Assembly (NCBI GenBank): GCA_024408335.1
Contig: JAKSVB010000009.1
Location: forward strand, 1-64,000
Source of the DNA: Bacilli bacterium
Lineage (GTDB): Bacteria; Bacillota_I; Bacilli_A; RFN20; CAG-826
DNA length: 64,000 nucleotides
Direction: 5' to 3'
A program made the position numbers and the translations under genes. A model generated the notes under the pieces. It was given only the letters and a program-made list of their open reading frames with translations. It did no database searches and was not told the origin of the DNA. Shown here piece by piece: positions 1 to 64,000 of this stretch (position 1 is the first letter of the stretch; the number at the start of each line of letters is the position of its first letter).

Positions 1-249
1 AAAGTTGGTGATGCTTCTGTCATCATTAAAATGCCTAATAAATATCAAGTTAAAGTTGGTGACACAATTAAGATGGCGATTGAAATTCCATATGCAAGAT
101 TCTTCAATGAAACGACAACAAACGCAATCACTGAAGAACATAATGAATATGAGGAAATCGTTAATACGAAATCTTTAGATGAAGATAATGTCACAATTAT
201 CAAAAAAGAAAAGAAAGGTTTAGCTAAACTTTTCTCTAGAAAGAAATAA
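1..249 (+). CDS. C-terminal end of a sugar-type ABC transporter ATPase (partial)
   Basis: Only the last 82 codons are inside the window; the reading frame is open from base 1. The visible part begins KVGDASVIIKMPNKYQVKVGD and matches the TOBE/OB-fold tail of UgpC/MsmX-type importer ATPases, where a beta-rich segment ends in a pattern like 'hFFd..T..aI' (here ARFFNETTTNAI). After that motif there is an extra charged tail of about 40 residues ending KKEKKGLAKLFSRKK, which is lineage-specific. The ATPase core lies upstream and cannot be checked. The family call rests on the TOBE pattern alone. A terminator follows directly. Confidence 0.6.
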   Translation, partial: KVGDASVIIKMPNKYQVKVGDTIKMAIEIPYARFFNETTTNAITEEHNEYEEIVNTKSLDEDNVTIIKKEKKGLAKLFSRKK

Positions 250-263
250 CTAAATATTAAAAA

Positions 264-305
264 ATGACGGATCTTAGTCCAATTGGGTTAAATCCGTCAT
301 TTTTA
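264..305 (+). terminator. Rho-independent terminator after the ABC ATPase
   Basis: A 9-bp inverted repeat ATGACGGAT (264-272) / ATCCGTCAT (292-300) is followed by TTTTATTT. It closes the upstream transporter transcript. Confidence 0.8.
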
Positions 306-341
306 TTTGGTGATATATTTTGAATGTTTTCTGGTCTGTTA

Positions 342-467
342 TTAACGAATGATAGATGCAACGTTGATCCAACAGTATGCTAATTTAGCAAAGAAACCTA
401 ATTTTTTAGTAGCTGGTTTCTTGCTTTCGCTCATTTCCATTCTATCTAATTCTTCAAAGCCGTACAT
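342..467 (-). CDS. Small 41-aa protein of unknown function
   Basis: A 41-residue reading frame starts at the ATG at 467. It has a near-perfect Shine-Dalgarno AGGAGGAAAC (480-471 on the minus strand) three bases upstream, which is why this start was chosen over the ATG at 656. The peptide is charged at the front (MYGFEELDRMEMSESKKP) and has a basic-hydrophobic tail (KKLGFFAKLAYCWINVASIIR carries one Cys and one Trp). That shape is compatible with a small secreted or membrane-active peptide, but no family is recognised and there is no double-glycine leader. The 5' region contains operator-like repeats (see 583-656). It stands alone, convergent with the upstream ABC gene. Confidence 0.5.
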   Translation of the reverse strand: MYGFEELDRMEMSESKKPATKKLGFFAKLAYCWINVASIIR

Positions 468-582
468 AATGTTTCCTCCTACGTTTTTAATGTTTTTCTG
501 CAGTGCTTTTCTTGCCTGCAGACATACTATACACAATTGTTTTTTCTTGATGTAAATGAATTTTGTTAAAAAGGTTAAAACT

Positions 583-656
583 ATGCATATGCACAAAGGA
601 AATAATGCAAATGCACAATCACAAGAGTATACAATGTATATGTTGTGCAAATGCAT
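583..656. promoter_or_regulatory. Three copies of an ATGCA-NN-TGCAC motif, probable operator cluster
   Basis: ATGCATATGCAC (583-594) and ATGCAAATGCAC (605-616) are direct copies. GTGCAAATGCAT (645-656) is the same motif on the opposite strand (ATGCATTTGCAC). The second and third copies also form a longer inverted repeat (TGCACAA / TTGTGCA). They lie 116-189 bp upstream of the 41-aa gene (minus strand) and about 230 bp upstream of the membrane protein at 884. The rest of 468-883 is AT-rich. It has a weak inverted repeat ACCCGCT/GCGGGT (769-775/805-810) and no convincing gene. A regulator-binding role is inferred from the repeat geometry. Confidence 0.4.
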
Positions 657-883
657 AGTAAAAATATGAATAACCTAGTTAAAATAAAAAATGAAAAAGT
701 GAATTCTTTTCATGCAAACAGTTAATTAAAGAGCTGAAATATTCGCGAGGCTCACCAATGGTTTATATACCCGCTCCAGATTTCCTTGGATTCTAGTGAA
801 AGTGGCGGGTTTGATTTATCTCGTGCCTTTAATAAGGGTATTTTGGTAAAATAGTCATGTAATAAATACAGTTTGAAAAAAGA

Positions 884-1417
884 ATGGGCAAAAAGAGTTT
901 TTTAAGAAGCGAATCGCTATCAAACATCAGCGACAAAGCGATAAACACAATTCATCTATTGACTATTCTGGTTTTTTCGGCAGGACTTTCGGCTGGCTTC
1001 CTCGTCTCCGTTTCGGGGTTCGAACTTAAATATCAGTATGTGAGGACGGTGTTCCTTGCCTTCCTCCTTGCGTTAGGGACAACAATCGCCCTATCTATTT
1101 GGCTGTTTACTTGCATGAAAAAGAACCGCGTCCTCAAAAGCGACTGGCTGTTTTTGGCTTTGATCGTTCCTCTATATTTATTAATAGCGGTGGCGGCGAT
1201 ATCCGCTATTTTCACCGTGAAGACAACCATCATTTCTGAAGGCGTAGCGCAAACGAGGGCAAAAGTGTTCTATCCGCTTTTTATTATGCTTCCGCTTGGA
1301 TTGGCGAACTCCTTGGCTTGCTACTACTTTTATCTCAAACCGCTCATTCTGGAACGAAACAGAAGGAGCGAGGAGAAAATGGGCGGTAGAAAAAGTTTTG
1401 AAGATGACAAAGGCTAA
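884..1417 (+). CDS. Four-helix membrane protein, unknown function
   Basis: A 177-aa protein with four predicted transmembrane helices (about residues 22-44, 52-77, 88-111, 128-150), a basic N-terminus and a charged C-terminal tail (RRSEEKMGGRKSFEDDKG). Both termini are expected inside the cell. No catalytic motif or known family is recognised. The Shine-Dalgarno region (GAAAAAAGA) is weak. It sits at the head of an accessory block that contains two lipoproteins with duplicated leaders, and a short copy of the same repeat starts 11 bp after its stop codon. A role with the neighbouring lipoproteins is possible but not shown by the sequence. Confidence 0.6.
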   Translation: MGKKSFLRSESLSNISDKAINTIHLLTILVFSAGLSAGFLVSVSGFELKYQYVRTVFLAFLLALGTTIALSIWLFTCMKKNRVLKSDWLFLALIVPLYLLIAVAAISAIFTVKTTIISEGVAQTRAKVFYPLFIMLPLGLANSLACYYFYLKPLILERNRRSEEKMGGRKSFEDDKG

Positions 1418-1427
1418 AAAATAACGA

Positions 1428-1456
1428 GTTCGTCTGGTATTGATTGTGGTTCACCA
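1428..1456. repeat. 29-bp repeat, copy 1 (second copy at 3694-3722)
   Basis: The 29-bp segment starting GTTCGTCTGGTATTGAT and ending GTGGTTCACCA recurs at 3694-3722 with one mismatch (T/C). The two copies flank the pair of lipoprotein genes, as expected from local duplication or recombination. Confidence 0.75.
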
Positions 1457-1605
1457 AACAAAATATAACGAGGCAAGTCCTCGTTTTTTGTTTGGACCCA
1501 AGCAGGAATTGAACGAAGGGAAAAACTTTTGCTGTCTTCTCTCCGTAAATGCCACTAGAGCGAATATTGCTACTAATATGCAAAGCAATATGTTAATATT
1601 GGCCC
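1457..1605 (+). repeat. Intergenic cassette copy 1: terminator plus lipoprotein gene leader
   Basis: About 150 bp here is repeated almost exactly at 2426-2575. The shared unit contains a terminator (AACGAGG CAAGT CCTCGTT TTTTG, 1467-1489), a conserved 100-bp leader beginning near AGCAGGAATTGAACGAAGGG, and the start of the next gene (GGCCCATGAATAAAAAA). The homology continues into the signal peptides of the two lipoproteins, so the leader and the 5' end of the gene were duplicated together. Confidence 0.8.
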
Positions 1606-2349
1606 ATGAATAAAAAACTCTGCCTGACATTGACCATTGCGGCCTTCTGTCTATCTTCCTGCAACCGTTTAGAAAACGCTCTTGAGAAAGGGGTCCTTTG
1701 GTACAGCGAGGAAACAAGTTTTCAGGTGTCGATGCAAAACGATAACCTAAACGGAGTAGCCTCTTTGGTGGTTAATGGTGTAAAGACGAAAATGGTTGCA
1801 GAGTTTTCGGATTCCCCTTTAGGTTTGCGTTTGTATTCACAAAGCAATGATTTCCCTGGATATCCTGGAAGCCAAGATCTTCTCTTTTCGGTCAAGGATG
1901 TTCATGTGTCTCTCTTCGGCGGATCAACAATGGCTATTTCGTGCTATGACAATCATACTGGCGACCCGTATTACGACAGCTTCAAGACTACCTTGAAAAA
2001 GAGGTCTCTTTCTCGTGACGAGATGGACGCGAAAATGTTCGTTGGCAATTCTTGGGCAAACGAGGATGAGTCCCTTGCGCTCATAAGGGAGAGAGATACC
2101 GTCTTTGACGGAAAGATGTCCGTTAGAATCAATAAAGTCTGGGGAGGGTTCTTTCGTTTCCTTGATGATGGGATTTTTGAGCTTGAGGACAAAGATGGCA
2201 ACATGTCTGAAGGCACCTATGAGACGGTTGACTGCTATTCCATGGTCTTGCGCGTGTCAAAAGGGGCGCTTTTGGAGAAATTTGGAAACGTCATCAAGAT
2301 GGAAAACAGATGGGCGTATGATGTGGCCCGCTGGGAACAAGAGTCCTAA
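1606..2349 (+). CDS. Lipoprotein, paralogue leader family, unknown function
   Basis: A 247-aa secreted lipoprotein. The signal peptide MNKKLCLTLTIAAFCLSSC ends in the lipobox LSSC with the lipidation Cys at residue 19. The mature part is beta-rich, with many Gly/Asp turns (about 20-150) and a C-terminal segment around residues 150-240 (VFDGKMSVRINKVWGGFFRF..GIFELEDKDG). This looks like a small beta-barrel/lipocalin-like fold, but no family is named. The first 11 residues and the upstream 150 bp are nearly identical to those of the lipoprotein at 2576; the mature sequences differ. There is no Shine-Dalgarno before ATG, and a weak -10 (TAATAT) lies 6 nt upstream, so translation may be leaderless. 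Confidence 0.7.
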   Translation: MNKKLCLTLTIAAFCLSSCNRLENALEKGVLWYSEETSFQVSMQNDNLNGVASLVVNGVKTKMVAEFSDSPLGLRLYSQSNDFPGYPGSQDLLFSVKDVHVSLFGGSTMAISCYDNHTGDPYYDSFKTTLKKRSLSRDEMDAKMFVGNSWANEDESLALIRERDTVFDGKMSVRINKVWGGFFRFLDDGIFELEDKDGNMSEGTYETVDCYSMVLRVSKGALLEKFGNVIKMENRWAYDVARWEQES

Positions 2350-2425
2350 CTCTGTTTACAATGAAAAAACAAAACAATGAAGCCATCTAATCGAACGAGG
2401 TTCGACAGGCGATATGGCTGATTAC

Positions 2426-2575
2426 CAAACAAAATATAACGAGGCAAGTCCTCGTTTTTTGTTTGGACATAGCAGGAATTGAACGAAGGGAAAAACTTTT
2501 GCTGTCTTCTCTCCGTAAATGCCACTAGAGCGAATATTGCTATTAATATGCAAAGTAATATGTTACTATTGGCCC
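2426..2575 (+). repeat. Intergenic cassette copy 2: terminator plus lipoprotein gene leader
   Basis: Second copy of the unit at 1457-1605, including the terminator stem AACGAGG (2438-2444) / CCTCGTT (2450-2456) with a T-run and the same leader up to GGCCCATGAATAAAAAA. Only scattered single-base changes separate the copies, so the duplication is recent compared with the divergence of the coding regions downstream. Confidence 0.8.
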
Positions 2576-3520
2576 ATGAATAAAAAACCCTGCCTGAAAT
2601 TGACCATTGTGGCTGCATCGTGCTGCCTCCTTTCCTGCTCTAGTGTTCATGAAACCGGTCAAATTGAGTCGTTCTTAAACGAAAACGCTTCTGCTGACTA
2701 TGTGGTCATTTCCGAAACCCATATCAAAAAAGGCAATCAAGTCCATGAGGTGAAGCCTCTTCTTGATGATTGCCTTTCGGAATATCATCAAAACAGCAAA
2801 GTCAATTCAACCATCCTTGAATGCAAAACCGTAGGAAAAGATGCTTATTATGCTGTCTTGCTTGGCAAGTGTCCTGATTTTGATCTTTGCTTCCTTTCTG
2901 TTGATCCGGAGACGCTAGAAGCAGCGTTCGTCGGAAGCATAACGCCATCATCGCTTGTTTCGCTTGGCGTAGCGCCTGATTGGATCGCTTCGACTGATGA
3001 ACTGTCAGTTCGTGTCGCGGATGGCTTTGACGAGAAACCGCTTTTCGAGTTTGATCTATTCTCTCTTCGAGATTCGAAAAACATGGATGTTTTGATTTCA
3101 AGCAACGGTCTTACCGTTTCTCCAAGGGATTATGGCCGCTCGAATAGTTATCGCGAACTAAGGCTTCAAAAAGGCGTAACGATAAAGAACCCTCGTTCCA
3201 TCTTTGATAACCGGGAAATCCGTTCCTTTAACCGCATAGAGAAAAATGAGGAACTAACGGACTTTGAATCCCTCCTTATGAAAAACGAAATCGCAAGGGA
3301 GATCACAAAAAAGTGGGGCAAATGGGAATTTGAAGGGGAGGCTGAGTACATTGGGCAGGATGGCTCGCTTTTTGTCGAATATGCACTGGCATATCATCGT
3401 TGGCCGGACATAAACTACTGTTATTTAGTTTTTGAGGTTGATTTAGAAGCATTGCATCTTTCTTTTGTGGGGATTACTCCTAAGAATAAAAAGCTTTCGG
3501 GTGTCGTCAAAATATCGTAA
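2576..3520 (+). CDS. Lipoprotein, paralogue leader family, unknown function
   Basis: A 314-aa lipoprotein. The start at 2576 is fixed by alignment with the duplicated gene at 1606. The signal peptide MNKKPCLKLTIVAASCCLLSC has the lipobox LLSC with Cys at residue 21. The mature chain appears to contain two similar halves: 'YYAVLLGKCPDFDLCFLSVDPETLEAAFVG' near residues 83-115 and 'LFVEYALAYHRWPDINYCYLVFEVDLEALHLSFVG' near residues 265-300. Each has an aromatic strand, a Cys-aromatic turn and a 'D.E.L...FVGI/S' ending, which suggests an internal domain duplication. No enzyme motif is visible. It shares only the leader and signal peptide with its upstream neighbour. Confidence 0.7.
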   Translation: MNKKPCLKLTIVAASCCLLSCSSVHETGQIESFLNENASADYVVISETHIKKGNQVHEVKPLLDDCLSEYHQNSKVNSTILECKTVGKDAYYAVLLGKCPDFDLCFLSVDPETLEAAFVGSITPSSLVSLGVAPDWIASTDELSVRVADGFDEKPLFEFDLFSLRDSKNMDVLISSNGLTVSPRDYGRSNSYRELRLQKGVTIKNPRSIFDNREIRSFNRIEKNEELTDFESLLMKNEIAREITKKWGKWEFEGEAEYIGQDGSLFVEYALAYHRWPDINYCYLVFEVDLEALHLSFVGITPKNKKLSGVVKIS

Positions 3521-3693
3521 CGTTTTTTATTCTCAAATTAGCTCATTCGTTATTGTGGACCCGAATCATAACGCTAGGTTTTACAAACGATACATTTGAG
3601 TTCCGGTTACAGATATCGCGATGCTTGAAACCGAATAAACGTAAAACGAGGCATATAAATTTCAAAATCCAGAATCAACAGGTGCTATTAGGT

Positions 3694-3722
3694 GTTCGTC
3701 TGGTATTGATCGTGGTTCACCA
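3694..3722. repeat. 29-bp repeat, copy 2
   Basis: Matches 1428-1456 (GTTCGTCTGGTATTGAT...GTGGTTCACCA, one mismatch) and lies in the 274-bp gap before the ABC gene. The rest of that gap holds no credible gene; an AT-rich TATAAT at 3771-3776 may be the -10 box of the ABC gene. Confidence 0.7.
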
Positions 3723-3794
3723 ACAAAAGACTAACAAAGTGCAGAACTACCAACCAAGCGAGAATTATATTATAATAATTACGCAGGTTTGAAG

Positions 3795-5858
3795 ATGATT
3801 AGATTTGAAGAAGTAAGTTATAATTACGATAAACAAGAACTAGTACTGAATAAAGTGAATCTGGAATTTCCAGATCATGGTTTTGTTTTGATAAAAGGAA
3901 AAAGCGGTTCGGGTAAAACGACGCTGATCAATTTGCTGTCTGGCCTAGATACTCCTTCCAGTGGAAGAATCCTTTTCGAAAACGAAGAACTTAAAGGAAA
4001 GGTTCTAAGTGAGCATAGGAGACAAAACGTAGGAGTTGTTTTTCAAGAACTAAACCTGATTAGAAACTTATCGATTGAAAACAATCTCAAAATCGCCTTC
4101 GAAGCAAGCGGTTTCGAGTATGATGTTGAAGAGTCCAAACGTCTTTTAGAAGTGGTTGGCCTTAAATACGATGAAATTGCCAGCAGTTTTCCAAACGAAC
4201 TATCAGGAGGGCAGCAGCAAAGAATCGCGTTGGTTCGTTCTTTGGTCAAAAAACCGAAGATATTAGTTTTAGACGAACCGACTTCCGCTTTAGATTACGA
4301 CAATGCGGACGATGTTTTGAAAATACTTAAAAAATTATCTGAAAAGATTTTGGTGGTTGTTGCAAGCCATGATTTGTTGAGACTTGAAAAAATCGCCACC
4401 AAAATAATTTCTTTGGATGAGCAGAGCGAAAAACACGAAGCAAAAGAAATCAATCTCGATGCTTTGCCATGTGAATCGGCTGCCAGAACGAAAAAAACGT
4501 TGTCCCTTCAAACGATACTTCCTTTTGTTTTTTCACTGAGGTTTAAAAACCGCTTTAGAATAATCGGCTCCATAATAGCTACAGTCATTCTCACCATAAT
4601 GATTTGCTTTTCAAGCTGTTTGGTTTTTACTGACACAAACCGAGTGCTATTGAATGCTCAGTCATCTATGAATCCGTCTTATTTTTCTTTGTCGATTAGT
4701 AAAGAAACCTATAACACAAGTGAGTATGTTCATTTTGAAAAGGACTTAGAAAAGAAGATGGTTGAAAAGGGATACTACAGGTTTTCTTTTGTCGGAAAAA
4801 CAATGGCTCTCTTTCAAGATAATGATAGTGTTAATTCAGATAGAAAAATATCCTTCTTCACTCACTATGGAGGGGATAATTACGCCGCTGAAATAGATGA
4901 CAATTTGGGACTAGCCTTTGATAACCGTTTTGATATTGAAAAACAACATTTGCCAAATGATTTCGGAGAGATTGCCGTTACTTCTTCCGTTGCTGATTTC
5001 CTTGTTGGTTATGCATATGAAGACAACGTCGTTAATGGCGGTCAAGTCATGAGAACGAAAAAATATAGCAGTGTTACTGATTTAATGGAAAAGGGATACT
5101 GCTATGGAAAAAAGATAACTGCTATCTTGAAAACCCCGGATCAAAGTCATTTAGATTTTTTGGAAAATAGCGAGACCTCTAGTGAAAATAAGTTGAATGG
5201 TTTCACGATAGCGAAATGCGTATTCGTTAAGAAAGGTTATAACGCATGGCTTCAGACACAGTCGAGCGACTATAACGATTTCTCGATTTACGACAATCCT
5301 TGGAATATGCTTGGGAAAATTAAATCGAATAAGCAGGCCACATTGAAGGAATTGTCATCTTTTACGTATGAAAAAGAAGGTTCGAAATATAGTGTCGAAA
5401 TCAAAAACTTGCATAGCGAACATATATATTTTGCGCGTGAATTCAAACTGAAAAACATACCTGGAAAGGTTCTTTTTGCCGCTGCGATTTTCATGTCGTT
5501 GATCTCCTTTTTGATTTCGGCTTCCTTGTTTTCCTCGATAACCAAAAAAGACGATGTTAGTTTAGGCATTATGCATAGTTTGGGAGCCAATTCCAAGAGC
5601 ATAGCGCTCATAACGTTCACAGCTTTGGCGGTGTTACAAATAATTGAATTGCTTATGTTTTCAATCGCTTATGTTGCCACATGGTTAATAATTAACGCTA
5701 TCATCTCAACCGAGTTCTCATTCTTCTCATTTTTTTCGCTCCCGCTTTTATTTACTTTGTTATCCCAGCTAGTCATTTCTGTTTTATCTGTATTGCCTGG
5801 TTTAAAGAAAGCCATTACCGTCAAACCAATAAACATGGTTCGCGAATACAATAAATAG
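3795..5858 (+). CDS. ABC transporter: ATPase fused to FtsX-type permease
   Basis: A 687-aa fusion protein. The N-terminal ABC ATPase has Walker A GKSGSGKTT (35-43), signature LSGGQ (136-140), Walker B ILVLDEP (156-162) and the switch His in SHD (192). A single membrane helix at about 256-278 leads to a large outside domain (280-555). The C-terminus has three or four helices (557-580, 600-637, 645-670) in the FtsX/MacB arrangement. Such single-chain proteins act as dimers and move peptides or lipoproteins by mechanotransmission; the substrate is unknown. The ATG at 3795 is preferred over the TTG at 3789 because the AGG motif (3785-3787) is spaced correctly only for the ATG. It follows two surface lipoproteins, which may be linked in function. 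Confidence 0.85.
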   Translation: MIRFEEVSYNYDKQELVLNKVNLEFPDHGFVLIKGKSGSGKTTLINLLSGLDTPSSGRILFENEELKGKVLSEHRRQNVGVVFQELNLIRNLSIENNLKIAFEASGFEYDVEESKRLLEVVGLKYDEIASSFPNELSGGQQQRIALVRSLVKKPKILVLDEPTSALDYDNADDVLKILKKLSEKILVVVASHDLLRLEKIATKIISLDEQSEKHEAKEINLDALPCESAARTKKTLSLQTILPFVFSLRFKNRFRIIGSIIATVILTIMICFSSCLVFTDTNRVLLNAQSSMNPSYFSLSISKETYNTSEYVHFEKDLEKKMVEKGYYRFSFVGKTMALFQDNDSVNSDRKISFFTHYGGDNYAAEIDDNLGLAFDNRFDIEKQHLPNDFGEIAVTSSVADFLVGYAYEDNVVNGGQVMRTKKYSSVTDLMEKGYCYGKKITAILKTPDQSHLDFLENSETSSENKLNGFTIAKCVFVKKGYNAWLQTQSSDYNDFSIYDNPWNMLGKIKSNKQATLKELSSFTYEKEGSKYSVEIKNLHSEHIYFAREFKLKNIPGKVLFAAAIFMSLISFLISASLFSSITKKDDVSLGIMHSLGANSKSIALITFTALAVLQIIELLMFSIAYVATWLIINAIISTEFSFFSFFSLPLLFTLLSQLVISVLSVLPGLKKAITVKPINMVREYNK

Positions 5859-6062
5859 CTTTTTGTGGTTACGCCATAATACACAAAACGCTGCTTTGGC
5901 AGGTTTTTCAGTGCCTAGAATCTCGGATGTACCAATATAGAGCATTTTAGTTAAGAAGACCTTGCGCGCCAACTAGTCCTCTTACTCGTAACATCTTTTA
6001 GAATTTTTAAATATTTTGTCGTAATTACAGCATTCAAACACGTTGTATAATTGGAGGGCAAA

Positions 6063-6518
6063 ATGAAACAAGTTGACATCGAACGTTACTACAATCTTTA
6101 TTCGCAAGACGTCATGAATGTCGCTTATTTTTATCTTGGAAACAAAGAAGATGCGGAGGATGTCCTTGTCGAAACATTCATGAGAATGATGAACAAGTCG
6201 CCGATGCACTTAGGAAACATAAAGTCTTATTTATTAACGAGTGCATTCCATCTCTCTTATGATTCTTTAAGAAAAAAGAAAGCAGCGCCTCTTGATTTAG
6301 AAATCACCGCTTCGCCAATGCATAGCGAAGAAGTCGATGAATTAAGGAAAGCTTTGTTTGCTTTGCCTCCAAAAGATAAAGAGCCTTTGATTCTTTGTTA
6401 TATCGAAGGCTATGACGCAAAAGAAGCTGCAAAGATTCTTTCCCTTTCTCTTTCAGCGTTAAACAAGAGACTAGAAAGAGGAAAGAAAATGCTTAAGGAG
6501 GCCCTTAAAGATGAATGA
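6063..6518 (+). CDS. ECF-type RNA polymerase sigma factor
   Basis: A 151-aa extracytoplasmic-function sigma-70 protein. Region 2 is at the N-terminus (YNLYSQDVMNVAYFYLGNKEDAEDVLVETF, where the 'D.EDV..ETF' helix binds the -10 element). Region 4 is at the C-terminus (LRKALFALPPKDKEPLILCYIEGYDAKEAAKILSLS..ALNKRLERGKKML), a helix-turn-helix for the -35 element. The start at 6063 follows the Shine-Dalgarno GGAGGG (6053-6058). The gene overlaps the serpin gene by 8 nt, so the two are translationally coupled in the usual sigma/anti-sigma arrangement. A TATAAT at 6046-6051 may be its own -10 box. Confidence 0.9.
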   Translation: MKQVDIERYYNLYSQDVMNVAYFYLGNKEDAEDVLVETFMRMMNKSPMHLGNIKSYLLTSAFHLSYDSLRKKKAAPLDLEITASPMHSEEVDELRKALFALPPKDKEPLILCYIEGYDAKEAAKILSLSLSALNKRLERGKKMLKEALKDE

Positions 6519-8004
6519 AGGTATTGAAAGCAAGATTGAGTCTTTAAAGGATGAAGCACCTAAAACAAAAGGCTCATTCCGCTTATTCCAAAAGAACGTT
6601 GAAGCGAAAACGGAATCAAGAAGGAAAAGAAATAAAAAGAGAATCATCAGAAGAAGCATCGTATTCGCTTCAATTGCTTCTCTTCTCGTTTTGGGAATCG
6701 GAAGCATGTTTTTCGAAGTCAAAAAAGAGACAAGGGATCTATCAAAACGCTTTTCATATAACGAATTTAGACTTGCGGAAAACGAAACCTTCAAACGCCT
6801 AAACGATTTCAAATACCCAGAAGGAGGAGAAGTCCAAAGAGTGTCGCCTGAATACGAAAAGGCGATGAATGAATTCGCTTTTGATTTGTATTCGAACGTA
6901 GAATCAAGGGAAAACATCATCATTAATCCATTCACTTCATATCTCCAGCTCGACTTAATAAGCCATGGGGCATCAAACAACACCCTAAAAGAAGCATTCG
7001 ATTCCGCTCTCCATCTTTCTTCAGACGAAAGAGATGAGAATTTCCTTAAAGCGTTTTTGACTAACCGCGACAAAGGAAGCGATTCGACTAGCCACATCGA
7101 AACATATAACGCTGCATTCCTTGATAATAAATATGTCTTCAAGACCGATTATTTGGATTATCTTACTTCCAGATACTGCGAGGCTTATTCTTTTGATATC
7201 AAAAGTCCAAAAGACGTGTCTTTGATGACGAATTGGGCTAACCAAAGGGCGAAGGAGGTTTCTATTTCTCCATCTGACTTTTCTTTCTCTGAGAGATCTG
7301 CTTTGGTGTTCCTTAGCACCATGAACTTCAAAGGAAAATGGGGATTTAACAAAAAAGACACGAAGGATATGACCTTCTACACAAAGGAAGGAACCGAAGT
7401 CGTTGTTCCAGGCATGAAACACGCTTATATCGGAAGCGCCTACCAATATGATGGATATTGGTCTTTCAATATGCATTTCTATGGAGGATACGCAATCCAG
7501 TTCCTAACCCCAGACAAAAGAGAAGATGACATTCATACGCTCCTAAAAGGAAAGAACTTCTTCTTTGAAAAAGAAGAAAACAAATACGTTCCAAAGAATC
7601 GTCAGCCATATCATGACTCTCTAAGTAGTCTTAGTTACATTATCGACGTCACTCTTCCAAGATTCAAAAACAGCAATAAGGTTTCCTTCGAAAATGCCTT
7701 CAAAGCAATGGGGTTATCTAGCGTTTATAATCCATCCTTGTCTTTAGGAAACATGTTTGAGGAGAAGACGCCTAGCGGAAATGATTTGTATGTTTGGGTT
7801 GAAGAATCGAAACAAACCAATTCTGTTTCATGGGACGAAGATGGCGTTGTGGCTTCGACAATCGAAGCGAAGAATTTCGCCGCTGGAGCAGCGATGGAGA
7901 TGAGAAATGGAGTGTCTTTCACTTTCGATTCGCCATTCGTTTATGTCATTCGTGACCGCAATAACCTTCCAATCTACGTCGGAAGCGTTGATAACTTTAA
8001 GTAA
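6511..8004 (+). CDS. Membrane-anchored serpin, candidate anti-sigma partner
   Basis: A 497-aa protein with three parts: a highly charged cytoplasmic segment (1-48), one membrane helix (about 49-70, IVFASIASLLVLGIGSMFF), and an extracellular serpin domain (about 110-497). Serpin landmarks include NPFTSYLQLDLISHGASNNT, the breach/shutter strand SALVFLSTMNFKGKW, DVTLPRFK, the hinge DEDGVVAST (442-450), and the closing strand FDSPFVYVIRD..PIYVGSV. If the hinge E443 is P17, the scissile P1 is near G459. P14 is Val and P8 is Glu rather than the usual Thr/Ala, so true protease inhibition is uncertain. Overlap with the ECF sigma gene suggests the cytoplasmic part binds the sigma factor; this is inference, as no zinc-finger anti-sigma motif is seen. 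Confidence 0.85.
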   Translation: MNEGIESKIESLKDEAPKTKGSFRLFQKNVEAKTESRRKRNKKRIIRRSIVFASIASLLVLGIGSMFFEVKKETRDLSKRFSYNEFRLAENETFKRLNDFKYPEGGEVQRVSPEYEKAMNEFAFDLYSNVESRENIIINPFTSYLQLDLISHGASNNTLKEAFDSALHLSSDERDENFLKAFLTNRDKGSDSTSHIETYNAAFLDNKYVFKTDYLDYLTSRYCEAYSFDIKSPKDVSLMTNWANQRAKEVSISPSDFSFSERSALVFLSTMNFKGKWGFNKKDTKDMTFYTKEGTEVVVPGMKHAYIGSAYQYDGYWSFNMHFYGGYAIQFLTPDKREDDIHTLLKGKNFFFEKEENKYVPKNRQPYHDSLSSLSYIIDVTLPRFKNSNKVSFENAFKAMGLSSVYNPSLSLGNMFEEKTPSGNDLYVWVEESKQTNSVSWDEDGVVASTIEAKNFAAGAAMEMRNGVSFTFDSPFVYVIRDRNNLPIYVGSVDNFK

Positions 8005-8011
8005 CATCATG

Positions 8012-8035
8012 AGCCCTTTTATAAGGGCTTTTCTT
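8012..8035 (+). terminator. Terminator after the serpin gene
   Basis: AGCCCTT (8012-8018), loop TTAT, AAGGGCT (8023-8029), then TTTCTTT. It separates the sigma-serpin operon from the xylanase. Confidence 0.8.
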
Positions 8036-8082
8036 TACTATCTCTCTTTTCGTTTGTAAAATATTAAAAGAGGGATACGAAT

Positions 8083-9744
8083 ATGAAAAACAAGAAATCT
8101 TTTTTACTTTTAGCTCTACCTGTTTTAGCCTTGTCTGCCTGTGGACCAAAACAAAATCGTCCAATTTACGACGAGGAGGATGAAGATAAGCCTCTTGAAA
8201 TCGGAGATACAGTAAGGGAATGGTCGTCAAATAGCGACTTTGATAAATTGCCTCTTGGAGTTGCGAATAACAAAGGAAGAGGAACGATCGTCACCGATAC
8301 CGGAAACGATGACTCCTGCTCTTTGTCTTTCACTCTTTCAGGAAATGGATATATCGGAAGCGACGCTGTAAGTGAAGCGTATTTCACCGAGGATGACGCT
8401 AAAAACGGAGACATCATCTCTCTTTGGTACCTTCTTCCTCAAGAACATAACATCAAAACCCTCAAACTCGAAGCGACCACTTCAAATAACGCTACGGTGG
8501 ATGGCGATTCGAAAACCATCGAAGCAGGGGATGAAGACATTTGGACAAGAATGGTCCTTAGCTATGACACCCTTGATACATTAGGCTCAATTAGACTTAA
8601 CTACACCCTCGAAGATCCTTCTAAAGAAGGAAAGATCATCCTCGACGACATCAACATCACCTTTGGCGAAGAAACCGTCAAAACAGATTACGAATATAAC
8701 GACGAAAGCCTTTACCAAAAATACGAAGGATATTTCAAAGTCGGCGGATGTCTTTCTAACGGCATGCTTAAGAACACCGAAATCAGAAAACTAACAAAAC
8801 ACAACTTCAATTCAATTACCGCTGAAAACGAAGGCAAGCCTGAGCAAATCCTTGATCAAGCTGCCTGTCAAGAAGCCGCAAGAAGCGATAACTCGGCAGT
8901 CGTCATCAAAACATCGCCTTTTGAAAAGCTCTATAACTGGGCAGAAGCAAGCCATATAGGAGTAAGACACCACACCTTCGCTTGGTATTCGCAAACCCCA
9001 GCTTGGTTCTTCACGACCGACTATACCCAAAACGGACCTCAAGCCAGTAGAGAGCTCATGCTTTCAAGACTTGAAAACTTCATCGGCGTGACAATGGATA
9101 CCATCAATGAAAGATGGCCAGGACTTGTCTACGCTATCGACGTCGCAAATGAAGCGGTTGAAAATGGACACGTCAGAAACACCAATAACAAATGGACTGA
9201 CACCGTTGGCGAAGACTTTGTCTACCACGCTTTCAAATATGCTTATGAGCACAAAGCCGAAGACCAAGAACTCTATTACAACGACTTCTCATTCGACTAT
9301 CAGCCAAGCAACTGTCGCTTCGCTCTTAATAACGTCTTAAAAGATGCTATCACCGAAGGCCTTATCGACGGCGTTGGTATCCAAGGCCACCTTGATTCAA
9401 ACGCCAACATGGATAACGTTATCCAAGACGCTAAGATGATCAAAGAAAAAGGTCTTAAGTGTCAAATCACCGAGCTTGATATCACGATTAATGGCAATAG
9501 TGAAAGCGAACTCAACCAACAAAAGAAGGCGTACAAAGACCTCATCAAGCGTGTTCTTGAGAACAATGACTCAGGACAAACCGACATTAACGCTGTCATC
9601 GTTTGGGGGACAACCGATAACACTTCCTGGAAGAGAAACCAAAACCCACTCCTCTTCACAAACGATTATGGCAAGAAACCTTGCTATTATGGCTTCCTCG
9701 AAGCTCTTGATGAAGCTAACATCACTCGCGAAGAAGAAGAGTAA
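8083..9744 (+). CDS. Lipoprotein endo-1,4-beta-xylanase, glycoside hydrolase family 10
   Basis: A 553-aa surface lipoprotein (lipobox LSAC in MKNKKSFLLLALPVLALSAC). Residues about 45-195 form a carbohydrate-binding-like beta-sandwich (WSSNSDFDKLPLGV...GKIILDDINITFG). Residues about 210-545 form the GH10 TIM barrel. Family motifs are GCLSNGML...FNSITAENEGKPE, VRHHTFAWYSQTPAWFF, the acid/base Glu in DVANEA (E357) and the nucleophile Glu in CQITELDI (E464). It cleaves xylan at the cell surface. The Shine-Dalgarno AGAGGGA precedes the ATG. It lies 78 bp after the serpin gene, beyond a terminator, so control by the sigma factor is possible but would need a separate promoter. Confidence 0.93.
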   Translation: MKNKKSFLLLALPVLALSACGPKQNRPIYDEEDEDKPLEIGDTVREWSSNSDFDKLPLGVANNKGRGTIVTDTGNDDSCSLSFTLSGNGYIGSDAVSEAYFTEDDAKNGDIISLWYLLPQEHNIKTLKLEATTSNNATVDGDSKTIEAGDEDIWTRMVLSYDTLDTLGSIRLNYTLEDPSKEGKIILDDINITFGEETVKTDYEYNDESLYQKYEGYFKVGGCLSNGMLKNTEIRKLTKHNFNSITAENEGKPEQILDQAACQEAARSDNSAVVIKTSPFEKLYNWAEASHIGVRHHTFAWYSQTPAWFFTTDYTQNGPQASRELMLSRLENFIGVTMDTINERWPGLVYAIDVANEAVENGHVRNTNNKWTDTVGEDFVYHAFKYAYEHKAEDQELYYNDFSFDYQPSNCRFALNNVLKDAITEGLIDGVGIQGHLDSNANMDNVIQDAKMIKEKGLKCQITELDITINGNSESELNQQKKAYKDLIKRVLENNDSGQTDINAVIVWGTTDNTSWKRNQNPLLFTNDYGKKPCYYGFLEALDEANITREEEE

Positions 9745-9759
9745 TCAATAACTCAATCA

Positions 9760-9785
9760 AAGCGTCTCTAGTAGACGCTTTTTTG
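9760..9785 (+). terminator. Terminator after the xylanase
   Basis: AAGCGTCT (9760-9767) / AGACGCTT (9773-9780) followed by TTTTTT. Confidence 0.85.
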
Positions 9786-9805
9786 TTAGCCGCATCACTA
9801 AAAGA

Positions 9806-9825
9806 AAAAGGGCCTAGGCCCTTTT
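9806..9825 (-). terminator. Terminator of the minus-strand glycosyltransferase
   Basis: A 20-bp palindrome AAAAGGGCCTAGGCCCTTTT with T-runs on both sides. It lies directly after the stop codon of the minus-strand gene and probably works in both directions. Confidence 0.75.
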
Positions 9826-9827
9826 AA

Positions 9828-11525
9828 TTATTTTTTGACGCTGACACGAAGCAGGATCTTGTCCGCTAAGGTTCCAACGACTATTGCGATTGGAAGATAT
9901 AGAAGCATCGCGTATCTGGCGTTCATCGTGCATCCTACAGGATAACGGAGACAGAATGCCATATATGAAATCGCGGAAGACACGAAAGTCACGGCAATTA
10001 GATAAAAGACAAACGAATTGCTTTGGTCTTCTTTTTTGATGATGGAGATGATGCGCTTAACGATGTAATAGATGCTTCCGATAACGAAGAAGACTCCAAC
10101 GAATATCGCAAAGAGATAAACGACGCCCATGAAGACGAAGAGTAGTGGGAATTTGCTTATAATATCTCCGAAAGCGTATCCTGCTGAAAGATAGGCTTCT
10201 GACCATAAACCTGTTTTAAGGAAGGCTGTCCAGCAGTTGAAGTCGATATAGCCATATGGATTAAGGATGCCATTAACTTTAGCGTATCTCACATTGAACA
10301 TATCCCAGAAAAGATCAGGTGAAGGGAAGACGATAAGCCTAGAGAAGGCTGAATATGTCTTTGGGGAGATATACATGAAATAGTCGGTGCCATATTGTTC
10401 GATAAGGTCCCAAACATAGCCAATAGGCATGTTGTATTTCATCTTCATGAGGATTGCGCCACCAAGTCCAAGAGGGAAAACGATGACGGCGAAGACACAC
10501 ATTTGCATGACGAATTTGATGAATTCCTTTTTCTTTGGAGCAACCCATTTCTTGTTTTCTCTGAACTGTTTTAGGAGTTCGAAAGCAAAGACGGTTGCGA
10601 CAGGGAAAGCAACCATGGCTGCGCTTAATTTGGTTTCCATGCCAAAGCCAATGCAAACGGCAGCAGAAACGAGCGAATAATATGAATGTGTCTTGCGATA
10701 TCTTAAAGCGGCATATAAAGCAGCAAACATGAAAAGCGTCGCAAGTGCGTCGTTATTTTTATAGGCAGATAAGAACCAGAAGACAGGGGTGAACATGATA
10801 AGGAAAGCGGAGATTATGGACGCTCTCTTGCTTAAATTAAGTTCGACGATTGTCTTATAGATGAAGAAGAGGATGAGGATGGCTTCCAAAGTAAGGAAGA
10901 TTCTTGCGGACTCAAAAGCCACGTATGCTTGAAGGGTGAATGAAGCGAAGTGAGTGTTACTAGCGATATTTGGAACGATATCGTTAGAGCCAGGAAAAGC
11001 AGGAACAAGGAAACTATTGAACTTCATGAACATCGCCATGAGGAAGTGATAGAACTTCGGTTGATAATACTGGTTGCTCATATTGACAGGGGGAATCTTT
11101 CCTGTTGCGTAGATGTCATAAATGATTGCCCAGTGGCCACCTTCGCCGAAAACGTGATAGTCGTGGGTGAATGAATCATCGTTATAGACGCGACCCATAT
11201 TGAATGGGAAGACGAAACCGACAGAAAGAAGGAAAACGAGGAAAACGCCTTTTCTCAAAGTCATCTTTCTCGTGATCAAAAGCATCACAAAATAGAAAAG
11301 GACGAGGATCTCATAGATTATGATGAATGCGTTAAACAAAGCTTTTGAAGCTTCTCCATTGAAAGGGATCTTCTCATACATTTTTGGCTGAAAGCAAAAA
11401 AGAAAGAAAACGCCATAAAGCATCAAAATGGCAAAAGGCCAAAGGACAAATGGTGCCCACTTTTTCTTCATGAAGCGTTCTATCGCTTCATCTAAACTAC
11501 AAAATCCTGATAAAAATTTCTTCAT
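9828..11525 (-). CDS. GT-C fold glycosyltransferase, PMT/ArnT-like (GT39/GT83 type)
   Basis: A 565-aa protein with about 12 membrane helices. The first outside loop, after helix 2-3, carries acidic residues (RVYNDDSFTHDYHVFGEGGHW) as in enzymes that take sugars from polyprenyl-phosphate carriers. Later loops include KIPPVNMSNQYYQPKFYHFL, and a C-terminal RYPVGCTMNARYAMLLYLP resembles the conserved RY motif. It would transfer a lipid-linked sugar to a protein or surface polymer outside the membrane. The ATG at 11525 is chosen over a TTG six bases upstream. It is divergent from the GtrA-like gene, which could supply or flip a lipid-linked sugar. The acceptor is unknown. Confidence 0.75.
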   Translation of the reverse strand: MKKFLSGFCSLDEAIERFMKKKWAPFVLWPFAILMLYGVFFLFCFQPKMYEKIPFNGEASKALFNAFIIIYEILVLFYFVMLLITRKMTLRKGVFLVFLLSVGFVFPFNMGRVYNDDSFTHDYHVFGEGGHWAIIYDIYATGKIPPVNMSNQYYQPKFYHFLMAMFMKFNSFLVPAFPGSNDIVPNIASNTHFASFTLQAYVAFESARIFLTLEAILILFFIYKTIVELNLSKRASIISAFLIMFTPVFWFLSAYKNNDALATLFMFAALYAALRYRKTHSYYSLVSAAVCIGFGMETKLSAAMVAFPVATVFAFELLKQFRENKKWVAPKKKEFIKFVMQMCVFAVIVFPLGLGGAILMKMKYNMPIGYVWDLIEQYGTDYFMYISPKTYSAFSRLIVFPSPDLFWDMFNVRYAKVNGILNPYGYIDFNCWTAFLKTGLWSEAYLSAGYAFGDIISKFPLLFVFMGVVYLFAIFVGVFFVIGSIYYIVKRIISIIKKEDQSNSFVFYLIAVTFVSSAISYMAFCLRYPVGCTMNARYAMLLYLPIAIVVGTLADKILLRVSVKK

Positions 11526-11662
11526 AATCAAATTCTCAAATGAGTTATAAAACTCATCTTGTCATCTATTCTAATAAAAAAAGTGGCGTCTAGGAATATA
11601 AATATATTCACTAGAATCCTGGTCTTTGTTGTAAAATATCACGTAAGAAAGAAATAAAACTT

Positions 11663-12598
11663 ATGAAAAACGAGACAACTAGTAATTTAGAAAAAGAAGA
11701 AACTAATGAAAATTTAGTTCCAAAAAGCACTAGATCTTTCAAGATGGAAGTCATATTAAGTGCTGCTATTTTCGCTCTTGGAGCCATTCTAGCGGCAACT
11801 ATAGGCCTTTTGATGCCTGCTAATTTAGGTGACCCTATCACCATCTCATATTCGGCTGGCAAAACCATCATCTTCGAAAAGGCCATGCTTTTCACATCGA
11901 TCATCAATGGCTTCTTTATTAGTCTCCTCGCTTTGTTTGCCTTTGCTTTCATTAAACCTAGCGGCATCAAGCCTGTCTTAGGGAATAAGAACCGCAACTT
12001 ATTGCTTCTTTCAATCCTTGCCGTATTAGGCGTTCTTGCTTATGTCGTCTTAGGAATCATCGCTTCGCCATTTGGCCTTCCTTTGCCTCTAGTTCAAGGC
12101 ATCATCGCTTTGGTTGTCATAACATATGATCTTCTCGTCTATAAGCTTTACTTAGAAAACAGAACCTACTCAAACGCAATATTCTGGGAGGTTTTCCGTT
12201 TTGCGATCGTCGGACTTGTTGCTGCGATCTTCGATTTCTTGGCGGCTTATCTTGTTCAATTCTTCGCTCTTGGCGGTTCAACGGAATGGTATGTCACTAT
12301 CATTTCAACAACATGCGGCTTCATTATCGGAGTCATCATGAATTACCTCATGTCGACGTACATGGTATATAAGGCCAGCAAATCCAACCTTTCGAAAACC
12401 CCAAAAGGAATCGTTTTCTTTGTCTTCCTCTCTGCTATCGGACTTGGAATCGGCATCGGACTTCAATATTTCTTCTATGATTTCCTCTTCGTCGTCAAGG
12501 GTGTTGGGCTCTTCTCATTCCCTGTTGTCTTTGTAATAAGAACCCTCATCGTCATGGTCTACAATTACTTATCAAGAAAATTCTTCATCTACAAATAA
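11663..12598 (+). CDS. GtrA-like multi-helix membrane protein
   Basis: A 311-aa protein. An N-terminal charged tail (1-30) is followed by three or four helices (about 32-160). The C-terminal half (about 175-311) matches the GtrA family: FRFAIVGLVAAIFDFLAAYLV, then FIIGVIMNYLMSTYMVY, and a final arginine/aromatic helix VYNYLSRKFFIY. GtrA proteins help move polyprenyl-linked sugars across the membrane. The N-terminal helices are an addition not found in the simple four-helix family members. It is divergent from the GT-C glycosyltransferase, which fits a shared surface-glycosylation role (inference). Confidence 0.75.
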   Translation: MKNETTSNLEKEETNENLVPKSTRSFKMEVILSAAIFALGAILAATIGLLMPANLGDPITISYSAGKTIIFEKAMLFTSIINGFFISLLALFAFAFIKPSGIKPVLGNKNRNLLLLSILAVLGVLAYVVLGIIASPFGLPLPLVQGIIALVVITYDLLVYKLYLENRTYSNAIFWEVFRFAIVGLVAAIFDFLAAYLVQFFALGGSTEWYVTIISTTCGFIIGVIMNYLMSTYMVYKASKSNLSKTPKGIVFFVFLSAIGLGIGIGLQYFFYDFLFVVKGVGLFSFPVVFVIRTLIVMVYNYLSRKFFIYK

Positions 12599-12613
12599 GA
12601 CCACATAAATGAA

Positions 12614-12640
12614 AAGAGACGCAAGCTGCGTCTCTCTTTT
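12614..12640. terminator. Bidirectional terminator between GtrA-like gene and carB
   Basis: AGAGACGCA (12615-12623) / TGCGTCTCT (12627-12635), with A-rich and T-rich flanks, serves the converging transcripts. Confidence 0.8.
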
Positions 12641-12655
12641 CGTTTGAATCGTTTG

Positions 12656-15600
12656 TTATTCTTCGTTGATTGTCGCGATACGCATCGTTGTCTCTTCTAA
12701 GACATCGAGCATAATCTTAACTGTATCTAAGCAAGTGAAGACTGCAACATTGTTATCGATTGCGGCTCTACGGATGATCTTGCCATCTTGGCTGAAGTGT
12801 CCTTCGCTTGATGTGTTGATGACATAGGTAACGTAACCCGCTTTGATGGAATCGAGAATCTCTTCTGAACCTTCGGAAAGTTTCTTTCTGATTCTTGTTT
12901 TGATGCCATTTTCTTTTAAGAACTTTGCGGTTCCTGAGGTTGCTTCGATGTTAAAGCCAAGATCATAGAATCTCTTGATAAGAGGAAGTGCGGCTTTCTT
13001 ATCTTGATTTGAGATTGTCGCTAAGATGGTGCCATAGTTAGCGACTCTTGTTCCTGAAGCCTTAAGTGACTTATAAAGAGCACGGGTGAATGATGTGTCA
13101 TAACCGATAGCTTCGCCGGTTGACTTCATCTCCGGTGAGAGAACTGCGTCTAAGCCAGTGAGTTTAGTGAATGAGAAGGTTGGTGTTTTGACATACCATC
13201 TCTTTCTCTTTGGAGCCACTCCAACATAGCCAAGATCTTTAAGCTTTGCGCCAAGCATGACTTTTGTTGCGATGTTAGCAACTGGGATATCAGTTGATTT
13301 TGCTAAGAATGGAACGGTTCTTGATGAACGTGGGTTGACCTCAATAATCGAAACGTTATTGTCATTATCAACGATGAATTGGATGTTATATAAGCCAATC
13401 ATGTTGAGCTTCTTACCAATCTTGTTGGTGTATTCGACGATTGTAGCCTTAGCTTCATCGTTAAGTGAATATGGAGGATAGACCGACATTGAGTCGCCTG
13501 AGTGAACGCCGGTGCGTTCGATGTGCTCCATGATGCCTGGGATGAAGACGTCTTCGCCATCACAGATAGCATCGACTTCGCATTCTTGGCCATAGACATA
13601 TTTGTCGACGAGGATTGGGTGCTCGTTATCAAAGGCAACAGCCTCAGCGACCTTTTCTCTAAGGACCTTTTCATCATAGATGATGTGCATCATTCTGCCA
13701 CCGAGGACGAATGAAGGTCTAACGAGAACTGGGTAGCCGATTTCGTTAGCGGCTTTGACAGCTTCTTCGACTGAGAAAACGCCGAATCCTTTTGGCATTG
13801 GGATGTTAATCTCGTTCATTGCTTCTTCGAAGAGTTCTCTATCTTCGGCTGTGTCGATTGATTTTGCTGATGAACCGAAGATTCTGATACCTGCCTTATC
13901 GATTTTTGAAGCGAGGTTGATAGCGGTTTGGCCACCTAAAGCGACGACTGCGCCTTCTGGTTCTTCGAAATGGATGATGTTCATGACATCTTCGTATGTA
14001 AGAGGTTCGAAGTAAAGTTTGTCGGAGACGGTGTAGTCGGTTGAAACGGTTTCTGGGTTGCAGTTAATGATGATTGCCTCATATCCTGCTTCTTGAATAC
14101 CCCAGATAGCGTGGACTGTTGTGTAATCGAATTCGACGCCTTGACCGATTCTGATTGGACCAGAGCCAAGAACGACGATCTTCTTGCGGTCTGATTTGAT
14201 TGATTCGTTTTCGTGCTCATAAGTTGAGTAGAAATATGGGACATACGCTTCAAACTCAGAAGCGCAGGTATCGATCATCTTATAGACTGGGAAGATGTTC
14301 CATTCTTTTCTTAAATCGAACATCTCATATGGGTTCTTGTTCCAGATTCTTCCTAAGTATGAATCTGAGAAGCCCCATTTTTTAGCGTATCTAAGAGTTT
14401 CTTCGTCAAGTTTTGAATTCTTTAATTCGTCTTCGATTTCGACGATGTGGAGGATCTTATCCAAGAAGAATCTGTCGATCATTGTGGTCTTGTAGATTCT
14501 TTCTTCTGAGACGCCTCTTCTAAAGCATTCGGCGATTGCGTAGATTCTTTCGTCGGTGTTTTCCTTAACGAAATCTAAGAGCTCATCGACTGATAAGGCC
14601 TTGAGTTTCTCAAGTTCGATGTGGTCGACTTTGTTTTCAAGGGATCTGATGGCTTTGAGAAGCGATTCTTCGAAAGTTCTTCCGATGCTCATGACTTCGC
14701 CTGTAGCCTTCATTTGGGTTGAGAGGTTTCTATTGGCGTCTTGGAATTTGTCGAATGGGAAGCGTGGGAACTTGGTGACAACATAGTCAAGAGTTGGTTC
14801 GAATGAGGCGATTGTCGATGAGATTTCAATTTCATCAAGGGTTAAGCCTGCAGCGATCTTAGCGGAGACTCTTGCGATTGGGAAACCGCTTGCTTTAGAA
14901 GCAAGGGCTGATGAACGTGAAACACGTGGGTTAACTTCGATGACGTAATAGTTGAATGAATATGGGTCGAGAGCGAACTGGACGTTGCAACCGCCTTCGA
15001 TTCCTAAAGCGCGGATGATCTTTAGTGCGCTATTACGGAGCATTTGATATTCTTTGTTGGTTAATGTTTGGACAGGAGCGACGACGATTGAGTCACCGGT
15101 ATGAACGCCGACTGGATCGAGGTTTTCCATTGAACAAACGATGATTGCGGTATCGTTTTTGTCACGCATGACCTCAAGTTCGATTTCCTTGAAGCCTTTG
15201 ATTGATTTTTCGACTAAGACTTGAGTGACTGGGGAAAGCTTTAAAGCGTTCTTAACAAGAGGTCTAAGTTCTTCTTCGTTATCGGCAAAACCGCCGCCTG
15301 TTCCACCAAGAGTGAAGGCTGGACGAATGATGATTGGGTAACCGATCTTGTTAGCGGCTTCGACTGCTTCGTCGATTGTTGTGGCGATGATTGATTCGCA
15401 GATAGGCTCGCCGATTTTAAGACAAAGGTCTCTAAATTGCTCACGGTCTTCCGCTCTTTCGATGGCATCAGCTGTGGTGCCTAAGAGCTCAACGTGACAT
15501 TCTTCCAAAACGTCTTTGCGTGAAAGCTTCATGCCAAGGTTAAGGCCGGTTTGTCCACCGATTGAGCAAAGGAGTCCATCTGGACGTTCGTATCTGATGA

Positions 15601-15829
15601 TCTTTGCGACGTTTTCGAGATCGAGAGGTTCCATGTAGACCTTATCTGCGATCTTGGTATCGGTCATAATTGTTGCAGGGTTGGAGTTAACAAGAATGAC
15701 TTGATATCCTTCTTCTTTGAGAGCGAGGCATGCTTGGGTGCCTGCATAGTCAAATTCAGCGGCTTGTCCAATGACGATTGGGCCAGAGCCGATGACCATG
15801 ATTTTCTTAATATCCTTACGTTTTGGCAT
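12656..15829 (-). CDS. carB: Carbamoyl-phosphate synthase large subunit
   Basis: A 1057-aa protein of standard length. It has two homologous ATP-grasp halves: residues about 1-550 ([21 protein letters not shown]...[16 protein letters not shown]) and about 551-930 ([18 protein letters not shown]...[14 protein letters not shown]), and a C-terminal MGS-like allosteric domain (from about 930). It makes carbamoyl phosphate from bicarbonate, ammonia and two ATP for pyrimidine and arginine synthesis. The small subunit gene upstream overlaps its start by one base (TAATG), giving translational coupling. The genes stand outside a pyr cluster in this window and are controlled by a leader at 16950-17043. 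Confidence 0.97.
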
Positions 15830-16926
15830 TAGTCGTTACCTCCATATTTCTTCATTAATTCGATAAACTGTGTGAAAAGGTATTCGCTGTCCTCAGGACC
15901 TGCGGCTGATTCAGGGTGATATTGGCTTGATAAGATGTGGTTCTTAACATCTCTCATGCCTTCTGGTTCACCATCGATGACGTTGACGTGAGTAAGCTCA
16001 AGTCCTGTGCCTTCGAGCGTCTTGGCGTCGATTGCGAATGAGTGGTTTTGTGAAGTGATTTCAACCTTGCCATTAAGAAGGTTCTTAACAGGGTGGTTAG
16101 CTCCACGATGTCCGAATTTCATCTTGTATGTTTTAGCGCCATAAGCAAGGCCGATGATTTGGTGGCCAAGGCAGATGCCGAAGATTGGTAATTTGCCTTT
16201 GCAGTTTCTTACGAGCTCAATAACGCTCTTAGCGTCTTCTGGATCGCCAGGGCCGTTTGAGATGAAAAGTCCATTTGGATGGTGCTTCATGACGTCTTCA
16301 TAAGTTGAAGTGTGAGGAACGACGATGACGTTGCAGCCGAATTTCATGAACTTTCTTACGATGTTCATCTTCATGCCGCAGTCAACAGCGACGACTGTAT
16401 ATAAAGGGTTTGCGGTTCTTGAATACCAAACTTTCTTTGAAGAAACCTTTTCGACTTGGTTATGTTCAAAGCCTCTTTCTTTCATTTCTTTGATTGCTTC
16501 ATCAACGTCTTTGTCGATATCCGCGATCATTGCGAGCATTGAACCTTCGTTACGGATGATTCTTGTGATTTCTCTTGTATCGACTCCAGAGATGCCGCTT
16601 GCTCCAGCCTCATCCATGACGTCTCCTAATGATGATGTCGCTCTGAAGTTCGATGGGGAGTCATTGTATTCCCTTACGATGAATCCTGCGTTTTTGATTT
16701 GTTTTGACTCATAGTCTTCGTCGGTGACGCCATAGTTACCGATCAAAGGGTAAGTCATGCAAACAAATTGACCGCAATAAGATGGGTCAGACAAGATTTC
16801 TTGATAACCAACCATTGATGTGTTGAAGACAAGTTCTGCGATCTGTTCTTTGTCGCTTCCGAAGCCGATACCCTCAAAAACTCTACCGTTTGAGAGAATG
16901 AGCTTTTTGTTGTTTACTTCTTTCAT
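15829..16926 (-). CDS. carA: Carbamoyl-phosphate synthase small (glutaminase) subunit
   Basis: A 365-aa protein. The N-terminal small-subunit domain ([15 protein letters not shown]...[16 protein letters not shown]) is followed by a class I glutamine amidotransferase with the active Cys in FGICLGHQ (C252) and the His-Glu pair in SQYHPES. It feeds ammonia to CarB. The start at 16926 is set by the Shine-Dalgarno GGAGGTCCC; the in-frame codon 33 bases further upstream has no such support and falls in the attenuator. The gene is preceded by a leader peptide and an intrinsic terminator. Confidence 0.97.
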
Positions 16927-16941
16927 AAGGGACCTCCATTC

Positions 16942-16976
16942 AAAAAAAAGACTCTCCAATTAACACTGAAGAGTCG
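16942..16976 (-). terminator. carAB leader attenuator terminator
   Basis: On the minus strand GACTCTTC (16975-16968) pairs with GGAGAGTC (16957-16950) around a 10-nt loop and is followed by eight T. The stop codon of the leader peptide lies in the loop. The 5' arm can pair instead with AAGAGT inside the leader ORF (codons 15-17), giving a possible antiterminator. Confidence 0.75.
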
Positions 16977-17043
16977 AAATACAAACACGAGCACTCTTTC
17001 TTGAATGCTTTGGGTTTGCTCGATTGATAACAGTGTTTTTCAT
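16960..17043 (-). CDS. carAB leader peptide (27 aa), attenuation control
   Basis: An ORF too short for ordinary gene finders: ATG at 17043, stop TAA at 16962-16960, 27 residues. It has a good Shine-Dalgarno (GAGG, 7 nt before ATG). The peptide begins MKNTVINRANPKHSRKSARV and has three Arg codons (8, 15, 19) of three different types (CGA, AGA, CGT) plus four Lys. Its stop codon sits inside the loop of an intrinsic terminator 25 bp before carA. Ribosome position would decide between terminator and antiterminator. Because carbamoyl phosphate feeds arginine synthesis, sensing of charged tRNA-Arg is the likely signal (inference). Confidence 0.7.
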   Translation of the reverse strand: MKNTVINRANPKHSRKSARVCISTLQC

Positions 17044-17104
17044 AGAAAAGCCTCAAATTTTCTTACATATTTTAAACATTTCGCACACACACGCAAGAAG
17101 ATTT

Positions 17105-17133
17105 TTATCAAAGGGGAATGTAAGCGTTTGCAA
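17105..17133 (-). promoter_or_regulatory. carAB promoter with overlapping cre-like operator
   Basis: On the minus strand: -35 TTGCAA (17133-17128), 17-bp spacer, -10 TGATAA (17110-17105). The plus strand at 17119-17132 reads TGTAAGCGTTTGCA, a full match to the cre consensus TGWAAGCGTTWNCA bound by CcpA and other LacI-family regulators. Its place over the -35 and spacer would give repression. Confidence 0.6.
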
Positions 17134-17141
17134 GCGATAAG

Positions 17142-17172
17142 AGAAAACGCAGCCAACTAAGCGTGGCTGCGT
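17142..17172 (-). terminator. Terminator of the mutase-like gene
   Basis: ACGCAGCCA (17172-17164 on the minus strand) pairs with TGGCTGCGT (17155-17147) and is followed by TTTCTCTT. It separates the upstream gene from the car promoter. Confidence 0.8.
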
Positions 17173-17177
17173 ATCTT

Positions 17178-18746
17178 TTATTTGTTTTCCTCTTTTTTAT
17201 CTTCTTCGTGATAGCTTTGTTCGGTGTTGACGTTCCAAATGGAAGACTTGTCTTCGTTTCCAGAAAGGAAGACGTCAACAGCGGTCATACCACATAACAT
17301 GGAGTGGTCCATGTTGTTGTAACGGTGTTGGCCATTTCTACCGATGCAGTAGAGATTTGGGATGGTGTTAAGGTATTCCTGAACGACATTAAAGTTGTCG
17401 TATGAACCAAAGTAAGCTGGGTATGCTTTCTTGACGCGGATTCTTGTTGAGTCAATGACGTCTTCTTTCTTTTCGATGATGCCCATAAGGATGAGTTCAT
17501 CGATGGCCATCGAGATGAAGTCTTCGTCTTTGGCGTTCCACATCTCGTCGCCTTCGTTGCAGAAATATTCAAGACCCATCCAAACATGGTGTTCTGGATC
17601 ATCCACCATATATGGTGACCAGTTGTTGAAGATTTGGATACGACCCATCTTGACTTCGCGTTCTTGAACGTAAATCCAGTTGTCTGGGACGAGGTTATTG
17701 AGTGTCTTGATCTTGGTTTTGTTTTTGATCTTTAAGCCATTAAGAAGAAGACCGACGGTGATGAAGTCACGATATGGGAGAGTTGTTGCGATTTCATATG
17801 GTTCCTTGCCCATCTTGTCTTCGCCGATTGCCAACGCTAAATCTTTGATTGGCATGGTTGAGAAGACGGCATCGCATTCATAGACGCTTCCATCTTTTGT
17901 CTCAAGTGACTTGATCTTATTGTCTTTGTCTAAGTTGATCTTGGTGACTTCCTTCTCGTAAATGATCTCGCCGCCTTTAGCAACGACATCGCTAGCAAGT
18001 TTTGTATAGAATTGGCCAGGGCCGAGCTTTGGATATTTGAACTGTTCGATAAGGGATGTTTCGACTTTTGCATCCTTCTTTTTGAAAGGCTTGGTGATTG
18101 CAGCGGTTAAAGTCTTCCATAAGGAAAGGCCTTTGACACGTTGAGCGCCCCATGAAGCGCTAAGCATCTTTGGAGAAACGCCCCAGAGTTTGGTTGTGTA
18201 ATCTTCAAAGAAGAGTTGGTAGAGAGGTTTGCCAAAACGGTTGATGTAGAAGTTCTCAAGTGAGTCTTCTTTCTTTTTGTGGAAGCAACTTCCAATGTAT
18301 CCGAAACCACATTTGATTGTGCGGAATAAGCCCATGTTTTTGATGGTTGAGAATTTCAAGGAAACTGGGTAATCGAAGAACTTCTTCAAGAAATAAATTC
18401 TTGAAACACGGTGACGGAGAAGCATGACGTTGTCTTCTTTTTCTGGGTCTGGACCGCCTTCAGCGAAGACTTTGTCGGTTCCAAGAACTTTGTCATCATA
18501 GCTTGGCTCACCTTGGATTGGCATAAGCTCATCCCAAAGAGCGTCGACTCTTTGGTCTTTGGTGAAGAAACGGTGTCCACCGATATCGATGTGGTTGCCA
18601 TGATATTCAACGGTACGTGAAATACCGCCGACGAATTTTTCAAGTTCTAAAACGACAGGCTTGATGTCGCTGCGCTTAAGGAGTTCGTAAGCGGCAGTTA
18701 GACCTGCTGGGCCTGCGCCGATAATTAATACTTTCTTGTTGTCCAT
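17178..18746 (-). CDS. FAD-dependent oxidoreductase, UDP-galactopyranose-mutase/amine-oxidase-like
   Basis: A 522-aa flavoprotein. The N-terminal Rossmann fold carries the dinucleotide motif [13 protein letters not shown], then [26 protein letters not shown], the flavin-binding stretch typical of UDP-galactopyranose mutase and related amine oxidases. The C-terminal motif [17 protein letters not shown] contacts FAD. Neighbours such as the GT-C glycosyltransferase and GtrA protein fit a role in making a surface sugar precursor, but mutase activity cannot be told from other FAD reactions by sequence alone. An acidic tail (EEDKKEENK) ends the chain. The start has Shine-Dalgarno AAAGGG. Confidence 0.75.
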
Positions 18747-18863
18747 AAAGGATTGCCCTTTCTGACAAGACGACTTGTAGCCAACCTTGTCGCTAAATAT
18801 CTAATTTATATCCTTTGTATTGTAACTCTTTCTAATGATTAATCATAGAAAGGAAATCAAATC

Positions 18864-19385
18864 TTAGAGATAAGGGTCTAATTCTGATGCGTCTTTGACA
18901 AAGATGATGTCTTTCTTGACGGTGTCGAGAATGTATTCCTCTTCAATCATTTTATCAATGATTGTAAGAAGCGGATCATAGAATCCTTCATAACTCACGA
19001 AGATGGTTTTTCCTTTGGTGATACCCATTCTTTTCCAACTGATGACGTCTGCTGCTTCCTCTAAAGTTCCAAGTCCTCCAGGAAGGATGATAAAGATATC
19101 GGCAAGCTCTGCCATTCTCTCTTTTCTTATGCCCATTGTCGGAACGACTTCGATCTCGTCGTTATTGCCATCTGCTATATCCTTAAAGAATGTAGGGATG
19201 ATGCCAGTGATATGGACTCCGTTTTCTTTAGCGGCTTTTGCAAGGACGGACATTGTTCCAGAGCTTGATCCGCCGAAAACAAGGTTATGGCCTTTTTTGC
19301 CAATGGTTTCTGCGACTTTTATAACTTGTTCGACATATTTTTCATTTTTAGGTTTTTGGGCACCTAAGAATACTGCGACATTCAT
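18864..19385 (-). CDS. LOG-family phosphoribohydrolase (TIGR00730)
   Basis: A 173-aa Rossmann-like protein with the two LOG hallmarks: LVFGGSSSGTMSVLA near residues 34-48 and the active motif PGGLGTLEE near residues 100-109. The family hydrolyses nucleoside 5'-monophosphates to base and ribose 5-phosphate; plant and some bacterial members activate cytokinins. In this organism nucleotide clean-up is the more likely role. Shine-Dalgarno GAGGAG precedes the ATG. The gene begins 10 bp after the ATPase gene, so the two probably share a transcript from the promoter at 20807-20835. Confidence 0.85.
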   Translation of the reverse strand: MNVAVFLGAQKPKNEKYVEQVIKVAETIGKKGHNLVFGGSSSGTMSVLAKAAKENGVHITGIIPTFFKDIADGNNDEIEVVPTMGIRKERMAELADIFIILPGGLGTLEEAADVISWKRMGITKGKTIFVSYEGFYDPLLTIIDKMIEEEYILDTVKKDIIFVKDASELDPYL

Positions 19386-19395
19386 ATCTATCTCC

Positions 19396-20787
19396 TCAAA
19401 TCTTTGAATATAACGCCGGTAAGCGGTATGTGATGTATTGTAATCTATTGATGTTTGGAGCGAATAGACCCCTCGATATCAAAATGAGGTTTTTATATGG
19501 CCTTTGCTTTTCATATAAGGAATAAGCGACTTGTTCGACTTTTGCTTTATCTAATTGTCTCTTTGTTGTGTTTAAAACTACATAGTAGTTTCCTGAAAGA
19601 GTTTCTGCGATGATGGTGCCATCCCATTCCAAGGAACGAGGGTTAGCGAAGAATGGTGCGACTTGAAGAATATCTTCTTTGAATTTGCCTTTCTTGCCTT
19701 CTCTTTTAATAAACTCCATGGCGATAAAGTGGAGGCGACGAGGGAAGAATTCTTCTTCGAAGCCTTTCTTGATTTTGTTTTCCCATGTCCTATCGATCTC
19801 TTCTGGGAGGATATCGTCTTCCGTCTCTTTGAAAACAAGAGAATAGAAGAATTCATAAAGAGGATCGGCGAAAAGATAGAAGAATTTCTTTTTATCGTTC
19901 TCAAAATGAAGAGGGGCTTTCTTTTCGATGATGCCAAGTTCGATTAGTTTGTTTAAGGTATAGTCGAAATCTCCTGCAAGGGATCTATTCTTGAATTCGG
20001 TTTTGAGTTCGCCATATCTAGCGAATTTCTTTTCCGCAAGGATGGTAAGAAGTTCGTCCGCTTCATATTTTTTAGCAAAAGCCTCATTGAGTTGGCTTTT
20101 GATTGTGTTTCTTAAAGGGGAGTCGTGGTAGAGGAGGAGATCCTTGAGGTTTTGGATGAAGTTCTTATTAGAACTGATTAATGAGTTATAAAGAGGGGAT
20201 CCTCCGAAAACCGAATAGAAGAAGAGCCTTTCTTCAGTGAAGTATCTTGAATAGAAGGTTGCAGCAGTGAAATAGTCAAACTCTTCAAGGGTGATGATAT
20301 CGTCAAAGAACTTGTCTTTGCCCTTTTGGGATTCGAGGGCATCTTTATAGAAGTCGTTAGAGCTACTGACGCAGATGAGCTTGATGTTGCCATATGTTCT
20401 GAATCTGCCTTTGAAGCTCTCTAGGAAGGTGATGATTTCGTTTGAAAGATTGATGAATTTAGCAAAGTCATCAATGACTAAAATCACTTTTTCATTGACG
20501 CTGTTTTCAAAGATGAATTTGATGAGCTGTGATATCTCGTTTGACTTCGGCATCAAAATATTAGGAAAGGCTTCAGAGCACTTTCTTTTGATGCTGTTGA
20601 TAACGATTTCTTTACTCTCTGAATCAACGGAAAGGAAAATCTTTGTCGCGGTATTGTCCTTGATAACTGTGTGAACGAGGGAACTCTTTCCAGTGTTATG
20701 TTTTCCATAAACCAAAACGGAAGAAAACCCCGGTTTGCTAATAAATGAGTGCAGGCGATTAAGCTCTGCTGATCTTTCTTTAATCAT
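19396..20787 (-). CDS. Archaeal-type AAA+ ATPase with DUF234-like C-terminus
   Basis: A 463-aa protein. The start at 20787 is chosen because of Shine-Dalgarno GGAGG eight bases upstream. The P-loop is GKHNTGKSS (28-36), and Walker B is VILVIDDFAKF (near 110-120). A winged-helix-like segment (LLTILAEKKFARYGELKTEF..FDYTLNKLIELGIIEKK, about 245-305) is followed by a C-terminal nuclease-like domain (about 335-463) with 'EEEFFPRRLHFIAMEFI' and 'SLEWDGTIIAETLSGNYYVV'. This is the layout of the ATPase_2/DUF234 family, common in archaea and host-associated anaerobes, whose function is unknown. The C-terminal 'E...WDG..IAE' pattern resembles the PD-(D/E)XK fold. Confidence 0.75.
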   Translation of the reverse strand: MIKERSAELNRLHSFISKPGFSSVLVYGKHNTGKSSLVHTVIKDNTATKIFLSVDSESKEIVINSIKRKCSEAFPNILMPKSNEISQLIKFIFENSVNEKVILVIDDFAKFINLSNEIITFLESFKGRFRTYGNIKLICVSSSNDFYKDALESQKGKDKFFDDIITLEEFDYFTAATFYSRYFTEERLFFYSVFGGSPLYNSLISSNKNFIQNLKDLLLYHDSPLRNTIKSQLNEAFAKKYEADELLTILAEKKFARYGELKTEFKNRSLAGDFDYTLNKLIELGIIEKKAPLHFENDKKKFFYLFADPLYEFFYSLVFKETEDDILPEEIDRTWENKIKKGFEEEFFPRRLHFIAMEFIKREGKKGKFKEDILQVAPFFANPRSLEWDGTIIAETLSGNYYVVLNTTKRQLDKAKVEQVAYSLYEKQRPYKNLILISRGLFAPNINRLQYITYRLPALYSKI

Positions 20788-20806
20788 GTTGCCGTCCTCC
20801 TTTACA

Positions 20807-20835
20807 ATTATAGTAGAAAATAATAGAGTAAGCAA
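20807..20835 (-). promoter_or_regulatory. Promoter of the ATPase-LOG operon
   Basis: Minus strand -35 TTGCTT (20835-20830), 17-bp spacer, -10 TATAAT (20812-20807). The remaining intergenic DNA to 21168 (about 330 bp) is AT-rich and holds only the plus-strand leader of degV (GGAGG at 21156-21160); nothing else was recognised. Confidence 0.7.
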
Positions 20836-21168
20836 AATTAAAATAGAAAAACCACAAGACAAAATTCATACTCTTTAGTTTTGAAAGGGAAAAGTTTGAG
20901 GGGGTCAAATGGGTAAAAGTAGCAAAAAGTGATACTCTACCGAAGATTTTTCAAAAAAATTTCAGTGACAGAAACCGTTACTTAAAAACTTCACAAAAAA
21001 CTCAAAAGAGCCGACAAACCCTTAATAAAATATGATTAATGTAAATGACTAAATAATTCGATTTTTGGAATAATAACGGCAAGTTTTGAAAAAAGTGAAT
21101 TTTGGGTCTTATTTTTTGCTTTTCTTAGAGGATAATATTCTAGTCAAAAAAATATGGAGGAATATTGA

Positions 21169-22068
21169 ATGAATAAATTAGCTATTCTCATTGACTCAAC
21201 TGCAGATTTAAACGCAGAACTCAGAAAAGAATTCGGAATCGACGATTATTGCACAATGCATATCAGCTTCGACGGCAAATAAATTCCAGCATCTCTTGAT
21301 TGGGATGCAGGCGTTACCCCAGAAGAATTATATAGTGTCTTAACAGCTGGCAGACGTATCTACACATCTGCTGTCACTGTCCAAGAATACGAAGCAAAAT
21401 TCACCAAGTATCTTGAAAAAGGTTGCGACGTTCTTTACATCGCATGCTCAAGCGGTTTAAGCGCTTCACACAACGTCTCAACCCAAGTCGCAGCATCACT
21501 TGCTGAAAAATTCCCAGAACAAAAAGTCGTTTGCGTTGACTCATTAATCAGTGGTTACGCACAAGGCGCAATGGCAATCAAAGCAAGAAAGCTCAGTAAC
21601 GAAGGCAAGAGCATTGACGAAATTGGTGCAATCCTTAACGAAACCCGCTTAAAGTACAACCAAATCGCTACATGCGAAACTCTTAAGTATTTAAAGATGG
21701 CAGGCCGTGTCACAGCCGCAAGCGCATTCTTCGGCAACCTCTTCGGTGTTAAGCCAATCCTTATCAGTGACGCAATCGGCCACAACTTTGCTTCAAAGAA
21801 AATCAAAGGCCGTATGACCGCTATCAAAGAAGTAGCTAAGATGACAGCAGAATCAATGGAAGACATTGAAAACAGCATTCTCTTCATCGGCCACGTCGTT
21901 GATCCAGAGGGCGCAGAACTCTTAAAGAACGAAATCCTTAAGCTTTGCACACCAAAAGAGATCCGCATTGGCTTAATCGGACCTATCGTCGGTGGTTCAG
22001 TTGGCCCTGGCACCGTCTCAGCATACTTCTATGGCGCTGAAGTCACTGCAAACGCAGAAGTTAAATAA
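21169..22068 (+). pseudogene. DegV/FakB fatty-acid-binding protein with an in-frame TAA
   Basis: A complete 300-codon DegV gene except that codon 38 (21280-21282) is TAA. The frame on both sides is intact: MNKLAILIDSTADLNAEL before it, and IPASLDWDAGVTPEELYSVL, then IYTSAVT, GLSASHN and a full C-terminus GTVSAYFYGAEV after it. DegV/FakB proteins hold a fatty acid and present it to FakA for phosphorylation. A single G-to-T change (GAA to TAA, giving GKEIPAS) would explain the stop. A good Shine-Dalgarno (GGAGG, 8 nt) remains. Either the gene is newly inactivated, or there is a sequence error; internal restart near 21571 would lose the first third. Confidence 0.8.
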
Positions 22069-22102
22069 TCTTATTAATAATAAACAACCCTAATTTCTAA
22101 TT

Positions 22103-23773
22103 ATGAATATCATCACAGGTAAAACCCTCTCAGAAATGGCAGTCAACGGTTACCGTGACCTCAAACTCCATTATGAGTTAGTTAATAATCTTAATGTCTT
22201 CCCTGTTCCAGATGGAGACACCGGTACAAACATCGCTGCAACATTAAATGGCGGTGTTAACGCAATCAAAGGATCTGAATCTGATCATATTGGCGAAATC
22301 GCTGACAAACTTGCCGGAGGTATGCTTCTTGGCGCTCGTGGCAACAGTGGTGTCATTGTTTCCCAATTCTTCCAAGGTTTAAGCGAAGGCTTAAGCGGAC
22401 TTGAAGCAGCTGATGTCAAACAATTCGCAGCAGCTCTTAAAAGCGGTACAGCCAAAGCTTACGACGCAGTCGTTCACCCAGTCGAAGGCACAGTCTTAAC
22501 TGTCGCTAGAGAAGGTAGTGAATACGTCAATGAACACATTGACGAAATCGCCGACTTCGAAACATTATTCGATGTTCTTCTTCGCGAAATGAAACTTTCT
22601 CTCGAAAGAACACCAGACCTTCTTCCTGTTCTTAAAGAAGCAGGCGTCATCGATAGTGGCGGCGCTGGCTTTGTCTACACCATCGAAGGTATGGGCAAAC
22701 TCATCAAAGGCGAAGAACTTGAAGACACAGCTTATAATGGCCCAACTTCAAGCGTCTCAACCGAAGAATCAATCCCATTCGACGAGAATTCCGTTCTCGA
22801 CTATGGATACTGCACAGAATTCATTCTTCAACTCCTTAACTCCAAGTGCGATCCAAAAGAATTCGATCTCAAGAACATGATTTCATTCCTTGAGACCATC
22901 GGCGATTCAATCGTTGCTATTAAGCAAAAGACCATCGTCAAGGTTCACGTTCACACCAAAGAGCCATGGAAGGCAATCCAATTCGCTCAACAATTTGGCG
23001 AATTCGTTACATTCAAGATGGAAAACATGTCCATCCAACATAACGAAAAGCTCTTAAAGGAAATGCCAATCGAAGAAACAGAACACATTGTCAAATCCGA
23101 AAAGAGACAAAATGTTGCCATCGTCGCAGTTTCACCTAGCCACCAAATCACTAAGTTATTCTTAGATATGGGCGCTAACCAAATCATCTCTGGCGGCCAA
23201 ACAATGAACCCAAGCGCAGACGACTTCATCAAAGCTTACGAAGCCGCTAACGCTGACCACATCATCGTTTTCCCAAATAACAGCAACATCATTCTTACCG
23301 CAGAACAATCAGCCAAACTCTTTAGCGGCAGCGAAGTCCACGTTCTCCGTTCCAAGAGTGTCGTTGAAGCTTATAGCGCTCTCTCAATGGCAAGCTTCGA
23401 AGACTGCACAATCGAAGAATCCATTGAAACCATGCTCGATTGCATGAAAGGCGTTGTCAGCGCTGAAATCTCACCAGCTGTTCGTGATTCAATGAACAAT
23501 GGCATCGAGATTAAAGAAGGCGACTTCATGGGTATCCTCCAACACTCCATCGTCTCATCAACCAAAGACATGATGGAAACAGTTGATCTCCTTCTTAAGA
23601 AGGTTCCTGAAGTTGATGAAAAATGCGTCATCACCGTTTTCTATGGCGAAGATGCAACTGATGAAATCAAGGCTAACCTTGCTTCACTTCTTAAAAATAA
23701 TTATAGCCATCTTGAGCTCATCGAAATCGAAGGCGGACAATCGGTCTACCCTCTCATCTTTGCTCTTGAATAA
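22103..23773 (+). CDS. fakA: Fatty acid kinase catalytic subunit (DhaL/DAK2 domain)
   Basis: A 556-aa protein of full FakA length. The N-terminal DhaL kinase domain (1-200) has the metal-ATP motifs NVFPVPDGDTGTNIAATL and GARGNSGVIVSQFFQG. A middle domain has VIDSGGAGF, and the C-terminal half (about 300-556) is the DegV-interacting FakA domain. It phosphorylates the fatty acid held by FakB to make acyl phosphate for PlsY. It follows the degV gene by 34 bp with no terminator, which supports the FakA-FakB reading. No clear Shine-Dalgarno precedes the ATG. If degV is really broken, FakA would need a FakB encoded elsewhere. Confidence 0.9.
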   Translation: MNIITGKTLSEMAVNGYRDLKLHYELVNNLNVFPVPDGDTGTNIAATLNGGVNAIKGSESDHIGEIADKLAGGMLLGARGNSGVIVSQFFQGLSEGLSGLEAADVKQFAAALKSGTAKAYDAVVHPVEGTVLTVAREGSEYVNEHIDEIADFETLFDVLLREMKLSLERTPDLLPVLKEAGVIDSGGAGFVYTIEGMGKLIKGEELEDTAYNGPTSSVSTEESIPFDENSVLDYGYCTEFILQLLNSKCDPKEFDLKNMISFLETIGDSIVAIKQKTIVKVHVHTKEPWKAIQFAQQFGEFVTFKMENMSIQHNEKLLKEMPIEETEHIVKSEKRQNVAIVAVSPSHQITKLFLDMGANQIISGGQTMNPSADDFIKAYEAANADHIIVFPNNSNIILTAEQSAKLFSGSEVHVLRSKSVVEAYSALSMASFEDCTIEESIETMLDCMKGVVSAEISPAVRDSMNNGIEIKEGDFMGILQHSIVSSTKDMMETVDLLLKKVPEVDEKCVITVFYGEDATDEIKANLASLLKNNYSHLELIEIEGGQSVYPLIFALE

Positions 23774-23792
23774 GTTTCTAATCAAAAAGTCT

Positions 23793-23816
23793 AGCCCCTT
23801 TATAAGGGGCTTTTCT
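23793..23816 (+). terminator. Terminator after fakA
   Basis: AGCCCCTT (23793-23800) / AAGGGGCT (23804-23811), then TTTTCTT. Confidence 0.85.
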
Positions 23817-23853
23817 TGTACTTACTCACAAGAATTGTGATAAACTAAGATTA

Positions 23854-24690
23854 ATGAAGCTTCTATTAGCGTATTCAAAACAATCTGGAAAAAGCCTCTC
23901 GAAGAAGAAACTTCTTTTCGTCGAGAGAAAGCTTTCTGACGCCTTCGAAGTAGAATCCTTTTGTAGCGCGACCAAAGAAGAGGCTTTTCAAAAATACCAA
24001 AGCACAGATGCCGAAGTGATAGTCCTTGTTGGAGGCGATGGTCATTTTAATAACCTCCTTAATGCGATAATGCCTCTAGAGAAAAAGCCAAAGATAGGGT
24101 ATCTCAACTTTGGAACGCTAGGCGATGTTGGAAGGCTATTTGGACTAAATGGAAGACTCAAACACGACTTAAGTATCATTCTTTCCGGAATGAGCAAAGG
24201 GTTCGATGTCGGAGAGATTAGAAGCGTAGACGAGAAGAAATACTTCATGTATGTTGCTTGCGTGGGCGCTTTTAGCGAGATCCCTTACCTCTCTAAGAAA
24301 AAGAGGTTAGGAAGGCTTTCGTATTATCTAAAAGCAATCCCAAGAGTGTTTAGAAAAACTAGAATTGAATATTCAATCGACGATAAAGAAAAACGCACCG
24401 CTCCATTTGTGATGTTTCTTAATGGCACCCACATGGCTGGATTCAAAATCAATAAGGATGCGATATTTGATGATGGGGAATTTGAGTTATACGAAACCAA
24501 AAACGGACTTTTTAATGGTCTACTGAATTACCTTCCAATCAAGACGCAAGCATATACAAAAACTGATTCTCTTAGAATATCGGTAGAAGATCAAAAACAG
24601 TGGTGTTTGGATGGCGAGCCAGGCCCAAAAGGCAGCGCATCTTTATTTGTAAATAAACAAGCCATAACTGTATTTTTTGAAGCAAAATAA
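23854..24690 (+). CDS. Diacylglycerol/lipid kinase family protein with altered P-loop-like motif
   Basis: A 278-aa member of the YegS/DgkB lipid kinase fold: an N-terminal nucleotide domain with VIVLVGGDGHFNNLL (near 57-71) and NFGTLGDVGR (near 85-94), and a C-terminal beta-sandwich with FDDGEFELYE and CLDGEP. The family motif is normally GGDGTxxE; here Thr is His and the Glu is absent, so substrate or activity may differ. It lies after the fatty acid kinase genes, which fits phospholipid precursor work. A TGATAA box ends 10 nt before ATG with no Shine-Dalgarno, so the mRNA may be almost leaderless. Confidence 0.75.
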   Translation: MKLLLAYSKQSGKSLSKKKLLFVERKLSDAFEVESFCSATKEEAFQKYQSTDAEVIVLVGGDGHFNNLLNAIMPLEKKPKIGYLNFGTLGDVGRLFGLNGRLKHDLSIILSGMSKGFDVGEIRSVDEKKYFMYVACVGAFSEIPYLSKKKRLGRLSYYLKAIPRVFRKTRIEYSIDDKEKRTAPFVMFLNGTHMAGFKINKDAIFDDGEFELYETKNGLFNGLLNYLPIKTQAYTKTDSLRISVEDQKQWCLDGEPGPKGSASLFVNKQAITVFFEAK

Positions 24691-24777
24691 GGCGCTAAAT
24701 GGCGAAGAGTGGAAAAACTCTTTGTCTTTTCGCGTGTGCACGCATAAAATTGTCGTGAATACGAAGGAGGAAACAAT

Positions 24778-26346
24778 ATGAAAAAGATGAAAAAATCGTC
24801 TTACATTCTCTCGGCTATCGCTCTTTGTTTATTGGCCGTTGGCATTATCTGTTACGTCTTGATCCCAGCATTTAGTGCGGATCTTCTTGGCGCTTTAAAG
24901 CAATTACCACAAGCTTTGGTCGGAACAGTCACTTTCAAAGGCGCTAAAGATGTTGCGTTTAACGGAATTCCTTTCCTTCTAATTTTCGATATTCTTGGCA
25001 TCATCCTTTTTGCCTTATTCGCAATTACTTTCGTCGAAAGCTTTGTGCTTTCACTTTCTAAGAAGCGCTTCGACTTAATCGGCGCATCCCTTCTTTGGCT
25101 TGTTACCGGCTTCTTTGCCGCAACATTCATCGTCATGTCATTCGTCAGCGTTTCAGATGCAACACAAGTTGGCATCCTCTTTGAAGGGAACGCAATCAAA
25201 GGCGAATGGTATCACGATTTCCTTGGCTTTGTTGGACAAGCCTTCGCAGGAGGCGATCTTCTTGCCGGCATCATCGCAATCCTCTCGTTCGTTGCTACCT
25301 TTGTGGCATTTGTTCTTGGTCTCGTCGCTGTCATCATGGTGATCGCAGGCGCTATTAGATTCCCAGTTTCAGCAGAAGCTAAGGAAGAACTCGAAGCTCC
25401 AATTGAAGAAGAAGCAAAAGAGGAAGCAAAAGAAGAAGCAGAAGAAACTGCTGAAGTCGCTCTTTCAGAAGAAAGCAAAGAAGAAGCTTTAAAAGCTGAA
25501 GAACAAAAACCGGTTATCATTCAAAATTTCTATAACGGAAGCTTAAATGGCAAGCCTAGCGGAGAAACCGCAAGTGCTAACGAAATCCGTTCAATCATCA
25601 GAGAAGAGCTTAAAGCTCTTGCTGCTAAAGATGAAGCAGAAGACGATGACTGCATGACCGCTGATGACATCCGTCTCATCATCAGAGAAGAAGTTGTCGC
25701 CGCCTTGAAATCTCTTCAAATCGAAGCACCTGCTCCTGCTAAGGAAACTGTTATCGAAGAGCCAGTTGCCCCTGCTCCAAAAGAACCAGAGCCAGTCGCT
25801 CAAGAAGCTCCAGCAGTCGAAGAAACTCCGGTCGCTCAAGAAGCTCCTGTAGCTCAAGAGCCTCTTGAAGTCGTTAGCGAAGAAGAGGAAGAAGGAGAGG
25901 CTACAAAAGAAAGCAAACCTGTCATCCGTCTTTCATTCTCAGAAAAGATGGTCAAGAGCGATATCGATATCATGGAAGCCTATAACGAACTTAAGGCCTA
26001 CGCACTAAGCTATGGCTTAAAGAGCCGTATCTCAAATGCAGGCGATACCTTTAGACTCCACCTCAAAACATATCTCCGTATCAATGTTGTCGGTAAGAAC
26101 CTCAAGCTCTATTACGCTTTGAACCCTGCCGATTACAAAGATTCAACAATCCCAGTGAAAGACGTCAGCAAGAAAGGCATGTACGCTGAAATCCCACTTT
26201 GTCTCAAAGTTAGAAGCGGACTCTCAATCAAGCGTGCTAAGATGCTTATCGATGATGTCTGTGGCAAAGAAGGTTTAGTGGCAGATAAGCCAGTTGAACT
26301 TAGAGACTTTGCAAGAGAAGTCAGCGACTCTGTTGAAGAGGAGTAA
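24778..26346 (+). CDS. Four-helix membrane protein with Glu/Ala/Pro-rich linker and conserved C-terminal domain
   Basis: A 522-aa protein. Four membrane helices lie in residues 1-195. A long acidic linker follows (about 200-380, rich in EEAKEEA and later PVAQEAP repeats). Inside it are two copies of a helical motif: ANEIRSIIREELKALAAK and ADDIRLIIREEVVAALKS. The C-terminal domain (about 385-500; VIRLSFSEKMVKSDIDIMEAYNELK...KSRIS...FRLHLKTYLRINVVGKNLKLYYAL) is a conserved Bacillota domain of unknown function. Shine-Dalgarno GGAGG lies 8 nt before the ATG. The helices and linker suggest a membrane anchor for a cytoplasmic DNA- or protein-binding domain, but no function is known. Confidence 0.7.
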   Translation: MKKMKKSSYILSAIALCLLAVGIICYVLIPAFSADLLGALKQLPQALVGTVTFKGAKDVAFNGIPFLLIFDILGIILFALFAITFVESFVLSLSKKRFDLIGASLLWLVTGFFAATFIVMSFVSVSDATQVGILFEGNAIKGEWYHDFLGFVGQAFAGGDLLAGIIAILSFVATFVAFVLGLVAVIMVIAGAIRFPVSAEAKEELEAPIEEEAKEEAKEEAEETAEVALSEESKEEALKAEEQKPVIIQNFYNGSLNGKPSGETASANEIRSIIREELKALAAKDEAEDDDCMTADDIRLIIREEVVAALKSLQIEAPAPAKETVIEEPVAPAPKEPEPVAQEAPAVEETPVAQEAPVAQEPLEVVSEEEEEGEATKESKPVIRLSFSEKMVKSDIDIMEAYNELKAYALSYGLKSRISNAGDTFRLHLKTYLRINVVGKNLKLYYALNPADYKDSTIPVKDVSKKGMYAEIPLCLKVRSGLSIKRAKMLIDDVCGKEGLVADKPVELRDFAREVSDSVEEE

Positions 26347-26360
26347 CAAACTGCTAAATG

Positions 26361-26390
26361 AAGGTGGCTTTAACGCCACCTTTTTTCTCT
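26361..26390 (+). terminator. Terminator
   Basis: AAGGTGGC (26361-26368) / GCCACCTT (26375-26382), followed by TTTTCTCTTTT. Confidence 0.9.
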
Positions 26391-26394
26391 TTTT

Positions 26395-26422
26395 TGTTTT
26401 GGCTTCCGATTTGTGATATAAT
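26395..26422 (+). promoter_or_regulatory. Promoter of the DUF21-CBS pair
   Basis: -35 TTGTTT (26395-26400), 16-bp spacer, -10 TATAAT (26417-26422), followed by a 29-nt leader with AAAGGAG. Confidence 0.55.
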
Positions 26423-26451
26423 CTTAGGGTCGAAAAGGAGTTCGACACACA

Positions 26452-27474
26452 TTGGATCCTCTAAGTAGTTTATATTTAATTCTAATATTCGTCTTTACTC
26501 TAGTAGCCGCCTATTTCGCATTAACGGAGACGGCTTTTTCTTGCATCAACAAATACCGTTTTCAAGTTAAGAAAGACCACGGTTCTAAGACTGCAGCGTT
26601 AGTCCTTTGGATCGCTGACCGCTTTGACCATACGCTTGTCACTGTGCTAATTGGCACCAATATCGCCAGCGTTGTTCTTTCTGTTACTTCAACCATCCTT
26701 TTTACGAAGACCTTCATGCCAAGCGTCGATTCGTCAATCTCTTCTCTTGTCTCCTCTCTTGTGATGACGCTCATCCTTTATATGTTTGGTGAGACCATAC
26801 CAAAGCAAATAGGTAAGAAGATCCCTAATAAAGTCGCTTCAATTGTCGTTTACCCTCTTTTCCTTTTCTTTATCGTGATTTATCCAATCTCAATCATTTT
26901 CACAGGCATCTCAAAACTCGCTAAAAAGCTATTCCCATCAAAAGAGGAGCCAGAAGTCACCGAAGAAGACTTCACATCCCTAATTGAACTTAATGAAAGA
27001 AAAGGCCTCATCGAAGAAAACGAAAGCGACCTCATCATCAACTCAATCGATTTCAGCGACACCAAAGTCAAAGAGGTTCTTACAAGCAAACGTAAGATGT
27101 TCATGATTGACTTAGAGGGAAAAGACAATAAGGATATCGCCCAAATCGTCTGCGACGCTAAATATTCGCGTATCCCTGTTTATAAAGGTGACCAAAACAA
27201 GATCGTTGGCATTCTTATCGTCAAAGAATTCCTTTCGAATTACCTCGCTAACCCAAACTTTGAACTAGGAAACTGCTTAGAAAAACCATATATCGTATCT
27301 CCAAACGTCAATATCGATGACCTTACTGACGGCTTTAGAATCCACCAGGTTCAAAGCGCTTTGGTATATAAGAAAGACGAACTCATAGGCCTAGTCACTA
27401 TGGAAGACGTCCTCGAAGAACTCATTGGCCCAATGAGCGAAAAAGAAACATTAGCTAGAGGTGCAAGCAAATGA
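26452..27474 (+). CDS. DUF21/CBS membrane protein (CorC/HlyC superfamily), short form
   Basis: A 340-aa protein beginning at a TTG codon (26452) behind AAAGGAG. The N-terminal CNNM/DUF21 membrane domain (about 1-170; 'ALTETAFSCINKYRF' and 'FGETIPKQIGKKIP') is followed by a CBS pair (about 190-330; 'YSRIPVYKGDQNKIVGIL' and 'MEDVLEELIGPM'). CNNM proteins are linked to Mg2+ transport. It ends right after the CBS pair, so the C-terminal CorC_HlyC domain present in its neighbour is missing. Its stop overlaps the next start (ATGA, 27471-27474). The two could form a heterodimer. Confidence 0.85.
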   Translation: MDPLSSLYLILIFVFTLVAAYFALTETAFSCINKYRFQVKKDHGSKTAALVLWIADRFDHTLVTVLIGTNIASVVLSVTSTILFTKTFMPSVDSSISSLVSSLVMTLILYMFGETIPKQIGKKIPNKVASIVVYPLFLFFIVIYPISIIFTGISKLAKKLFPSKEEPEVTEEDFTSLIELNERKGLIEENESDLIINSIDFSDTKVKEVLTSKRKMFMIDLEGKDNKDIAQIVCDAKYSRIPVYKGDQNKIVGILIVKEFLSNYLANPNFELGNCLEKPYIVSPNVNIDDLTDGFRIHQVQSALVYKKDELIGLVTMEDVLEELIGPMSEKETLARGASK

Positions 27475-28775
27475 AGCCGATAGATGTAGTGTATTTGATC
27501 GTCGTTATCGTTTCGCTCTTCCTTAGCGCCTCTTTTAGCGCGGCCGATATGATTTATAGCAGTGTCAGCGTCTCTAGGCTTGAAAGAGAATCCAAGAAAG
27601 GCATTAGAAGCGCTAAACGAGCCTTAAAGCTAACGAAAGATTATGACAAAACAATCGCCACGATTCTCTTTGGTAACGATTTCGTTAATGTCTTAGCCTC
27701 ATCGCTTAACGCCTTGCTCTTCTTTGATCTATTTGAAGGAACGGGATATGAATACATAAGCGGAACATTAGGTTCTTTGATTCTTTTGTTCGCTCTTCTT
27801 TTAATTGGTGAAATCACCCCAAAGGCAATCGCTAAAAACCATTCGTTCTTCCTCTCGAAATTCTTTAGCGGTTATATCGAATTCCTTTCTTTCATCTTCT
27901 TCCCAGTCATATGGCCATCGAACAAATTCGCTGAACTCGTCTCTTCTCCATTCTTAGAGAAAGCAGGGGAAGAAAAGAAAGTCGCTAGCGACGAAGAGCT
28001 TGAAGCCATGGTAAACGCCATCGAAGACGAAGGCCTTATTGACGAAGACCAATCAGAACTCCTCATCCGTTCACTAGATTTCAAAGAAACAAGCTGCTAC
28101 GAAATCATGACTCCTAGAGTCAAAATCTTCGGATATGACACCGATTCCTCGTTTGAGGAATTCATCAAACGCAAAGACGTTTTCGAATACTCAAGAATCA
28201 TCGTTTATAAAGGCGACCTCGATCACGCTATCGGATACCTTCCAGTCAAAACCCTTCTTAGAAAACTCGTCAAAGAAGGTTCTTTGAAGGATTACGAAAG
28301 CATCCTTATGCCTCTAGTTAACGTCCCTAGAACAATGATGGTTAGCAGTGCCATGGAACTCATGAAGGAAAACCATCAGCATATTGCTTTGGTCCGTGAT
28401 GAGTTTGGCGGAACTGAAGGCATCATCACAATGGAAGACATCCTTGAGGAGCTTGTCGGAGAGATGTGGGATGAAAGCGATGACCCATCGCAGTTCATCA
28501 TCAAAACCAAGAAACGTAACACCTATATCGTCAAAGGCGAAACCAACATCGACGATTTCTATAATCACTTCGATTTGGATCCGGATAAGCTTTTGGAAGA
28601 CGATTTCACGACCGTCAGCGGTTGGATTGTCGACAAGCTTGGAAGGTTCGCCGTAATAGGCGATGTCGTCACTAATGGCCCAATCAAACTCACCGTTACC
28701 AAATGCAAAGAATTCACGGTCACCGAGGCTCTTGTCCGTTGGAATAAGAAAAAACCCGTCATTGAAGACGAGTAA
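27471..28775 (+). CDS. DUF21/CBS/CorC_HlyC membrane protein, full form
   Basis: A 434-aa protein: CNNM/DUF21 membrane domain (1-165; 'FSAADMIYSSVSVSRLE', 'IGEITPKAIAKNHS'), a CBS pair (about 180-330; 'YSRIIVYKGDLDHAIGYL', 'FGGTEGIITMEDILEELVGEMWDE') and the C-terminal CorC_HlyC domain (about 345-434; 'YIVKGETNIDDFYNHF', 'TVSGWIVDKLGRF'). The family handles divalent cations, mainly Mg2+. It is translationally coupled to the shorter paralogue upstream and ends 2 bp from the convergent guanylate kinase gene. Confidence 0.9.
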   Translation: MKPIDVVYLIVVIVSLFLSASFSAADMIYSSVSVSRLERESKKGIRSAKRALKLTKDYDKTIATILFGNDFVNVLASSLNALLFFDLFEGTGYEYISGTLGSLILLFALLLIGEITPKAIAKNHSFFLSKFFSGYIEFLSFIFFPVIWPSNKFAELVSSPFLEKAGEEKKVASDEELEAMVNAIEDEGLIDEDQSELLIRSLDFKETSCYEIMTPRVKIFGYDTDSSFEEFIKRKDVFEYSRIIVYKGDLDHAIGYLPVKTLLRKLVKEGSLKDYESILMPLVNVPRTMMVSSAMELMKENHQHIALVRDEFGGTEGIITMEDILEELVGEMWDESDDPSQFIIKTKKRNTYIVKGETNIDDFYNHFDLDPDKLLEDDFTTVSGWIVDKLGRFAVIGDVVTNGPIKLTVTKCKEFTVTEALVRWNKKKPVIEDE

Positions 28776-28777
28776 TA

Positions 28778-29344
28778 TTAGGCAATAAGAAGATTAGGTT
28801 TGATGTCTCTTTCCCTTAATGTGTGGAGATAGACATCGTATATTCTTTCAGCGACTTCAAGCGTATCGATCTCGTCTGTCGCGATCTCGAAATCTATGCC
28901 TTCAAGCTTCGAAGGTTCGAAAGACTCATCATCGTTTATGAGTCTTTTTTCTATGGCCTCACTCTCATCGCCTCTTTCAAGCATTCTTTTTCTCCTCGTT
29001 TCTTTTGAGGCTTTTAGCAAAAAGAAAACGATGGAAGGGTTATTTAGCTTATGGAAGGCACGGAGGCCGCTAGGATCGAGAATGACGACCTTGTTATCGG
29101 ATATCTGTGATTTTGAGCAGCCATAGAGGTTTCCAGAGTATTCTGTTGTCTCAATGAAGTTACCTTTCTTATCAAGGAATTCGAATTCCTCTTTTGTGAC
29201 AAAGTAATAGTCAACGCCTTTAACTTCGCCTTTTCGTGGTGATCTTGTGGTGTGGGTCACGGCCTTTACGATGCCAAAAAGCTTTTTTAGAGAAGAAGCT
29301 GCGAAAGTCTTTCCGCTTGCGCTAGGGCCTACGATAACAATCAT
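28778..29344 (-). CDS. Guanylate kinase-like protein
   Basis: A 188-aa P-loop kinase with GPSASGKT (6-13), the GMP-binding THTTRSPRKGEVKGVDYYFV (35-54) and FIETTEYSGNLYG (77-89), the Walker B-like VVILDPSG, and the lid RRKRMLERGD. All match guanylate kinase, which makes GDP from GMP. It is shorter in the lid than housekeeping Gmk (about 205 aa), so it could be a second copy. The ATG at 29344 has no Shine-Dalgarno; a TATAAT box (29357-29352) lies 7 nt upstream, predicting leaderless mRNA. Confidence 0.8.
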   Translation of the reverse strand: MIVIVGPSASGKTFAASSLKKLFGIVKAVTHTTRSPRKGEVKGVDYYFVTKEEFEFLDKKGNFIETTEYSGNLYGCSKSQISDNKVVILDPSGLRAFHKLNNPSIVFFLLKASKETRRKRMLERGDESEAIEKRLINDDESFEPSKLEGIDFEIATDEIDTLEVAERIYDVYLHTLRERDIKPNLLIA

Positions 29345-29351
29345 GGGCTCT

Positions 29352-29357
29352 ATTATA
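29352..29357 (-). promoter_or_regulatory. -10 box for leaderless transcript of the guanylate kinase gene
   Basis: TATAAT on the minus strand, seven bases (AGAGCCC) before the ATG at 29344. Transcription would start at or next to the start codon. A clear -35 is not seen. Confidence 0.5.
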
Positions 29358-29483
29358 GTCTTCTTTGTTTTGAATAAAACAGTTTGATTTTTTTCTTTCG
29401 ATGGCGTCTAGAAAAATAATTTTTTTGAACAAAAAATAAAAAAATTTTCAGATTTGGCTCTATATGAAGGCGAGGGCAGGAAA

Positions 29484-29858
29484 ATGAAAAAACTAAAAAA
29501 GAAAGAAATTCGAACTTGGGTCGAAAGGGAAAGCGAGGATTACCTTGCTAAAAAATATTTTAAGTCGCTATGTGAAAGTGGCTTTCCTACCAACACCCAT
29601 GTGTATGAACTCAATACTCAATATCTAAGAAGCAGACTTCCTAGAGAAGAAGCGAAATACCTTCTTAAGATGTGGGCTTTCTATAACACCCTCCCATATC
29701 TTCATAAACTCATATTCGTGAATGAGTACTTAGAAAAAGGAAAGTATTACGCCTACTGGTGGATGAAATACGGAACAGAGAAATACATCCAAGAGGAGAG
29801 GAGGAGATTCAAATGCAATCTAACGAAGAGAATTCTTTTAGACGCAAAAAAGGCTTAA
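29484..29858 (+). CDS. Small basic protein at the head of the Tad-like operon, unknown
   Basis: A 124-aa soluble protein, rich in Lys, Arg, Tyr and Trp (AYWWMKYGTEKYIQEERRRF). The ATG at 29484 follows AGGGCAGG. No family is recognised. It overlaps the next gene by 46 nt (different frame), an unusually long overlap, and is transcribed with the pilus genes. The upstream 139 bp is very AT-rich and lies between this gene and the divergent guanylate kinase. Confidence 0.55.
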   Translation: MKKLKKKEIRTWVERESEDYLAKKYFKSLCESGFPTNTHVYELNTQYLRSRLPREEAKYLLKMWAFYNTLPYLHKLIFVNEYLEKGKYYAYWWMKYGTEKYIQEERRRFKCNLTKRILLDAKKA

Positions 29859-30898
29859 GCAAGAGACTCGTCTTCTCTCTTGTTTCGTCCTTCCCTTTTC
29901 TTCTAGGCGCTTATAGCGGCGCGACTTACGCTAGAGACAAATACCATTGGGACAACGTTCTTATTGAACCTGCCACGAAAGAAGCAAGGTACATGAAACT
30001 TGCTCTAAATATCGACCGCCATCTTTGCATCAATTCATATGTGGATATCACTTATGGAGGGACAACAAAGCATACCTCAATCGTCCCTGCCGGAACCTAT
30101 GTCGAAAAAGGATATAGATATGAGCAAGATGTTTATATCCCTGCGGCCGCTAACGAAACAGAAGAACTCAAAATCAAATATGACACCGTCGTCGCTTTGT
30201 CATATAACGTCGACGATTATATAACTAACCCTTTTTCCTACACCCTTAAAAGAGTTAGGCCTCGTCTTTTGACATATAAGGATCTCCCTTTTTCAAGAAA
30301 GAATAGCGATGGAACATGTGCCATCTATATCGAAGAAAGGAATTACGACTACTACGTAACAAAGAAATACTACAAGTTCGATGGTTCTGGCTTCGTTTCT
30401 GACTACATAGCCGACAGAAATGGGGCAATCCCATTATGGATGATGAGATTCGTTCAAACTGGGTATTTAGGTAATATTGAGCCTCTTAACCCTAAGAAAG
30501 CAGAGCTTAGGATCTACGACTACACCGAAGATTTTGATGTTGGTTACGTCTTCAAGGATCCAGACAAAAGACTTTATAGGTCAATACCACTAGGAGTTGA
30601 AACCACCCTTAAAGGCGAATCCTATTTGGTGTCCAAAAGCTATCTTTCCACTAGAACCGACTATAGGTATCAAACAACGGACAGTAAAGTAGGGGACACT
30701 TGGCTAAAAACAAGAACTATATATCTGCCTCCGAATAAGGAAGGCGTCACTAGAGTCTATAGATGCAAGATCGTTCTCGATGGCATAGGGGAGATGAGGC
30801 AAGATAGCTTTGAGCATGAATTCACTCTCTTTAAGCCTCATGACTACATCGGAGGAAGACCTGGCAGCGAATATTATGTGACGGAGATAATCCCATGA
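29813..30898 (+). CDS. Single-pass membrane protein of the Tad-like operon, unknown
   Basis: A 361-aa protein with a basic N-terminus, one membrane helix (about 20-40, FSLVSSFPFLLGAYSG) and a large extracellular beta-rich domain rich in Tyr and Asp. The ATG at 29813 is preceded by a strong GAGGAGAGGAGG. In larger Tad clusters this position is often held by CpaB/RcpC, which has one N-terminal helix and a beta-clip (SAF) domain; the topology fits, and residues about 50-130 (NIDRHLCINSYVDITYGG...VPAGTYVEKGY) could be SAF-like, but identity is not proven. It overlaps the next gene by ATGA. Confidence 0.5.
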   Translation: MQSNEENSFRRKKGLSKRLVFSLVSSFPFLLGAYSGATYARDKYHWDNVLIEPATKEARYMKLALNIDRHLCINSYVDITYGGTTKHTSIVPAGTYVEKGYRYEQDVYIPAAANETEELKIKYDTVVALSYNVDDYITNPFSYTLKRVRPRLLTYKDLPFSRKNSDGTCAIYIEERNYDYYVTKKYYKFDGSGFVSDYIADRNGAIPLWMMRFVQTGYLGNIEPLNPKKAELRIYDYTEDFDVGYVFKDPDKRLYRSIPLGVETTLKGESYLVSKSYLSTRTDYRYQTTDSKVGDTWLKTRTIYLPPNKEGVTRVYRCKIVLDGIGEMRQDSFEHEFTLFKPHDYIGGRPGSEYYVTEIIP

Positions 30899-31317
30899 TG
30901 AATGTCCTCTTATTCAGCTGCGTATTCATAACGAGTTTCTCAATCTTCATGACTTCCTATAGCAGAAACGGCGCGATAAAAGTCATTAACGCCTATAGCG
31001 TCTTCTACGCCCAGAATGCCGTATCAGCATCGGATACAGGCAAGGAACCTCCGTTTTTCTTAGAAAAGGAATTCAGAACAATCACAAATCGATATTTTGA
31101 CAAAAATCTCTCCCGATACCTTGGAAGCGGTGGCAAGTGGAATGTCAGTTTCGTTTTCGATGATGACGCAATGGCAAAGTTTCTTAGCCAAGAAATGTTA
31201 CTCGACAAAAGACCTCAAAGCGCAGTCTTCACCATTACCGTTTCTTTTAACGCGATAGAGAAACTAGTAAGAACAAGATATTTCATAATCAGCGAAGGAG
31301 GTGCCTATGGCTGGTGA
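30895..31317 (+). CDS. Pseudopilin/TadE-like membrane protein
   Basis: A 140-aa protein with one N-terminal hydrophobic helix (NVLLFSCVFITSFSIFMTSY) and a soluble domain outside. Size, position just before the TadA ATPase and the single helix match TadE/TadF-type minor pilins, but sequence similarity is weak. The gene overlaps both neighbours (4 nt upstream, 11 nt downstream), so the operon is tightly coupled. Confidence 0.5.
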   Translation: MMNVLLFSCVFITSFSIFMTSYSRNGAIKVINAYSVFYAQNAVSASDTGKEPPFFLEKEFRTITNRYFDKNLSRYLGSGGKWNVSFVFDDDAMAKFLSQEMLLDKRPQSAVFTITVSFNAIEKLVRTRYFIISEGGAYGW

Positions 31318-32266
31318 TCCAGTAGAGTATTTAGAATCATCCTTTTTGTCTTCGCTTCTAAAAATGGAGGGCATAACCGACATCTCATATAATGGCAAAG
31401 ACATATATTTCGTCTCGAATTCCTTAGGGAGACAGAAATCGGATATCGTCGTTAGCGAGCTTGAAGTGTCCTCTCTTCTTAGGCAGCTAGCCAATCTAGT
31501 TGAGCAACAGTTCAGCGTCCAATCTCCAATCCTTGACGTAAGCTTTGGGAAATACCGTCTTAACGCGGTGAACCATTCATTAGCTAGGACGCAAAACAAA
31601 AAGGCATATACCTTTTCGCTTCGTATCGAAAGCGGTGAGTGCCTAATCGAAAAGGACTCTGGCTTCTTTGACGCTGCGTCGCTTGAAATCATGCAGGACC
31701 TTCTAGAAAAAGAAGAGTCGATAGTGATAGGAGGCAAGACATCGAGTGGCAAAACTGAACTTGAGAAGTGGCTTTTGCTAAACATGAAAAAGAATTCCAG
31801 AGTCATCGTAATCGACAACGTCGAAGAGCTTGATATGATAGATAATCCATCAATCGATTTATCTACTTGGTTAGTCAATGAAAACATTAAAGTGGCCTCT
31901 TTCTCAGGATTAATCAGAAACGCCCTAAGAAACAATCCTGACTACATCGTCATCGCTGAATCTAGAGGCGAAGAGATGCTTGATGCTTTAGTAAGCGCAA
32001 TGTCTGGTCACCCGATTATCACGACGATCCACGCGAAGGATCTTGAAGGCATGCCAGAACGTATCGCAAGGCTTGCGATGCTAAAAGGCGACAAGCTTTT
32101 AAAAGATGAGCTAAAAAAGGATATCGCCCACCATATGAGATACTACGTTTACGTTGAGAAAGAGGCCAGTAAGACTGGCAAGATAACGCGTTTTGTTAAG
32201 TCGATTGGCTTCTATGACGAAAGCGATATGAAAATGAAAAAGATATATGAAAGGAGAAAAGAATGA
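31307..32266 (+). CDS. tadA: Type II/IV secretion ATPase, TadA/CpaF family
   Basis: A 319-aa hexameric ATPase of the secretion superfamily. Walker A is GKTSSGKT (143-150), the Asp box VIVIDNVEEL (near 165-175), Walker B-like VIAESRGEE (near 213-221), and the His box SGHPIITTIHAKD (near 228-240). TadA drives assembly of Flp pili at the inner face of the membrane. The ATG at 31307 is set by AAGGAG six bases upstream. It is shorter than typical CpaF (about 400 aa) because the N-terminal domain is trimmed. Confidence 0.85.
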   Translation: MAGDPVEYLESSFLSSLLKMEGITDISYNGKDIYFVSNSLGRQKSDIVVSELEVSSLLRQLANLVEQQFSVQSPILDVSFGKYRLNAVNHSLARTQNKKAYTFSLRIESGECLIEKDSGFFDAASLEIMQDLLEKEESIVIGGKTSSGKTELEKWLLLNMKKNSRVIVIDNVEELDMIDNPSIDLSTWLVNENIKVASFSGLIRNALRNNPDYIVIAESRGEEMLDALVSAMSGHPIITTIHAKDLEGMPERIARLAMLKGDKLLKDELKKDIAHHMRYYVYVEKEASKTGKITRFVKSIGFYDESDMKMKKIYERRKE

Positions 32267-32967
32267 AAAGAACAATGAGCTTTGCTTTACTATCAATATA
32301 TTCCGGCGCCATCGGAACTATAGTTACGAATAGCGTGATGTTTGGGATAGTAATTTTTGCCGTTTTCTTTCTTGCTTCTCTTTTAATAATCGGGCCACTT
32401 ACCAAGAGGAGTGAGGCAAAAGGTAGAAAAAGGCATGAGGTATTCCATTTCATTAACGATTTCATCATTTCTCTAACAATAACTTCTTCCATAGAACAAG
32501 CTTTCGAGGATGCTACGCTCGAAGTCAAAGGCGAAGAGAAAGAAGTTCTAGAAAGCGTGTCTCACCTTACTATTCCAGAAAGGCTTGAATATCTTGCCTT
32601 ATATTTCGATGAGGATATTTATAGAGTCTTCTTATCCATTGTTAAGGTCTATCAAGAAGAAGGCGGAAACCTTCTTGATATAGCTTCACCTTTGCTTGAT
32701 GAGGCTGCCTTAAACGAAGAGAAACATAACGCAATAGATACTCACAAAAAGAAGTCAATCATCCAGTATATCTCGATGTGGTTTCTGTCTTCTTTGATCC
32801 TTTGCTTTTTAAGATATGGTCTCACTAGTTTCTATGATATGGTCGCTAATAGTTTGCCATACCTATTAACTGCTTCGGCTTATTTCCTTATCGCCATTAT
32901 CTCGTTCTGCGTTTATGCAAGAACGTATTGTGATGCCAAACTCGTTTTGAAAAAGGAGGCCAAATGA
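32263..32967 (+). CDS. tadB: TadB-like inner-membrane platform protein
   Basis: A 234-aa protein with paired N-terminal helices (about 5-45), a cytoplasmic T2SSF-type helical domain (FHFINDFIISLTITSSIEQAFEDAT..., with 'EEGGNLLDIASPLLDEAALNEE', about 60-160) and two C-terminal helices (about 168-225). It overlaps TadA and TadC by ATGA on both sides. With TadC it forms the membrane platform turned by TadA. Confidence 0.75.
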   Translation: MKRTMSFALLSIYSGAIGTIVTNSVMFGIVIFAVFFLASLLIIGPLTKRSEAKGRKRHEVFHFINDFIISLTITSSIEQAFEDATLEVKGEEKEVLESVSHLTIPERLEYLALYFDEDIYRVFLSIVKVYQEEGGNLLDIASPLLDEAALNEEKHNAIDTHKKKSIIQYISMWFLSSLILCFLRYGLTSFYDMVANSLPYLLTASAYFLIAIISFCVYARTYCDAKLVLKKEAK

Positions 32968-33650
32968 TGGAAGGAAAGAAAAAGAAGGGCTTGGCCCTCG
33001 AAATGGAGAAGGCGGGGCTAAACCCTAAAAAGGAGATGACTCTCCTAATCCTAATCGACGCCATACTCCTGATCATCGCTTATTGGGTTTATAGCAAAAC
33101 GCATTCCATAATCGCTCCGATATCGATTGCGCTATTTATGGTGGCAGGAGACGTCATGCTTTTAGGGAGAGCGAAGAAGATCGGGGAAATCGATAAAGAA
33201 ACGCTTGAGATCGAATTTGTCCATATCTTCTCTTACTTCAAGATCTTCATCACTAATGGAAGACCTGTCTATAACGCTTTGGAAGATTGCATTAGATATT
33301 CGTCTCCTAAGATGGAAAGACTAATCACATCTTTGCTAATCGAAATAGACAAAGACAAATCCGTTAAGCCATATCTCCGTTTCGCAGAAAGCTTTAAAAG
33401 CTTAGAGATAAGACAAGTGATGATCAGTATCTACAAAATGAGCGTCCAAGGAGCAACCCCTTTGTACTTTGAGCAATTCGATACGATTTTCGGTTCCCTT
33501 TCCGCTGAAAAGAGGAAACAGGAAATCGACAAATCTAAGACAAGACTCGAAAGCCTTAACTTTCTTCCTTTGGCCGACAGCGCTCTTACCATGGGCTTAA
33601 TAGTGGTGGCAATCGTCACCATTATGGGGAGGATAGGAAGTGGCATCTAA
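32964..33650 (+). CDS. tadC: TadC-like inner-membrane platform protein
   Basis: A 228-aa protein similar in plan to TadB: two helices near 23-60, a cytoplasmic four-helix T2SSF domain (EIEFVHIFSYFKIFITNGRPVYNALEDC, about 75-185) and a last helix at 205-225. Order TadA-TadB-TadC is the standard order of tad loci. It overlaps the following gene by 11 nt. Confidence 0.75.
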   Translation: MMEGKKKKGLALEMEKAGLNPKKEMTLLILIDAILLIIAYWVYSKTHSIIAPISIALFMVAGDVMLLGRAKKIGEIDKETLEIEFVHIFSYFKIFITNGRPVYNALEDCIRYSSPKMERLITSLLIEIDKDKSVKPYLRFAESFKSLEIRQVMISIYKMSVQGATPLYFEQFDTIFGSLSAEKRKQEIDKSKTRLESLNFLPLADSALTMGLIVVAIVTIMGRIGSGI

Positions 33651-33978
33651 TATTGGGCTTTTGCTCTCATTATTCTTTGCCGTTCAGGTCGTTGCCTACG
33701 TAGGCGACCTCACTACGGTACAGATCCTATATTCAAATCTTGAAAGTGTATCAATAACTGCTTCGCACATGATTTCCATCGATGGGGATATGTCAGATCG
33801 CGTCTTAGATTACATTAAGAAAAACGGGGCTTACGTAGTCACTCTCTTTGGAGGATCTCCAAGGATTGGCGATCTCTTCTCTTTCCAACTAGGGATGGAC
33901 TACAAGCCAGTAATCATTTCGTCTTCGACGATGACGCTTACGGTTACGCGCAGCATCGTTGTTGGATACATAAATTAG
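33640..33978 (+). CDS. Pseudopilin-like protein
   Basis: A 112-aa protein starting at GTG (33640) with GGGGAGGATAGG just upstream. One hydrophobic N-terminal helix (IGLLLSLFFAVQVVAYVGDL) is followed by a small beta-rich outside domain. Position between TadC and the major pilin suggests a minor pilin of the TadE/TadF class. The family cannot be named with certainty. Confidence 0.5.
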   Translation: MASNIGLLLSLFFAVQVVAYVGDLTTVQILYSNLESVSITASHMISIDGDMSDRVLDYIKKNGAYVVTLFGGSPRIGDLFSFQLGMDYKPVIISSSTMTLTVTRSIVVGYIN

Positions 33979-33993
33979 AAAGGAGGTGGAAAT

Positions 33994-34179
33994 ATGTCAG
34001 AACTCAAAGGTCAAATGCTCAGCATGATTTTAACTTTAGCAGCTTTCGGTGCAATCGCAGGTGCGTTAATTCCTGCTTTCCAAGAGAGCGCCAAAACAGC
34101 TGGAAAAGCTGTTACAGCAGTCGATGATAGTGGTGCTGTTTCCTACAAGCAGTACAAAGCCGCTGCCTTCACTCTTTAA
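33994..34179 (+). CDS. Flp-like major pilin
   Basis: A 61-aa protein: short polar N-terminus (MSELKGQ), one hydrophobic helix (MLSMILTLAAFGAIAGALIPAF, about 8-29) and a short Ala/Lys/Ser-rich tail. This is the size and layout of Flp pilins. The Shine-Dalgarno AAAGGAGGTGG is the strongest in the operon, as expected for the most abundant subunit. The classical G/XXXXEY processing motif is not present: Gln/Met precede the helix and no Glu-Tyr pair follows. Processing by a normal prepilin peptidase is therefore open. Confidence 0.65.
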   Translation: MSELKGQMLSMILTLAAFGAIAGALIPAFQESAKTAGKAVTAVDDSGAVSYKQYKAAAFTL

Positions 34180-34181
34180 TA

Positions 34182-34210
34182 TTGCGTAACGGCAATCACG
34201 CCACTATAAT
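34182..34210 (+). promoter_or_regulatory. Promoter of acpP
   Basis: -35 TTGCGT (34182-34187), 17-bp spacer, -10 TATAAT (34205-34210). Confidence 0.7.
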
Positions 34211-34234
34211 ATCAACAGAAATTGAGGTGCTATT

Positions 34235-34468
34235 ATGAGTGCAGAAATGAAAGATGTTCGCAAACTATTTTCTGAAAAGATGGGAATCTCCGAAATCGAC
34301 GAGAGCAAGCCTCTTAAAGACTTCGGCCTCGATAGCCTTGATGTCGTAGAAATGTGTCTTGATTTAGAAGACAAATATGGTATTGAATTCAGCCCAGATG
34401 AGCTTGGCGAATTCAAAACCGTCGGTGACCTCTTGGCTTCCATCGAACAAAAAATCGCTAGCAAATAA
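34235..34468 (+). CDS. acpP: Acyl carrier protein
   Basis: A 77-aa acidic protein with the phosphopantetheine site in GLDSLDVVE (Ser34) and the usual four-helix pattern (SKPLKDFGLDSL, LEDKYGIEFSPDE). It carries acyl chains during fatty acid synthesis. Shine-Dalgarno GAGGTG precedes the ATG; it has its own promoter and terminator and is not in a fab cluster here. Together with FakA it links this region to lipid synthesis. Confidence 0.95.
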   Translation: MSAEMKDVRKLFSEKMGISEIDESKPLKDFGLDSLDVVEMCLDLEDKYGIEFSPDELGEFKTVGDLLASIEQKIASK

Positions 34469-34476
34469 CTTTTAGG

Positions 34477-34505
34477 AACTGTCAGCTAAAACTGACAGTT
34501 TTTTT
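34477..34505 (+). terminator. Terminator after acpP
   Basis: AACTGTCAG (34477-34485) / CTGACAGTT (34492-34500), then TTTTTTG. Confidence 0.9.
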
Positions 34506-34509
34506 GTGC

Positions 34510-35808
34510 CTAAATGAAAAGAGGAAGAAGGGCAACTGCCCCTAAAGCACCGACAAGCATGATGCCTGTAATGATAGAGCCGTATTTCAAATAATCGCCA
34601 AAAGAGAAGGAAATTCCCTTTCTTTTGAGGATGCTCATCCACATGATTCCTGCCAAAGCGCCGACTGGAGTGAGTAAAGCACCTAAATTAGAACCAATGA
34701 TTGTGCTATAAACGGAAACGAGGTTGCCATCAAGGATTCTGCTGAACATTAATGACATAGGAATATTGTTGACGAGGTTACAGGCTAAAACCGATGAGAC
34801 AAGATAAGCGGATCCTTGAAGGATATCGTTGCTCATCGCGTTCATGAAATTGCTTATCGAAACGAAAATGCCCGTTGAGTCTAACGCCATGATAATAACG
34901 AACATCGAGAGAATGAACGGAATGAGAGAATAAGGAAGCCTCTTGTATATTGATTTGATTTCGTGCTTTTTGGCGGTCAAAGAATGGATTAAGAGTATTA
35001 CCGATAGCGAAAGGGCAAAGATAAGGGTGATAAGCCACATCTCCATATTGATGAAATTGGAAATGGCTAAGAGGATGATAGTCAAAAGGAGATGGATGAG
35101 CGAAGCCCACATAAGGAATTTGTTCTTGATTGGTTTTGTTTCGATTTCAAAGACCTCGATAGGTTTTGCTAAGCTCTTATGGAAGACGAGCAGAAGCGCG
35201 CCGATTGAGAACAAACCGATTACGATGGTTGGAACTGCCATCGTTTTAAGATAGGAAACGAAATCGATTCCGAAAGCGGTGGATAAGAAGATGTTGGTAG
35301 GGTTACCGATTTCCAAAAGCATTGAGAAGGAATTGCCTGCCACAAATTCCATGACTAGATATGGAATAGGATTGAACTTTCCCTCTTTGGCCAGATAGAT
35401 GATGAAAGGGGTGAAAGTCAAAATAACGATGTCATTCGACGTGAATATGGTGGTCAAGGAGATCAAAACATATAAAGCAAAGAAAAGTGCCATCTGTGAT
35501 TTGTTGAATCTCTTTAGTGACCATGAGGCAAGGAAAGCGAAGAAACCAGAACGGTCAAGGCCTATTGAAAGAACGGATACTGATAAAAAGAGGATTAATA
35601 TCTTAATAGGGTTGATAGGGGTGTTGGTAAATAGCGCATCGAAAAGCTCTCTTTTATCAAACATTGGGAAGATCAAAAAGATGGTGGCCACTAGAAGCAG
35701 AGGCATATAGAAGGTGCTCAGCTTCGCTTTCCCTATTGTTAATGTTGGGTACGTAATGATGAGGGTGATCATTGCGACTATTGCGATAATTGAAAGAGCG
35801 ATAATCAT
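34510..35808 (-). CDS. ArsB/SLC13-type ion transporter permease
   Basis: A 432-aa protein with about 11 membrane helices. Family motifs are TSNDIVILTFTPFIIYLAK (near 118-136) and GNPTNIFLSTAFGIDFVSYL (near 165-184), with a second half repeat LACNLVNNIPMSLMFSRIL and GSNLGALLTPVGALAGI. These hairpin repeats define the ion transporter superfamily (ArsB, NhaD, DASS). Substrate may be an anion or Na+/H+; no ArsA or ArsR gene lies nearby, so arsenite export is not supported. The promoter is at 35826-35854. Confidence 0.8.
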   Translation of the reverse strand: MIIALSIIAIVAMITLIITYPTLTIGKAKLSTFYMPLLLVATIFLIFPMFDKRELFDALFTNTPINPIKILILFLSVSVLSIGLDRSGFFAFLASWSLKRFNKSQMALFFALYVLISLTTIFTSNDIVILTFTPFIIYLAKEGKFNPIPYLVMEFVAGNSFSMLLEIGNPTNIFLSTAFGIDFVSYLKTMAVPTIVIGLFSIGALLLVFHKSLAKPIEVFEIETKPIKNKFLMWASLIHLLLTIILLAISNFINMEMWLITLIFALSLSVILLIHSLTAKKHEIKSIYKRLPYSLIPFILSMFVIIMALDSTGIFVSISNFMNAMSNDILQGSAYLVSSVLACNLVNNIPMSLMFSRILDGNLVSVYSTIIGSNLGALLTPVGALAGIMWMSILKRKGISFSFGDYLKYGSIITGIMLVGALGAVALLPLFI

Positions 35809-35825
35809 AATAGTAAACGTTACGT

Positions 35826-35854
35826 ATTCTAGTCCTCACTCATTAGAGTAACAA
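35826..35854 (-). promoter_or_regulatory. Promoter of the ArsB/SLC13-type gene
   Basis: Minus strand -35 TTGTTA (35854-35849), 17-bp spacer, -10 TAGAAT (35831-35826). Confidence 0.65.
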
Positions 35855-35860
35855 GCAGAA

Positions 35861-35890
35861 AAAAACCGAAGTTTTGCAACTCCGGTTTGG
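35861..35890 (-). terminator. Terminator after the 195-aa membrane protein gene
   Basis: On the minus strand AAACCGGAGTT (35888-35878) pairs with AACTTCGGTTT (35873-35863, one mismatch) followed by TTTTT. Confidence 0.8.
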
Positions 35891-35918
35891 ATTTTGTTTC
35901 TTGTATCTCGATTTGAGA

Positions 35919-36506
35919 CTACATTGTCTCGCCTTCTTCGTTTGCACTCCAAACGTCGAAGCCGTTTTGTGTTAAGATCTCGTCGGTCTTTTCTTCAGCC
36001 TTGAATGCTTTCTTTAATGCAAAGCCAAGAGCTGCTAAGAGTAATGAGAGACCGATAAGGCCACCATAGATGCCGCCCCACATTAAACCGAGGACTGCAC
36101 CGCTATCGCCGCCACCCATCATCATAACGACGGTGATGATGATTGGAACGATGATTAAGTTAAGAGCTAACCTTCTGAAGAAGCTAACGATATTTGAAAT
36201 GGTTTCGACTAAGCCTAAGACAAAACCGCCTTGCCATACTTTTGGTCTGTTGAAGTATGCGTACTTAATGATCTTGACGTGCTTGTGGATCTTGGTTGTT
36301 GCGTAGCCGTCGCCGTAGGTGGTGTCTGCTGAGTATGAAACGTCTTCGTCAACAGTGTGGCCGATGTAGTGCCAGCCGAATGCTTTCTTTTCAAGCTTGA
36401 TGATTTGGCAACCGGCAGCGTATCTGACTGCTTTTGTCTTTAAGTCGCCTTTCTTTCTTCTGGCTTTTTCAGCCTTGACTTGTTGTCTTCTTTCTTCGTT
36501 TGTCAT
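35919..36506 (-). CDS. Membrane protein with basic N-terminus, unknown
   Basis: A 195-aa protein. Residues 1-30 are very basic (NEERRQQVKAEKARRKKGDLK), residues 35-90 form a soluble part (YIGHTVDEDVSYSADTTYGDG), and two or three membrane helices follow (about 95-165; LIIVPIIITVVMMMGGG, GLIGLSLLLAALGF). The tail is acidic. Shine-Dalgarno GAGAGGAAA is present. No family is recognised. The 352-bp gap upstream (36507-36858) holds an AT-rich leader, a G9 tract and the terminator of the next minus-strand gene. Confidence 0.6.
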   Translation of the reverse strand: MTNEERRQQVKAEKARRKKGDLKTKAVRYAAGCQIIKLEKKAFGWHYIGHTVDEDVSYSADTTYGDGYATTKIHKHVKIIKYAYFNRPKVWQGGFVLGLVETISNIVSFFRRLALNLIIVPIIITVVMMMGGGDSGAVLGLMWGGIYGGLIGLSLLLAALGFALKKAFKAEEKTDEILTQNGFDVWSANEEGETM

Positions 36507-36819
36507 AAGAAAAATTTCCTCTCCATATTTTTCTTGCGCCCTGCCTTTGAACTAACGCGAAAGGTAGTTCGCAAATTTTTACTTTATGTTAAATATGCTA
36601 TGCATTGTTGTCAATTGGGGGTAATTTTAAAACAAATTTGTTCCAAAAATGGAGATTTTATAGATATCGTGGGAACTTCCTAGCAAAATGTAAAGAAAAA
36701 ACTATCTAATGAAGTGCTAAAGAAGACAAATTATTAACAAAATGTTGGCAAAATAGACCGAATTTATACGATGAGTAGGGCTTTGTAAAAGTTTAATTGG
36801 GGGGGGGTGAATTATTAAA

Positions 36820-36852
36820 AATGAAAAAAGGCAAAGATTTTTCTTCGCCTTT
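36820..36852 (-). terminator. Terminator of the 547-aa membrane protein gene
   Basis: Minus strand AAAGGCGAAGA (36852-36842) pairs with TCTTTGCCTTT (36837-36827), followed by TTT and CATTTTT. Confidence 0.85.
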
Positions 36853-36858
36853 TGGAAC

Positions 36859-38502
36859 TTATTTACCGCCTTCTGAGCCATAGAGACCGTTGAAGTAATC
36901 TTCAGCAGCGTCTCCAGCTTCAGGGTCTTCGTCACCATTATCGCGGTGGTCATCGACGAATCCGCCTTGGTAGCTGTTGATGACTGAGCCGTATTCGGTT
37001 TGCCCATCTGCTGTATAGATGGAATCGGTTGGGTGATCGCTTGTTGAACCTTGTCCTCCTGGATTGCTTCCGTTGCCAGGTTCTGAGCCAGGATTTGAGC
37101 CAGGATTTGGATTTTGAGTTGGATCCGATGTAGGATCTGAACCATCGCCAGGGTTAGAAATGTCGGTTGGGTTTGAATCGTCTCCTGGATCTGAAGTAGT
37201 GGTATCGCTTGGCTCGCCTGGATCTGAAGTAGTGGTATCGCTTGGCTCGCCTGGGTTTGATGGATTATCTTTAGGGTCGGTATTGCTTGGACCGGCAGGA
37301 TTTGAAGGGTCTGTTGGATCGTCATCATCAGGATCTGTTTCAGTAGGATTGTTTGGATCGTCTGGTGATGATGGATCGACGAGGGTATCCATGAACTCTT
37401 TGACTGCAATTGCGAGTTCTTCATTCTTTTCTTGTGTGCCAACGATCTTTGTGACATCTTCAGCAACGCTTTGGAAGTCATCTTGAACGTTATTCATTGT
37501 AGTAGTAGAAGCGTCGCTTGAAATCTTATCTAAGCTATCAGCGATTGCCTTGACTGCTTGGTAGAGCGAATCTGCAGGATCAACTCCGGCAGCTTCAGCT
37601 TTAGCTAAAGCGTCTCTGAATTGAGCTGCTAAGCTGTGAGCTTTGTCAGCTAATTCTTGGCCGCTTAAGCGACTTAATTCGTTATACATATTTTGAAGAG
37701 CGTCTCTTGCCGCTTGGATGTCGAAATAAGCAAGGCCTGCGCCGAATGATTTGATGTTTTGGTCTTCCTCAGTCATGAGGGCTTTGCCAATCTCTTCGTT
37801 TGTGTTGGCGTTGTCGAGAGCGATGTCGACTTCTGTTTTAGCGGATTCGACTTTTTCGTATCTGCTTTGGATGTCAGAGTCGCCTTTTAAATCTTCGAGT
37901 AAATCATCGAGGATTGACTGCAAAGCGCTCTTGAAGGCTTCATCGGCTTCAAAATCTTCCATATCTTTTTTGAAACTGTCGATTCCTGAATCGGTGATAC
38001 CATCGAATGTATTAGTAGAGGTAACGCCAATGCTATCGATGTGATTAGGGTTTTTTGGGACAAAGAATGATCCAGCGAAGAAGGCTGCTGAAATAGCTAA
38101 TGCAGGGATAGCCCAAATAGATAAGGTGAAAGCCAAAGATTTTGTTGGCTTTTCTGCTAATCTTACTTCAGCGTCGTCACGTTGCATTGCATACATGGCA
38201 CTATCTTTTCCTTGGAATTCGATCATGGTGGAGATCTTTTCACATAAACCAAGTTTAGCGTCTAATCTAAGCGCGATCTTCTTATCTGATGGCATTGCCT
38301 TGTACCACATAAGAAGGCCAGAGCCGATAGCGGAGAGCAATCCAATAGTGACGCTTAAGCCTAATGCGAGTTGAGGATTTGTTAAATATGAGAGAAGGAT
38401 TGCAAGTGCTGCTGCAGTGAGTCCTACACCTAATCCTACAAGCACGGATTTAATTGCGTGTTCGATTAGGACTTTTTTCTTGAATCTTTTGAAATCTTTC
38501 AT
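36859..38502 (-). CDS. Membrane protein with helical outside domain and Pro/Asp/Ser-rich repeat tail
   Basis: A 547-aa protein; the start at 38502 is fixed by AGGAGG seven bases upstream. Two helices (about 18-40, 46-67), a cytoplasmic segment 'RLDAKLGLCEKISTMIEFQGKDSAMYAMQRDDAEVRL' (79-115), and a third helix (125-147) are followed by a long alpha-helical region (160-380) and a low-complexity region rich in Pro, Asp, Ser, Gly, Thr and Asn (about 385-500). That segment with 'L.EKISTMIEF' resembles membrane proteins found beside MoxR/DUF58 systems; this is a weak clue. The repeat tail includes a perfect 33-bp tandem duplication. Confidence 0.6.
   Translation of the reverse strand: MKDFKRFKKKVLIEHAIKSVLVGLGVGLTAAALAILLSYLTNPQLALGLSVTIGLLSAIGSGLLMWYKAMPSDKKIALRLDAKLGLCEKISTMIEFQGKDSAMYAMQRDDAEVRLAEKPTKSLAFTLSIWAIPALAISAAFFAGSFFVPKNPNHIDSIGVTSTNTFDGITDSGIDSFKKDMEDFEADEAFKSALQSILDDLLEDLKGDSDIQSRYEKVESAKTEVDIALDNANTNEEIGKALMTEEDQNIKSFGAGLAYFDIQAARDALQNMYNELSRLSGQELADKAHSLAAQFRDALAKAEAAGVDPADSLYQAVKAIADSLDKISSDASTTTMNNVQDDFQSVAEDVTKIVGTQEKNEELAIAVKEFMDTLVDPSSPDDPNNPTETDPDDDDPTDPSNPAGPSNTDPKDNPSNPGEPSDTTTSDPGEPSDTTTSDPGDDSNPTDISNPGDGSDPTSDPTQNPNPGSNPGSEPGNGSNPGGQGSTSDHPTDSIYTADGQTEYGSVINSYQGGFVDDHRDNGDEDPEAGDAAEDYFNGLYGSEGGK
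37187..37252. repeat. Two tandem 33-bp repeats inside the 36859-38502 gene
   Basis: The 33-bp unit beginning GGATCTGAAGTAGTGGTATC occurs at 37187-37219 and again without change at 37220-37252. In the protein it gives GEPSDTTTSDP twice. The unit length is a multiple of three, so copy number can change without a frameshift. Confidence 0.9.
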
Positions 38503-39085
38503 AAGTTTTCCTCCTTTTATTAAATCCAAATTGATTGAACTTAAAATGAATTTTTGAAATGAGTCAGACACTGCTAATTCATTTCTTGTGCATATGCTAA
38601 AACGGTTCTCAAAAAAGGCAAGAAGTATTTTTGATAATTTTTTAAAAGTCAAATAATCCAAGGCACGTGCAAACTGGCGTTTAATAGAAAACACTATAAA
38701 AAGTATTTGGAATTATTACAAAGTAATAAAGTTTGTCTAAAAAGAGAATTTCTCTAAATGAATTTCACGAGTAGTGGGTGATGATGACGCGAAAAATAAA
38801 AAGCAGATTTTGAAAAATGTAGTAAAATTTTTGACTGCGTTTTTTGGTTTAAACAGCGCTATAATATTCGAAAGTAAATTTCAATAATTATTTTTTGTTT
38901 TTTCTGTTTTGTGGAATGCTTTATTGGCTTTTATGCAAGCGACTGTCGTCGATTTGATGGATTCGTTTCTCTATTTTAAAAAGGTACAGAATCTGTATCT
39001 TTTAAGAGTTGATGTTTAGGTGCATGACGGTTCAGCGTTTTAGAAAAGAAATCTAGTTAATTCTGAGTAGTGTTCTGAATGGTAC
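38503..39085. other. Intergenic region without a recognised gene
   Basis: About 580 bp of AT-rich DNA. It holds the leader of the minus-strand gene (AGGAGG near 38510-38515), a TATAAT at 38860-38865 on the plus strand, and a hairpin AAAAGGTACAG (38979-38989) / CTGTATCTTTT (38993-39003) with short T-runs on both sides. A small RNA ending at that hairpin is possible; no known RNA family was recognised. Confidence 0.35.
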
Positions 39086-39114
39086 GAAAAAACCCGCCAC
39101 AACTTGTAGCGGGT
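39086..39114 (-). terminator. Terminator of the tRNA-Asn/tRNA-Glu transcript
   Basis: On the minus strand ACCCGCTAC (39114-39106) pairs with GTGGCGGGT (39100-39092) followed by TTTTTTC. Confidence 0.85.
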
Positions 39115-39125
39115 AATTTTCTAAA

Positions 39126-39202
39126 TGGTGACCTGTACGGGATTCGAACCCATGAATGCATGCGTGAAAGGCATGTGAGTTAAGCCGCTTCTCCAACAGG
39201 CC
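39126..39202 (-). tRNA. tRNA-Glu (anticodon TTC)
   Basis: A 77-nt cloverleaf with encoded CCA. Acceptor GGCCTGT/ACAGGTC, D-arm GAG/CTC, anticodon stem CATGC/GCATG with loop CTTTCAC, and T-loop GTTCGAATC. It follows tRNA-Asn on the same transcript. Confidence 0.95.
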
Positions 39203-39207
39203 ACGGC

Positions 39208-39284
39208 TGGCGCCTTCTAAAGGACTTGAACCTTCGACATCCTGATTAACAGTCAGGCGCTCTAACCAACTGAGCTAAGAAGGC
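39208..39284 (-). tRNA. tRNA-Asn (anticodon GTT)
   Basis: A 77-nt cloverleaf with encoded CCA. Acceptor GCCTTCT/AGAAGGC, anticodon loop CTGTTAA in a CCTGA/TCAGG stem, and T-loop GTTCAAGTC. Five bases separate it from tRNA-Glu. Confidence 0.95.
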
Positions 39285-39441
39285 AGCACGCTCCGAGAGC
39301 GCATGGATAATATTAATGAAACAATCTCTTTTTTGCAACTAGGTATTTCATTTTTTTCAAATGTTTTTTGTTTAAGGGCAAAAAATAGGTCTAATAACCC
39401 TTTTTAAAAGGTTTATAATCACATTTTGGAGAGCAAAATCA

Positions 39442-40050
39442 ATGTCACATCCATTCAAACACTTCTTATTAATACAAAGACATCGCCATCAAGTCATTCG
39501 TAATGGCTGGCATCTTGGCATTTTCTGGCAGTGCCTTAGACACGACCTTAGCAAGTTTGGCATAACCGAATTCAGTAGGGGAGCCAAATACTATGTTGGA
39601 AATCACTCTCCTATATATGAAGAAAGACTTCGTCATGTCTATTCTAGCGTTGCCTGCCTTCACCACACAAAAAGAAACAAACACCATTGGGAGCATTACG
39701 TCGACTTCTTTAAGGGAAGGATCGTCGTGAGGAATATGCCATATAAATACGCTGTCGAATATGTGGCTGACACTCTAGCGGCTTCAAAGACTTATAACCC
39801 AAAAGAATTCAAAAGAGGAACCACTTTGGAATATTTTTTGGCACACTCCCCATATATCTATATGACAGACGTGACTAGGGAATTCATCACTTGGATGCTT
39901 ACTGAATACCGCGATAATGGCTGGAAAAACCTCAAAAGAAAGAACACGAAGAAAAAGTATGAAGAGATTGCTAAAAAGCACCCTGAAACCAAGATGTTTG
40001 AGGCATTAAATATTCAAGGAGAATTGCCTCTTCTAAAAGAAGGGGTATAA
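39442..40050 (+). CDS. DUF5662 family protein
   Basis: A 202-aa soluble protein with the motif 'LRHDLSKFGITEFSRGAKYYVG' (near 34-55) and 'ACLHHTKRNKHHWEHYV' (near 73-89), rich in conserved His. This is the DUF5662 pattern, found in phages and Bacillota. The His/Asp-rich motifs look like an HD-type metal site, but the function is unknown. TATAAT (39414-39419) and GGAGAG (in the 39430s) precede the ATG. The stop codon TAA is part of the -10 box for the next gene. Confidence 0.8.
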   Translation: MSHPFKHFLLIQRHRHQVIRNGWHLGIFWQCLRHDLSKFGITEFSRGAKYYVGNHSPIYEERLRHVYSSVACLHHTKRNKHHWEHYVDFFKGRIVVRNMPYKYAVEYVADTLAASKTYNPKEFKRGTTLEYFLAHSPYIYMTDVTREFITWMLTEYRDNGWKNLKRKNTKKKYEEIAKKHPETKMFEALNIQGELPLLKEGV

Positions 40051-40051
40051 T
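40024..40051 (+). promoter_or_regulatory. Leaderless promoter of the Trk/Ktr operon
   Basis: -35 TTGCCT (40024-40029), 16-bp spacer, -10 TATAAT (40046-40051), then seven bases (CTTTGCT) before ATG at 40059, with no Shine-Dalgarno. The whole promoter lies in the end of the DUF5662 gene. Confidence 0.6.
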
Positions 40052-40058
40052 CTTTGCT

Positions 40059-40487
40059 ATGGCTATACGTAATAAAACTTTAATTATCGGCGTCGGAAGG
40101 CTCGGAATCGGAATCGCAAATCGAGCCAGCTCTAGAGGAGAAGACGTCATCGTCATCGACCCTGAACCATCGGCTCTTGCAAGACTCGATGATACCTTCA
40201 ACGGCTTCAAAGTGGCTGCTTCAGCTACCGATCTTTTCGCACTTGAACATAACTGCGAAGTTAAGACCGTCATGAAAGCCGCCATCGTTACAGGAGACGA
40301 CAATCTCAACCTTTTCCTTGCCCATCTTCTTTCGACAGTATACGAAGTTCCAAACATCATCGTTCGTTTCAATGACCCTGATAATGGACCTTTGGTCAAA
40401 GAGCTTCCGGGCGTCAGAACAATTTATCCATTCGATTTATCGCTTGAGAAATTTGGTGAGATCGATAATCAAGGGGAGGACAAATAA
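40059..40487 (+). CDS. Potassium channel regulatory protein, RCK_N domain only (TrkA-like)
   Basis: A 142-aa Rossmann domain with GVGRLGIGIANRA (11-23) and IVIDPEP, the NAD/ATP-binding RCK_N fold. The RCK_C domain is missing. It overlaps the next RCK gene by one base (TAATG). The pair plus the TrkH-like channel form one K+ uptake operon, with this protein as one half of the gating ring (inference). ATG at 40059 has no Shine-Dalgarno. Confidence 0.85.
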   Translation: MAIRNKTLIIGVGRLGIGIANRASSRGEDVIVIDPEPSALARLDDTFNGFKVAASATDLFALEHNCEVKTVMKAAIVTGDDNLNLFLAHLLSTVYEVPNIIVRFNDPDNGPLVKELPGVRTIYPFDLSLEKFGEIDNQGEDK

Positions 40488-41155
40488 TGAATATCGTTAT
40501 TGCTAATGGCGATCATGAAGCCTCTTACATCATTGATATGTTCAAATCCAAAGAGAACAATCTCATCGTTATCAATAGCAGCGAAGAGATTGCCATGACT
40601 CTTATGGAAAGAAAGCACGTTGCCGTCACTGTTGGTGACCCATGGCTTAACAGCACCCTTGAGGCTGCTGATATTTTTGAAGCGGATCTTTTTGTTTCTC
40701 TTTGCAAAAAAGACACAGATAATTTTGCAGCCTGCATGACCGCTAAAAAGATTTTCAAGGTCAAGAAATGCATCTGCGTCGTCCAAAACCCAAGAAACGT
40801 CGATCTTTATAAGAAAATCGGCATCGACAGCGTCATTTCAAGTACTTACCTTTTAGCCGCTAACATCAAAAATGAATCTAATGCAGATTCCCTTATCAAA
40901 TCTCTTTCTCTTGATGATGAGAAGATCGTTATGATTGAGGCAATCCTTTCAAGCAAATACATCGTCTGCGGACACGCCATCAAAGATATCGGCTTCCCAA
41001 AATTCGCATCTATTGCTTACATTGTTAGAAACTATAACTTCCTCATCCCTCATGGTGATGTCGAACTTAGAGAAGGCGATATGCTTATGATCGCCTGCGC
41101 TAAAGAAAACGAGAAAAAAGTCCTCGATTACCTTAAGAGAGAAAAGAGAGCTTAA
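40487..41155 (+). CDS. Potassium channel regulatory protein, RCK_N + RCK_C (TrkA-like)
   Basis: A 222-aa protein. The N-terminal domain (1-135) has a degenerate Rossmann start (MNIVIANGDHEASYIIDMF) where the usual GxGxxG is lost, while the C-terminal RCK_C domain (about 140-222; 'IVCGHAIKDIGFP..ASIAYIVRNYNFLIPHGDVELREGDMLMIACA') is intact. GGGGAGGA precedes the start. It and the RCK_N-only neighbour may form a mixed ring where only one subunit type binds nucleotide. Confidence 0.85.
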   Translation: MNIVIANGDHEASYIIDMFKSKENNLIVINSSEEIAMTLMERKHVAVTVGDPWLNSTLEAADIFEADLFVSLCKKDTDNFAACMTAKKIFKVKKCICVVQNPRNVDLYKKIGIDSVISSTYLLAANIKNESNADSLIKSLSLDDEKIVMIEAILSSKYIVCGHAIKDIGFPKFASIAYIVRNYNFLIPHGDVELREGDMLMIACAKENEKKVLDYLKREKRA

Positions 41156-41163
41156 TACACAAC

Positions 41164-42870
41164 ATGAAAAAAACGGTCAAAGGATTACAACTCATACTCG
41201 GGTACCTTGGCATTTTCTTGATTTTCGAAAGTGTCATCCCTCTTTTTCCTTTGGTCATGCTCTTTTTCTATCCTAAAGAGTGGCAAGTCTTCTTGGATTT
41301 CGTTATTCCTAGCGTAGTATCTCTCGGAATAGGCTTAGCTTTATTCTTCGCGTTTTTCAAAGGCAAAGAGAAAGCAAGACTTGGCAAAAGAGAAGACGCT
41401 TTGCTTCTTGTCCTTCTTTGGATTGCAGCGATAGTGATAGGGGCCTTCCCATTCTTCTTAAGCCAATTCGGCCCTCTCAATTTCAATAATCCAGAGGCCT
41501 CGCTTGGAATGAGCTACCCAGAGTCTTTCTTTGAGGCAACTTCAGGTTTGACCACAACCGGATTAACCGTTTTCCCTCAAAAGGCCTACCTTGATGGGGT
41601 TATATCTAGTGTTGGGGGAATCGATTCTTGTTCAACTTACCCTTTCGCCCACATGTTCCTTTTCCATCGTGCGTGGCTTCAATTCCTCGGTGGCGTTGGC
41701 CTTGTTCTTATTGTCACTTCAATCATCTCCAATAAGACAACATTCAAGCTCTATTTCGCCGAAGGTCATACCGACCAAGCGGTTCCTAACCTTGTTAAGA
41801 GCGCAAAATTGATTTTGATCGTTTACGCTGGTTGGATCATCTCTGGCTCTTTGGCTCTTTGGCTTGCTGGCATGCCTCCTTTCGAGGCAATTTGCACTTC
41901 GATGTGCTGCTTGGCAACCGGAGGATTCGCCACTCGTTCATCTTCGATTTATTGGTTTAGCAGCAATATGCCACAAGGCAATGTCACTAACCTCCTTTAT
42001 TCAGTTCCAAGCGCTATCGGAATCGAAATCATCACTTGCATTTTGATGATCGCAGGCGCTATCAATTTCTTGCTTCACATCTTCTTTATCAGAGGGCGCT
42101 TCAAAGACTTCTTTGGAGATATCGAGATCAAACTTATGTTTGGGCTTCTTATCTTCTCAACCCTTTTAACAAGCGTTTCAGCTTTCGAACTTTATGACGA
42201 AGGTGCAGGATTAGATTTCCTCACCTCATTAAGATATGGCGCATATTTTAGTGTCACAAGCTTGACAACAAGTGGCTTTGCAAATTTCCCATCTGTCTTA
42301 AAACTTGGCCCTGTATGTATCTTCATTGGCTGGGTCCTTATGACAATCGGTGGTGGAATGGGCTCAACTGCTGGCGGTATCAAACAATACCGTATCGGTA
42401 TTCTTGGAAAAGAATTCTTCTGGTTCTTCAAATACCATGATAGTTCAAGCAAAACAATTAACCCTCACCCACATAAGCGTTTTGGCGAAGTTAAAGAAGT
42501 CAAAGAAGGCACCGTTAAGGAAGCTTTGAACTTCACTGTCATCGTCCTTTGTTTCTTCTTTACTGGCGCTGTAGCCATGATGTTCTTGCCAAAACTTGAT
42601 GGCCTTAACTCGACGAGCTGGTTCCAACGCTGCTTCTATGAATTCATGAACGCTTTCTCTTCTGAAGGTATGTCCATGATGGCGTATACCGAATACAAGG
42701 CCCTACAACCGACTGCATATGTGGCGATGCTTTGGATTCTTACGACTGGCATGTTCTTCGGACGTCTAGAAATCACTCCGATCATCTTTGCGGGAAGCAG
42801 GCTCTTCGTAACGCCTGTGGTCGAATATAGGAAACGCCGCAAGAAAGAAAAAATGAGGCAAAGCATCTAA
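41164..42870 (+). CDS. TrkH/KtrB-type potassium uptake channel
   Basis: A 568-aa protein with about 12 helices. Four pore loops of the Trk/Ktr family are visible: FFEATSGLTTTGLTVF, CTSMCCLATGGFATRS, FSVTSLTTSGFANF and FYEFMNAFSSEGMSM; the Gly of each is the filter residue. The region 'MTIGGGMGSTAGGIKQYR' is the gate-linked loop. It is longer than KtrB because of two extra N-terminal helices, as in TrkH. It is the last gene of the operon. Confidence 0.92.
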   Translation: MKKTVKGLQLILGYLGIFLIFESVIPLFPLVMLFFYPKEWQVFLDFVIPSVVSLGIGLALFFAFFKGKEKARLGKREDALLLVLLWIAAIVIGAFPFFLSQFGPLNFNNPEASLGMSYPESFFEATSGLTTTGLTVFPQKAYLDGVISSVGGIDSCSTYPFAHMFLFHRAWLQFLGGVGLVLIVTSIISNKTTFKLYFAEGHTDQAVPNLVKSAKLILIVYAGWIISGSLALWLAGMPPFEAICTSMCCLATGGFATRSSSIYWFSSNMPQGNVTNLLYSVPSAIGIEIITCILMIAGAINFLLHIFFIRGRFKDFFGDIEIKLMFGLLIFSTLLTSVSAFELYDEGAGLDFLTSLRYGAYFSVTSLTTSGFANFPSVLKLGPVCIFIGWVLMTIGGGMGSTAGGIKQYRIGILGKEFFWFFKYHDSSSKTINPHPHKRFGEVKEVKEGTVKEALNFTVIVLCFFFTGAVAMMFLPKLDGLNSTSWFQRCFYEFMNAFSSEGMSMMAYTEYKALQPTAYVAMLWILTTGMFFGRLEITPIIFAGSRLFVTPVVEYRKRRKKEKMRQSI

Positions 42871-42885
42871 AAAACATTTAATAAC

Positions 42886-42915
42886 TTGCTAGTTTGCTTA
42901 AGCGGGAGTTATAAT
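42886..42915 (+). promoter_or_regulatory. Promoter of tRNA-Trp
   Basis: -35 TTGCTA (42886-42891), 18-bp spacer, -10 TATAAT (42910-42915). Confidence 0.65.
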
Positions 42916-42936
42916 AACGCTCGCCTAAGAGGCCAT

Positions 42937-43010
42937 AGGGGCATAGTTCATCGGCAGAATAATAGTCTCCAAAACTACTGAGGTGGGTTCGATTCCTACT
43001 GCCCCTGCCA
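42937..43010 (+). tRNA. tRNA-Trp (anticodon CCA)
   Basis: A 74-nt cloverleaf with encoded CCA. Acceptor AGGGGCA/TGCCCCT, anticodon loop CTCCAAA, T-loop GTTCGATTC. The CCA anticodon reads only UGG, in line with UGA being a stop. Confidence 0.95.
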
Positions 43011-43023
43011 AAACAAAAAAGAT

Positions 43024-43048
43024 ACCGCTCAATGAGCGGTTTTCTTTT
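43024..43048 (+). terminator. Terminator after tRNA-Trp
   Basis: ACCGCTC (43024-43030) / GAGCGGT (43034-43040) followed by TTTCTTTT. Confidence 0.85.
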
Positions 43049-43109
43049 GCTTTCTTGCCTATGTTCTTCTAAATTATTTATATAAATAAAATTGTTATTA
43101 GGAGTCCTT

Positions 43110-43646
43110 ATGAAAAAAGTCGTAGTGGTATCTAGTTCCTTTAGAGCAGCAAGCACCTCAAGAGTGCTCACCGAAGAGATGGTTAAAGGTTTAAAAGAGA
43201 ACAATAACGTCTCTCTTATTGACCTTAGAAAAATCAATTGCAATTACTGCGTTGGATGCATGGCTTGCCAAAATACAGGCAAATGTATCCAAAAAGACGA
43301 CATCAATGGCCTTCTTGAAGAAATTGAAAGCGCAGATGTTTTGGTCTTTGTCACCCCAATCTATTACTATTCGATTTCTGGACAACTTAAGACTTTCCTT
43401 GACCGTTTGAATCCTCTTTACGTTTCGGAAAAGAGAAGATTCAAAGAGGTATACGCTTTATTCACGTGTGCCGATGATGCGGAAACCGCAGTAGAGGGGC
43501 CAACCAAAGCAATCGAAGGTTGGGTTAGCTGCTTCGATGGCGTTTCGCTCATCAAAACCTTTAATGGCCTTGCTTTAAATGAAGTAGGGGACGTAACCGA
43601 AGAAATAAAACTCGCAGCCTATAACTTTGGAAAAGAAATCAAATAA
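43110..43646 (+). CDS. NADPH-dependent FMN reductase / iron-sulfur flavoprotein-like
   Basis: A 178-aa flavodoxin-fold protein. The phosphate loop is VSSSFRAASTSR (6-17), and a Cys cluster CNYCVGCMACQNTGKC (near 44-59) holds five Cys as in Isf-type flavoproteins. VTPIYYYSISGQLKTFLDRL (near 78-97) is the FMN-binding stretch typical of this family. The start at 43110 follows AGGAG. It probably transfers electrons from NAD(P)H or ferredoxin to a small acceptor. Confidence 0.85.
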   Translation: MKKVVVVSSSFRAASTSRVLTEEMVKGLKENNNVSLIDLRKINCNYCVGCMACQNTGKCIQKDDINGLLEEIESADVLVFVTPIYYYSISGQLKTFLDRLNPLYVSEKRRFKEVYALFTCADDAETAVEGPTKAIEGWVSCFDGVSLIKTFNGLALNEVGDVTEEIKLAAYNFGKEIK

Positions 43647-43703
43647 GATTTCTATTTAAAGGGCTACAGTTAGTTGTGCTAAGATAATTAGTGAGGAACG
43701 GCT

Positions 43704-44429
43704 ATGATATTTTTCGATAGAACGACTGCGGTCGTAGAAAAGACACTCAAAGATCTCTCGAGGATCTCTTTTGTCATCACAATCGTCGTTCAAGTTTTCT
43801 TTTTAATCCTTTACGGATATAAGATCTATATCAACTTATTCGATCACCCATATTACCTTGCTATCTATTCAACTCTCGCTGTTGTTTCTATTTTCGGTTT
43901 TATCTTCTTCTTAGTGACTCACAAAAACAGAAACGAAAAAGTGGTTTTAGGCACAAACAGAGTCGTCCGTATCTGCAAATATTTTGCTAACGCAGCAGTG
44001 ATCGTCGTCGTTCTTATTGAATTCACCCAAAAGGACGTCACAGATCTCGATGTCGTCATTTCAGGCATTTCAATCGCATCTTTTGCTTTGCAAGTCGTCA
44101 TGGAATTCATCCGTGTCTTATACGAAAAATATAGCGAGCTTCTAAAAATCGCCCTTACCAAAGACCTTGAGAAATTTGACTTTGGAAAGAAGTTCTATGG
44201 CTCGATTGGCAAACCTATTGAGGCGCTTGCAAATAAGGTTAACGGCGTCAAAAAAGAAGAAAAAGAATTATCAAAAGCCGAAATTGAAGTCAATGAACTC
44301 ACAGAAGACTATAGAACAAGACAAAAAGAGACTAAGAGTGTCAAAAAGAAAGCGGTTCGTGACGAATTCTGGGGACACTTCAAGAGGATATTCCGCAGAG
44401 ATAAGAAAAACGAAGAAACCAAAGAGTGA
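43704..44429 (+). CDS. Membrane protein with cytoplasmic charged coiled-coil tail, unknown
   Basis: A 241-aa protein: four helices (about 17-38, 46-68, 85-103, 110-132) and a C-terminal charged region (150-241) with a probable coiled coil (EEKELSKAEIEVNELTEDYRTRQKE) and a basic end (KKKAVRDEFWGHFKRIFRRDKK). Shine-Dalgarno GAGG is present. No family is recognised. It is monocistronic, with a terminator at 44423. Confidence 0.6.
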   Translation: MIFFDRTTAVVEKTLKDLSRISFVITIVVQVFFLILYGYKIYINLFDHPYYLAIYSTLAVVSIFGFIFFLVTHKNRNEKVVLGTNRVVRICKYFANAAVIVVVLIEFTQKDVTDLDVVISGISIASFALQVVMEFIRVLYEKYSELLKIALTKDLEKFDFGKKFYGSIGKPIEALANKVNGVKKEEKELSKAEIEVNELTEDYRTRQKETKSVKKKAVRDEFWGHFKRIFRRDKKNEETKE

Positions 44430-44456
44430 ACGGCTAGGCTATTCACTCTTTTTTAT
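44423..44456 (+). terminator. Terminator overlapping the stop codon of the previous gene
   Basis: AGAGTGAA (44423-44430) / TTCACTCT (44442-44449), then TTTTTTA. Confidence 0.85.
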
Positions 44457-44508
44457 TTATAAAAAGAGGGCTATTATTATAGTAACGAAATTTTTTCGGA
44501 GGATTACC

Positions 44509-46524
44509 ATGAAACATAAACTTTTCTCTGCTTCAATGCTCTTGAGCGTTTTTGCTTTAGCTTCCTGTGGAACTGCTCCAGCAAATTCAGCTTCATCACA
44601 AAAAGCATCTTCAAATAGTTCATCAACAACAAGCGTCAAATCAGAATCGAGCCAAAGCTCATCATCTTCAGCTGTTAAGTCTTCATCAAGCTCATCAACT
44701 TCAAAGGCTTCTTCATCATCTTCAAAGACTTCTTCATCAAGCTCTAGCGCACCAGCTCCTCAAGATTTGACCATTCCTGCATTCGGTGACCCAGTCAATA
44801 CGGGAGAAGTCGCGCCAACTATGCCTTCACCTCTTGGTTCAGATGGAAAACACCCTGCAACCAACGAAAGGCCAAAGGATAAATTCACTAACAACTTCCT
44901 TAGGCTTTTCGCTTATGACTCAGCGCCACAAATCTACCTCAACTTCAACAAGACAACTTTGAAGGCAATGTCAGATTGGCAAAACAACAGAGACCAACGT
45001 AAAGTTTATGATGTTTATTTCCCTGCAAACTTCCGTCTTGTCTTAGATGGCACAACATATGATTTCCCAGAGGTCGGTGTTCGTATGAAAGGTAACTGGT
45101 CACGTAAAAAGATCGTTGACGACAGAGGCAACATCGTTAACACCTCACACCTTAAGATTTCATTTAAAGCTACATTCGATGACGAAATCTATGACTACAA
45201 TGGTCCTTTAGCATATGGCAACCAAGGTGGTGCGTGGGGCCAAACAGGCACAAATGTCGACCTTAGACCATTCAAACACGATTGGACAGGCCACGATGAA
45301 GAAAGACAAGCAAGAAAAGACCGTAAGCTCTTCGGCATGGATAAGATTGACCTCAAAGTCACTCCACGTAACAATGCCCAAGGTACAGGCAGCAACAACA
45401 ACGCCTGTATCAGCCGTGAAGTCTATAGCTACGACCGTTTCCGTGAAAACGGACTTCTCGCTCCATATTCAAACCTTTCAACAGTTACCCTCAACAACGG
45501 TTCAACCTCAATCACAGGCGCTTACCAAATCGTCGAATGTGTTGATAAGGCTTTCTTAAAGAAACGTTTCGGCGATACAGATTCAAAAGGCGATCTTTAC
45601 AAGTGCGCTAAAAACACCAATGGTGTTCGTGCAAACTTCGATCTCAATAACGCAGTTGACGGTAACACCAAAGATACAGACGGCTTCATCAACGCTCCAC
45701 GTAAAGCAAACGGCATCATTGGCTGCGAAGACAACTTCGCTGGCTATGATCCAGTCTACCAACTTAAAACAAACGATGACCTTCTCGAGAATTCAAACTT
45801 CAGCAAACTTTCTAACGTTATCGGCGCTCTTTCATCAATCGTCACCGACAACATCACAGCAGAAAAGAAGCAAACCAAGCTCAATAGCCTCATCGATGTT
45901 GACTATTTCTTAAAATTCAGCGCCCTCTCATATCTTATGGGTAACTGCGATGACCAACGTTATGCGGGTAATAACTTCTATGTCTACTTCATCCCATCAA
46001 CTGGCAAGATGATTCATATCGCATATGACTGGGACTGGTGCTTAGGCGCATCATACACCGGCTTCGATATGACTAAGCTCAACCCATTCGATACCTATGT
46101 TCCAGAAGGCGGAAATGAAAACTTCAGCGATCAAACTGAAAACCAAAACGCTTATCAACAAAGTCAAAACGTCACATTCACTGGTCCTTCAAGCACAAAC
46201 GATAGAATCAACGCTAACTACAAGAACAACCTTTACTGGGCAACCATGTTAACTCCAACTTCATCAAAGAGTGGCGCTAACACCGGAACATTAAGCTACA
46301 TCAACGGTTACCAGAACACATATCTTAGATACTGCAGAGATTTAGCTGACAGCGCTCTTAGCACAACTGATTTCGGAACTATCAACACAACCTTGAAGTC
46401 AAAATTTGGCACTCTTAAGTTAACCGAAGAGAAGAACGTTACAAATAACTTCATCACTGCTCGTAAGACTGCTCTTACTAGATACATCGCGGCTCACCCA
46501 ATCACTGAGAGCTCAGCAAACTAA
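44509..46524 (+). CDS. CotH-family lipoprotein (protein kinase-like)
   Basis: A 671-aa lipoprotein. The ATG at 44509 follows CGGAGGA. The signal peptide ends in the lipobox LASC (MKHKLFSASMLLSVFALASC). A Ser/Lys-rich low-complexity linker (about 25-85) places the domain away from the membrane. The CotH domain covers about 120-640, with GVRMKGNWSRKK, RLFGMDKIDLK, and the catalytic-type IAYDWDWCLG (near 505-515), which matches the CotH 'YD.DW' motif. CotH kinases phosphorylate surface proteins with ATP. It is followed after 12 bp by a TPM-domain gene in the same operon. Confidence 0.85.
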   Translation: MKHKLFSASMLLSVFALASCGTAPANSASSQKASSNSSSTTSVKSESSQSSSSSAVKSSSSSSTSKASSSSSKTSSSSSSAPAPQDLTIPAFGDPVNTGEVAPTMPSPLGSDGKHPATNERPKDKFTNNFLRLFAYDSAPQIYLNFNKTTLKAMSDWQNNRDQRKVYDVYFPANFRLVLDGTTYDFPEVGVRMKGNWSRKKIVDDRGNIVNTSHLKISFKATFDDEIYDYNGPLAYGNQGGAWGQTGTNVDLRPFKHDWTGHDEERQARKDRKLFGMDKIDLKVTPRNNAQGTGSNNNACISREVYSYDRFRENGLLAPYSNLSTVTLNNGSTSITGAYQIVECVDKAFLKKRFGDTDSKGDLYKCAKNTNGVRANFDLNNAVDGNTKDTDGFINAPRKANGIIGCEDNFAGYDPVYQLKTNDDLLENSNFSKLSNVIGALSSIVTDNITAEKKQTKLNSLIDVDYFLKFSALSYLMGNCDDQRYAGNNFYVYFIPSTGKMIHIAYDWDWCLGASYTGFDMTKLNPFDTYVPEGGNENFSDQTENQNAYQQSQNVTFTGPSSTNDRINANYKNNLYWATMLTPTSSKSGANTGTLSYINGYQNTYLRYCRDLADSALSTTDFGTINTTLKSKFGTLKLTEEKNVTNNFITARKTALTRYIAAHPITESSAN

Positions 46525-46536
46525 GAGGTAAAAACA

Positions 46537-47505
46537 ATGCCACATTCATCAGGAGGCGGAAGCTTTGGTGGTGGATTTCATAGTGGGGGCTCCTTTGGAG
46601 GGGGCTCTCATGGAAGTGGAAGTAACGTCCCTCGTTATTCATCACGCCCATTCTTAGGCGGTATTCCTTACGTTTTTTACTACCACGGAGCACCACACAT
46701 AATCTATACAGACCATGAACCTGGAAAGGCGAAGAAGGCAGGACCATTTGTCTTCATCTTCTTGACCATATTCCTTCTTTTGCCAATAGGCGTCTTTTTC
46801 GTTGATTCCTACCATAATCCAACGAAGCTAACTTTAGCGGCAAATAGCACCATCTCCATCATTGATGAGAATGATGTCTTTGACGTTGAAGAAGAAACAA
46901 AACTCATGTCAGTTCTTACTGAATTCCAGGATAAGAGCGGCATCACTCCTTACATCATCACTCTTAGTGATAAGGGCATCAGGTCTTTGGAGGATTACGC
47001 CTTTAGCTATTACCTCCAAAACTTCAGCGACGAAAGCCACTGGCTTATTGCCTATTATTCTGAGCCTGGAACCATGAAAGATAAGTATCTATTCGAAGGC
47101 ATCCAAGGCGATGACACTGACGGGATTCTCTATGATGAGGTTTTGTATAAGTTCAATAGCACCTTAAGCTATGAGCTTAATGATCCAAGCCTCACTGCGG
47201 GAGACGCATTCGTTGATGCGTATAACGCAATCCTTCCTACCTTAATGGATAAGACGTTCATCGTTGACCCAGGGCTTGTCGTATTCTTTGTCGTCTGGGA
47301 CGCTATAGTTATAGCGGCGATGGTGGGCACGGCCTTAAGCAATAAGAAAATAGATCAAATGAAGGAAGCCGTAAAAGTCGAGAACCCTAAAACCTTAAAA
47401 ATGAAGAAGTGCCCAAGTTGCGGTGCTCCATACTACGAAGGAACAATCTCGTGTTGCCATAAATGCGGCCGCCCTCTAATGGATGACGAATTCGGAAACT
47501 TCTAA
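46537..47505 (+). CDS. TPM-domain membrane protein with Gly-rich head and zinc ribbon
   Basis: A 322-aa protein. The N-terminus is Gly/Ser/His-rich (1-30), a first helix lies at about 68-90, an extracytoplasmic TPM (DUF477-type) domain at 105-235 (ENDVFDVEEETKLMSVLTEF, 'SDESHWLIAYYSEPG'), a second helix at about 247-267, and a C-terminal zinc ribbon with CPSCG...CHKCG (near 290-312). The family includes acid phosphatase-like and photosystem repair proteins. Being cotranscribed with CotH kinase, it may act on the same surface phosphate groups (inference). Start has GAGGT. Confidence 0.8.
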   Translation: MPHSSGGGSFGGGFHSGGSFGGGSHGSGSNVPRYSSRPFLGGIPYVFYYHGAPHIIYTDHEPGKAKKAGPFVFIFLTIFLLLPIGVFFVDSYHNPTKLTLAANSTISIIDENDVFDVEEETKLMSVLTEFQDKSGITPYIITLSDKGIRSLEDYAFSYYLQNFSDESHWLIAYYSEPGTMKDKYLFEGIQGDDTDGILYDEVLYKFNSTLSYELNDPSLTAGDAFVDAYNAILPTLMDKTFIVDPGLVVFFVVWDAIVIAAMVGTALSNKKIDQMKEAVKVENPKTLKMKKCPSCGAPYYEGTISCCHKCGRPLMDDEFGNF

Positions 47506-47518
47506 TATCAATAGCAAT

Positions 47519-47549
47519 AAATAAGTCACGGTTTTGTGACTTATTTTTG
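47519..47549 (+). terminator. Terminator after the TPM gene
   Basis: AATAAGTCAC (47520-47529) / GTGACTTATT (47536-47545), followed by TTTG. Confidence 0.85.
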
Positions 47550-47673
47550 TTTAGAGACTCAAACGAAAGTTTTTGAGGAAAAAATAGCAAGTATAATGTA
47601 CAATTAATGATACTTTGGTCCACCTTGTAGGCTAAAGTGAATAGGGCTGGTCTCTGATTTCCGGATTGAGATT

Positions 47674-48411
47674 ATGAAAATATTATTAGTGTTAGAATGC
47701 GCATCGTTACAAAAGGCTGAAATAAGCGGTGTTTGTCACAAATTTGCCTCTGAACTTCGCTTACGCGGTCATGAGGTCAAAATCCTTGGGGCAGGAAACG
47801 ATGAAACATTAAAAGACCGTAACTTCATATCTTTAAAGAAATCTTGCATCCCGTTCTTTGGTAAAAGTTTAGAAAAAGAAGGCTTCGTTTTCGCGAAAGT
47901 CCAGAATAATGTCATATATGAGGCTATTAGATGGTGCGATGTTTTGCATTTCTTTTTGCCTACCAAACTCTCAAACACCTGCCGCCTTATCGCTGAAACA
48001 TTAGATAAGCCAGTTACAGGCAGTTTCTATATGACTCCAGAAAACATGGCGGATGCCTTAAAGATGAACTGGTTAAAGCCTTTCAGCACTTCAACATATA
48101 AACGCTTCAAAAAACGGATTTATAGACACGTGAAGCATATCCATTGCTCATCTAAGGGTATCGCAGAGAAACTAACTAAATACGGATACGAACCTAGCGT
48201 CCTTCACGTATTCGATAATGAAGTAGACGAAATCTCTTCTTTAGAAGAAATGTTCCTTACCGCCAAAAAGGAAGTGAGAAGAGGAAAAGATTTCTCTTCG
48301 CTTTATCCTTGTGGCAAAGACAAAAGGGAATCGAGAGGGATATTCAACGCTTTAAATAAATATTATATGCAAAGAGGCTTTGCGATCGAGATTCCTGAGA
48401 AACTCTACTAA
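47674..48411 (+). CDS. GT4-like glycosyltransferase, N-terminal domain only
   Basis: A 245-aa protein. Residues 1-175 form a GT-B N-terminal (acceptor) domain: MKILLVLECASLQKAEISGVCHKFASELRLRGHEVKIL, DVLHFFLPTKL, and HIHCSSKGIAEKLTKYGY. In GT4 enzymes a nucleotide-sugar domain of about 180 residues normally follows. Here only about 70 residues remain, ending EIPEKLY, so the donor-binding half is absent. It may work with a separate protein or be a remnant. A possible promoter TATAAT lies near 47595 and the Shine-Dalgarno is weak (GGATTGAG). The 168-bp upstream region has no recognised riboswitch. Confidence 0.65.
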   Translation: MKILLVLECASLQKAEISGVCHKFASELRLRGHEVKILGAGNDETLKDRNFISLKKSCIPFFGKSLEKEGFVFAKVQNNVIYEAIRWCDVLHFFLPTKLSNTCRLIAETLDKPVTGSFYMTPENMADALKMNWLKPFSTSTYKRFKKRIYRHVKHIHCSSKGIAEKLTKYGYEPSVLHVFDNEVDEISSLEEMFLTAKKEVRRGKDFSSLYPCGKDKRESRGIFNALNKYYMQRGFAIEIPEKLY

Positions 48412-49122
48412 TTATTTGTTCTTGAATGTGTATAGGCCAATAGAAACGGCATTATCGAGGTTGAGTGAGTCAATAAGCGAGGATTGAGCGATTATGACTG
48501 GCTCGCCTTTTTCTAAAAACTCTTTTGGAAGACCTGTTGCTTCGTTACCAAAGACTAACGAATATGGTTCTTCTTTTTGAACGCTAGAAAGCTCTTTTTT
48601 GGCTTGAAGCATGAATGGATGAATCTTATGGGCAGGGAATTCTTTCTCGTATTCCTCAAATGAGTCGTAATAGTGGAAAGGAAGAGAGAAGATCGCTCCC
48701 ATAGATGAACGAACGCATTTAGGGTCGAAAGCGTCAGCGGCAGGTCTAATGATAGCAAGCCCTCCGATTTCGAAGGCTGCCCCGCTTCTAATGACGGTTC
48801 CTAGATTACCCATATTGGAAGGGTTAACCAAAACAAGGTGGTTCTTATCTTTTGGGAGGGTATTATCGAATTTCTTAAATTCGCCAATAGCCATGACGTT
48901 ATCTTTGCCAGAAAGGGCGCTAAAAATCTTTTGGTTATTCTCGATTACTGGGATTCCAGCACTTCTTGCTAATGAGATGAGCTTGTTATATGTCTCGTCT
49001 CTTTTTTGCTTTGGGTTAATGTAGATTCTTGTTGCGACCTCTTTTTTGCGGCTAAGAAGCTCAATTGTGAGGGTAGTTCCAAGGGCGTAAGAGGTTTCGC
49101 TTTGCTTCGTGTATTTGTCCAT
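48412..49122 (-). CDS. TrmH/SpoU-family RNA 2'-O-methyltransferase
   Basis: A 236-aa SPOUT enzyme. The C-terminal knot domain has motif 1 NPSNMGNLGTVIRSG (near 102-116), motif 2 'LVFGNEATGLPKEFLEKG', and motif 3 'SLNLDNAVSIGLYTF'. It methylates ribose in rRNA or tRNA. The N-terminal 100 residues are a substrate-binding domain. The ATG at 49122 has no Shine-Dalgarno; TATAAT (49135-49130) lies seven bases upstream (TGTGGTT), so leaderless translation is predicted and this start is preferred over the GTG at 49128. Confidence 0.85.
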   Translation of the reverse strand: MDKYTKQSETSYALGTTLTIELLSRKKEVATRIYINPKQKRDETYNKLISLARSAGIPVIENNQKIFSALSGKDNVMAIGEFKKFDNTLPKDKNHLVLVNPSNMGNLGTVIRSGAAFEIGGLAIIRPAADAFDPKCVRSSMGAIFSLPFHYYDSFEEYEKEFPAHKIHPFMLQAKKELSSVQKEEPYSLVFGNEATGLPKEFLEKGEPVIIAQSSLIDSLNLDNAVSIGLYTFKNK

Positions 49123-49129
49123 AACCACA

Positions 49130-49135
49130 ATTATA
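49130..49135 (-). promoter_or_regulatory. -10 box for leaderless transcript of the SpoU gene
   Basis: TATAAT on the minus strand, seven bases before the ATG at 49122. Confidence 0.5.
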
Positions 49136-49192
49136 TAACTTTTTTGAAAAAATTTTCGTTTTTCTCTCTATATGAGTAGTGGAGGAAGAAAT

Positions 49193-49573
49193 ATGAACAA
49201 AGATCCAGTTAAAGTTGGCAGAATTAACGCCAGAATCGAAAAGGCCCTTGGCTACAATTTCGGAGAGAACATTTTCTGTTTCATCACGGAAGATAAACTT
49301 AGAGAGTTTTCAGTCCGATACCCAGACAAGTACCTCAAAAAAGTGGAAGAGGCCACAAACATCATGAAGGAGCCGTTATATGTCGGAATAGACGAAGAGA
49401 AGAAAAGACTCTATTTCATTAAGGAATATCTCGTTAAGAATCAATTCTTCAAAAAAGCGTGTCTGATCTTGGATTTCTCAAAACAGCTCACTCTTACCGA
49501 CATCATTCCTTTCGATGAACAAAAAATGGCCTTACTATGTAAGACCACGAGATTTGTAAGCGCGAGAGCCTAA
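49193..49573 (+). CDS. Small soluble protein, possibly PBECR-like, unknown
   Basis: A 126-aa protein starting behind GGAGGAAG. 'YLKKVEEATNIMKEPLYVGIDEEKKRLYFIKEYL' followed by 'KKACLILDF' resembles the barnase/EndoU/RelE-like (PBECR) nuclease fold, where 'P.yvg....k....yiK.y' recurs, but the catalytic residues cannot be confirmed. No phage genes are nearby. It overlaps the stop of the convergent Pr6Pr-like gene by 4 nt. Confidence 0.45.
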   Translation: MNKDPVKVGRINARIEKALGYNFGENIFCFITEDKLREFSVRYPDKYLKKVEEATNIMKEPLYVGIDEEKKRLYFIKEYLVKNQFFKKACLILDFSKQLTLTDIIPFDEQKMALLCKTTRFVSARA

Positions 49574-50271
49574 GATATCTTTTTGGAGTATCTTCCTGCT
49601 AATAAGTTATTTAGAAGTATGAGGAGATAATCGATCACAAATATCGCAAGCAACGACGTTAATGTGGTGATAAGAACCCCAACCCAACCATCTGCCGCCT
49701 CAAAAACCTCAGGCAAATGACTTAAACCGATAAATGATTCAGGATCAAAGATTTGAGTGATGTAACGCTCAGAACCTGTGATGAAGTGAGTCATGAAAGA
49801 TAGCAAATAATGGAAGATTGGGAAGAATAAAGGGAACATGCCATATGACCATCTGACTGTTCCTTTTTCTCCAAAAAGCAACCAATCAAGGACATAAGCG
49901 GAAGGGAACACGACGAAAGCGAGCAAAGAGTAAACGATGGAACCATCGAAGAATCTTGCATTGAAGACAATGGATGAAAGAAGATGAAGCGTGCATAGTG
50001 ACACTTCAAGAGCGAGTCCCGAATGGAATAAAAGAGGGATCACTCCTGGAGCGAGGGTATTCACGTTGTTTTTCATTCCGACTGCGTTAGCAATCGTTTC
50101 CGAAATGACAATCAAGGTTCCTAAAAGGGTGATGATGGTAGGATAAGCAAAAAACGAATTCCAGAAACCTTTTGAGGAATTGAGGTTGATCATGATTATC
50201 GTCGCGATTATTCCGAGAACCGATATCAGTGATCGATATATCAGTGCAGCAAGCCTGTTTCTAATTACCAT
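49570..50271 (-). CDS. Pr6Pr-like integral membrane protein
   Basis: A 233-aa protein with six predicted helices. It has the conserved stretch 'FPSAYVLDWLLFGEKGTVRWSYGMFPLFFPIFHYLLSF' (near 120-160), typical of the Pr6Pr/FAR-17a-like membrane family of unknown function. It is divergent from the Nudix gene with only 52 bp between start codons, sharing an inverted repeat (50271-50286). Confidence 0.7.
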   Translation of the reverse strand: MVIRNRLAALIYRSLISVLGIIATIIMINLNSSKGFWNSFFAYPTIITLLGTLIVISETIANAVGMKNNVNTLAPGVIPLLFHSGLALEVSLCTLHLLSSIVFNARFFDGSIVYSLLAFVVFPSAYVLDWLLFGEKGTVRWSYGMFPLFFPIFHYLLSFMTHFITGSERYITQIFDPESFIGLSHLPEVFEAADGWVGVLITTLTSLLAIFVIDYLLILLNNLLAGRYSKKIS

Positions 50272-50286
50272 ACAAGTATTCTTGTA
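50271..50286. promoter_or_regulatory. Inverted repeat in a divergent promoter region
   Basis: TACAAG (50271-50276), TATT, CTTGTA (50281-50286): perfect 6-bp arms between the starts of the Pr6Pr-like and Nudix genes. It is a candidate operator. Confidence 0.35.
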
Positions 50287-50323
50287 TCTTTATTAAGCCA
50301 TTGCAAGAGGGGATAATGAAGAT

Positions 50324-50869
50324 ATGGAAATAGTTCTCAAATTATTCGATGAAGAATACCCAGTAAAAGGCACAAAACACAATAGGAAGATAACAAGAGC
50401 CTTTCTTATGAATGAAGAAGGCCTTTTCTGTTTGCATCATTTAATTAGAGACGACATGTTCGGATATGGCGATTATTACGAAACCCCAGGAGGAGGGGTT
50501 GAGGATGGTGAGTCTTTAGAAGGTGCGTTAGCTAGAGAATGCTTCGAAGAGACTGGTTACGAAATCAGAATACTTGATGAAATAGGCATCGTCGATGACT
50601 ATTACAACCTGATAAACAGGCATAACCTAAACCACTATTATCTTTGTAAGATAAGCGGTGGAAACGGGGAGCCTCACTTCGCTAGTTATGGCGACTCTTT
50701 CATCAAATCTACTTCTTTCCTTAGCCTTGACGAAATCATCGAACTATATGAGAAAACAAGCGACAACGGGGTCCCAGGGCTTGTAAAAAGACGAGAGCTG
50801 CCTCTTTGGAAGTTATTAAAGAAAAAACTAACTCAAATCACTCTTGCTAAGAGAAGCGAAAGCGATTAA
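50324..50869 (+). CDS. Nudix hydrolase
   Basis: A 181-aa protein with the Nudix box GGGVEDGESLEGALARECFEETGYEI (about 56-81), matching Gx5Ex7REUxEExGU. It hydrolyses a nucleoside diphosphate linked to another moiety; the substrate is not predictable. The ATG at 50324 lies 6 nt after GATAAT and 11 nt after GAGGGG, so either a weak Shine-Dalgarno or a leaderless start is used. It precedes tRNA-His by 14 bp. Confidence 0.9.
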   Translation: MEIVLKLFDEEYPVKGTKHNRKITRAFLMNEEGLFCLHHLIRDDMFGYGDYYETPGGGVEDGESLEGALARECFEETGYEIRILDEIGIVDDYYNLINRHNLNHYYLCKISGGNGEPHFASYGDSFIKSTSFLSLDEIIELYEKTSDNGVPGLVKRRELPLWKLLKKKLTQITLAKRSESD

Positions 50870-50883
50870 GATAATACGGCAAT

Positions 50884-50960
50884 GGCGGACGTGGTGAAGC
50901 GGTTAACACAACCGGCTGTGAACCGGTCATGCGTGAGTTCGAATCTCATCGTCCGCCCCA
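50884..50960 (+). tRNA. tRNA-His (anticodon GTG)
   Basis: A 77-nt cloverleaf with encoded CCA and the extra G-1 (GGCGGACG paired with CGTCCGCC), the mark of tRNA-His. Anticodon loop CTGTGAA in an ACCGG/CCGGT stem; T-loop GTTCGAATC. Confidence 0.95.
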
Positions 50961-50973
50961 TTAATCAAAAAAC

Positions 50974-51000
50974 GGCTTGATGTAAATCAAGCCTTTTTCT
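50974..51000. terminator. Terminator between tRNA-His and the CBS gene
   Basis: GGCTTGAT (50974-50981) / ATCAAGCC (50986-50993), with TTTTTCTTT after it and an A-run before it. It probably works for both converging genes. Confidence 0.85.
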
Positions 51001-51003
51001 TTG

Positions 51004-51426
51004 CTATTTGAATTTCTCCAAAGAAGATAGCATCTCTTTTTTGAAGTAATTAAGGATCGTTTTACGCTTTACGATACCGATGAAGACATTTCTATCATCA
51101 ACGATTGGAATGAAGTTTTGATCCATCGACAAATCAAGAAGTTCTTCTATTGAAGAGCCGATATCCAAAGCCTTGTATGAACGGTGTTTTTCGATTTTCT
51201 CGATTAGCTCATCTTCGCCTTTGTTGATGTCGAAGTCGCAGTCGTTTTTGATGAAACGAAGCAAATCACCTTCAGAAACGGTTCCTGCGTATTTGCCTTC
51301 CTTATCGATCATAGGGATGACGCTGTACTTATGAGAATCCATTTTCTCTAGTGCCTGGCGGACGGTTGAGTCGGAATAGAGGCAGCTGATTTCTGATTTG
51401 ATTGTTAAGAATCCAAAGATATTCAT
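51004..51426 (-). CDS. CBS-pair protein
   Basis: A 140-aa protein made of two CBS domains (about 5-60 and 80-130): 'VRQALEKMDSHKYSVIPMIDKEGKYAGTVSEGDLLRF' and 'IEELLDLSMDQNFIPIVDDRNVFIGIVKRKTIL'. CBS pairs bind adenosine nucleotides and act as energy sensors. No effector domain is attached, so it may act through a partner. The ATG at 51426 has TATAAT (51438-51433) only six bases upstream (ATAGGC) and no Shine-Dalgarno; an earlier ATG lies inside the -10 box and is rejected. Confidence 0.85.
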   Translation of the reverse strand: MNIFGFLTIKSEISCLYSDSTVRQALEKMDSHKYSVIPMIDKEGKYAGTVSEGDLLRFIKNDCDFDINKGEDELIEKIEKHRSYKALDIGSSIEELLDLSMDQNFIPIVDDRNVFIGIVKRKTILNYFKKEMLSSLEKFK

Positions 51427-51432
51427 GCCTAT

Positions 51433-51438
51433 ATTATA
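51433..51438 (-). promoter_or_regulatory. -10 box for leaderless transcript of the CBS gene
   Basis: TATAAT on the minus strand, six bases before ATG 51426. Confidence 0.5.
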
Positions 51439-51574
51439 CATCGCGAAGTGGAATTTGGCTAATTGGCCAATCCTTTAGCAAACCGTTAATAATCTATTAT
51501 TAAAGCGTCAATCTCCTAAGCCCATTTTTTGTACCTTCCTTCTTTTGAGAGTAGAATAGAAATGAGGTACGAAT

Positions 51575-52444
51575 ATGCTTTCCATAGAAAATGACTTTTT
51601 AAGAATATCCATCAATGACTCTTTAGGCGGATCTTTGACTTCGATTTTTGATAAGACCACTAATGAAGAACTCCAATATCAGCCAGTTGAAGGAAGCTGG
51701 AATGGGCAAGACGTTGTCATATTCCCTTTTGTGGCTAGGCTCCTTAATGGAACCTACTCCGTAGAAGGAAAAGAATATTCCATGAAAAACCATGGTCTTG
51801 CTAGATATAACTCTTTCAAAGTGGCTAAAGCCGAGAAGAACGTAATCGAACTTGAATTTGCCTCTTCAGGGGAAACGTTAAAGCTATATCCATGGAACTT
51901 CCTTCTGAAAGTGAAGTACACCCTTGAAGACCGTTCTTTAAAAGTCGCATATTCCGTGACTAACAAAGATGAAAAGGAAATGTATTTTGGACTAGGTGGC
52001 CACCCAGCCTTAAGAATCGATGAAGATGAGAATAACGAAATCCTTGGTAACTATGTCCTTTTCCCAAGTAACACAAAAGCGACTTTAATGGAATTAGACC
52101 CAACTTTCTCATTCATCACTGGAGAGGAAGAAGAAAAAGTCTTAGGAATACTTGAGGTGAATAGAAGAACCTTCCAAGAAAAAGGAACCTTGATGTATAA
52201 GGTAAACGACCTTAAGGAATGTACGCTAGTAAGAAAGAACGGCAGAAAGATTAAATACTCTTTCTCGAATATCGATTTCTTGGCCATATGGACAAACCCT
52301 AGTAAGGGCGATTACCTATGCGTCGAGCCTTGGACATCGCTTCCTGATTATCTAGATTCGGATAAGGAATTCAAAAACAAGAAGACCCTAAAGCGCCTTG
52401 CCTCTAATAACACGTTTGAGATGTCTTATATGATGAGTTTCTAG
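51575..52444 (+). CDS. Aldose 1-epimerase family protein
   Basis: A 289-aa galactose mutarotase-like beta-sandwich. It begins LSIENDFLRISINDSLGGSLTSI, has NHGLARYNSF (near 70-79) and the catalytic-type GLGGHPALRI (near 137-146), with a final 'FLAIWTNPSKGDYLCVEPWTSLPD' where the Glu acts as base. This matches the LACX/YeaD-like branch of the family. Start has GAGGT. It interconverts alpha and beta anomers of hexoses. It converges on the Mrp gene. Confidence 0.9.
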   Translation: MLSIENDFLRISINDSLGGSLTSIFDKTTNEELQYQPVEGSWNGQDVVIFPFVARLLNGTYSVEGKEYSMKNHGLARYNSFKVAKAEKNVIELEFASSGETLKLYPWNFLLKVKYTLEDRSLKVAYSVTNKDEKEMYFGLGGHPALRIDEDENNEILGNYVLFPSNTKATLMELDPTFSFITGEEEEKVLGILEVNRRTFQEKGTLMYKVNDLKECTLVRKNGRKIKYSFSNIDFLAIWTNPSKGDYLCVEPWTSLPDYLDSDKEFKNKKTLKRLASNNTFEMSYMMSF

Positions 52445-52446
52445 AG

Positions 52447-52473
52447 AAAAATGTGCGGTTGTCCGCACATTTT
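52447..52473. terminator. Bidirectional terminator between epimerase and Mrp genes
   Basis: AAAATGTGCGG (52448-52458) / CCGCACATTTT (52463-52473), U-rich in both directions. Confidence 0.85.
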
Positions 52474-52475
52474 CA

Positions 52476-53294
52476 TTACAATTTCTTGATTTCATTAACT
52501 GTCTCGATGAGGTAATCGCCTTTGTATTCCTCAAGGAGTCCGCTATCGACCAAGGAAGTGAGCTCTGGATCAAGAGGAAGCTCGGATAAGAGGGTTGAAC
52601 CCATCTTTTCGGCTCTTTCCTCGTAATTTCCTTCACCAAATAATCTGATCTTCTTACCACAATCAGGGCATTTGACGTAAGCCATATTCATGACGACGCC
52701 TAATGTCTTGATGTCCATAGCAGAGGCCATAGTGATTGATTTTTTGACGACTTCGGAAACGAGGTCTTGTGGGGAAGAAACAACGACTGCCGCATCAATT
52801 GGAAGAGATTGGAAGACGGTAAGAGGGACGTCTCCTGTTCCTGGTGGCATATCGATTAAAAGGACATCTAATTCACCGAAGATAGTGGTGGTATATAAAG
52901 TTGTGACTAAGTTACTGATGAGTGAGCCTCTCCAGATGATTGGAGCGCTTGGATCATCGAGAAGGTTATTAGCGCCAATCAACGCGAGTCCTCTTTCTGT
53001 TTCAGCAGGGAGGATTGAAGTCTCATCTCCTAATGCGCGGTGGTTGTTTTTGCCAAATGTCTTAGCGATCGATGGGCCTGTGACATCCGCATCAAGGATA
53101 CCGACTTTCATGCCTTGGTTCATAAGCTGAACGGCAAGGAGAGAAGTGACCATTGATTTGCCAACGCCGCCTTTGCCGCTAATGACGGCAACGGTTTTCT
53201 TAATCTTTGAGAAAGGGTGTGGTTCGAGTTGTTCAATCTCGTTTTCTTTTTTCATTCTCTTGAATGGATTGTACTTTTCATCTTCTTGTTCCAT
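52476..53294 (-). CDS. Mrp/NBP35-type Fe-S cluster carrier ATPase
   Basis: A 272-aa deviant Walker A ATPase: GKGGVGKS (40-47), DADVTGPSIAKTFG, 'LLIDMPPGTGDVPLTVFQ' and the metal-binding CPDCG near residue 217. These are the Mrp/ApbC signatures; the protein holds and delivers an Fe-S cluster. The N-terminus is a short charged tail and not the MIP18-like domain seen in some family members. Divergent from the metal permease gene. Confidence 0.9.
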   Translation of the reverse strand: MEQEDEKYNPFKRMKKENEIEQLEPHPFSKIKKTVAVISGKGGVGKSMVTSLLAVQLMNQGMKVGILDADVTGPSIAKTFGKNNHRALGDETSILPAETERGLALIGANNLLDDPSAPIIWRGSLISNLVTTLYTTTIFGELDVLLIDMPPGTGDVPLTVFQSLPIDAAVVVSSPQDLVSEVVKKSITMASAMDIKTLGVVMNMAYVKCPDCGKKIRLFGEGNYEERAEKMGSTLLSELPLDPELTSLVDSGLLEEYKGDYLIETVNEIKKL

Positions 53295-53344
53295 AGGTAA
53301 TCTCCAAATCCCGTATATTATATATACATCTTCGTTTAGAAACT

Positions 53345-54280
53345 ATGATTAGTAACTTGACAAGTGTGCTAGACTTAGAGCGTATGAACTGGGAAGTAGT
53401 TGGAGAAATTGCATTAGATAGCTTATTTGACTCGCTAAAAGTCTTAGCGATAGCTTTCGTGTTGTATTTTGTCCTTTCCTTCATTGAAGGAAAGATTGCT
53501 TCTTTGTTAGAGCGAAATAAGAAATTCGCACCTCTATTTGGTTCGGTTGCAGGCGTTATCCCACAGTGTGGCATCTCCGTTGTCGCTAGTGATTTATACA
53601 CTGACGACCACATCACAATCGGCACTCTTATTGCTATCTTTGTCGCTTGCAGTGATGAAGCTCTTCCAATCCTTTTTGGAGAAGCTGGAAGCAAATGGTA
53701 TGTTGGCTTTGTTGTTCTTGGCATCAAAGTGGTGGCAGGCGCTATATTTGGATTTGCCATTGACCTTTTCTTTAGAAAACAAGATAAGGTAGTCGATGAG
53801 CATCTTGAGCACTGCGAAGGCGAACATGAGATTCATCATGGATGCTGTGGTCACGAGATTAAAGAACATGGTGAAGAATCTAAACTCCATGAGCATCTCG
53901 TTCACCCTCTCATCCATTCCTTGAAGATCACAGCGTACGCTTTCGTGATTAGCTTCCTCTTTGGGCTTCTTTTTGCCTGGCTTGATTCATCCTTCGACTT
54001 AGAGGCCATTATTGCTGGAAGTCATTTCTTCTCGCCGTTAATCGCCGTTATCATTGGCTTAATCCCTAACTGCGCTTCAAGTATTCTTCTTACTGAGCTT
54101 TATGTGTCTGGCGCTCTTCCTTTTGGGGCTCTTCTTGCGGGACTTGTCGTCAATGCAGGCCTTGGACCTTTGTATTTATTCAAAAACAAAAAGACTGTTA
54201 AGAAAGGGTTAATGATTTCAGGAATCCTCCTCGCTTGTGGTTTGATTCTTGGATATTCATTAATTTGGTTAGCTTTATGA
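53345..54280 (+). CDS. Putative heavy-metal efflux permease with His-rich loop (ArsP_2-like)
   Basis: A 311-aa protein with two repeats of about four helices. Each repeat has a 'GVIPQCGISV' / 'GLIPNCASSI' signature (near 64-73 and 237-246) as in ten-helix metal or manganese exporter families. The cytoplasmic loop between them (about 150-190) is very rich in His, Glu and Cys (HCEGEHEIHHGCCGHEIKEH), a likely metal sensor or chelator. The substrate is not fixed by sequence. No Shine-Dalgarno precedes the ATG. The stop codon overlaps the next start (ATGA). Confidence 0.75.
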   Translation: MISNLTSVLDLERMNWEVVGEIALDSLFDSLKVLAIAFVLYFVLSFIEGKIASLLERNKKFAPLFGSVAGVIPQCGISVVASDLYTDDHITIGTLIAIFVACSDEALPILFGEAGSKWYVGFVVLGIKVVAGAIFGFAIDLFFRKQDKVVDEHLEHCEGEHEIHHGCCGHEIKEHGEESKLHEHLVHPLIHSLKITAYAFVISFLFGLLFAWLDSSFDLEAIIAGSHFFSPLIAVIIGLIPNCASSILLTELYVSGALPFGALLAGLVVNAGLGPLYLFKNKKTVKKGLMISGILLACGLILGYSLIWLAL

Positions 54281-54432
54281 GCGACGAGAAACGTAAGGAC
54301 TCTTTATATAATAAATATATAAAACGCAGACACTTTGGCGATGATTCTAGTATTCTAAATGAAGACAAGACCTCTCCTCAAAGCGGTTCTAATGGTTCTT
54401 TGAAGTATAAAGACCACGAAGACGCTGCGTAG
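54277..54432 (+). CDS. Small charged protein coupled to the metal permease
   Basis: A 51-aa protein whose ATG overlaps the permease stop (ATGA at 54277-54280), so it is probably made by translational coupling. It is hydrophilic and disordered-looking (SDEKRKDSLYNKYIKRRHFGDD...), with no Cys. It may be a small partner of the permease or a chance ORF; the coupling and steady codon usage favour a real gene. Confidence 0.45.
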   Translation: MSDEKRKDSLYNKYIKRRHFGDDSSILNEDKTSPQSGSNGSLKYKDHEDAA

Positions 54433-54435
54433 TGC

Positions 54436-54441
54436 TATAAT
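54436..54441 (+). promoter_or_regulatory. -10 box for leaderless transcript
   Basis: TATAAT with an upstream TG one base away (extended -10, TGCTATAAT), six bases (AGAAAT) before ATG at 54448. No Shine-Dalgarno. Confidence 0.5.
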
Positions 54442-54447
54442 AGAAAT

Positions 54448-55014
54448 ATGGAAAAACTTACTTTTAAAAACAAACTCAGCCAATATCTTTCTTTGTCTGC
54501 TTTAGTTGGCGCAGGCGTCCTTACCTTAGTTGGTCTTATCGCATCATTAATCATGATGTTCATGGATTTAGGAAAAGATGAATCCATTGAAGTGCTCACA
54601 TATATTTGTCTTGGATTCATTCTTGTCTCATTCATCGTCACATTAGTGATCCTTGGCATCTATTTAAGAACAGTCAAAAAAGGCATCCAGAAGAACACTT
54701 TCAAGATTCTTGATGTTAGCCGCTTGATTCTTAGCTCATCGCTTCTAATATTTGCAGTTCTCTTCTTCATCGATAACACTTTCGTCAAGGCTTCAGGAGG
54801 AGACGTCGGTTTCTTTAAAGTGGACGCAATCGTCACTTTCGCAGTCGAAATCGTCGCTCTTTTCTACCGAATTTGGAGAATGCTTTGGGTGAAAGAAAAC
54901 CCAGACAGAATTTATAATGCCTATGTCCTTAAAGAACCTGACGGTTATGAAGGAGAAGGGGATGTCAAAGAAATTGCTGAGGGAGATGTAAAACAAATAG
55001 AGCATCACAAGTAA
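54448..55014 (+). CDS. Four-helix membrane protein, unknown
   Basis: A 188-aa protein with helices at about 15-39, 48-72, 88-110 and 122-138. A conserved-looking 'RIWRMLWVKENPDRIYNAYVL' segment ends the membrane part and is followed by an acidic tail (EGEGDVKEIAEGD). No family is recognised. The start has no Shine-Dalgarno and lies six bases after an extended -10 box. Confidence 0.6.
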   Translation: MEKLTFKNKLSQYLSLSALVGAGVLTLVGLIASLIMMFMDLGKDESIEVLTYICLGFILVSFIVTLVILGIYLRTVKKGIQKNTFKILDVSRLILSSSLLIFAVLFFIDNTFVKASGGDVGFFKVDAIVTFAVEIVALFYRIWRMLWVKENPDRIYNAYVLKEPDGYEGEGDVKEIAEGDVKQIEHHK

Positions 55015-55062
55015 CAAAAACTTGATAACTAGCCTCTATTGAGTACAATTACAAGTGCCTTT

Positions 55063-55137
55063 TGGGGTGTAGCCAAGCGGTAAGGCTTCGGACTCTGAAT
55101 CCGACATGCACTGGTTCGATCCCGGTCACCCCAGCCA
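55063..55137 (+). tRNA. tRNA-Gln (anticodon CTG)
   Basis: A 75-nt cloverleaf with encoded CCA. Acceptor TGGGGTG/CACCCCA, anticodon loop CTCTGAA in a TCGGA/TCCGA stem (anticodon CTG), T-loop GTTCGATCC. The U1-A72 pair is typical for tRNA-Gln. Confidence 0.95.
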
Positions 55138-55147
55138 AGAAAAAAAC

Positions 55148-55172
55148 AAGGCCGGAATATCCGGCCTTTTAT
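55148..55172. terminator. Terminator between tRNA-Gln and pepT
   Basis: AAGGCCGGA (55148-55156) / TCCGGCCTT (55160-55168), then TTATTT, and an A-rich flank on the other side; serves both converging transcripts. Confidence 0.85.
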
Positions 55173-56372
55173 TTATGCTTTGACAAGTTCAATGACGATT
55201 TCGATCATCTTATTAAAGTCTCTGACTGATAAGAATTCGAATCTGCCATGGTGGTTATAGCTTCCTGTTCCAAGGTTTGGAGTTGGACAGCCTTTGAAAG
55301 AGAAAGTGGCTCCATCGGTTCCTCCACGAACTGGGAGGTGCTTTGGTTCAATTCCGAGTTTTTTAAAGACGGCTTTCGCATGTTCAAGAGCGCGAGGATC
55401 CTTGTCTATGATCTCTTTCATATTGCGATAGTCATCGCCGATTTCGAGTTCGATTTTGGCGGTAGGGTATTTCTTTTCGAGAATCTCTTTGGCCTTAATC
55501 ATTTCTTCTTTTTGCTTTTCAAGAAGCGAAGCGTCGTGGTTTCTTATGATGTAGTAAAGGGTGGCTTTGCCAGCGCTTCCTTCGAATGAGCAGCAGTGGT
55601 TGAAGCCTTCGTGGCCCGAAGTGAATTCAGGTCTAGCGTTAGGGTCAAGAAGCCTATCGAATTCCTCGCCAAGAGAAATGGCGTTAACCATCTTTCCTTT
55701 AGCTTCTCCTGGATGAATGCCAACGCCATAGAAAGTGACTTCTGCATGGGCGGCATTGAAGTTTTCGATATCAATGTGGTCTGGGTAATCGCCATCGATG
55801 GTGTAAGCGTAGTCAGCGCCGAACTTTTTGGCGTCGAAGTGTTCTGGTCCGCGTCCAATTTCCTCGTCAGGGGTGAAAAGGATGCTAAGAGGGTGATGCT
55901 TCACTTCTTTGTGTGAGGTGAGGTAATCAAGCACGCTCATAATGACAGCGACGCCTGCTTTGTCATCTCCTCCAAGGAGAGTGTCTCCGCTAGTGACGAC
56001 CAAAGTATCGCCTTCATGACCTTTGAGGGTATCAAATTCATTTGGGCTCATTTTGTATTCGTCATTAAGACGAATGACTCCGCCATCATAGTTTTCAATT
56101 AACTGAGGCTTGACGTCTTTGCCGCTTATTTCAGTGGCGGTATCGACGTGGGCGTTTAAGCCAATCGCATCAAGGCCTTCGACGCCTGCTAAATGAGCGT
56201 AAAGCCTTCCATATTCATCAATTTCGTTTTCGATGCCCATCTCTTTGAGCTCTTTTTGAAGGAGTCTTGTGAGATCAAGTTCTTTAGCTTCACTTGGCGA
56301 GGCGAGGCTTTCGTCATTTGATTGAGTATCAATTTTAATATATCTAAGGAATCTCTCTAAATTTTGGTCCAT
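55173..56372 (-). CDS. pepT: Peptidase T (tripeptide aminopeptidase)
   Basis: A 399-aa M20B zinc peptidase. Metal and active-site motifs are GLNAHVDTA (near 68-76), LLGGDDKAGVAVIMSVLDYL, and FTPDEEIGRGPEHFD, followed by the Asp in 'YAYTIDGD' and 'ARPEFTSGHEGF', and the last metal His in NHHGRFEFL. It removes the first residue from tripeptides in the cytoplasm. The ATG at 56372 is chosen because AAGGTAGG lies just upstream; the in-frame ATG 39 bases earlier has no such support. Confidence 0.93.
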   Translation of the reverse strand: MDQNLERFLRYIKIDTQSNDESLASPSEAKELDLTRLLQKELKEMGIENEIDEYGRLYAHLAGVEGLDAIGLNAHVDTATEISGKDVKPQLIENYDGGVIRLNDEYKMSPNEFDTLKGHEGDTLVVTSGDTLLGGDDKAGVAVIMSVLDYLTSHKEVKHHPLSILFTPDEEIGRGPEHFDAKKFGADYAYTIDGDYPDHIDIENFNAAHAEVTFYGVGIHPGEAKGKMVNAISLGEEFDRLLDPNARPEFTSGHEGFNHCCSFEGSAGKATLYYIIRNHDASLLEKQKEEMIKAKEILEKKYPTAKIELEIGDDYRNMKEIIDKDPRALEHAKAVFKKLGIEPKHLPVRGGTDGATFSFKGCPTPNLGTGSYNHHGRFEFLSVRDFNKMIEIVIELVKA

Positions 56373-56493
56373 GGTGCCTACCTTCTTTCGTGAGTATTCT
56401 ATATCATTCAAGAATTGATTTCTTGGAAAAACGCTTGAATGCTTTGAAAGAATACAAATCCAGGGCTAAAATTACTCAAAAGGGAGAAAGTTT

Positions 56494-58140
56494 ATGAAAG
56501 CAAAACATTACTTATCTTTAGGCATGCTCATTTTAGGACTCTCGCTTGTTGCCTGTGGCAAGAAGCCAGCGCCAGTTGTTCCTGACAATTTTTATAATGT
56601 CACAAAATTTGATACTCCGTTAGACGCTCACTCGGAAGACATGATTAACTTCATGAATTACGATGGTGATTACACGACGCTAACGGAATCAACATTCAAA
56701 AGTCTTTTCCATACCGATCCAGAAAAATCTCAAAGCGAAGGCAAGACTTGGGATATTGAATTTGATTATGATGGAGAGGCCGATAGCTATGCCGTCGAAG
56801 TCGCACTAGATGAAGATTTTGATAATCCTTGGGTGTTCCCTGCTAAAAACGGCAAAGCGACAATCCAAAATCTATACATTGGTAAAACGCATTACTACCG
56901 TGTTAAAGCGGTGACAGGGGATGACGTCGATTATTCGAAAGTCTATACCCTTGAAACTGCTGATACCGCACCAAGACTTATTAACATTGATGGCATGACC
57001 AATTGCCGCGACCTTGGAGGAAAAGTCACCGTAAATGGTAACATCATTAGACAAGGACTCATTTATAGAACCGCTGCATTAGACGATAACATGTCTGGGT
57101 CAATCATTACCGATACAGGCAGAGAAACGATGTTAAAACAACTCGGCGTCAGGACTGAAATAGAGCTTCGTGGTGGCCCTAAAGGGCTCGGAGGAGAACA
57201 AAACGCAAAAGATCGCCCTTCGCTATTGAATGACGAATCGGTAACATCTCACTTTAACCCTATGGGTTACGAAGGTGGTAAATCCCCTCTTTTCCGTAAT
57301 ATCATCCCAGTCGTTACTTTTTTTGAACACTTTGCAGAAGAGAATTTCTATCCAGCTTTCTACCATTGCCGCATCGGTACTGATAGAACCGGATTCTGTT
57401 CCACTCTGTTAAACGGTCTTCTCGGCCTTTCGATTGAAGATTGCTATAGAGACTATCTTTTCTCCAATTTTGGCAAAATTCAAAAGACAAGCACCATCCA
57501 TCAAACAGGTTCAGATAGCCCAGACGGATACATCGCTGATCTCCTTGCTTGGGAAGGCGAAACATTCCAGCAAAAAGTCTATAACTTCCTTCGCGCAATC
57601 GGAGTAAGGCAAACCACCTTACAAGGTATTCTTGAAACCCTCCTTGAGGGAGATATTCCAAACCTAGAAGAAGATAGAAAAATCATCACAGCTTGTACAA
57701 GCTCTTTCGAATATGTGAGCGGTGCATCTTGCACTCATAGCACTGAATTTAGATCTCCAGCTACCTTGACCACTATTAGTGCAGGAGGAGAAATAAAAGC
57801 TGAAATCGAAAGCGCAAAAGGCCTTTCCTCCGCTAGTTTATATGCCTTGATGACATCAAGAAACACCTCCTCTAAGTTATCTAACGTTTTGGAGGTATCT
57901 ATTGACGACAATCCTATCTCGATTAAAGACACAAGTTTTGCGACCTCAGCCTTAGGTTTTAGCACCTCAGAGGATTTCTGGGTTCCTGCTCTTCTTAACG
58001 ATTCGTTTGCGATCTCTCAAGGAAGACATACCTTAAAAATCAAAAACAAGAGCTCAAACGTTTCGGTTAAGATTGAAGATCTCTCGTTTGGCATCGATGG
58101 AGATGAGTCGCTTGATATCCTAACGGCAATCGAAAGATAA
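56494..58140 (+). CDS. Lipoprotein tyrosine phosphatase with fibronectin-like domain
   Basis: A 548-aa lipoprotein (lipobox LVAC in MKAKHYLSLGMLILGLSLVAC). Residues about 85-160 form a fibronectin type III-like domain (YAVEVALDEDF..YYRVKAVTGDDVDYSKVYTLET). The Y_phosphatase3 domain covers about 165-400: 'IDGMTNCRDLGG', 'GLIYRTAALDD', 'TEIELRG' and the P-loop HCRIGTDRTG with nucleophile C292. A C-terminal beta domain (420-548) may bind carbohydrate. It is anchored outside the cell, so it may act on host or surface phospho-groups rather than on cytoplasmic signalling. Start has AAAAGGGAG. Confidence 0.85.
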   Translation: MKAKHYLSLGMLILGLSLVACGKKPAPVVPDNFYNVTKFDTPLDAHSEDMINFMNYDGDYTTLTESTFKSLFHTDPEKSQSEGKTWDIEFDYDGEADSYAVEVALDEDFDNPWVFPAKNGKATIQNLYIGKTHYYRVKAVTGDDVDYSKVYTLETADTAPRLINIDGMTNCRDLGGKVTVNGNIIRQGLIYRTAALDDNMSGSIITDTGRETMLKQLGVRTEIELRGGPKGLGGEQNAKDRPSLLNDESVTSHFNPMGYEGGKSPLFRNIIPVVTFFEHFAEENFYPAFYHCRIGTDRTGFCSTLLNGLLGLSIEDCYRDYLFSNFGKIQKTSTIHQTGSDSPDGYIADLLAWEGETFQQKVYNFLRAIGVRQTTLQGILETLLEGDIPNLEEDRKIITACTSSFEYVSGASCTHSTEFRSPATLTTISAGGEIKAEIESAKGLSSASLYALMTSRNTSSKLSNVLEVSIDDNPISIKDTSFATSALGFSTSEDFWVPALLNDSFAISQGRHTLKIKNKSSNVSVKIEDLSFGIDGDESLDILTAIER

Positions 58141-58156
58141 CACCTTCTTAAATTTT

Positions 58157-58188
58157 GGCCAAAGGGTAAATGCCTTTTGGCTTTTTTT
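58157..58188 (+). terminator. Terminator after the phosphatase gene
   Basis: GCCAAAGG (58158-58165) / CCTTTTGGC (58173-58181), then TTTTTTTG. Confidence 0.8.
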
Positions 58189-58252
58189 GTTGCTCGCCTT
58201 ACCCTCGTTTCAAAATACCGCCAAAGTAGAAATTAGAAATTTCTATTAAGTG

Positions 58253-58281
58253 TTGCCTATATTGTTTCTAAAGCGTATAAA
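58253..58281 (+). promoter_or_regulatory. Leaderless promoter of the ABC exporter operon
   Basis: -35 TTGCCT (58253-58258), 17-bp spacer, -10 TATAAA (58276-58281), then six bases (GACCAT) before the ATG at 58288. No Shine-Dalgarno is present. Confidence 0.65.
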
Positions 58282-58287
58282 GACCAT

Positions 58288-58992
58288 ATGAAACAAATCG
58301 AAGTTAGAAATCTTTCAAAAATATATAACGAAGGCGAGCAAAATGAAGTCAAGGCCCTTAATGATGTATCTTTCGAACTTGAAGAGGGGGAATTTGTTGT
58401 CATTTTAGGCGCAAGCGGTGCAGGCAAAAGTACTCTATTAAACCTTCTTGGTGGTATGGATAACAGCACCAGAGGCGAATACATCGTCGGAGGGACAGAT
58501 GTTGCCAAATATAGTTCAAAGCAATTTGGAAGTTTCCGTAGAAAAGACATCGGATTCGTCTTCCAGTTCTATAACCTCATGCCAAACCTTACTGCATTAG
58601 AAAACATTGAACTTGCTGCAGCGGTTGCTGATAACCCATTCGATTCAAGAGAGATCCTAAAGAAGGTCGGACTTGAGAAAAGAGCCAATAATTTTCCTTC
58701 TCAACTTAGTGGTGGCGAGCAACAACGCGTTGCCATCGCAAGGGCAATTGTAAAGAACCCAAAGCTTTTGCTTTGCGATGAACCAACTGGCGCACTTGAC
58801 TCCAAAACAGGCGCTTCAATTATCAAACTTCTTTATGATGTCGCTAACGACTATAAGAAGACGGTTATCATCGTCACACATAACGCTAATATCAGCGAAT
58901 GTGCCGAAAGATTAATCAGAATCAAAGACGGCCAAATAGCCAGTAACGAAATAGTTACTAACCGTATCAAACCAGAAGAGGTCAAGTGGTGA
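58288..58992 (+). CDS. ABC transporter ATPase (LolD/MacB type)
   Basis: A 234-aa ATPase with Walker [10 protein letters not shown] (near 42-50), Q-loop [10 protein letters not shown], signature LSGGEQQR (near 142-149), Walker [13 protein letters not shown] (near 162-173) and THN instead of THD at the H-loop (His near 201). The LolD/MacB subfamily pairs with FtsX-type permeases. It overlaps its permease gene by 7 nt. The start is leaderless by promoter position. Confidence 0.93.
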
Positions 58993-61559
58993 AGAAAAAC
59001 AAATCTTTGAGCGGGACCTTAATAAAACTTGGGACCCGAGAAATAAAGAACAACTGGAAACAGCTTCTTGCAACCACAGTGATTGGCGCAATCGCCGTCA
59101 CTCTTTTTGTAGGTTTAATGGCCAATGCCGAAAACTTTTCTAGCCGTGTCAATAAGACCTATGAAAACGGCAACATGGCAGATATTTGGGTAACATCCAA
59201 ATCTTACGACGAAAAAGACGAGGCCAATATCGCAAAAATCGTAGGGGATAAGGGTCAAGTCGAAAGCCGCTTTGAAATGACGGGACAAGCTGGTTTCAAT
59301 TCGATCTTTGCCGTTATCGAAAAAAGTGAACCAGAAATATCAAAGCCATTCGATCTTAAGCGTGGCGAAAAAGACACCAATGACTATTTCGTAAGAATCG
59401 ATGAGGCTCTTTCAACTTCTAGCGAAGAACCTGTTTCTGGCAAATACCGCATTGGCGATCCTTTCGGCGTCACCATCGATATGTCGCTATTTGGTAATAA
59501 CATCACCTTGCTTTCAAGAGTCCTTAAGCTTAGTGACTATTACGAGACCGATAAGAACCCGTTCGAAAAAACATCGATGACTCTTGATTTCGAAGTCACT
59601 GGCATCATGAAATACCCTGAGAATATCTGCAAAGCCAGCTTCAACAATTCAACCGTCATCATTAGCGATAAAGCCATTCATAAAGCCTTCAATTCGATTC
59701 TTCTTAACAATATGAAGACCTCAATCCCTTTAGAAGAAAGAATAGAAGAAGTGGATTTGATTTATAACGTCCTTTCAGAACTTGGATTATTCTGCGATGA
59801 CGCTTCATATTCTAGTGGCGCAAGGGTCTTCGCTCCTAACCAATATCTGGTTTCGCTTAGTAACAAGAAAAACGCTTCAAAGGTAAAAGAGCAAATCGAA
59901 ACGTATTTCAAAGGCAAGAGAGCGAATAACCTCCTTTCAATTAACGATAGAAGCAATATGCCATTTGTCGTCACCGTCAAAAACGATGCCGAACAAGCAA
60001 GAAACTTCACTTTCCTTTTCCCATTCGTTTTCTTCTTTGTCGCCGTTCTCGTCATTCTTACCACGACAAGCCAAATCATCCTTAAGGAAAGAATGCAAAT
60101 AGGCACACTACAAGCTATAGGCTTAACGGGCAATGAGATAATGTCGCTTTACGTTTTCATCACTCTTGCCGTTGTAGGACTAGGCACCTTAATAGGCGAG
60201 ATAGTAGGGCCAATACTCGTTCCTGCCATCATGAACCAAAAGTATTCTTTGATTTACACTCTTCCTAAGCTCGGATTTGTTTTCCCAGTCTTCGCAGGTG
60301 TTATGACCGCTGTCTTATTCTTACTTGCTGCAGCGCTTGTCACTTTCTACGTAGCAAGAAAAGAAATCAAACTAAAACCAACAGAGTCAATGAGACCACG
60401 CGCTGTAAACCTCAAATCCTTCAGTATGAAGATCGAGCCAAAGCATGGCATCTCTTTCCTCTCATTCAAAATGGCGTTACGAAACATGAGGATGAACATC
60501 GTCAAATCCTTCATGGTCATCGCCGGCGTTTTAGGATGCACAGCCCTTCTTGTATGTGGCTTTGGTATCGAAGATACCATCACCAACGGCTTAGACCACG
60601 ATATCAAGTATGGAAATGCACAGGATATCTCTTTGACATTCGGCACTTCAAAAACAAAAGAAGAGCTTGAAAGCGATCTAGCTAGTTTTACTGGCATAAA
60701 AGAGATCGAGATGTTTACCAAAGCTACATCTCAAATCACCTTCCCTAAGACCGAGAAGGGAAGCAATTCATCCGTATATATTTTGGGGAACGCTCCAGAA
60801 AAATCTCATTTTAAGTTCGTTAGCGATCTTCCTTCCGATAAGGTTGCGATTAGCACCAAAGTCTATGAGGATATAGGCGCAAAAGCAGGGGACAGCGTCA
60901 CTTTTACTTATAGCAACAAGACTTATGAAGCAGAGGTTTACTGTGTCTATGACGCTTTCTTCTATAACGGCATCATCGTTAGCGGAGAATCTCCAATACT
61001 TGGAGAATGGAGCAAAGCCTATTCAGGTGCGGACATCGACATTAAAGAAGGATTTAACGCCGATGATATTTGTAAGTCCTTCAAAGAGATGTCTTTCGTC
61101 ATAAGCGCTCAAACGTCAGGGGATTGGAAACGCTCAATCAATGACATAATGGGCGGCATCCTGATTATGACTAACGCCGTCAAAGTCTTCGCTATCCTTT
61201 TAGCGGTCACCGTTCTTTATAACCTAGCCCTTATGAACTTCAAAGACAGAACTAGAGACATAGCAACGATGAAGGTTCTTGGCTTTAAGAGATCTGAGAT
61301 TGCTTTCTCGCTTCTATTTGAAACCATGACCTTAACGTTCTTCGGTGTTATAGGGGGACTCTTCTTAGGTATTCCATTCCTTCACGGGGTATTGCTACTT
61401 AACAAAGTCGAACTTATTTACTTCATGATTAGCATCGCTCCAACATCTTTCCTCTTAGCCTTCGTTCTTACCTTTATCGTCTCTTTCCTCACCAACGGCG
61501 CCTTTGCTTTAGGTAGCGAAAGAGTCAAGATGGTCGAATCCCTCAAGAGTGTCGAATAG
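58986..61559 (+). CDS. FtsX-type ABC exporter permease with two domains
   Basis: An 857-aa protein, starting at GTG (58986, or the adjacent GTG at 58989). It has an N-terminal helix (about 20-45), an outside domain (50-330), three helices (about 340-460), a linker, then a second helix (about 505-530), outside domain (535-705) and three final helices (720-845). This is the long two-repeat MacB_PCD/FtsX arrangement found in Gram-positive bacteria. It exports or detaches lipoproteins, peptides or drugs. Context with a surface phosphatase and no two-component system leaves the substrate open. Confidence 0.88.
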   Translation: MVKKNKSLSGTLIKLGTREIKNNWKQLLATTVIGAIAVTLFVGLMANAENFSSRVNKTYENGNMADIWVTSKSYDEKDEANIAKIVGDKGQVESRFEMTGQAGFNSIFAVIEKSEPEISKPFDLKRGEKDTNDYFVRIDEALSTSSEEPVSGKYRIGDPFGVTIDMSLFGNNITLLSRVLKLSDYYETDKNPFEKTSMTLDFEVTGIMKYPENICKASFNNSTVIISDKAIHKAFNSILLNNMKTSIPLEERIEEVDLIYNVLSELGLFCDDASYSSGARVFAPNQYLVSLSNKKNASKVKEQIETYFKGKRANNLLSINDRSNMPFVVTVKNDAEQARNFTFLFPFVFFFVAVLVILTTTSQIILKERMQIGTLQAIGLTGNEIMSLYVFITLAVVGLGTLIGEIVGPILVPAIMNQKYSLIYTLPKLGFVFPVFAGVMTAVLFLLAAALVTFYVARKEIKLKPTESMRPRAVNLKSFSMKIEPKHGISFLSFKMALRNMRMNIVKSFMVIAGVLGCTALLVCGFGIEDTITNGLDHDIKYGNAQDISLTFGTSKTKEELESDLASFTGIKEIEMFTKATSQITFPKTEKGSNSSVYILGNAPEKSHFKFVSDLPSDKVAISTKVYEDIGAKAGDSVTFTYSNKTYEAEVYCVYDAFFYNGIIVSGESPILGEWSKAYSGADIDIKEGFNADDICKSFKEMSFVISAQTSGDWKRSINDIMGGILIMTNAVKVFAILLAVTVLYNLALMNFKDRTRDIATMKVLGFKRSEIAFSLLFETMTLTFFGVIGGLFLGIPFLHGVLLLNKVELIYFMISIAPTSFLLAFVLTFIVSFLTNGAFALGSERVKMVESLKSVE

Positions 61560-61697
61560 GGTTTACTATTTATAGTAATTTGGTATATTATTTCAGTAGA
61601 GAGTAAAAGGGCTATACGAATTATCATTTGTATATTTACTTCATTGAAATAAGATGTATAATAATGGCATCATCAGTGAGGGAGAATTCCCAAAATT

Positions 61698-61720
61698 ACT
61701 CTCGAAAGAGAGTTTTTTTT
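61698..61720 (+). terminator. Intrinsic terminator just before the HD gene
   Basis: ACTCTC (61698-61703), loop GAAA, GAGAGT (61708-61713), then T8 (61713-61720). Its T-run ends 4 nt before the ATG at 61725. TATAAT at 61657-61662 lies upstream, so a short leader RNA of about 50 nt would end here. Confidence 0.75.
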
Positions 61721-61724
61721 ATTT

Positions 61725-62947
61725 ATGGATAATGTGATCGATGTCATTTCAAACAAAATTTTTTTGAGAATGAGAAATAAGACACAGCTGTTTTCTTGTT
61801 TGTCGGACGACCATTATCACACTCGCATGATGCATTCTCTTGAGGTTGCAGAGATAACTAGAAAAATATGTGAGAAATTGTCGGACGCTTTGAAAGATAA
61901 AGGCATAGAAATAAATCCAGAAAAGGCTTATATAGGAGCTCTTCTTCACGATGTTGGACACACTCCTTTCGGACATGCTGGCGAAAGAACCCTACATGAA
62001 ATATTAACCGGAAAAGTAACATGCTCAAAAAGATTGAAAGTTGTGAAACAGTATAAAATAGAACAAGGCTTTAAACACAATGTTAACTCAGGGTATCTCT
62101 ACGTCTTGAAATTTATGAAGAGTGCTGATGAGGTTATCCTAGATTGTATTGTAAAACACACTAAAACCGCATATGAAGAAGATGATGGCTTAGACTATGG
62201 CATCAATCTCATTGAAAAAAGATCTGAAGTTCCATCAACCGTTCTCTCATCTAAAGAACCTGTTTTTTGGAAAGTTATATCGTCTCAAACGCAGATGAAA
62301 TAGCACAAATCTATTCGGATTATCTAGATTGTTGCGAGAACGGAATTGGGGAAGAAGACTTTAACAAATCATTAATTTATAAGGATTCTTTTGGAAACAA
62401 CTCAAAAGAAAAGGCCAAGAAAGCTAGGGAAGAATTAATTGATTGTTTCGTTGAATGCTTGAGTAAAAACGAGTACAGCTTTCCTTTGAAAGAAGACTGC
62501 GATTTTTTTAAGAAGATTAAAGATTTTGGGACCATACGCAAAAAGATTTTCAAAAGATCTAGAATTGGTCTTTTTGATTATAACAAAAAGGCTATAGTGG
62601 AAACGATTTTTGCATTCTTTTATGAACACCCTGAAGAAATTGAGCCAAAAGAAATGGCGCGAATCGCTAATTCAATTAAATATAATTGCACGGATTTGGA
62701 CAAAACTTCTTATAAATCTTTAAAATTTAATGGCAACAAAATCAAGCCTGAACAGTTTTGTTTGACAATCGCGAACGTTAAGAAAAACTTGAGGGCTAAG
62801 GGCGAAGAAATCAAAAAGGAGTCATTGAAACGCTTTTTGAAACTCTATCTCAGAGGAATTGCCGTTTACATTTCTATGATGACTGACAATTATGCAGAGC
62901 ATCTATGCAAAAAAATAGTTTCTTGTTCAGCCGGAAAACTATTTTGA
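61725..62947 (+). pseudogene. HD-domain phosphohydrolase (dGTPase-like), frameshifted
   Basis: Two reading frames that together make one dGTPase-like protein of about 407 residues. The first (61725-62303) has the HD site: HTRMMHSLEVAE (near 27-38), LLHDVGHTPFGHAGERTL (H75, D76), and ends in a false tail. The second picks up in the -1 frame at about 62267: LESYIVSNADEIAQIYSDYLD, which is the conserved 'vvs.aDEIA' region. The break falls in a run of six T (62263-62268); seven T would give one open frame. Cause: real frameshift, slippage control or assembly error. No Shine-Dalgarno; a terminator lies just before the start. Codon use is more AT-rich than its neighbours. Confidence 0.75.
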
Positions 62948-62963
62948 TCCGGACTCAACAACA

Positions 62964-63010
62964 AATGATTCGCTAAAAGAAGCTTCTTTAATGTTGCGAA
63001 TCATTTTTTG
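62964..63010 (+). terminator. Terminator after the HD gene
   Basis: AATGATTCGC (62964-62973) / GCGAATCATT (62996-63005), then TTTTTG. Confidence 0.75.
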
Positions 63011-63043
63011 TTAAGGAATGATTAGTAGTAGGAGGTGTTGACA

Positions 63044-63574
63044 ATGAATATTTGGAGAGACATCAGCGAAGAAAGAATTACCAAAGACGAATTTGTTGCC
63101 TGTATTGAGATATCTAAAGGCAGCAAGATGAAGTACGAACTTGATAAAGAAACAGGAAGACTTATCTTGGACCGCGTTCTTTATACAAGCACTCACTACC
63201 CTCAAAACTATGGCTTTATCCCTAGAACATACGCAGGGGATAATGACCCTCTCGATGTCCTTGTTCTTTGCATGGAGCCGATTCAGCCTCTTTGCCTAGT
63301 TAAAGCCTATCCAATCGGAGTGGTAAAGATGATTGATTCCGAGATGGCCGATGAGAAAATCATCGCAATCGCTTCTCATGACCCATCGTTAAACCATATC
63401 AAGCATATTGCAGATTTGGCACCTCACCTTCTTGATGAGGTCAAACACTTCTTCGAAGTCTATAAGACCCTTGAAGGCAAGTCCACGAGCGTCACTGAGA
63501 TTTGTGGCAACGTCGAAGCGAGAAGAATCATTCAAAAATCAATCGATTGCTATAAAGAAAAGTTCGAAAAATAA
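63044..63574 (+). CDS. ppa: Inorganic pyrophosphatase (family I)
   Basis: A 176-aa protein of standard size. It has the substrate motif YPQNYGFIPRTYAGDNDPLDVLVLC, with metal ligands D66, D68 and D71, and 'KIIAIASHDP' with the second metal site. It splits pyrophosphate to phosphate, pulling biosynthetic reactions forward. The ATG at 63044 follows AGGAGGTG. Terminated at 63579. Confidence 0.95.
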   Translation: MNIWRDISEERITKDEFVACIEISKGSKMKYELDKETGRLILDRVLYTSTHYPQNYGFIPRTYAGDNDPLDVLVLCMEPIQPLCLVKAYPIGVVKMIDSEMADEKIIAIASHDPSLNHIKHIADLAPHLLDEVKHFFEVYKTLEGKSTSVTEICGNVEARRIIQKSIDCYKEKFEK

Positions 63575-63578
63575 GACA

Positions 63579-63606
63579 AAAACCTCCGATAATGGAGGTT
63601 TTTTGA
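63579..63606. terminator. Bidirectional terminator between ppa and pncB
   Basis: AAAACCTCC (63579-63587) / GGAGGTTTT (63594-63602), with T-runs both ways. Confidence 0.85.
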
Positions 63607-63649
63607 TTGAATTGCCTAAGACCCTCAAGATAGAAGGGCGTTAATAATT

Positions 63650-64000
63650 TTAGATCTTTCCGCCGTGAAGCTTTTCGTAAAGCTCTTCACGAACTTTGAA
63701 GACTTTTTCGGTCAAGTCAACGTAATGAACGTGAGGCATCTCGTATCTAAGCTCTGATTCCCAAACAGGGTGTTCGAGTTGGTCTTTGATATAGTTTTTT
63801 GTCTCGGTGATCGAAGGAAGCTCGATGACTTGTTTTCCATCAACGATATATGGGACAAGAAGCTTTTCGACTTTGTATGGGATGATGGTCCTACGACGCT
63901 TGAAGACATTTAAGTCGAAGTTATAGATGACAAGAGGTTTTCCTTCTTCGATGACCTCATCGTCTGCGGCAATGACATCACAAACGCCTTGATTGTTTTC
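63650..64000 (-). CDS. pncB: C-terminal end of nicotinate phosphoribosyltransferase (partial)
   Basis: The frame is open to the window edge and ends at 63650. Visible residues include GVCDVIAADDEVIEEGKPLVI, VEKLLVPYIVDGKQVIELPS and the family end 'YEMPHVHYVDLTEKVFKVREELYEKL'. These match the C-terminal part of NAPRTase, which makes nicotinate mononucleotide in NAD salvage. The catalytic centre lies outside the window. Confidence 0.7.
   Translation of the reverse strand, partial: ENNQGVCDVIAADDEVIEEGKPLVIYNFDLNVFKRRRTIIPYKVEKLLVPYIVDGKQVIELPSITETKNYIKDQLEHPVWESELRYEMPHVHYVDLTEKVFKVREELYEKLHGGKI

What the first reader, a model, noticed from the sequence alone, without database searches (positions are those of the whole stretch)
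6063..8004. ECF sigma factor coupled to a membrane-anchored serpin
The sequence shows an ECF sigma gene overlapping by 8 nt a protein with a charged cytoplasmic tail, one membrane helix and a full serpin domain outside. Established knowledge: ECF sigma genes are usually coupled to their anti-sigma factor, which is released by proteolysis; serpins change shape when a protease cuts their reactive loop. Inference: cutting of the loop near G459 could drive the serpin change, pull on the membrane helix and free the sigma factor, so that a protease itself would be the signal. I know of no described anti-sigma factor with a serpin sensor, but could not search.
Basis: partly seen in the sequence, partly recalled or inferred. 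Interest (0 to 1): 0.88.

Follow-up and report, generated by a model that had tools for sequence, protein, structure and literature searches.

The report
Membrane serpin as sigma-factor guard
In a lineage of mostly uncultured gut and rumen bacteria, a serpin (a spring-loaded protease trap best known from blood plasma) sits outside the cell on a protein whose short inner tail looks like the inhibitor of a gene-switching sigma factor, so attack by a protease could itself be the signal that turns genes on.

Summary
An ECF sigma gene (6063-6518) overlaps by 8 nt a 497-aa protein with a 48-aa basic cytoplasmic tail, one membrane helix and a complete serpin domain. It is not a one-off. I found 57 such pairs in 54 genomes and 15 genera of the same family, plus 15 in four other families. 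Serpins without the ECF gene have signal peptides instead, and two that lost the ECF lost the tail too. Serpins entered this slot several times independently. Other ECF genes of these bacteria carry homologous tails joined to different exteriors (beta-propeller, other domains). Tail and ECF co-vary, and many pairs share an ECF-type promoter before the sigma gene. So the tail is very probably the anti-sigma module and the serpin its sensor. No open-access paper links a serpin to an anti-sigma factor. Unproven: sigma binding, and that reactive-loop cleavage is the trigger. The loop hinge is among the most conserved parts, but in the window's clade it is not the canonical inhibitory hinge, and the window protein has an unusual P8 Glu. 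Closest working precedent: RsiV, the lysozyme-binding anti-sigma factor.

The parts
6063..6518 (+). ECF sigma factor gene (151 aa; regions 2 and 4, no region 3); shorter N-terminus than its relatives (151 vs about 155-190 aa)
   Evidence: ORF; Pfam r2/r4; TIGR02937 sigma70-ECF E 7e-19; alignment A1
6053..6058 (+). ribosome-binding site GGAGGG of the sigma gene
   Evidence: sequence
6043..6051 (+). TTGTATAAT, possible -10 element; resembles the -10 of related ECF promoters, but no clear -35 here and it lies very close to the RBS, so doubtful
   Evidence: sequence; comparison
6511..8004 (+). membrane-anchored serpin protein, putative anti-sigma factor (497 aa), overlapping the sigma gene by 8 nt
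6511..6654 (+). residues 1-48: cytoplasmic tail (predicted helix 2-15, then strongly basic stretch), putative anti-sigma module
   Evidence: positive-inside and tail length, model, tail homology across ECF partners of this lineage
6655..6717 (+). residues about 49-69: single transmembrane helix
   Evidence: hydropathy 2.3 over 19 residues; helix 45-67 in model
6718..6861 (+). residues 70-117: extracellular linker, with a stretch F81-P103 conserved in the paired main clade; candidate region for a site-1 cut
   Evidence: conservation; alignment
6862..7992 (+). serpin domain (residues 118-494)
   Evidence: Pfam, PDB sequence matches, Foldseek to serpins E 4e-21
7837..7866 (+). residues 443-452: reactive-loop hinge P17-P8 (EDGVVASTIE); P15 Gly445 invariant; P8 Glu unusual
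7885..7890 (+). residues 459-460: P1-P1' (Gly-Ala) by numbering from the hinge; the loop is about 5 residues longer than in alpha-1-antitrypsin (own count), so the cleaved bond is uncertain
   Evidence: alignment; disordered 446-465 in model

Best explanation
The pair is a sigma / transmembrane anti-sigma switch with a serpin as its outside sensor. Residues 1-48 hold the ECF sigma factor at the membrane; the serpin domain displays its reactive loop outside. A protease that attacks the loop triggers loop insertion, or a trapped serpin-protease complex. This exposes the linker (70-117) to a site-1 cut, the M50 site-2 protease then cuts the membrane helix, the tail is degraded and the sigma factor is freed. 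Strongly supported by comparison: serpin protein in the anti-sigma slot, tail as anti-sigma module, N-in topology, and autoregulation in relatives. Inferred: sigma binding, protease as signal, and the cleavage order. My probabilities: about 0.9 for the anti-sigma role, about 0.55 for a protease acting on the loop as the signal.
For: 57 ECF+serpin pairs in 54 genomes of the family, gene overlap between -14 and +26 nt, at 14-39% identity to the window protein. 15 more in four other families. Paired proteins all have a 35-56-aa tail and a TM helix, N-in by charge in 52 of 57 with 5 ties and none reversed. Unpaired serpins of the family have signal peptides; two inside the paired clade that lost the ECF also lost the tail (L093, L095). 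At least three or four separate recruitments in the serpin tree. Non-serpin ECF partners share homologous tails: beta-propeller L217 vs serpin L146, z about 10; L204/L206 vs L215. ECF-tail distance correlation r 0.84, and 0.54 with serpin distance held constant. ECF-type promoter before many of the sigma genes, almost unique in each genome; in one genome its only second copy lies 29 nt before a secreted serpin gene. No conserved third gene. Site-2 protease present in the window genome. Loop hinge is among the most conserved segments, 0.645 vs 0.452 for the serpin body, while P7-P3' is not. Predicted fold has an exposed loop.
Against: The tail matches no known anti-sigma domain in Pfam and its model confidence is low. 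The main-clade hinge (EDGT-x-VKS-x-T) is not the canonical inhibitory ExGTEAAAA, and the window has Glu at P8. The window's own sigma gene has no clear copy of the relatives' promoter. Most secreted serpins do not carry that promoter. Another family (f17) has TM-anchored serpins with no ECF nearby. No amphipathic switch helix like that of RsiV could be shown. No interaction or protease data exist.
Confidence: 0.6

Rival explanations
1. Anti-sigma factor with a serpin-fold sensor that binds a ligand (a small molecule, glycan, peptide or protein) without being cleaved, as non-inhibitory serpins do; ligand binding or loop movement signals release.
For: The hinge of the window's clade departs from the inhibitory consensus at P13-P10 in all 42 members; a second group of ECF partners has very diverged serpin-like domains with a bulky residue at P14.
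Against: Other independently recruited serpin exteriors keep the canonical inhibitory hinge, 13 of 15. In the main clade P14, P12, P10 and P8 stay small or beta-branched in 31 of 42, which is compatible with insertion; the hinge is strongly conserved.
Confidence: 0.2
2. The serpin inhibits the site-1 protease of its own release pathway: it keeps itself intact until excess protease uses up the inhibitor, so it works as a threshold for protease load rather than as a direct switch.
For: Same anatomy; explains why an inhibitor is used as a sensor, and why one genome has the same promoter before a secreted serpin (negative feedback).
Against: No site-1 protease identified; the hinge of the window's clade is non-canonical.
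Confidence: 0.12
3. A surface-anchored protease inhibitor merely co-transcribed with its sigma activator; the tail is only an anchor and the anti-sigma factor is elsewhere.
For: Membrane-anchored serpins without ECF exist in family f17; sigma binding was not tested.
Against: The tail is shared with ECF partners that have no serpin, is lost when the ECF is lost, co-varies with the ECF, and there is no other conserved neighbour.
Confidence: 0.06
4. Chance neighbourhood of a sigma gene and a serpin gene.
For: None beyond the single locus.
Against: 72 pairs in five families with the same order, orientation and close spacing.
Confidence: 0.01

Closest known systems
RsiV-SigV (Bacillus subtilis, Clostridioides difficile): anti-sigma factor that is a lysozyme receptor (PMC4183432, PMC5014341, PMC6066255)
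   Same: ECF plus single-pass anti-sigma factor; the exterior directly engages a hostile secreted enzyme, and regulated intramembrane proteolysis releases sigma. This is what the new pair most likely works like.
   Different: RsiV's sensor is a lysozyme-binding domain with a DUF4179 stretch and amphipathic helices; here the sensor is a serpin, DUF4179 is absent and the linker helix is not significantly amphipathic.
Class II anti-sigma factors (CnrY; PMC7406223, PMC4598750)
   Same: Very short (<50 aa) helical cytoplasmic domain before one TM helix.
   Different: No sequence relation was tested; only the first tail helix is predicted, with low to moderate confidence; CnrY works with the CnrX metal sensor, not a serpin.
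Bacterial serpins (miropin, tengpin, siropins, Bifidobacterium serpin; PMC8233489)
   Same: Same fold (Foldseek finds tengpin and miropin); some prokaryotic serpins are already known to be membrane-anchored.
   Different: None is described as coupled to a sigma factor; [quoted passage not shown]
RsgI-SigI of Clostridium thermocellum (from memory, not tested)
   Same: Modular membrane anti-sigma factors with one tail type and exchangeable exteriors.
   Different: RsgI senses polysaccharides; its tail and sigma factor belong to another family.

Membership tests
ECF (group 4) sigma factors | Regions 2 and 4 only, about 20 kDa | tested here: met
   Pfam r2 and r4, 151 aa; TIGR02937 above cut-off
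Serpins | Complete serpin domain and fold | tested here: met
   Pfam 141 bits, positions 2-368/370; Foldseek E 3.8e-21, TM 0.73 by target length
Inhibitory serpins | Canonical hinge P17-P9 ExGTEAAAA | tested here: not met
   Window hinge EDGVVASTIE; 0 of 42 in its clade canonical at P12-P10, but 13 of 15 other paired serpins are
Inhibitory serpins | Covalent complex with a protease, loop insertion after cleavage | not testable with these tools
   Needs biochemistry
Transmembrane ECF anti-sigma factors | Gene directly after and coupled to the ECF gene, conserved over many genomes | tested here: met
   72 pairs in five families
Transmembrane ECF anti-sigma factors | N-terminal cytoplasmic tail, one TM helix, exterior sensor | tested here: met
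   Topology and tail; tail shared with other exteriors. Anatomy only; binding not tested
Transmembrane ECF anti-sigma factors | Binds and inhibits its sigma factor | not testable with these tools
   Only indirect: co-variation r 0.84, partial 0.54
Class I anti-sigma domain / zinc anti-sigma domain | About 100-aa four-helix domain, often HxxxCxxC | tested here: not met
   Tail is 35-56 aa; no such Pfam match in any of 57 members
[quoted passage not shown]
   Length fits; models give one clear helix (2-15 / 2-17), confidence low to moderate
RsiV-type RIP systems | Site-2 protease available | tested here: met
   Peptidase_M50 E 4e-50 in the window genome; such proteins are near-universal, so weak evidence
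RsiV-type RIP systems | DUF4179 / amphipathic helices guarding the site-1 cut | tested here: not met
   No DUF4179 in 57 members; hydrophobic moment of the linker helix not above shuffles

The most novel reading that the evidence does not exclude
A bacterial protease receptor: an anti-sigma factor whose sensor is a working serpin, so that cleavage of, or covalent capture by, the reactive loop is itself the signal, answered by more serpin. Serpins were recruited to this job several times from secreted inhibitors.
Probability: 0.5. Interest if true: 0.9.

Novelty: new variant of a known kind. Interest (0 to 1): 0.8.

Why it matters
If true, it gives a role to a class of bacterial serpins whose functions are called enigmatic in the literature. 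It would show that the serpin conformational spring can be used for transmembrane signalling, and would be a bacterial protease sensor analogous to lysozyme sensing by RsiV. It also gives a ready-made modular sensor (one tail type, exchangeable exteriors) that can be tested in laboratory Bacillus subtilis and might be used as a protease biosensor.

Tried and rejected
Single-protein genome-contig scan found no relatives; A2 was too diverse to scan; a clade alignment worked. RsiV-like amphipathic helix: not supported. Known anti-sigma Pfam domains: none. A conserved third gene (own protease or separate anti-sigma): none. Regulation of secreted serpins in general by these sigma factors: not supported beyond one genome with an exact promoter match. 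Phylum-level search found nothing outside the class, but few genomes of other classes appear to have been sampled. Clostridial serpins L200/L201 are unpaired. I did not build a sigma-tail fusion for folding: it would be a changed sequence, which the tool does not accept.

Full report
1. Check of the observation. Window 6063-6518 encodes a 151-aa ECF sigma factor (Pfam r2 E 1.4e-9, r4_2 E 2.2e-12) and 6511-8004 a 497-aa protein with a complete serpin domain at residues 118-494 (E 5.5e-41). The genes overlap by 8 nt. The protein has a 48-aa N-terminal tail, very basic before the membrane, one hydrophobic helix at about 49-69 and an extracellular linker. AlphaFold2 with a shallow alignment gives pLDDT 59 overall, with the serpin part mostly 50-90 and loop 446-465 unstructured. 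Foldseek returns serpins at the top (serpin K, PAI-1, tengpin, miropin; E about 4e-21). A relative with closer homologues models better (pLDDT 73; serpin body mostly 75-92; loop 446-461 exposed; helix 2-17 in the tail). The genome, 1.35 Mb, has a single serpin by Pfam and two Pfam sigma-region-2 proteins, this ECF and one long protein that is probably RpoD.

2. The pairing is conserved. I fetched the flanks of nearly all serpin genes in 224 genomes of the same family. Of 131 serpin reading frames, 57 (in 54 genomes, 15 genera) have an ECF sigma gene ending right at their start, 62 have none, 8 lie at contig ends and 4 have an ECF elsewhere nearby. The two groups differ in anatomy. Every paired protein has a 35-56-aa tail and a TM helix (mean hydropathy 2.4), with more positive charge inside in 52 of 57, five ties and none reversed. 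Unpaired serpins have signal peptides near the start. Pairs are old: ECFs are 15-28% and serpin proteins 14-39% identical to the window's. Outside the family, 15 more pairs occur in three other families of the order and one other family of the class. Named relatives with the pair are mostly rumen and gut MAGs labelled Erysipelotrichaceae, Bacillales or Bacilli (RUG266, SIG220, yak omasum, horse faeces).

3. The serpin sits in an anti-sigma slot. Other ECF genes of the same bacteria are followed, at similar spacing, by single-TM proteins with similar short tails but different exteriors: a Pfam beta-propeller (E 4e-107), several domains without a Pfam match, and diverged serpin-like domains. The tails are homologous across exteriors: the beta-propeller protein L217 and the serpin proteins L146/L150 share a tail at z about 9-10 over shuffles, L204/L206 match L215 and L207, and L218 matches L214. 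The A2 profile also picks up, through positions 1-73 only, the N-terminus of a 754-aa protein next to another ECF. ECF and tail distances correlate (r 0.84), and still 0.54 when serpin distance is held constant (permutation p < 0.001). The two serpins inside the main paired clade that have no ECF lost the tail as well: one became a lipoprotein, the other has a short unrelated tail. The serpin tree shows 10 label changes against about 41 in shuffles, with paired clades at several places, two of them nested among secreted serpins. Serpins were therefore put into this slot several times. No third gene is conserved near the pair.

4. Regulation. Upstream of many sigma genes lies an ECF-type promoter that differs by clade: CGAC(A/G)AA-N16-GT(T/C)TTATT, or CGAACGTTTT-N13-GTATTA. 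A strict search in 21 genomes gave 23 hits (one in the reversed control): 21 before the serpin-paired sigma gene itself, one 29 nt before a secreted lipoprotein serpin (G046) and one 20 nt before a small putative lipoprotein (G137). The second pattern gave nine hits in 12 genomes, eight at own sigma genes and one at a further ECF gene fragment. This fits autoregulation and, in one genome, serpin production as output. The window's own sigma gene has no clear copy of either motif, and most secreted serpins lack it.

5. Is the serpin a working trap? P15 Gly is invariant in all 124 aligned serpins. The hinge P17-P8 is among the most conserved parts of the main-clade protein (0.645 vs 0.452 for the serpin body), while P7-P3' is a little below that average. 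In the main clade the hinge reads EDGT-x-(V/A)-K-S-x-T: P14, P12, P10 and P8, which would be buried after insertion, stay small or beta-branched in 31 of 42, but the canonical EAAAA is absent. In the separately recruited paired clades it is canonical (GxEAAAxT) in 13 of 15. The window protein has Glu at P8. So loop insertion is plausible for the family, likely for the canonical clades and uncertain for the window's own protein.

6. How it most likely works. Strongly supported by comparison: serpin exterior, N-in tail, anti-sigma position, co-variation, tail shuffling, autoregulation in relatives. Inferred: the tail binds the sigma factor; a protease engaging the loop changes the serpin; the linker becomes cleavable; the M50 site-2 protease (present) completes release. 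The closest working precedent is RsiV, whose exterior binds lysozyme and is then cut by signal peptidase and RasP (PMC4183432, PMC5014341, PMC6066255). An RsiV-like guarding helix or DUF4179 was not found. The tail length fits class II anti-sigma domains such as CnrY (under 50 aa, two helices; PMC7406223, PMC4598750), but membership could not be shown.

7. Novelty. Full-text searches for serpin with ECF sigma factor, anti-sigma factor or extracytoplasmic function found no relevant paper; only open-access papers are held. A large serpin phylogeny notes membrane-anchored prokaryotic serpins and calls prokaryotic serpin functions enigmatic (PMC8233489). I rate it a new variant of a known kind: a transmembrane ECF anti-sigma factor with a new type of sensor.

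8. Limits. Genomes are mostly MAGs and unnamed in the tool. The order and class samples overlap and the class sample is partial. The Mantel test does not fully remove shared ancestry. The tail models are weak. No complex was modelled and nothing was tested at the bench.

Noticed in passing
L203, L205, L207, L209, L210, L214, L215 (other ECF loci of the family): A second, strongly diverged group of serpin-like exteriors (E 1e-17 to 1e-28) also paired with ECF genes; hinge reads like NGFYSCSAT, with a bulky P14, so probably not inhibitory. L209 has no Pfam match.
   Followed up: partly
L217: ECF gene followed by a single-TM protein with a Pfam beta-propeller (PF09826) exterior and a tail homologous to serpin-bearing partners; many other ECF partners have exteriors without any Pfam match.
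   Followed up: partly
L265-L272 (family f17 of the class): Membrane-anchored serpins with no ECF gene within about 2.7 kb upstream; most match the serpin profile in two separated blocks, suggesting an insert in the domain.
   Followed up: no
L126, L127, L130, L135-L137, L139, L039, L049: Secreted serpin genes carry a different ECF-like promoter (about AACAG/AGCAG ... TCGTCTTAAT or CGTCTAG) roughly 15-40 nt before the gene, so other sigma factors may drive them.
   Followed up: partly
L097, L098, L110, L119, L122, L125: Tandem arrays of two to three secreted serpin genes.
   Followed up: no
L295 (G137:C22:20150): A second strict copy of the sigma promoter lies 20 nt before a 190-aa putative lipoprotein of unknown function.
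   Followed up: no
window 8083-9744: Family GH10 xylanase-type enzyme with a lipoprotein-like signal directly downstream of the serpin; not conserved next to other pairs.
   Followed up: partly
window 44167-46524: 785-aa protein with a CotH kinase domain (Pfam E 8e-12).
   Followed up: no
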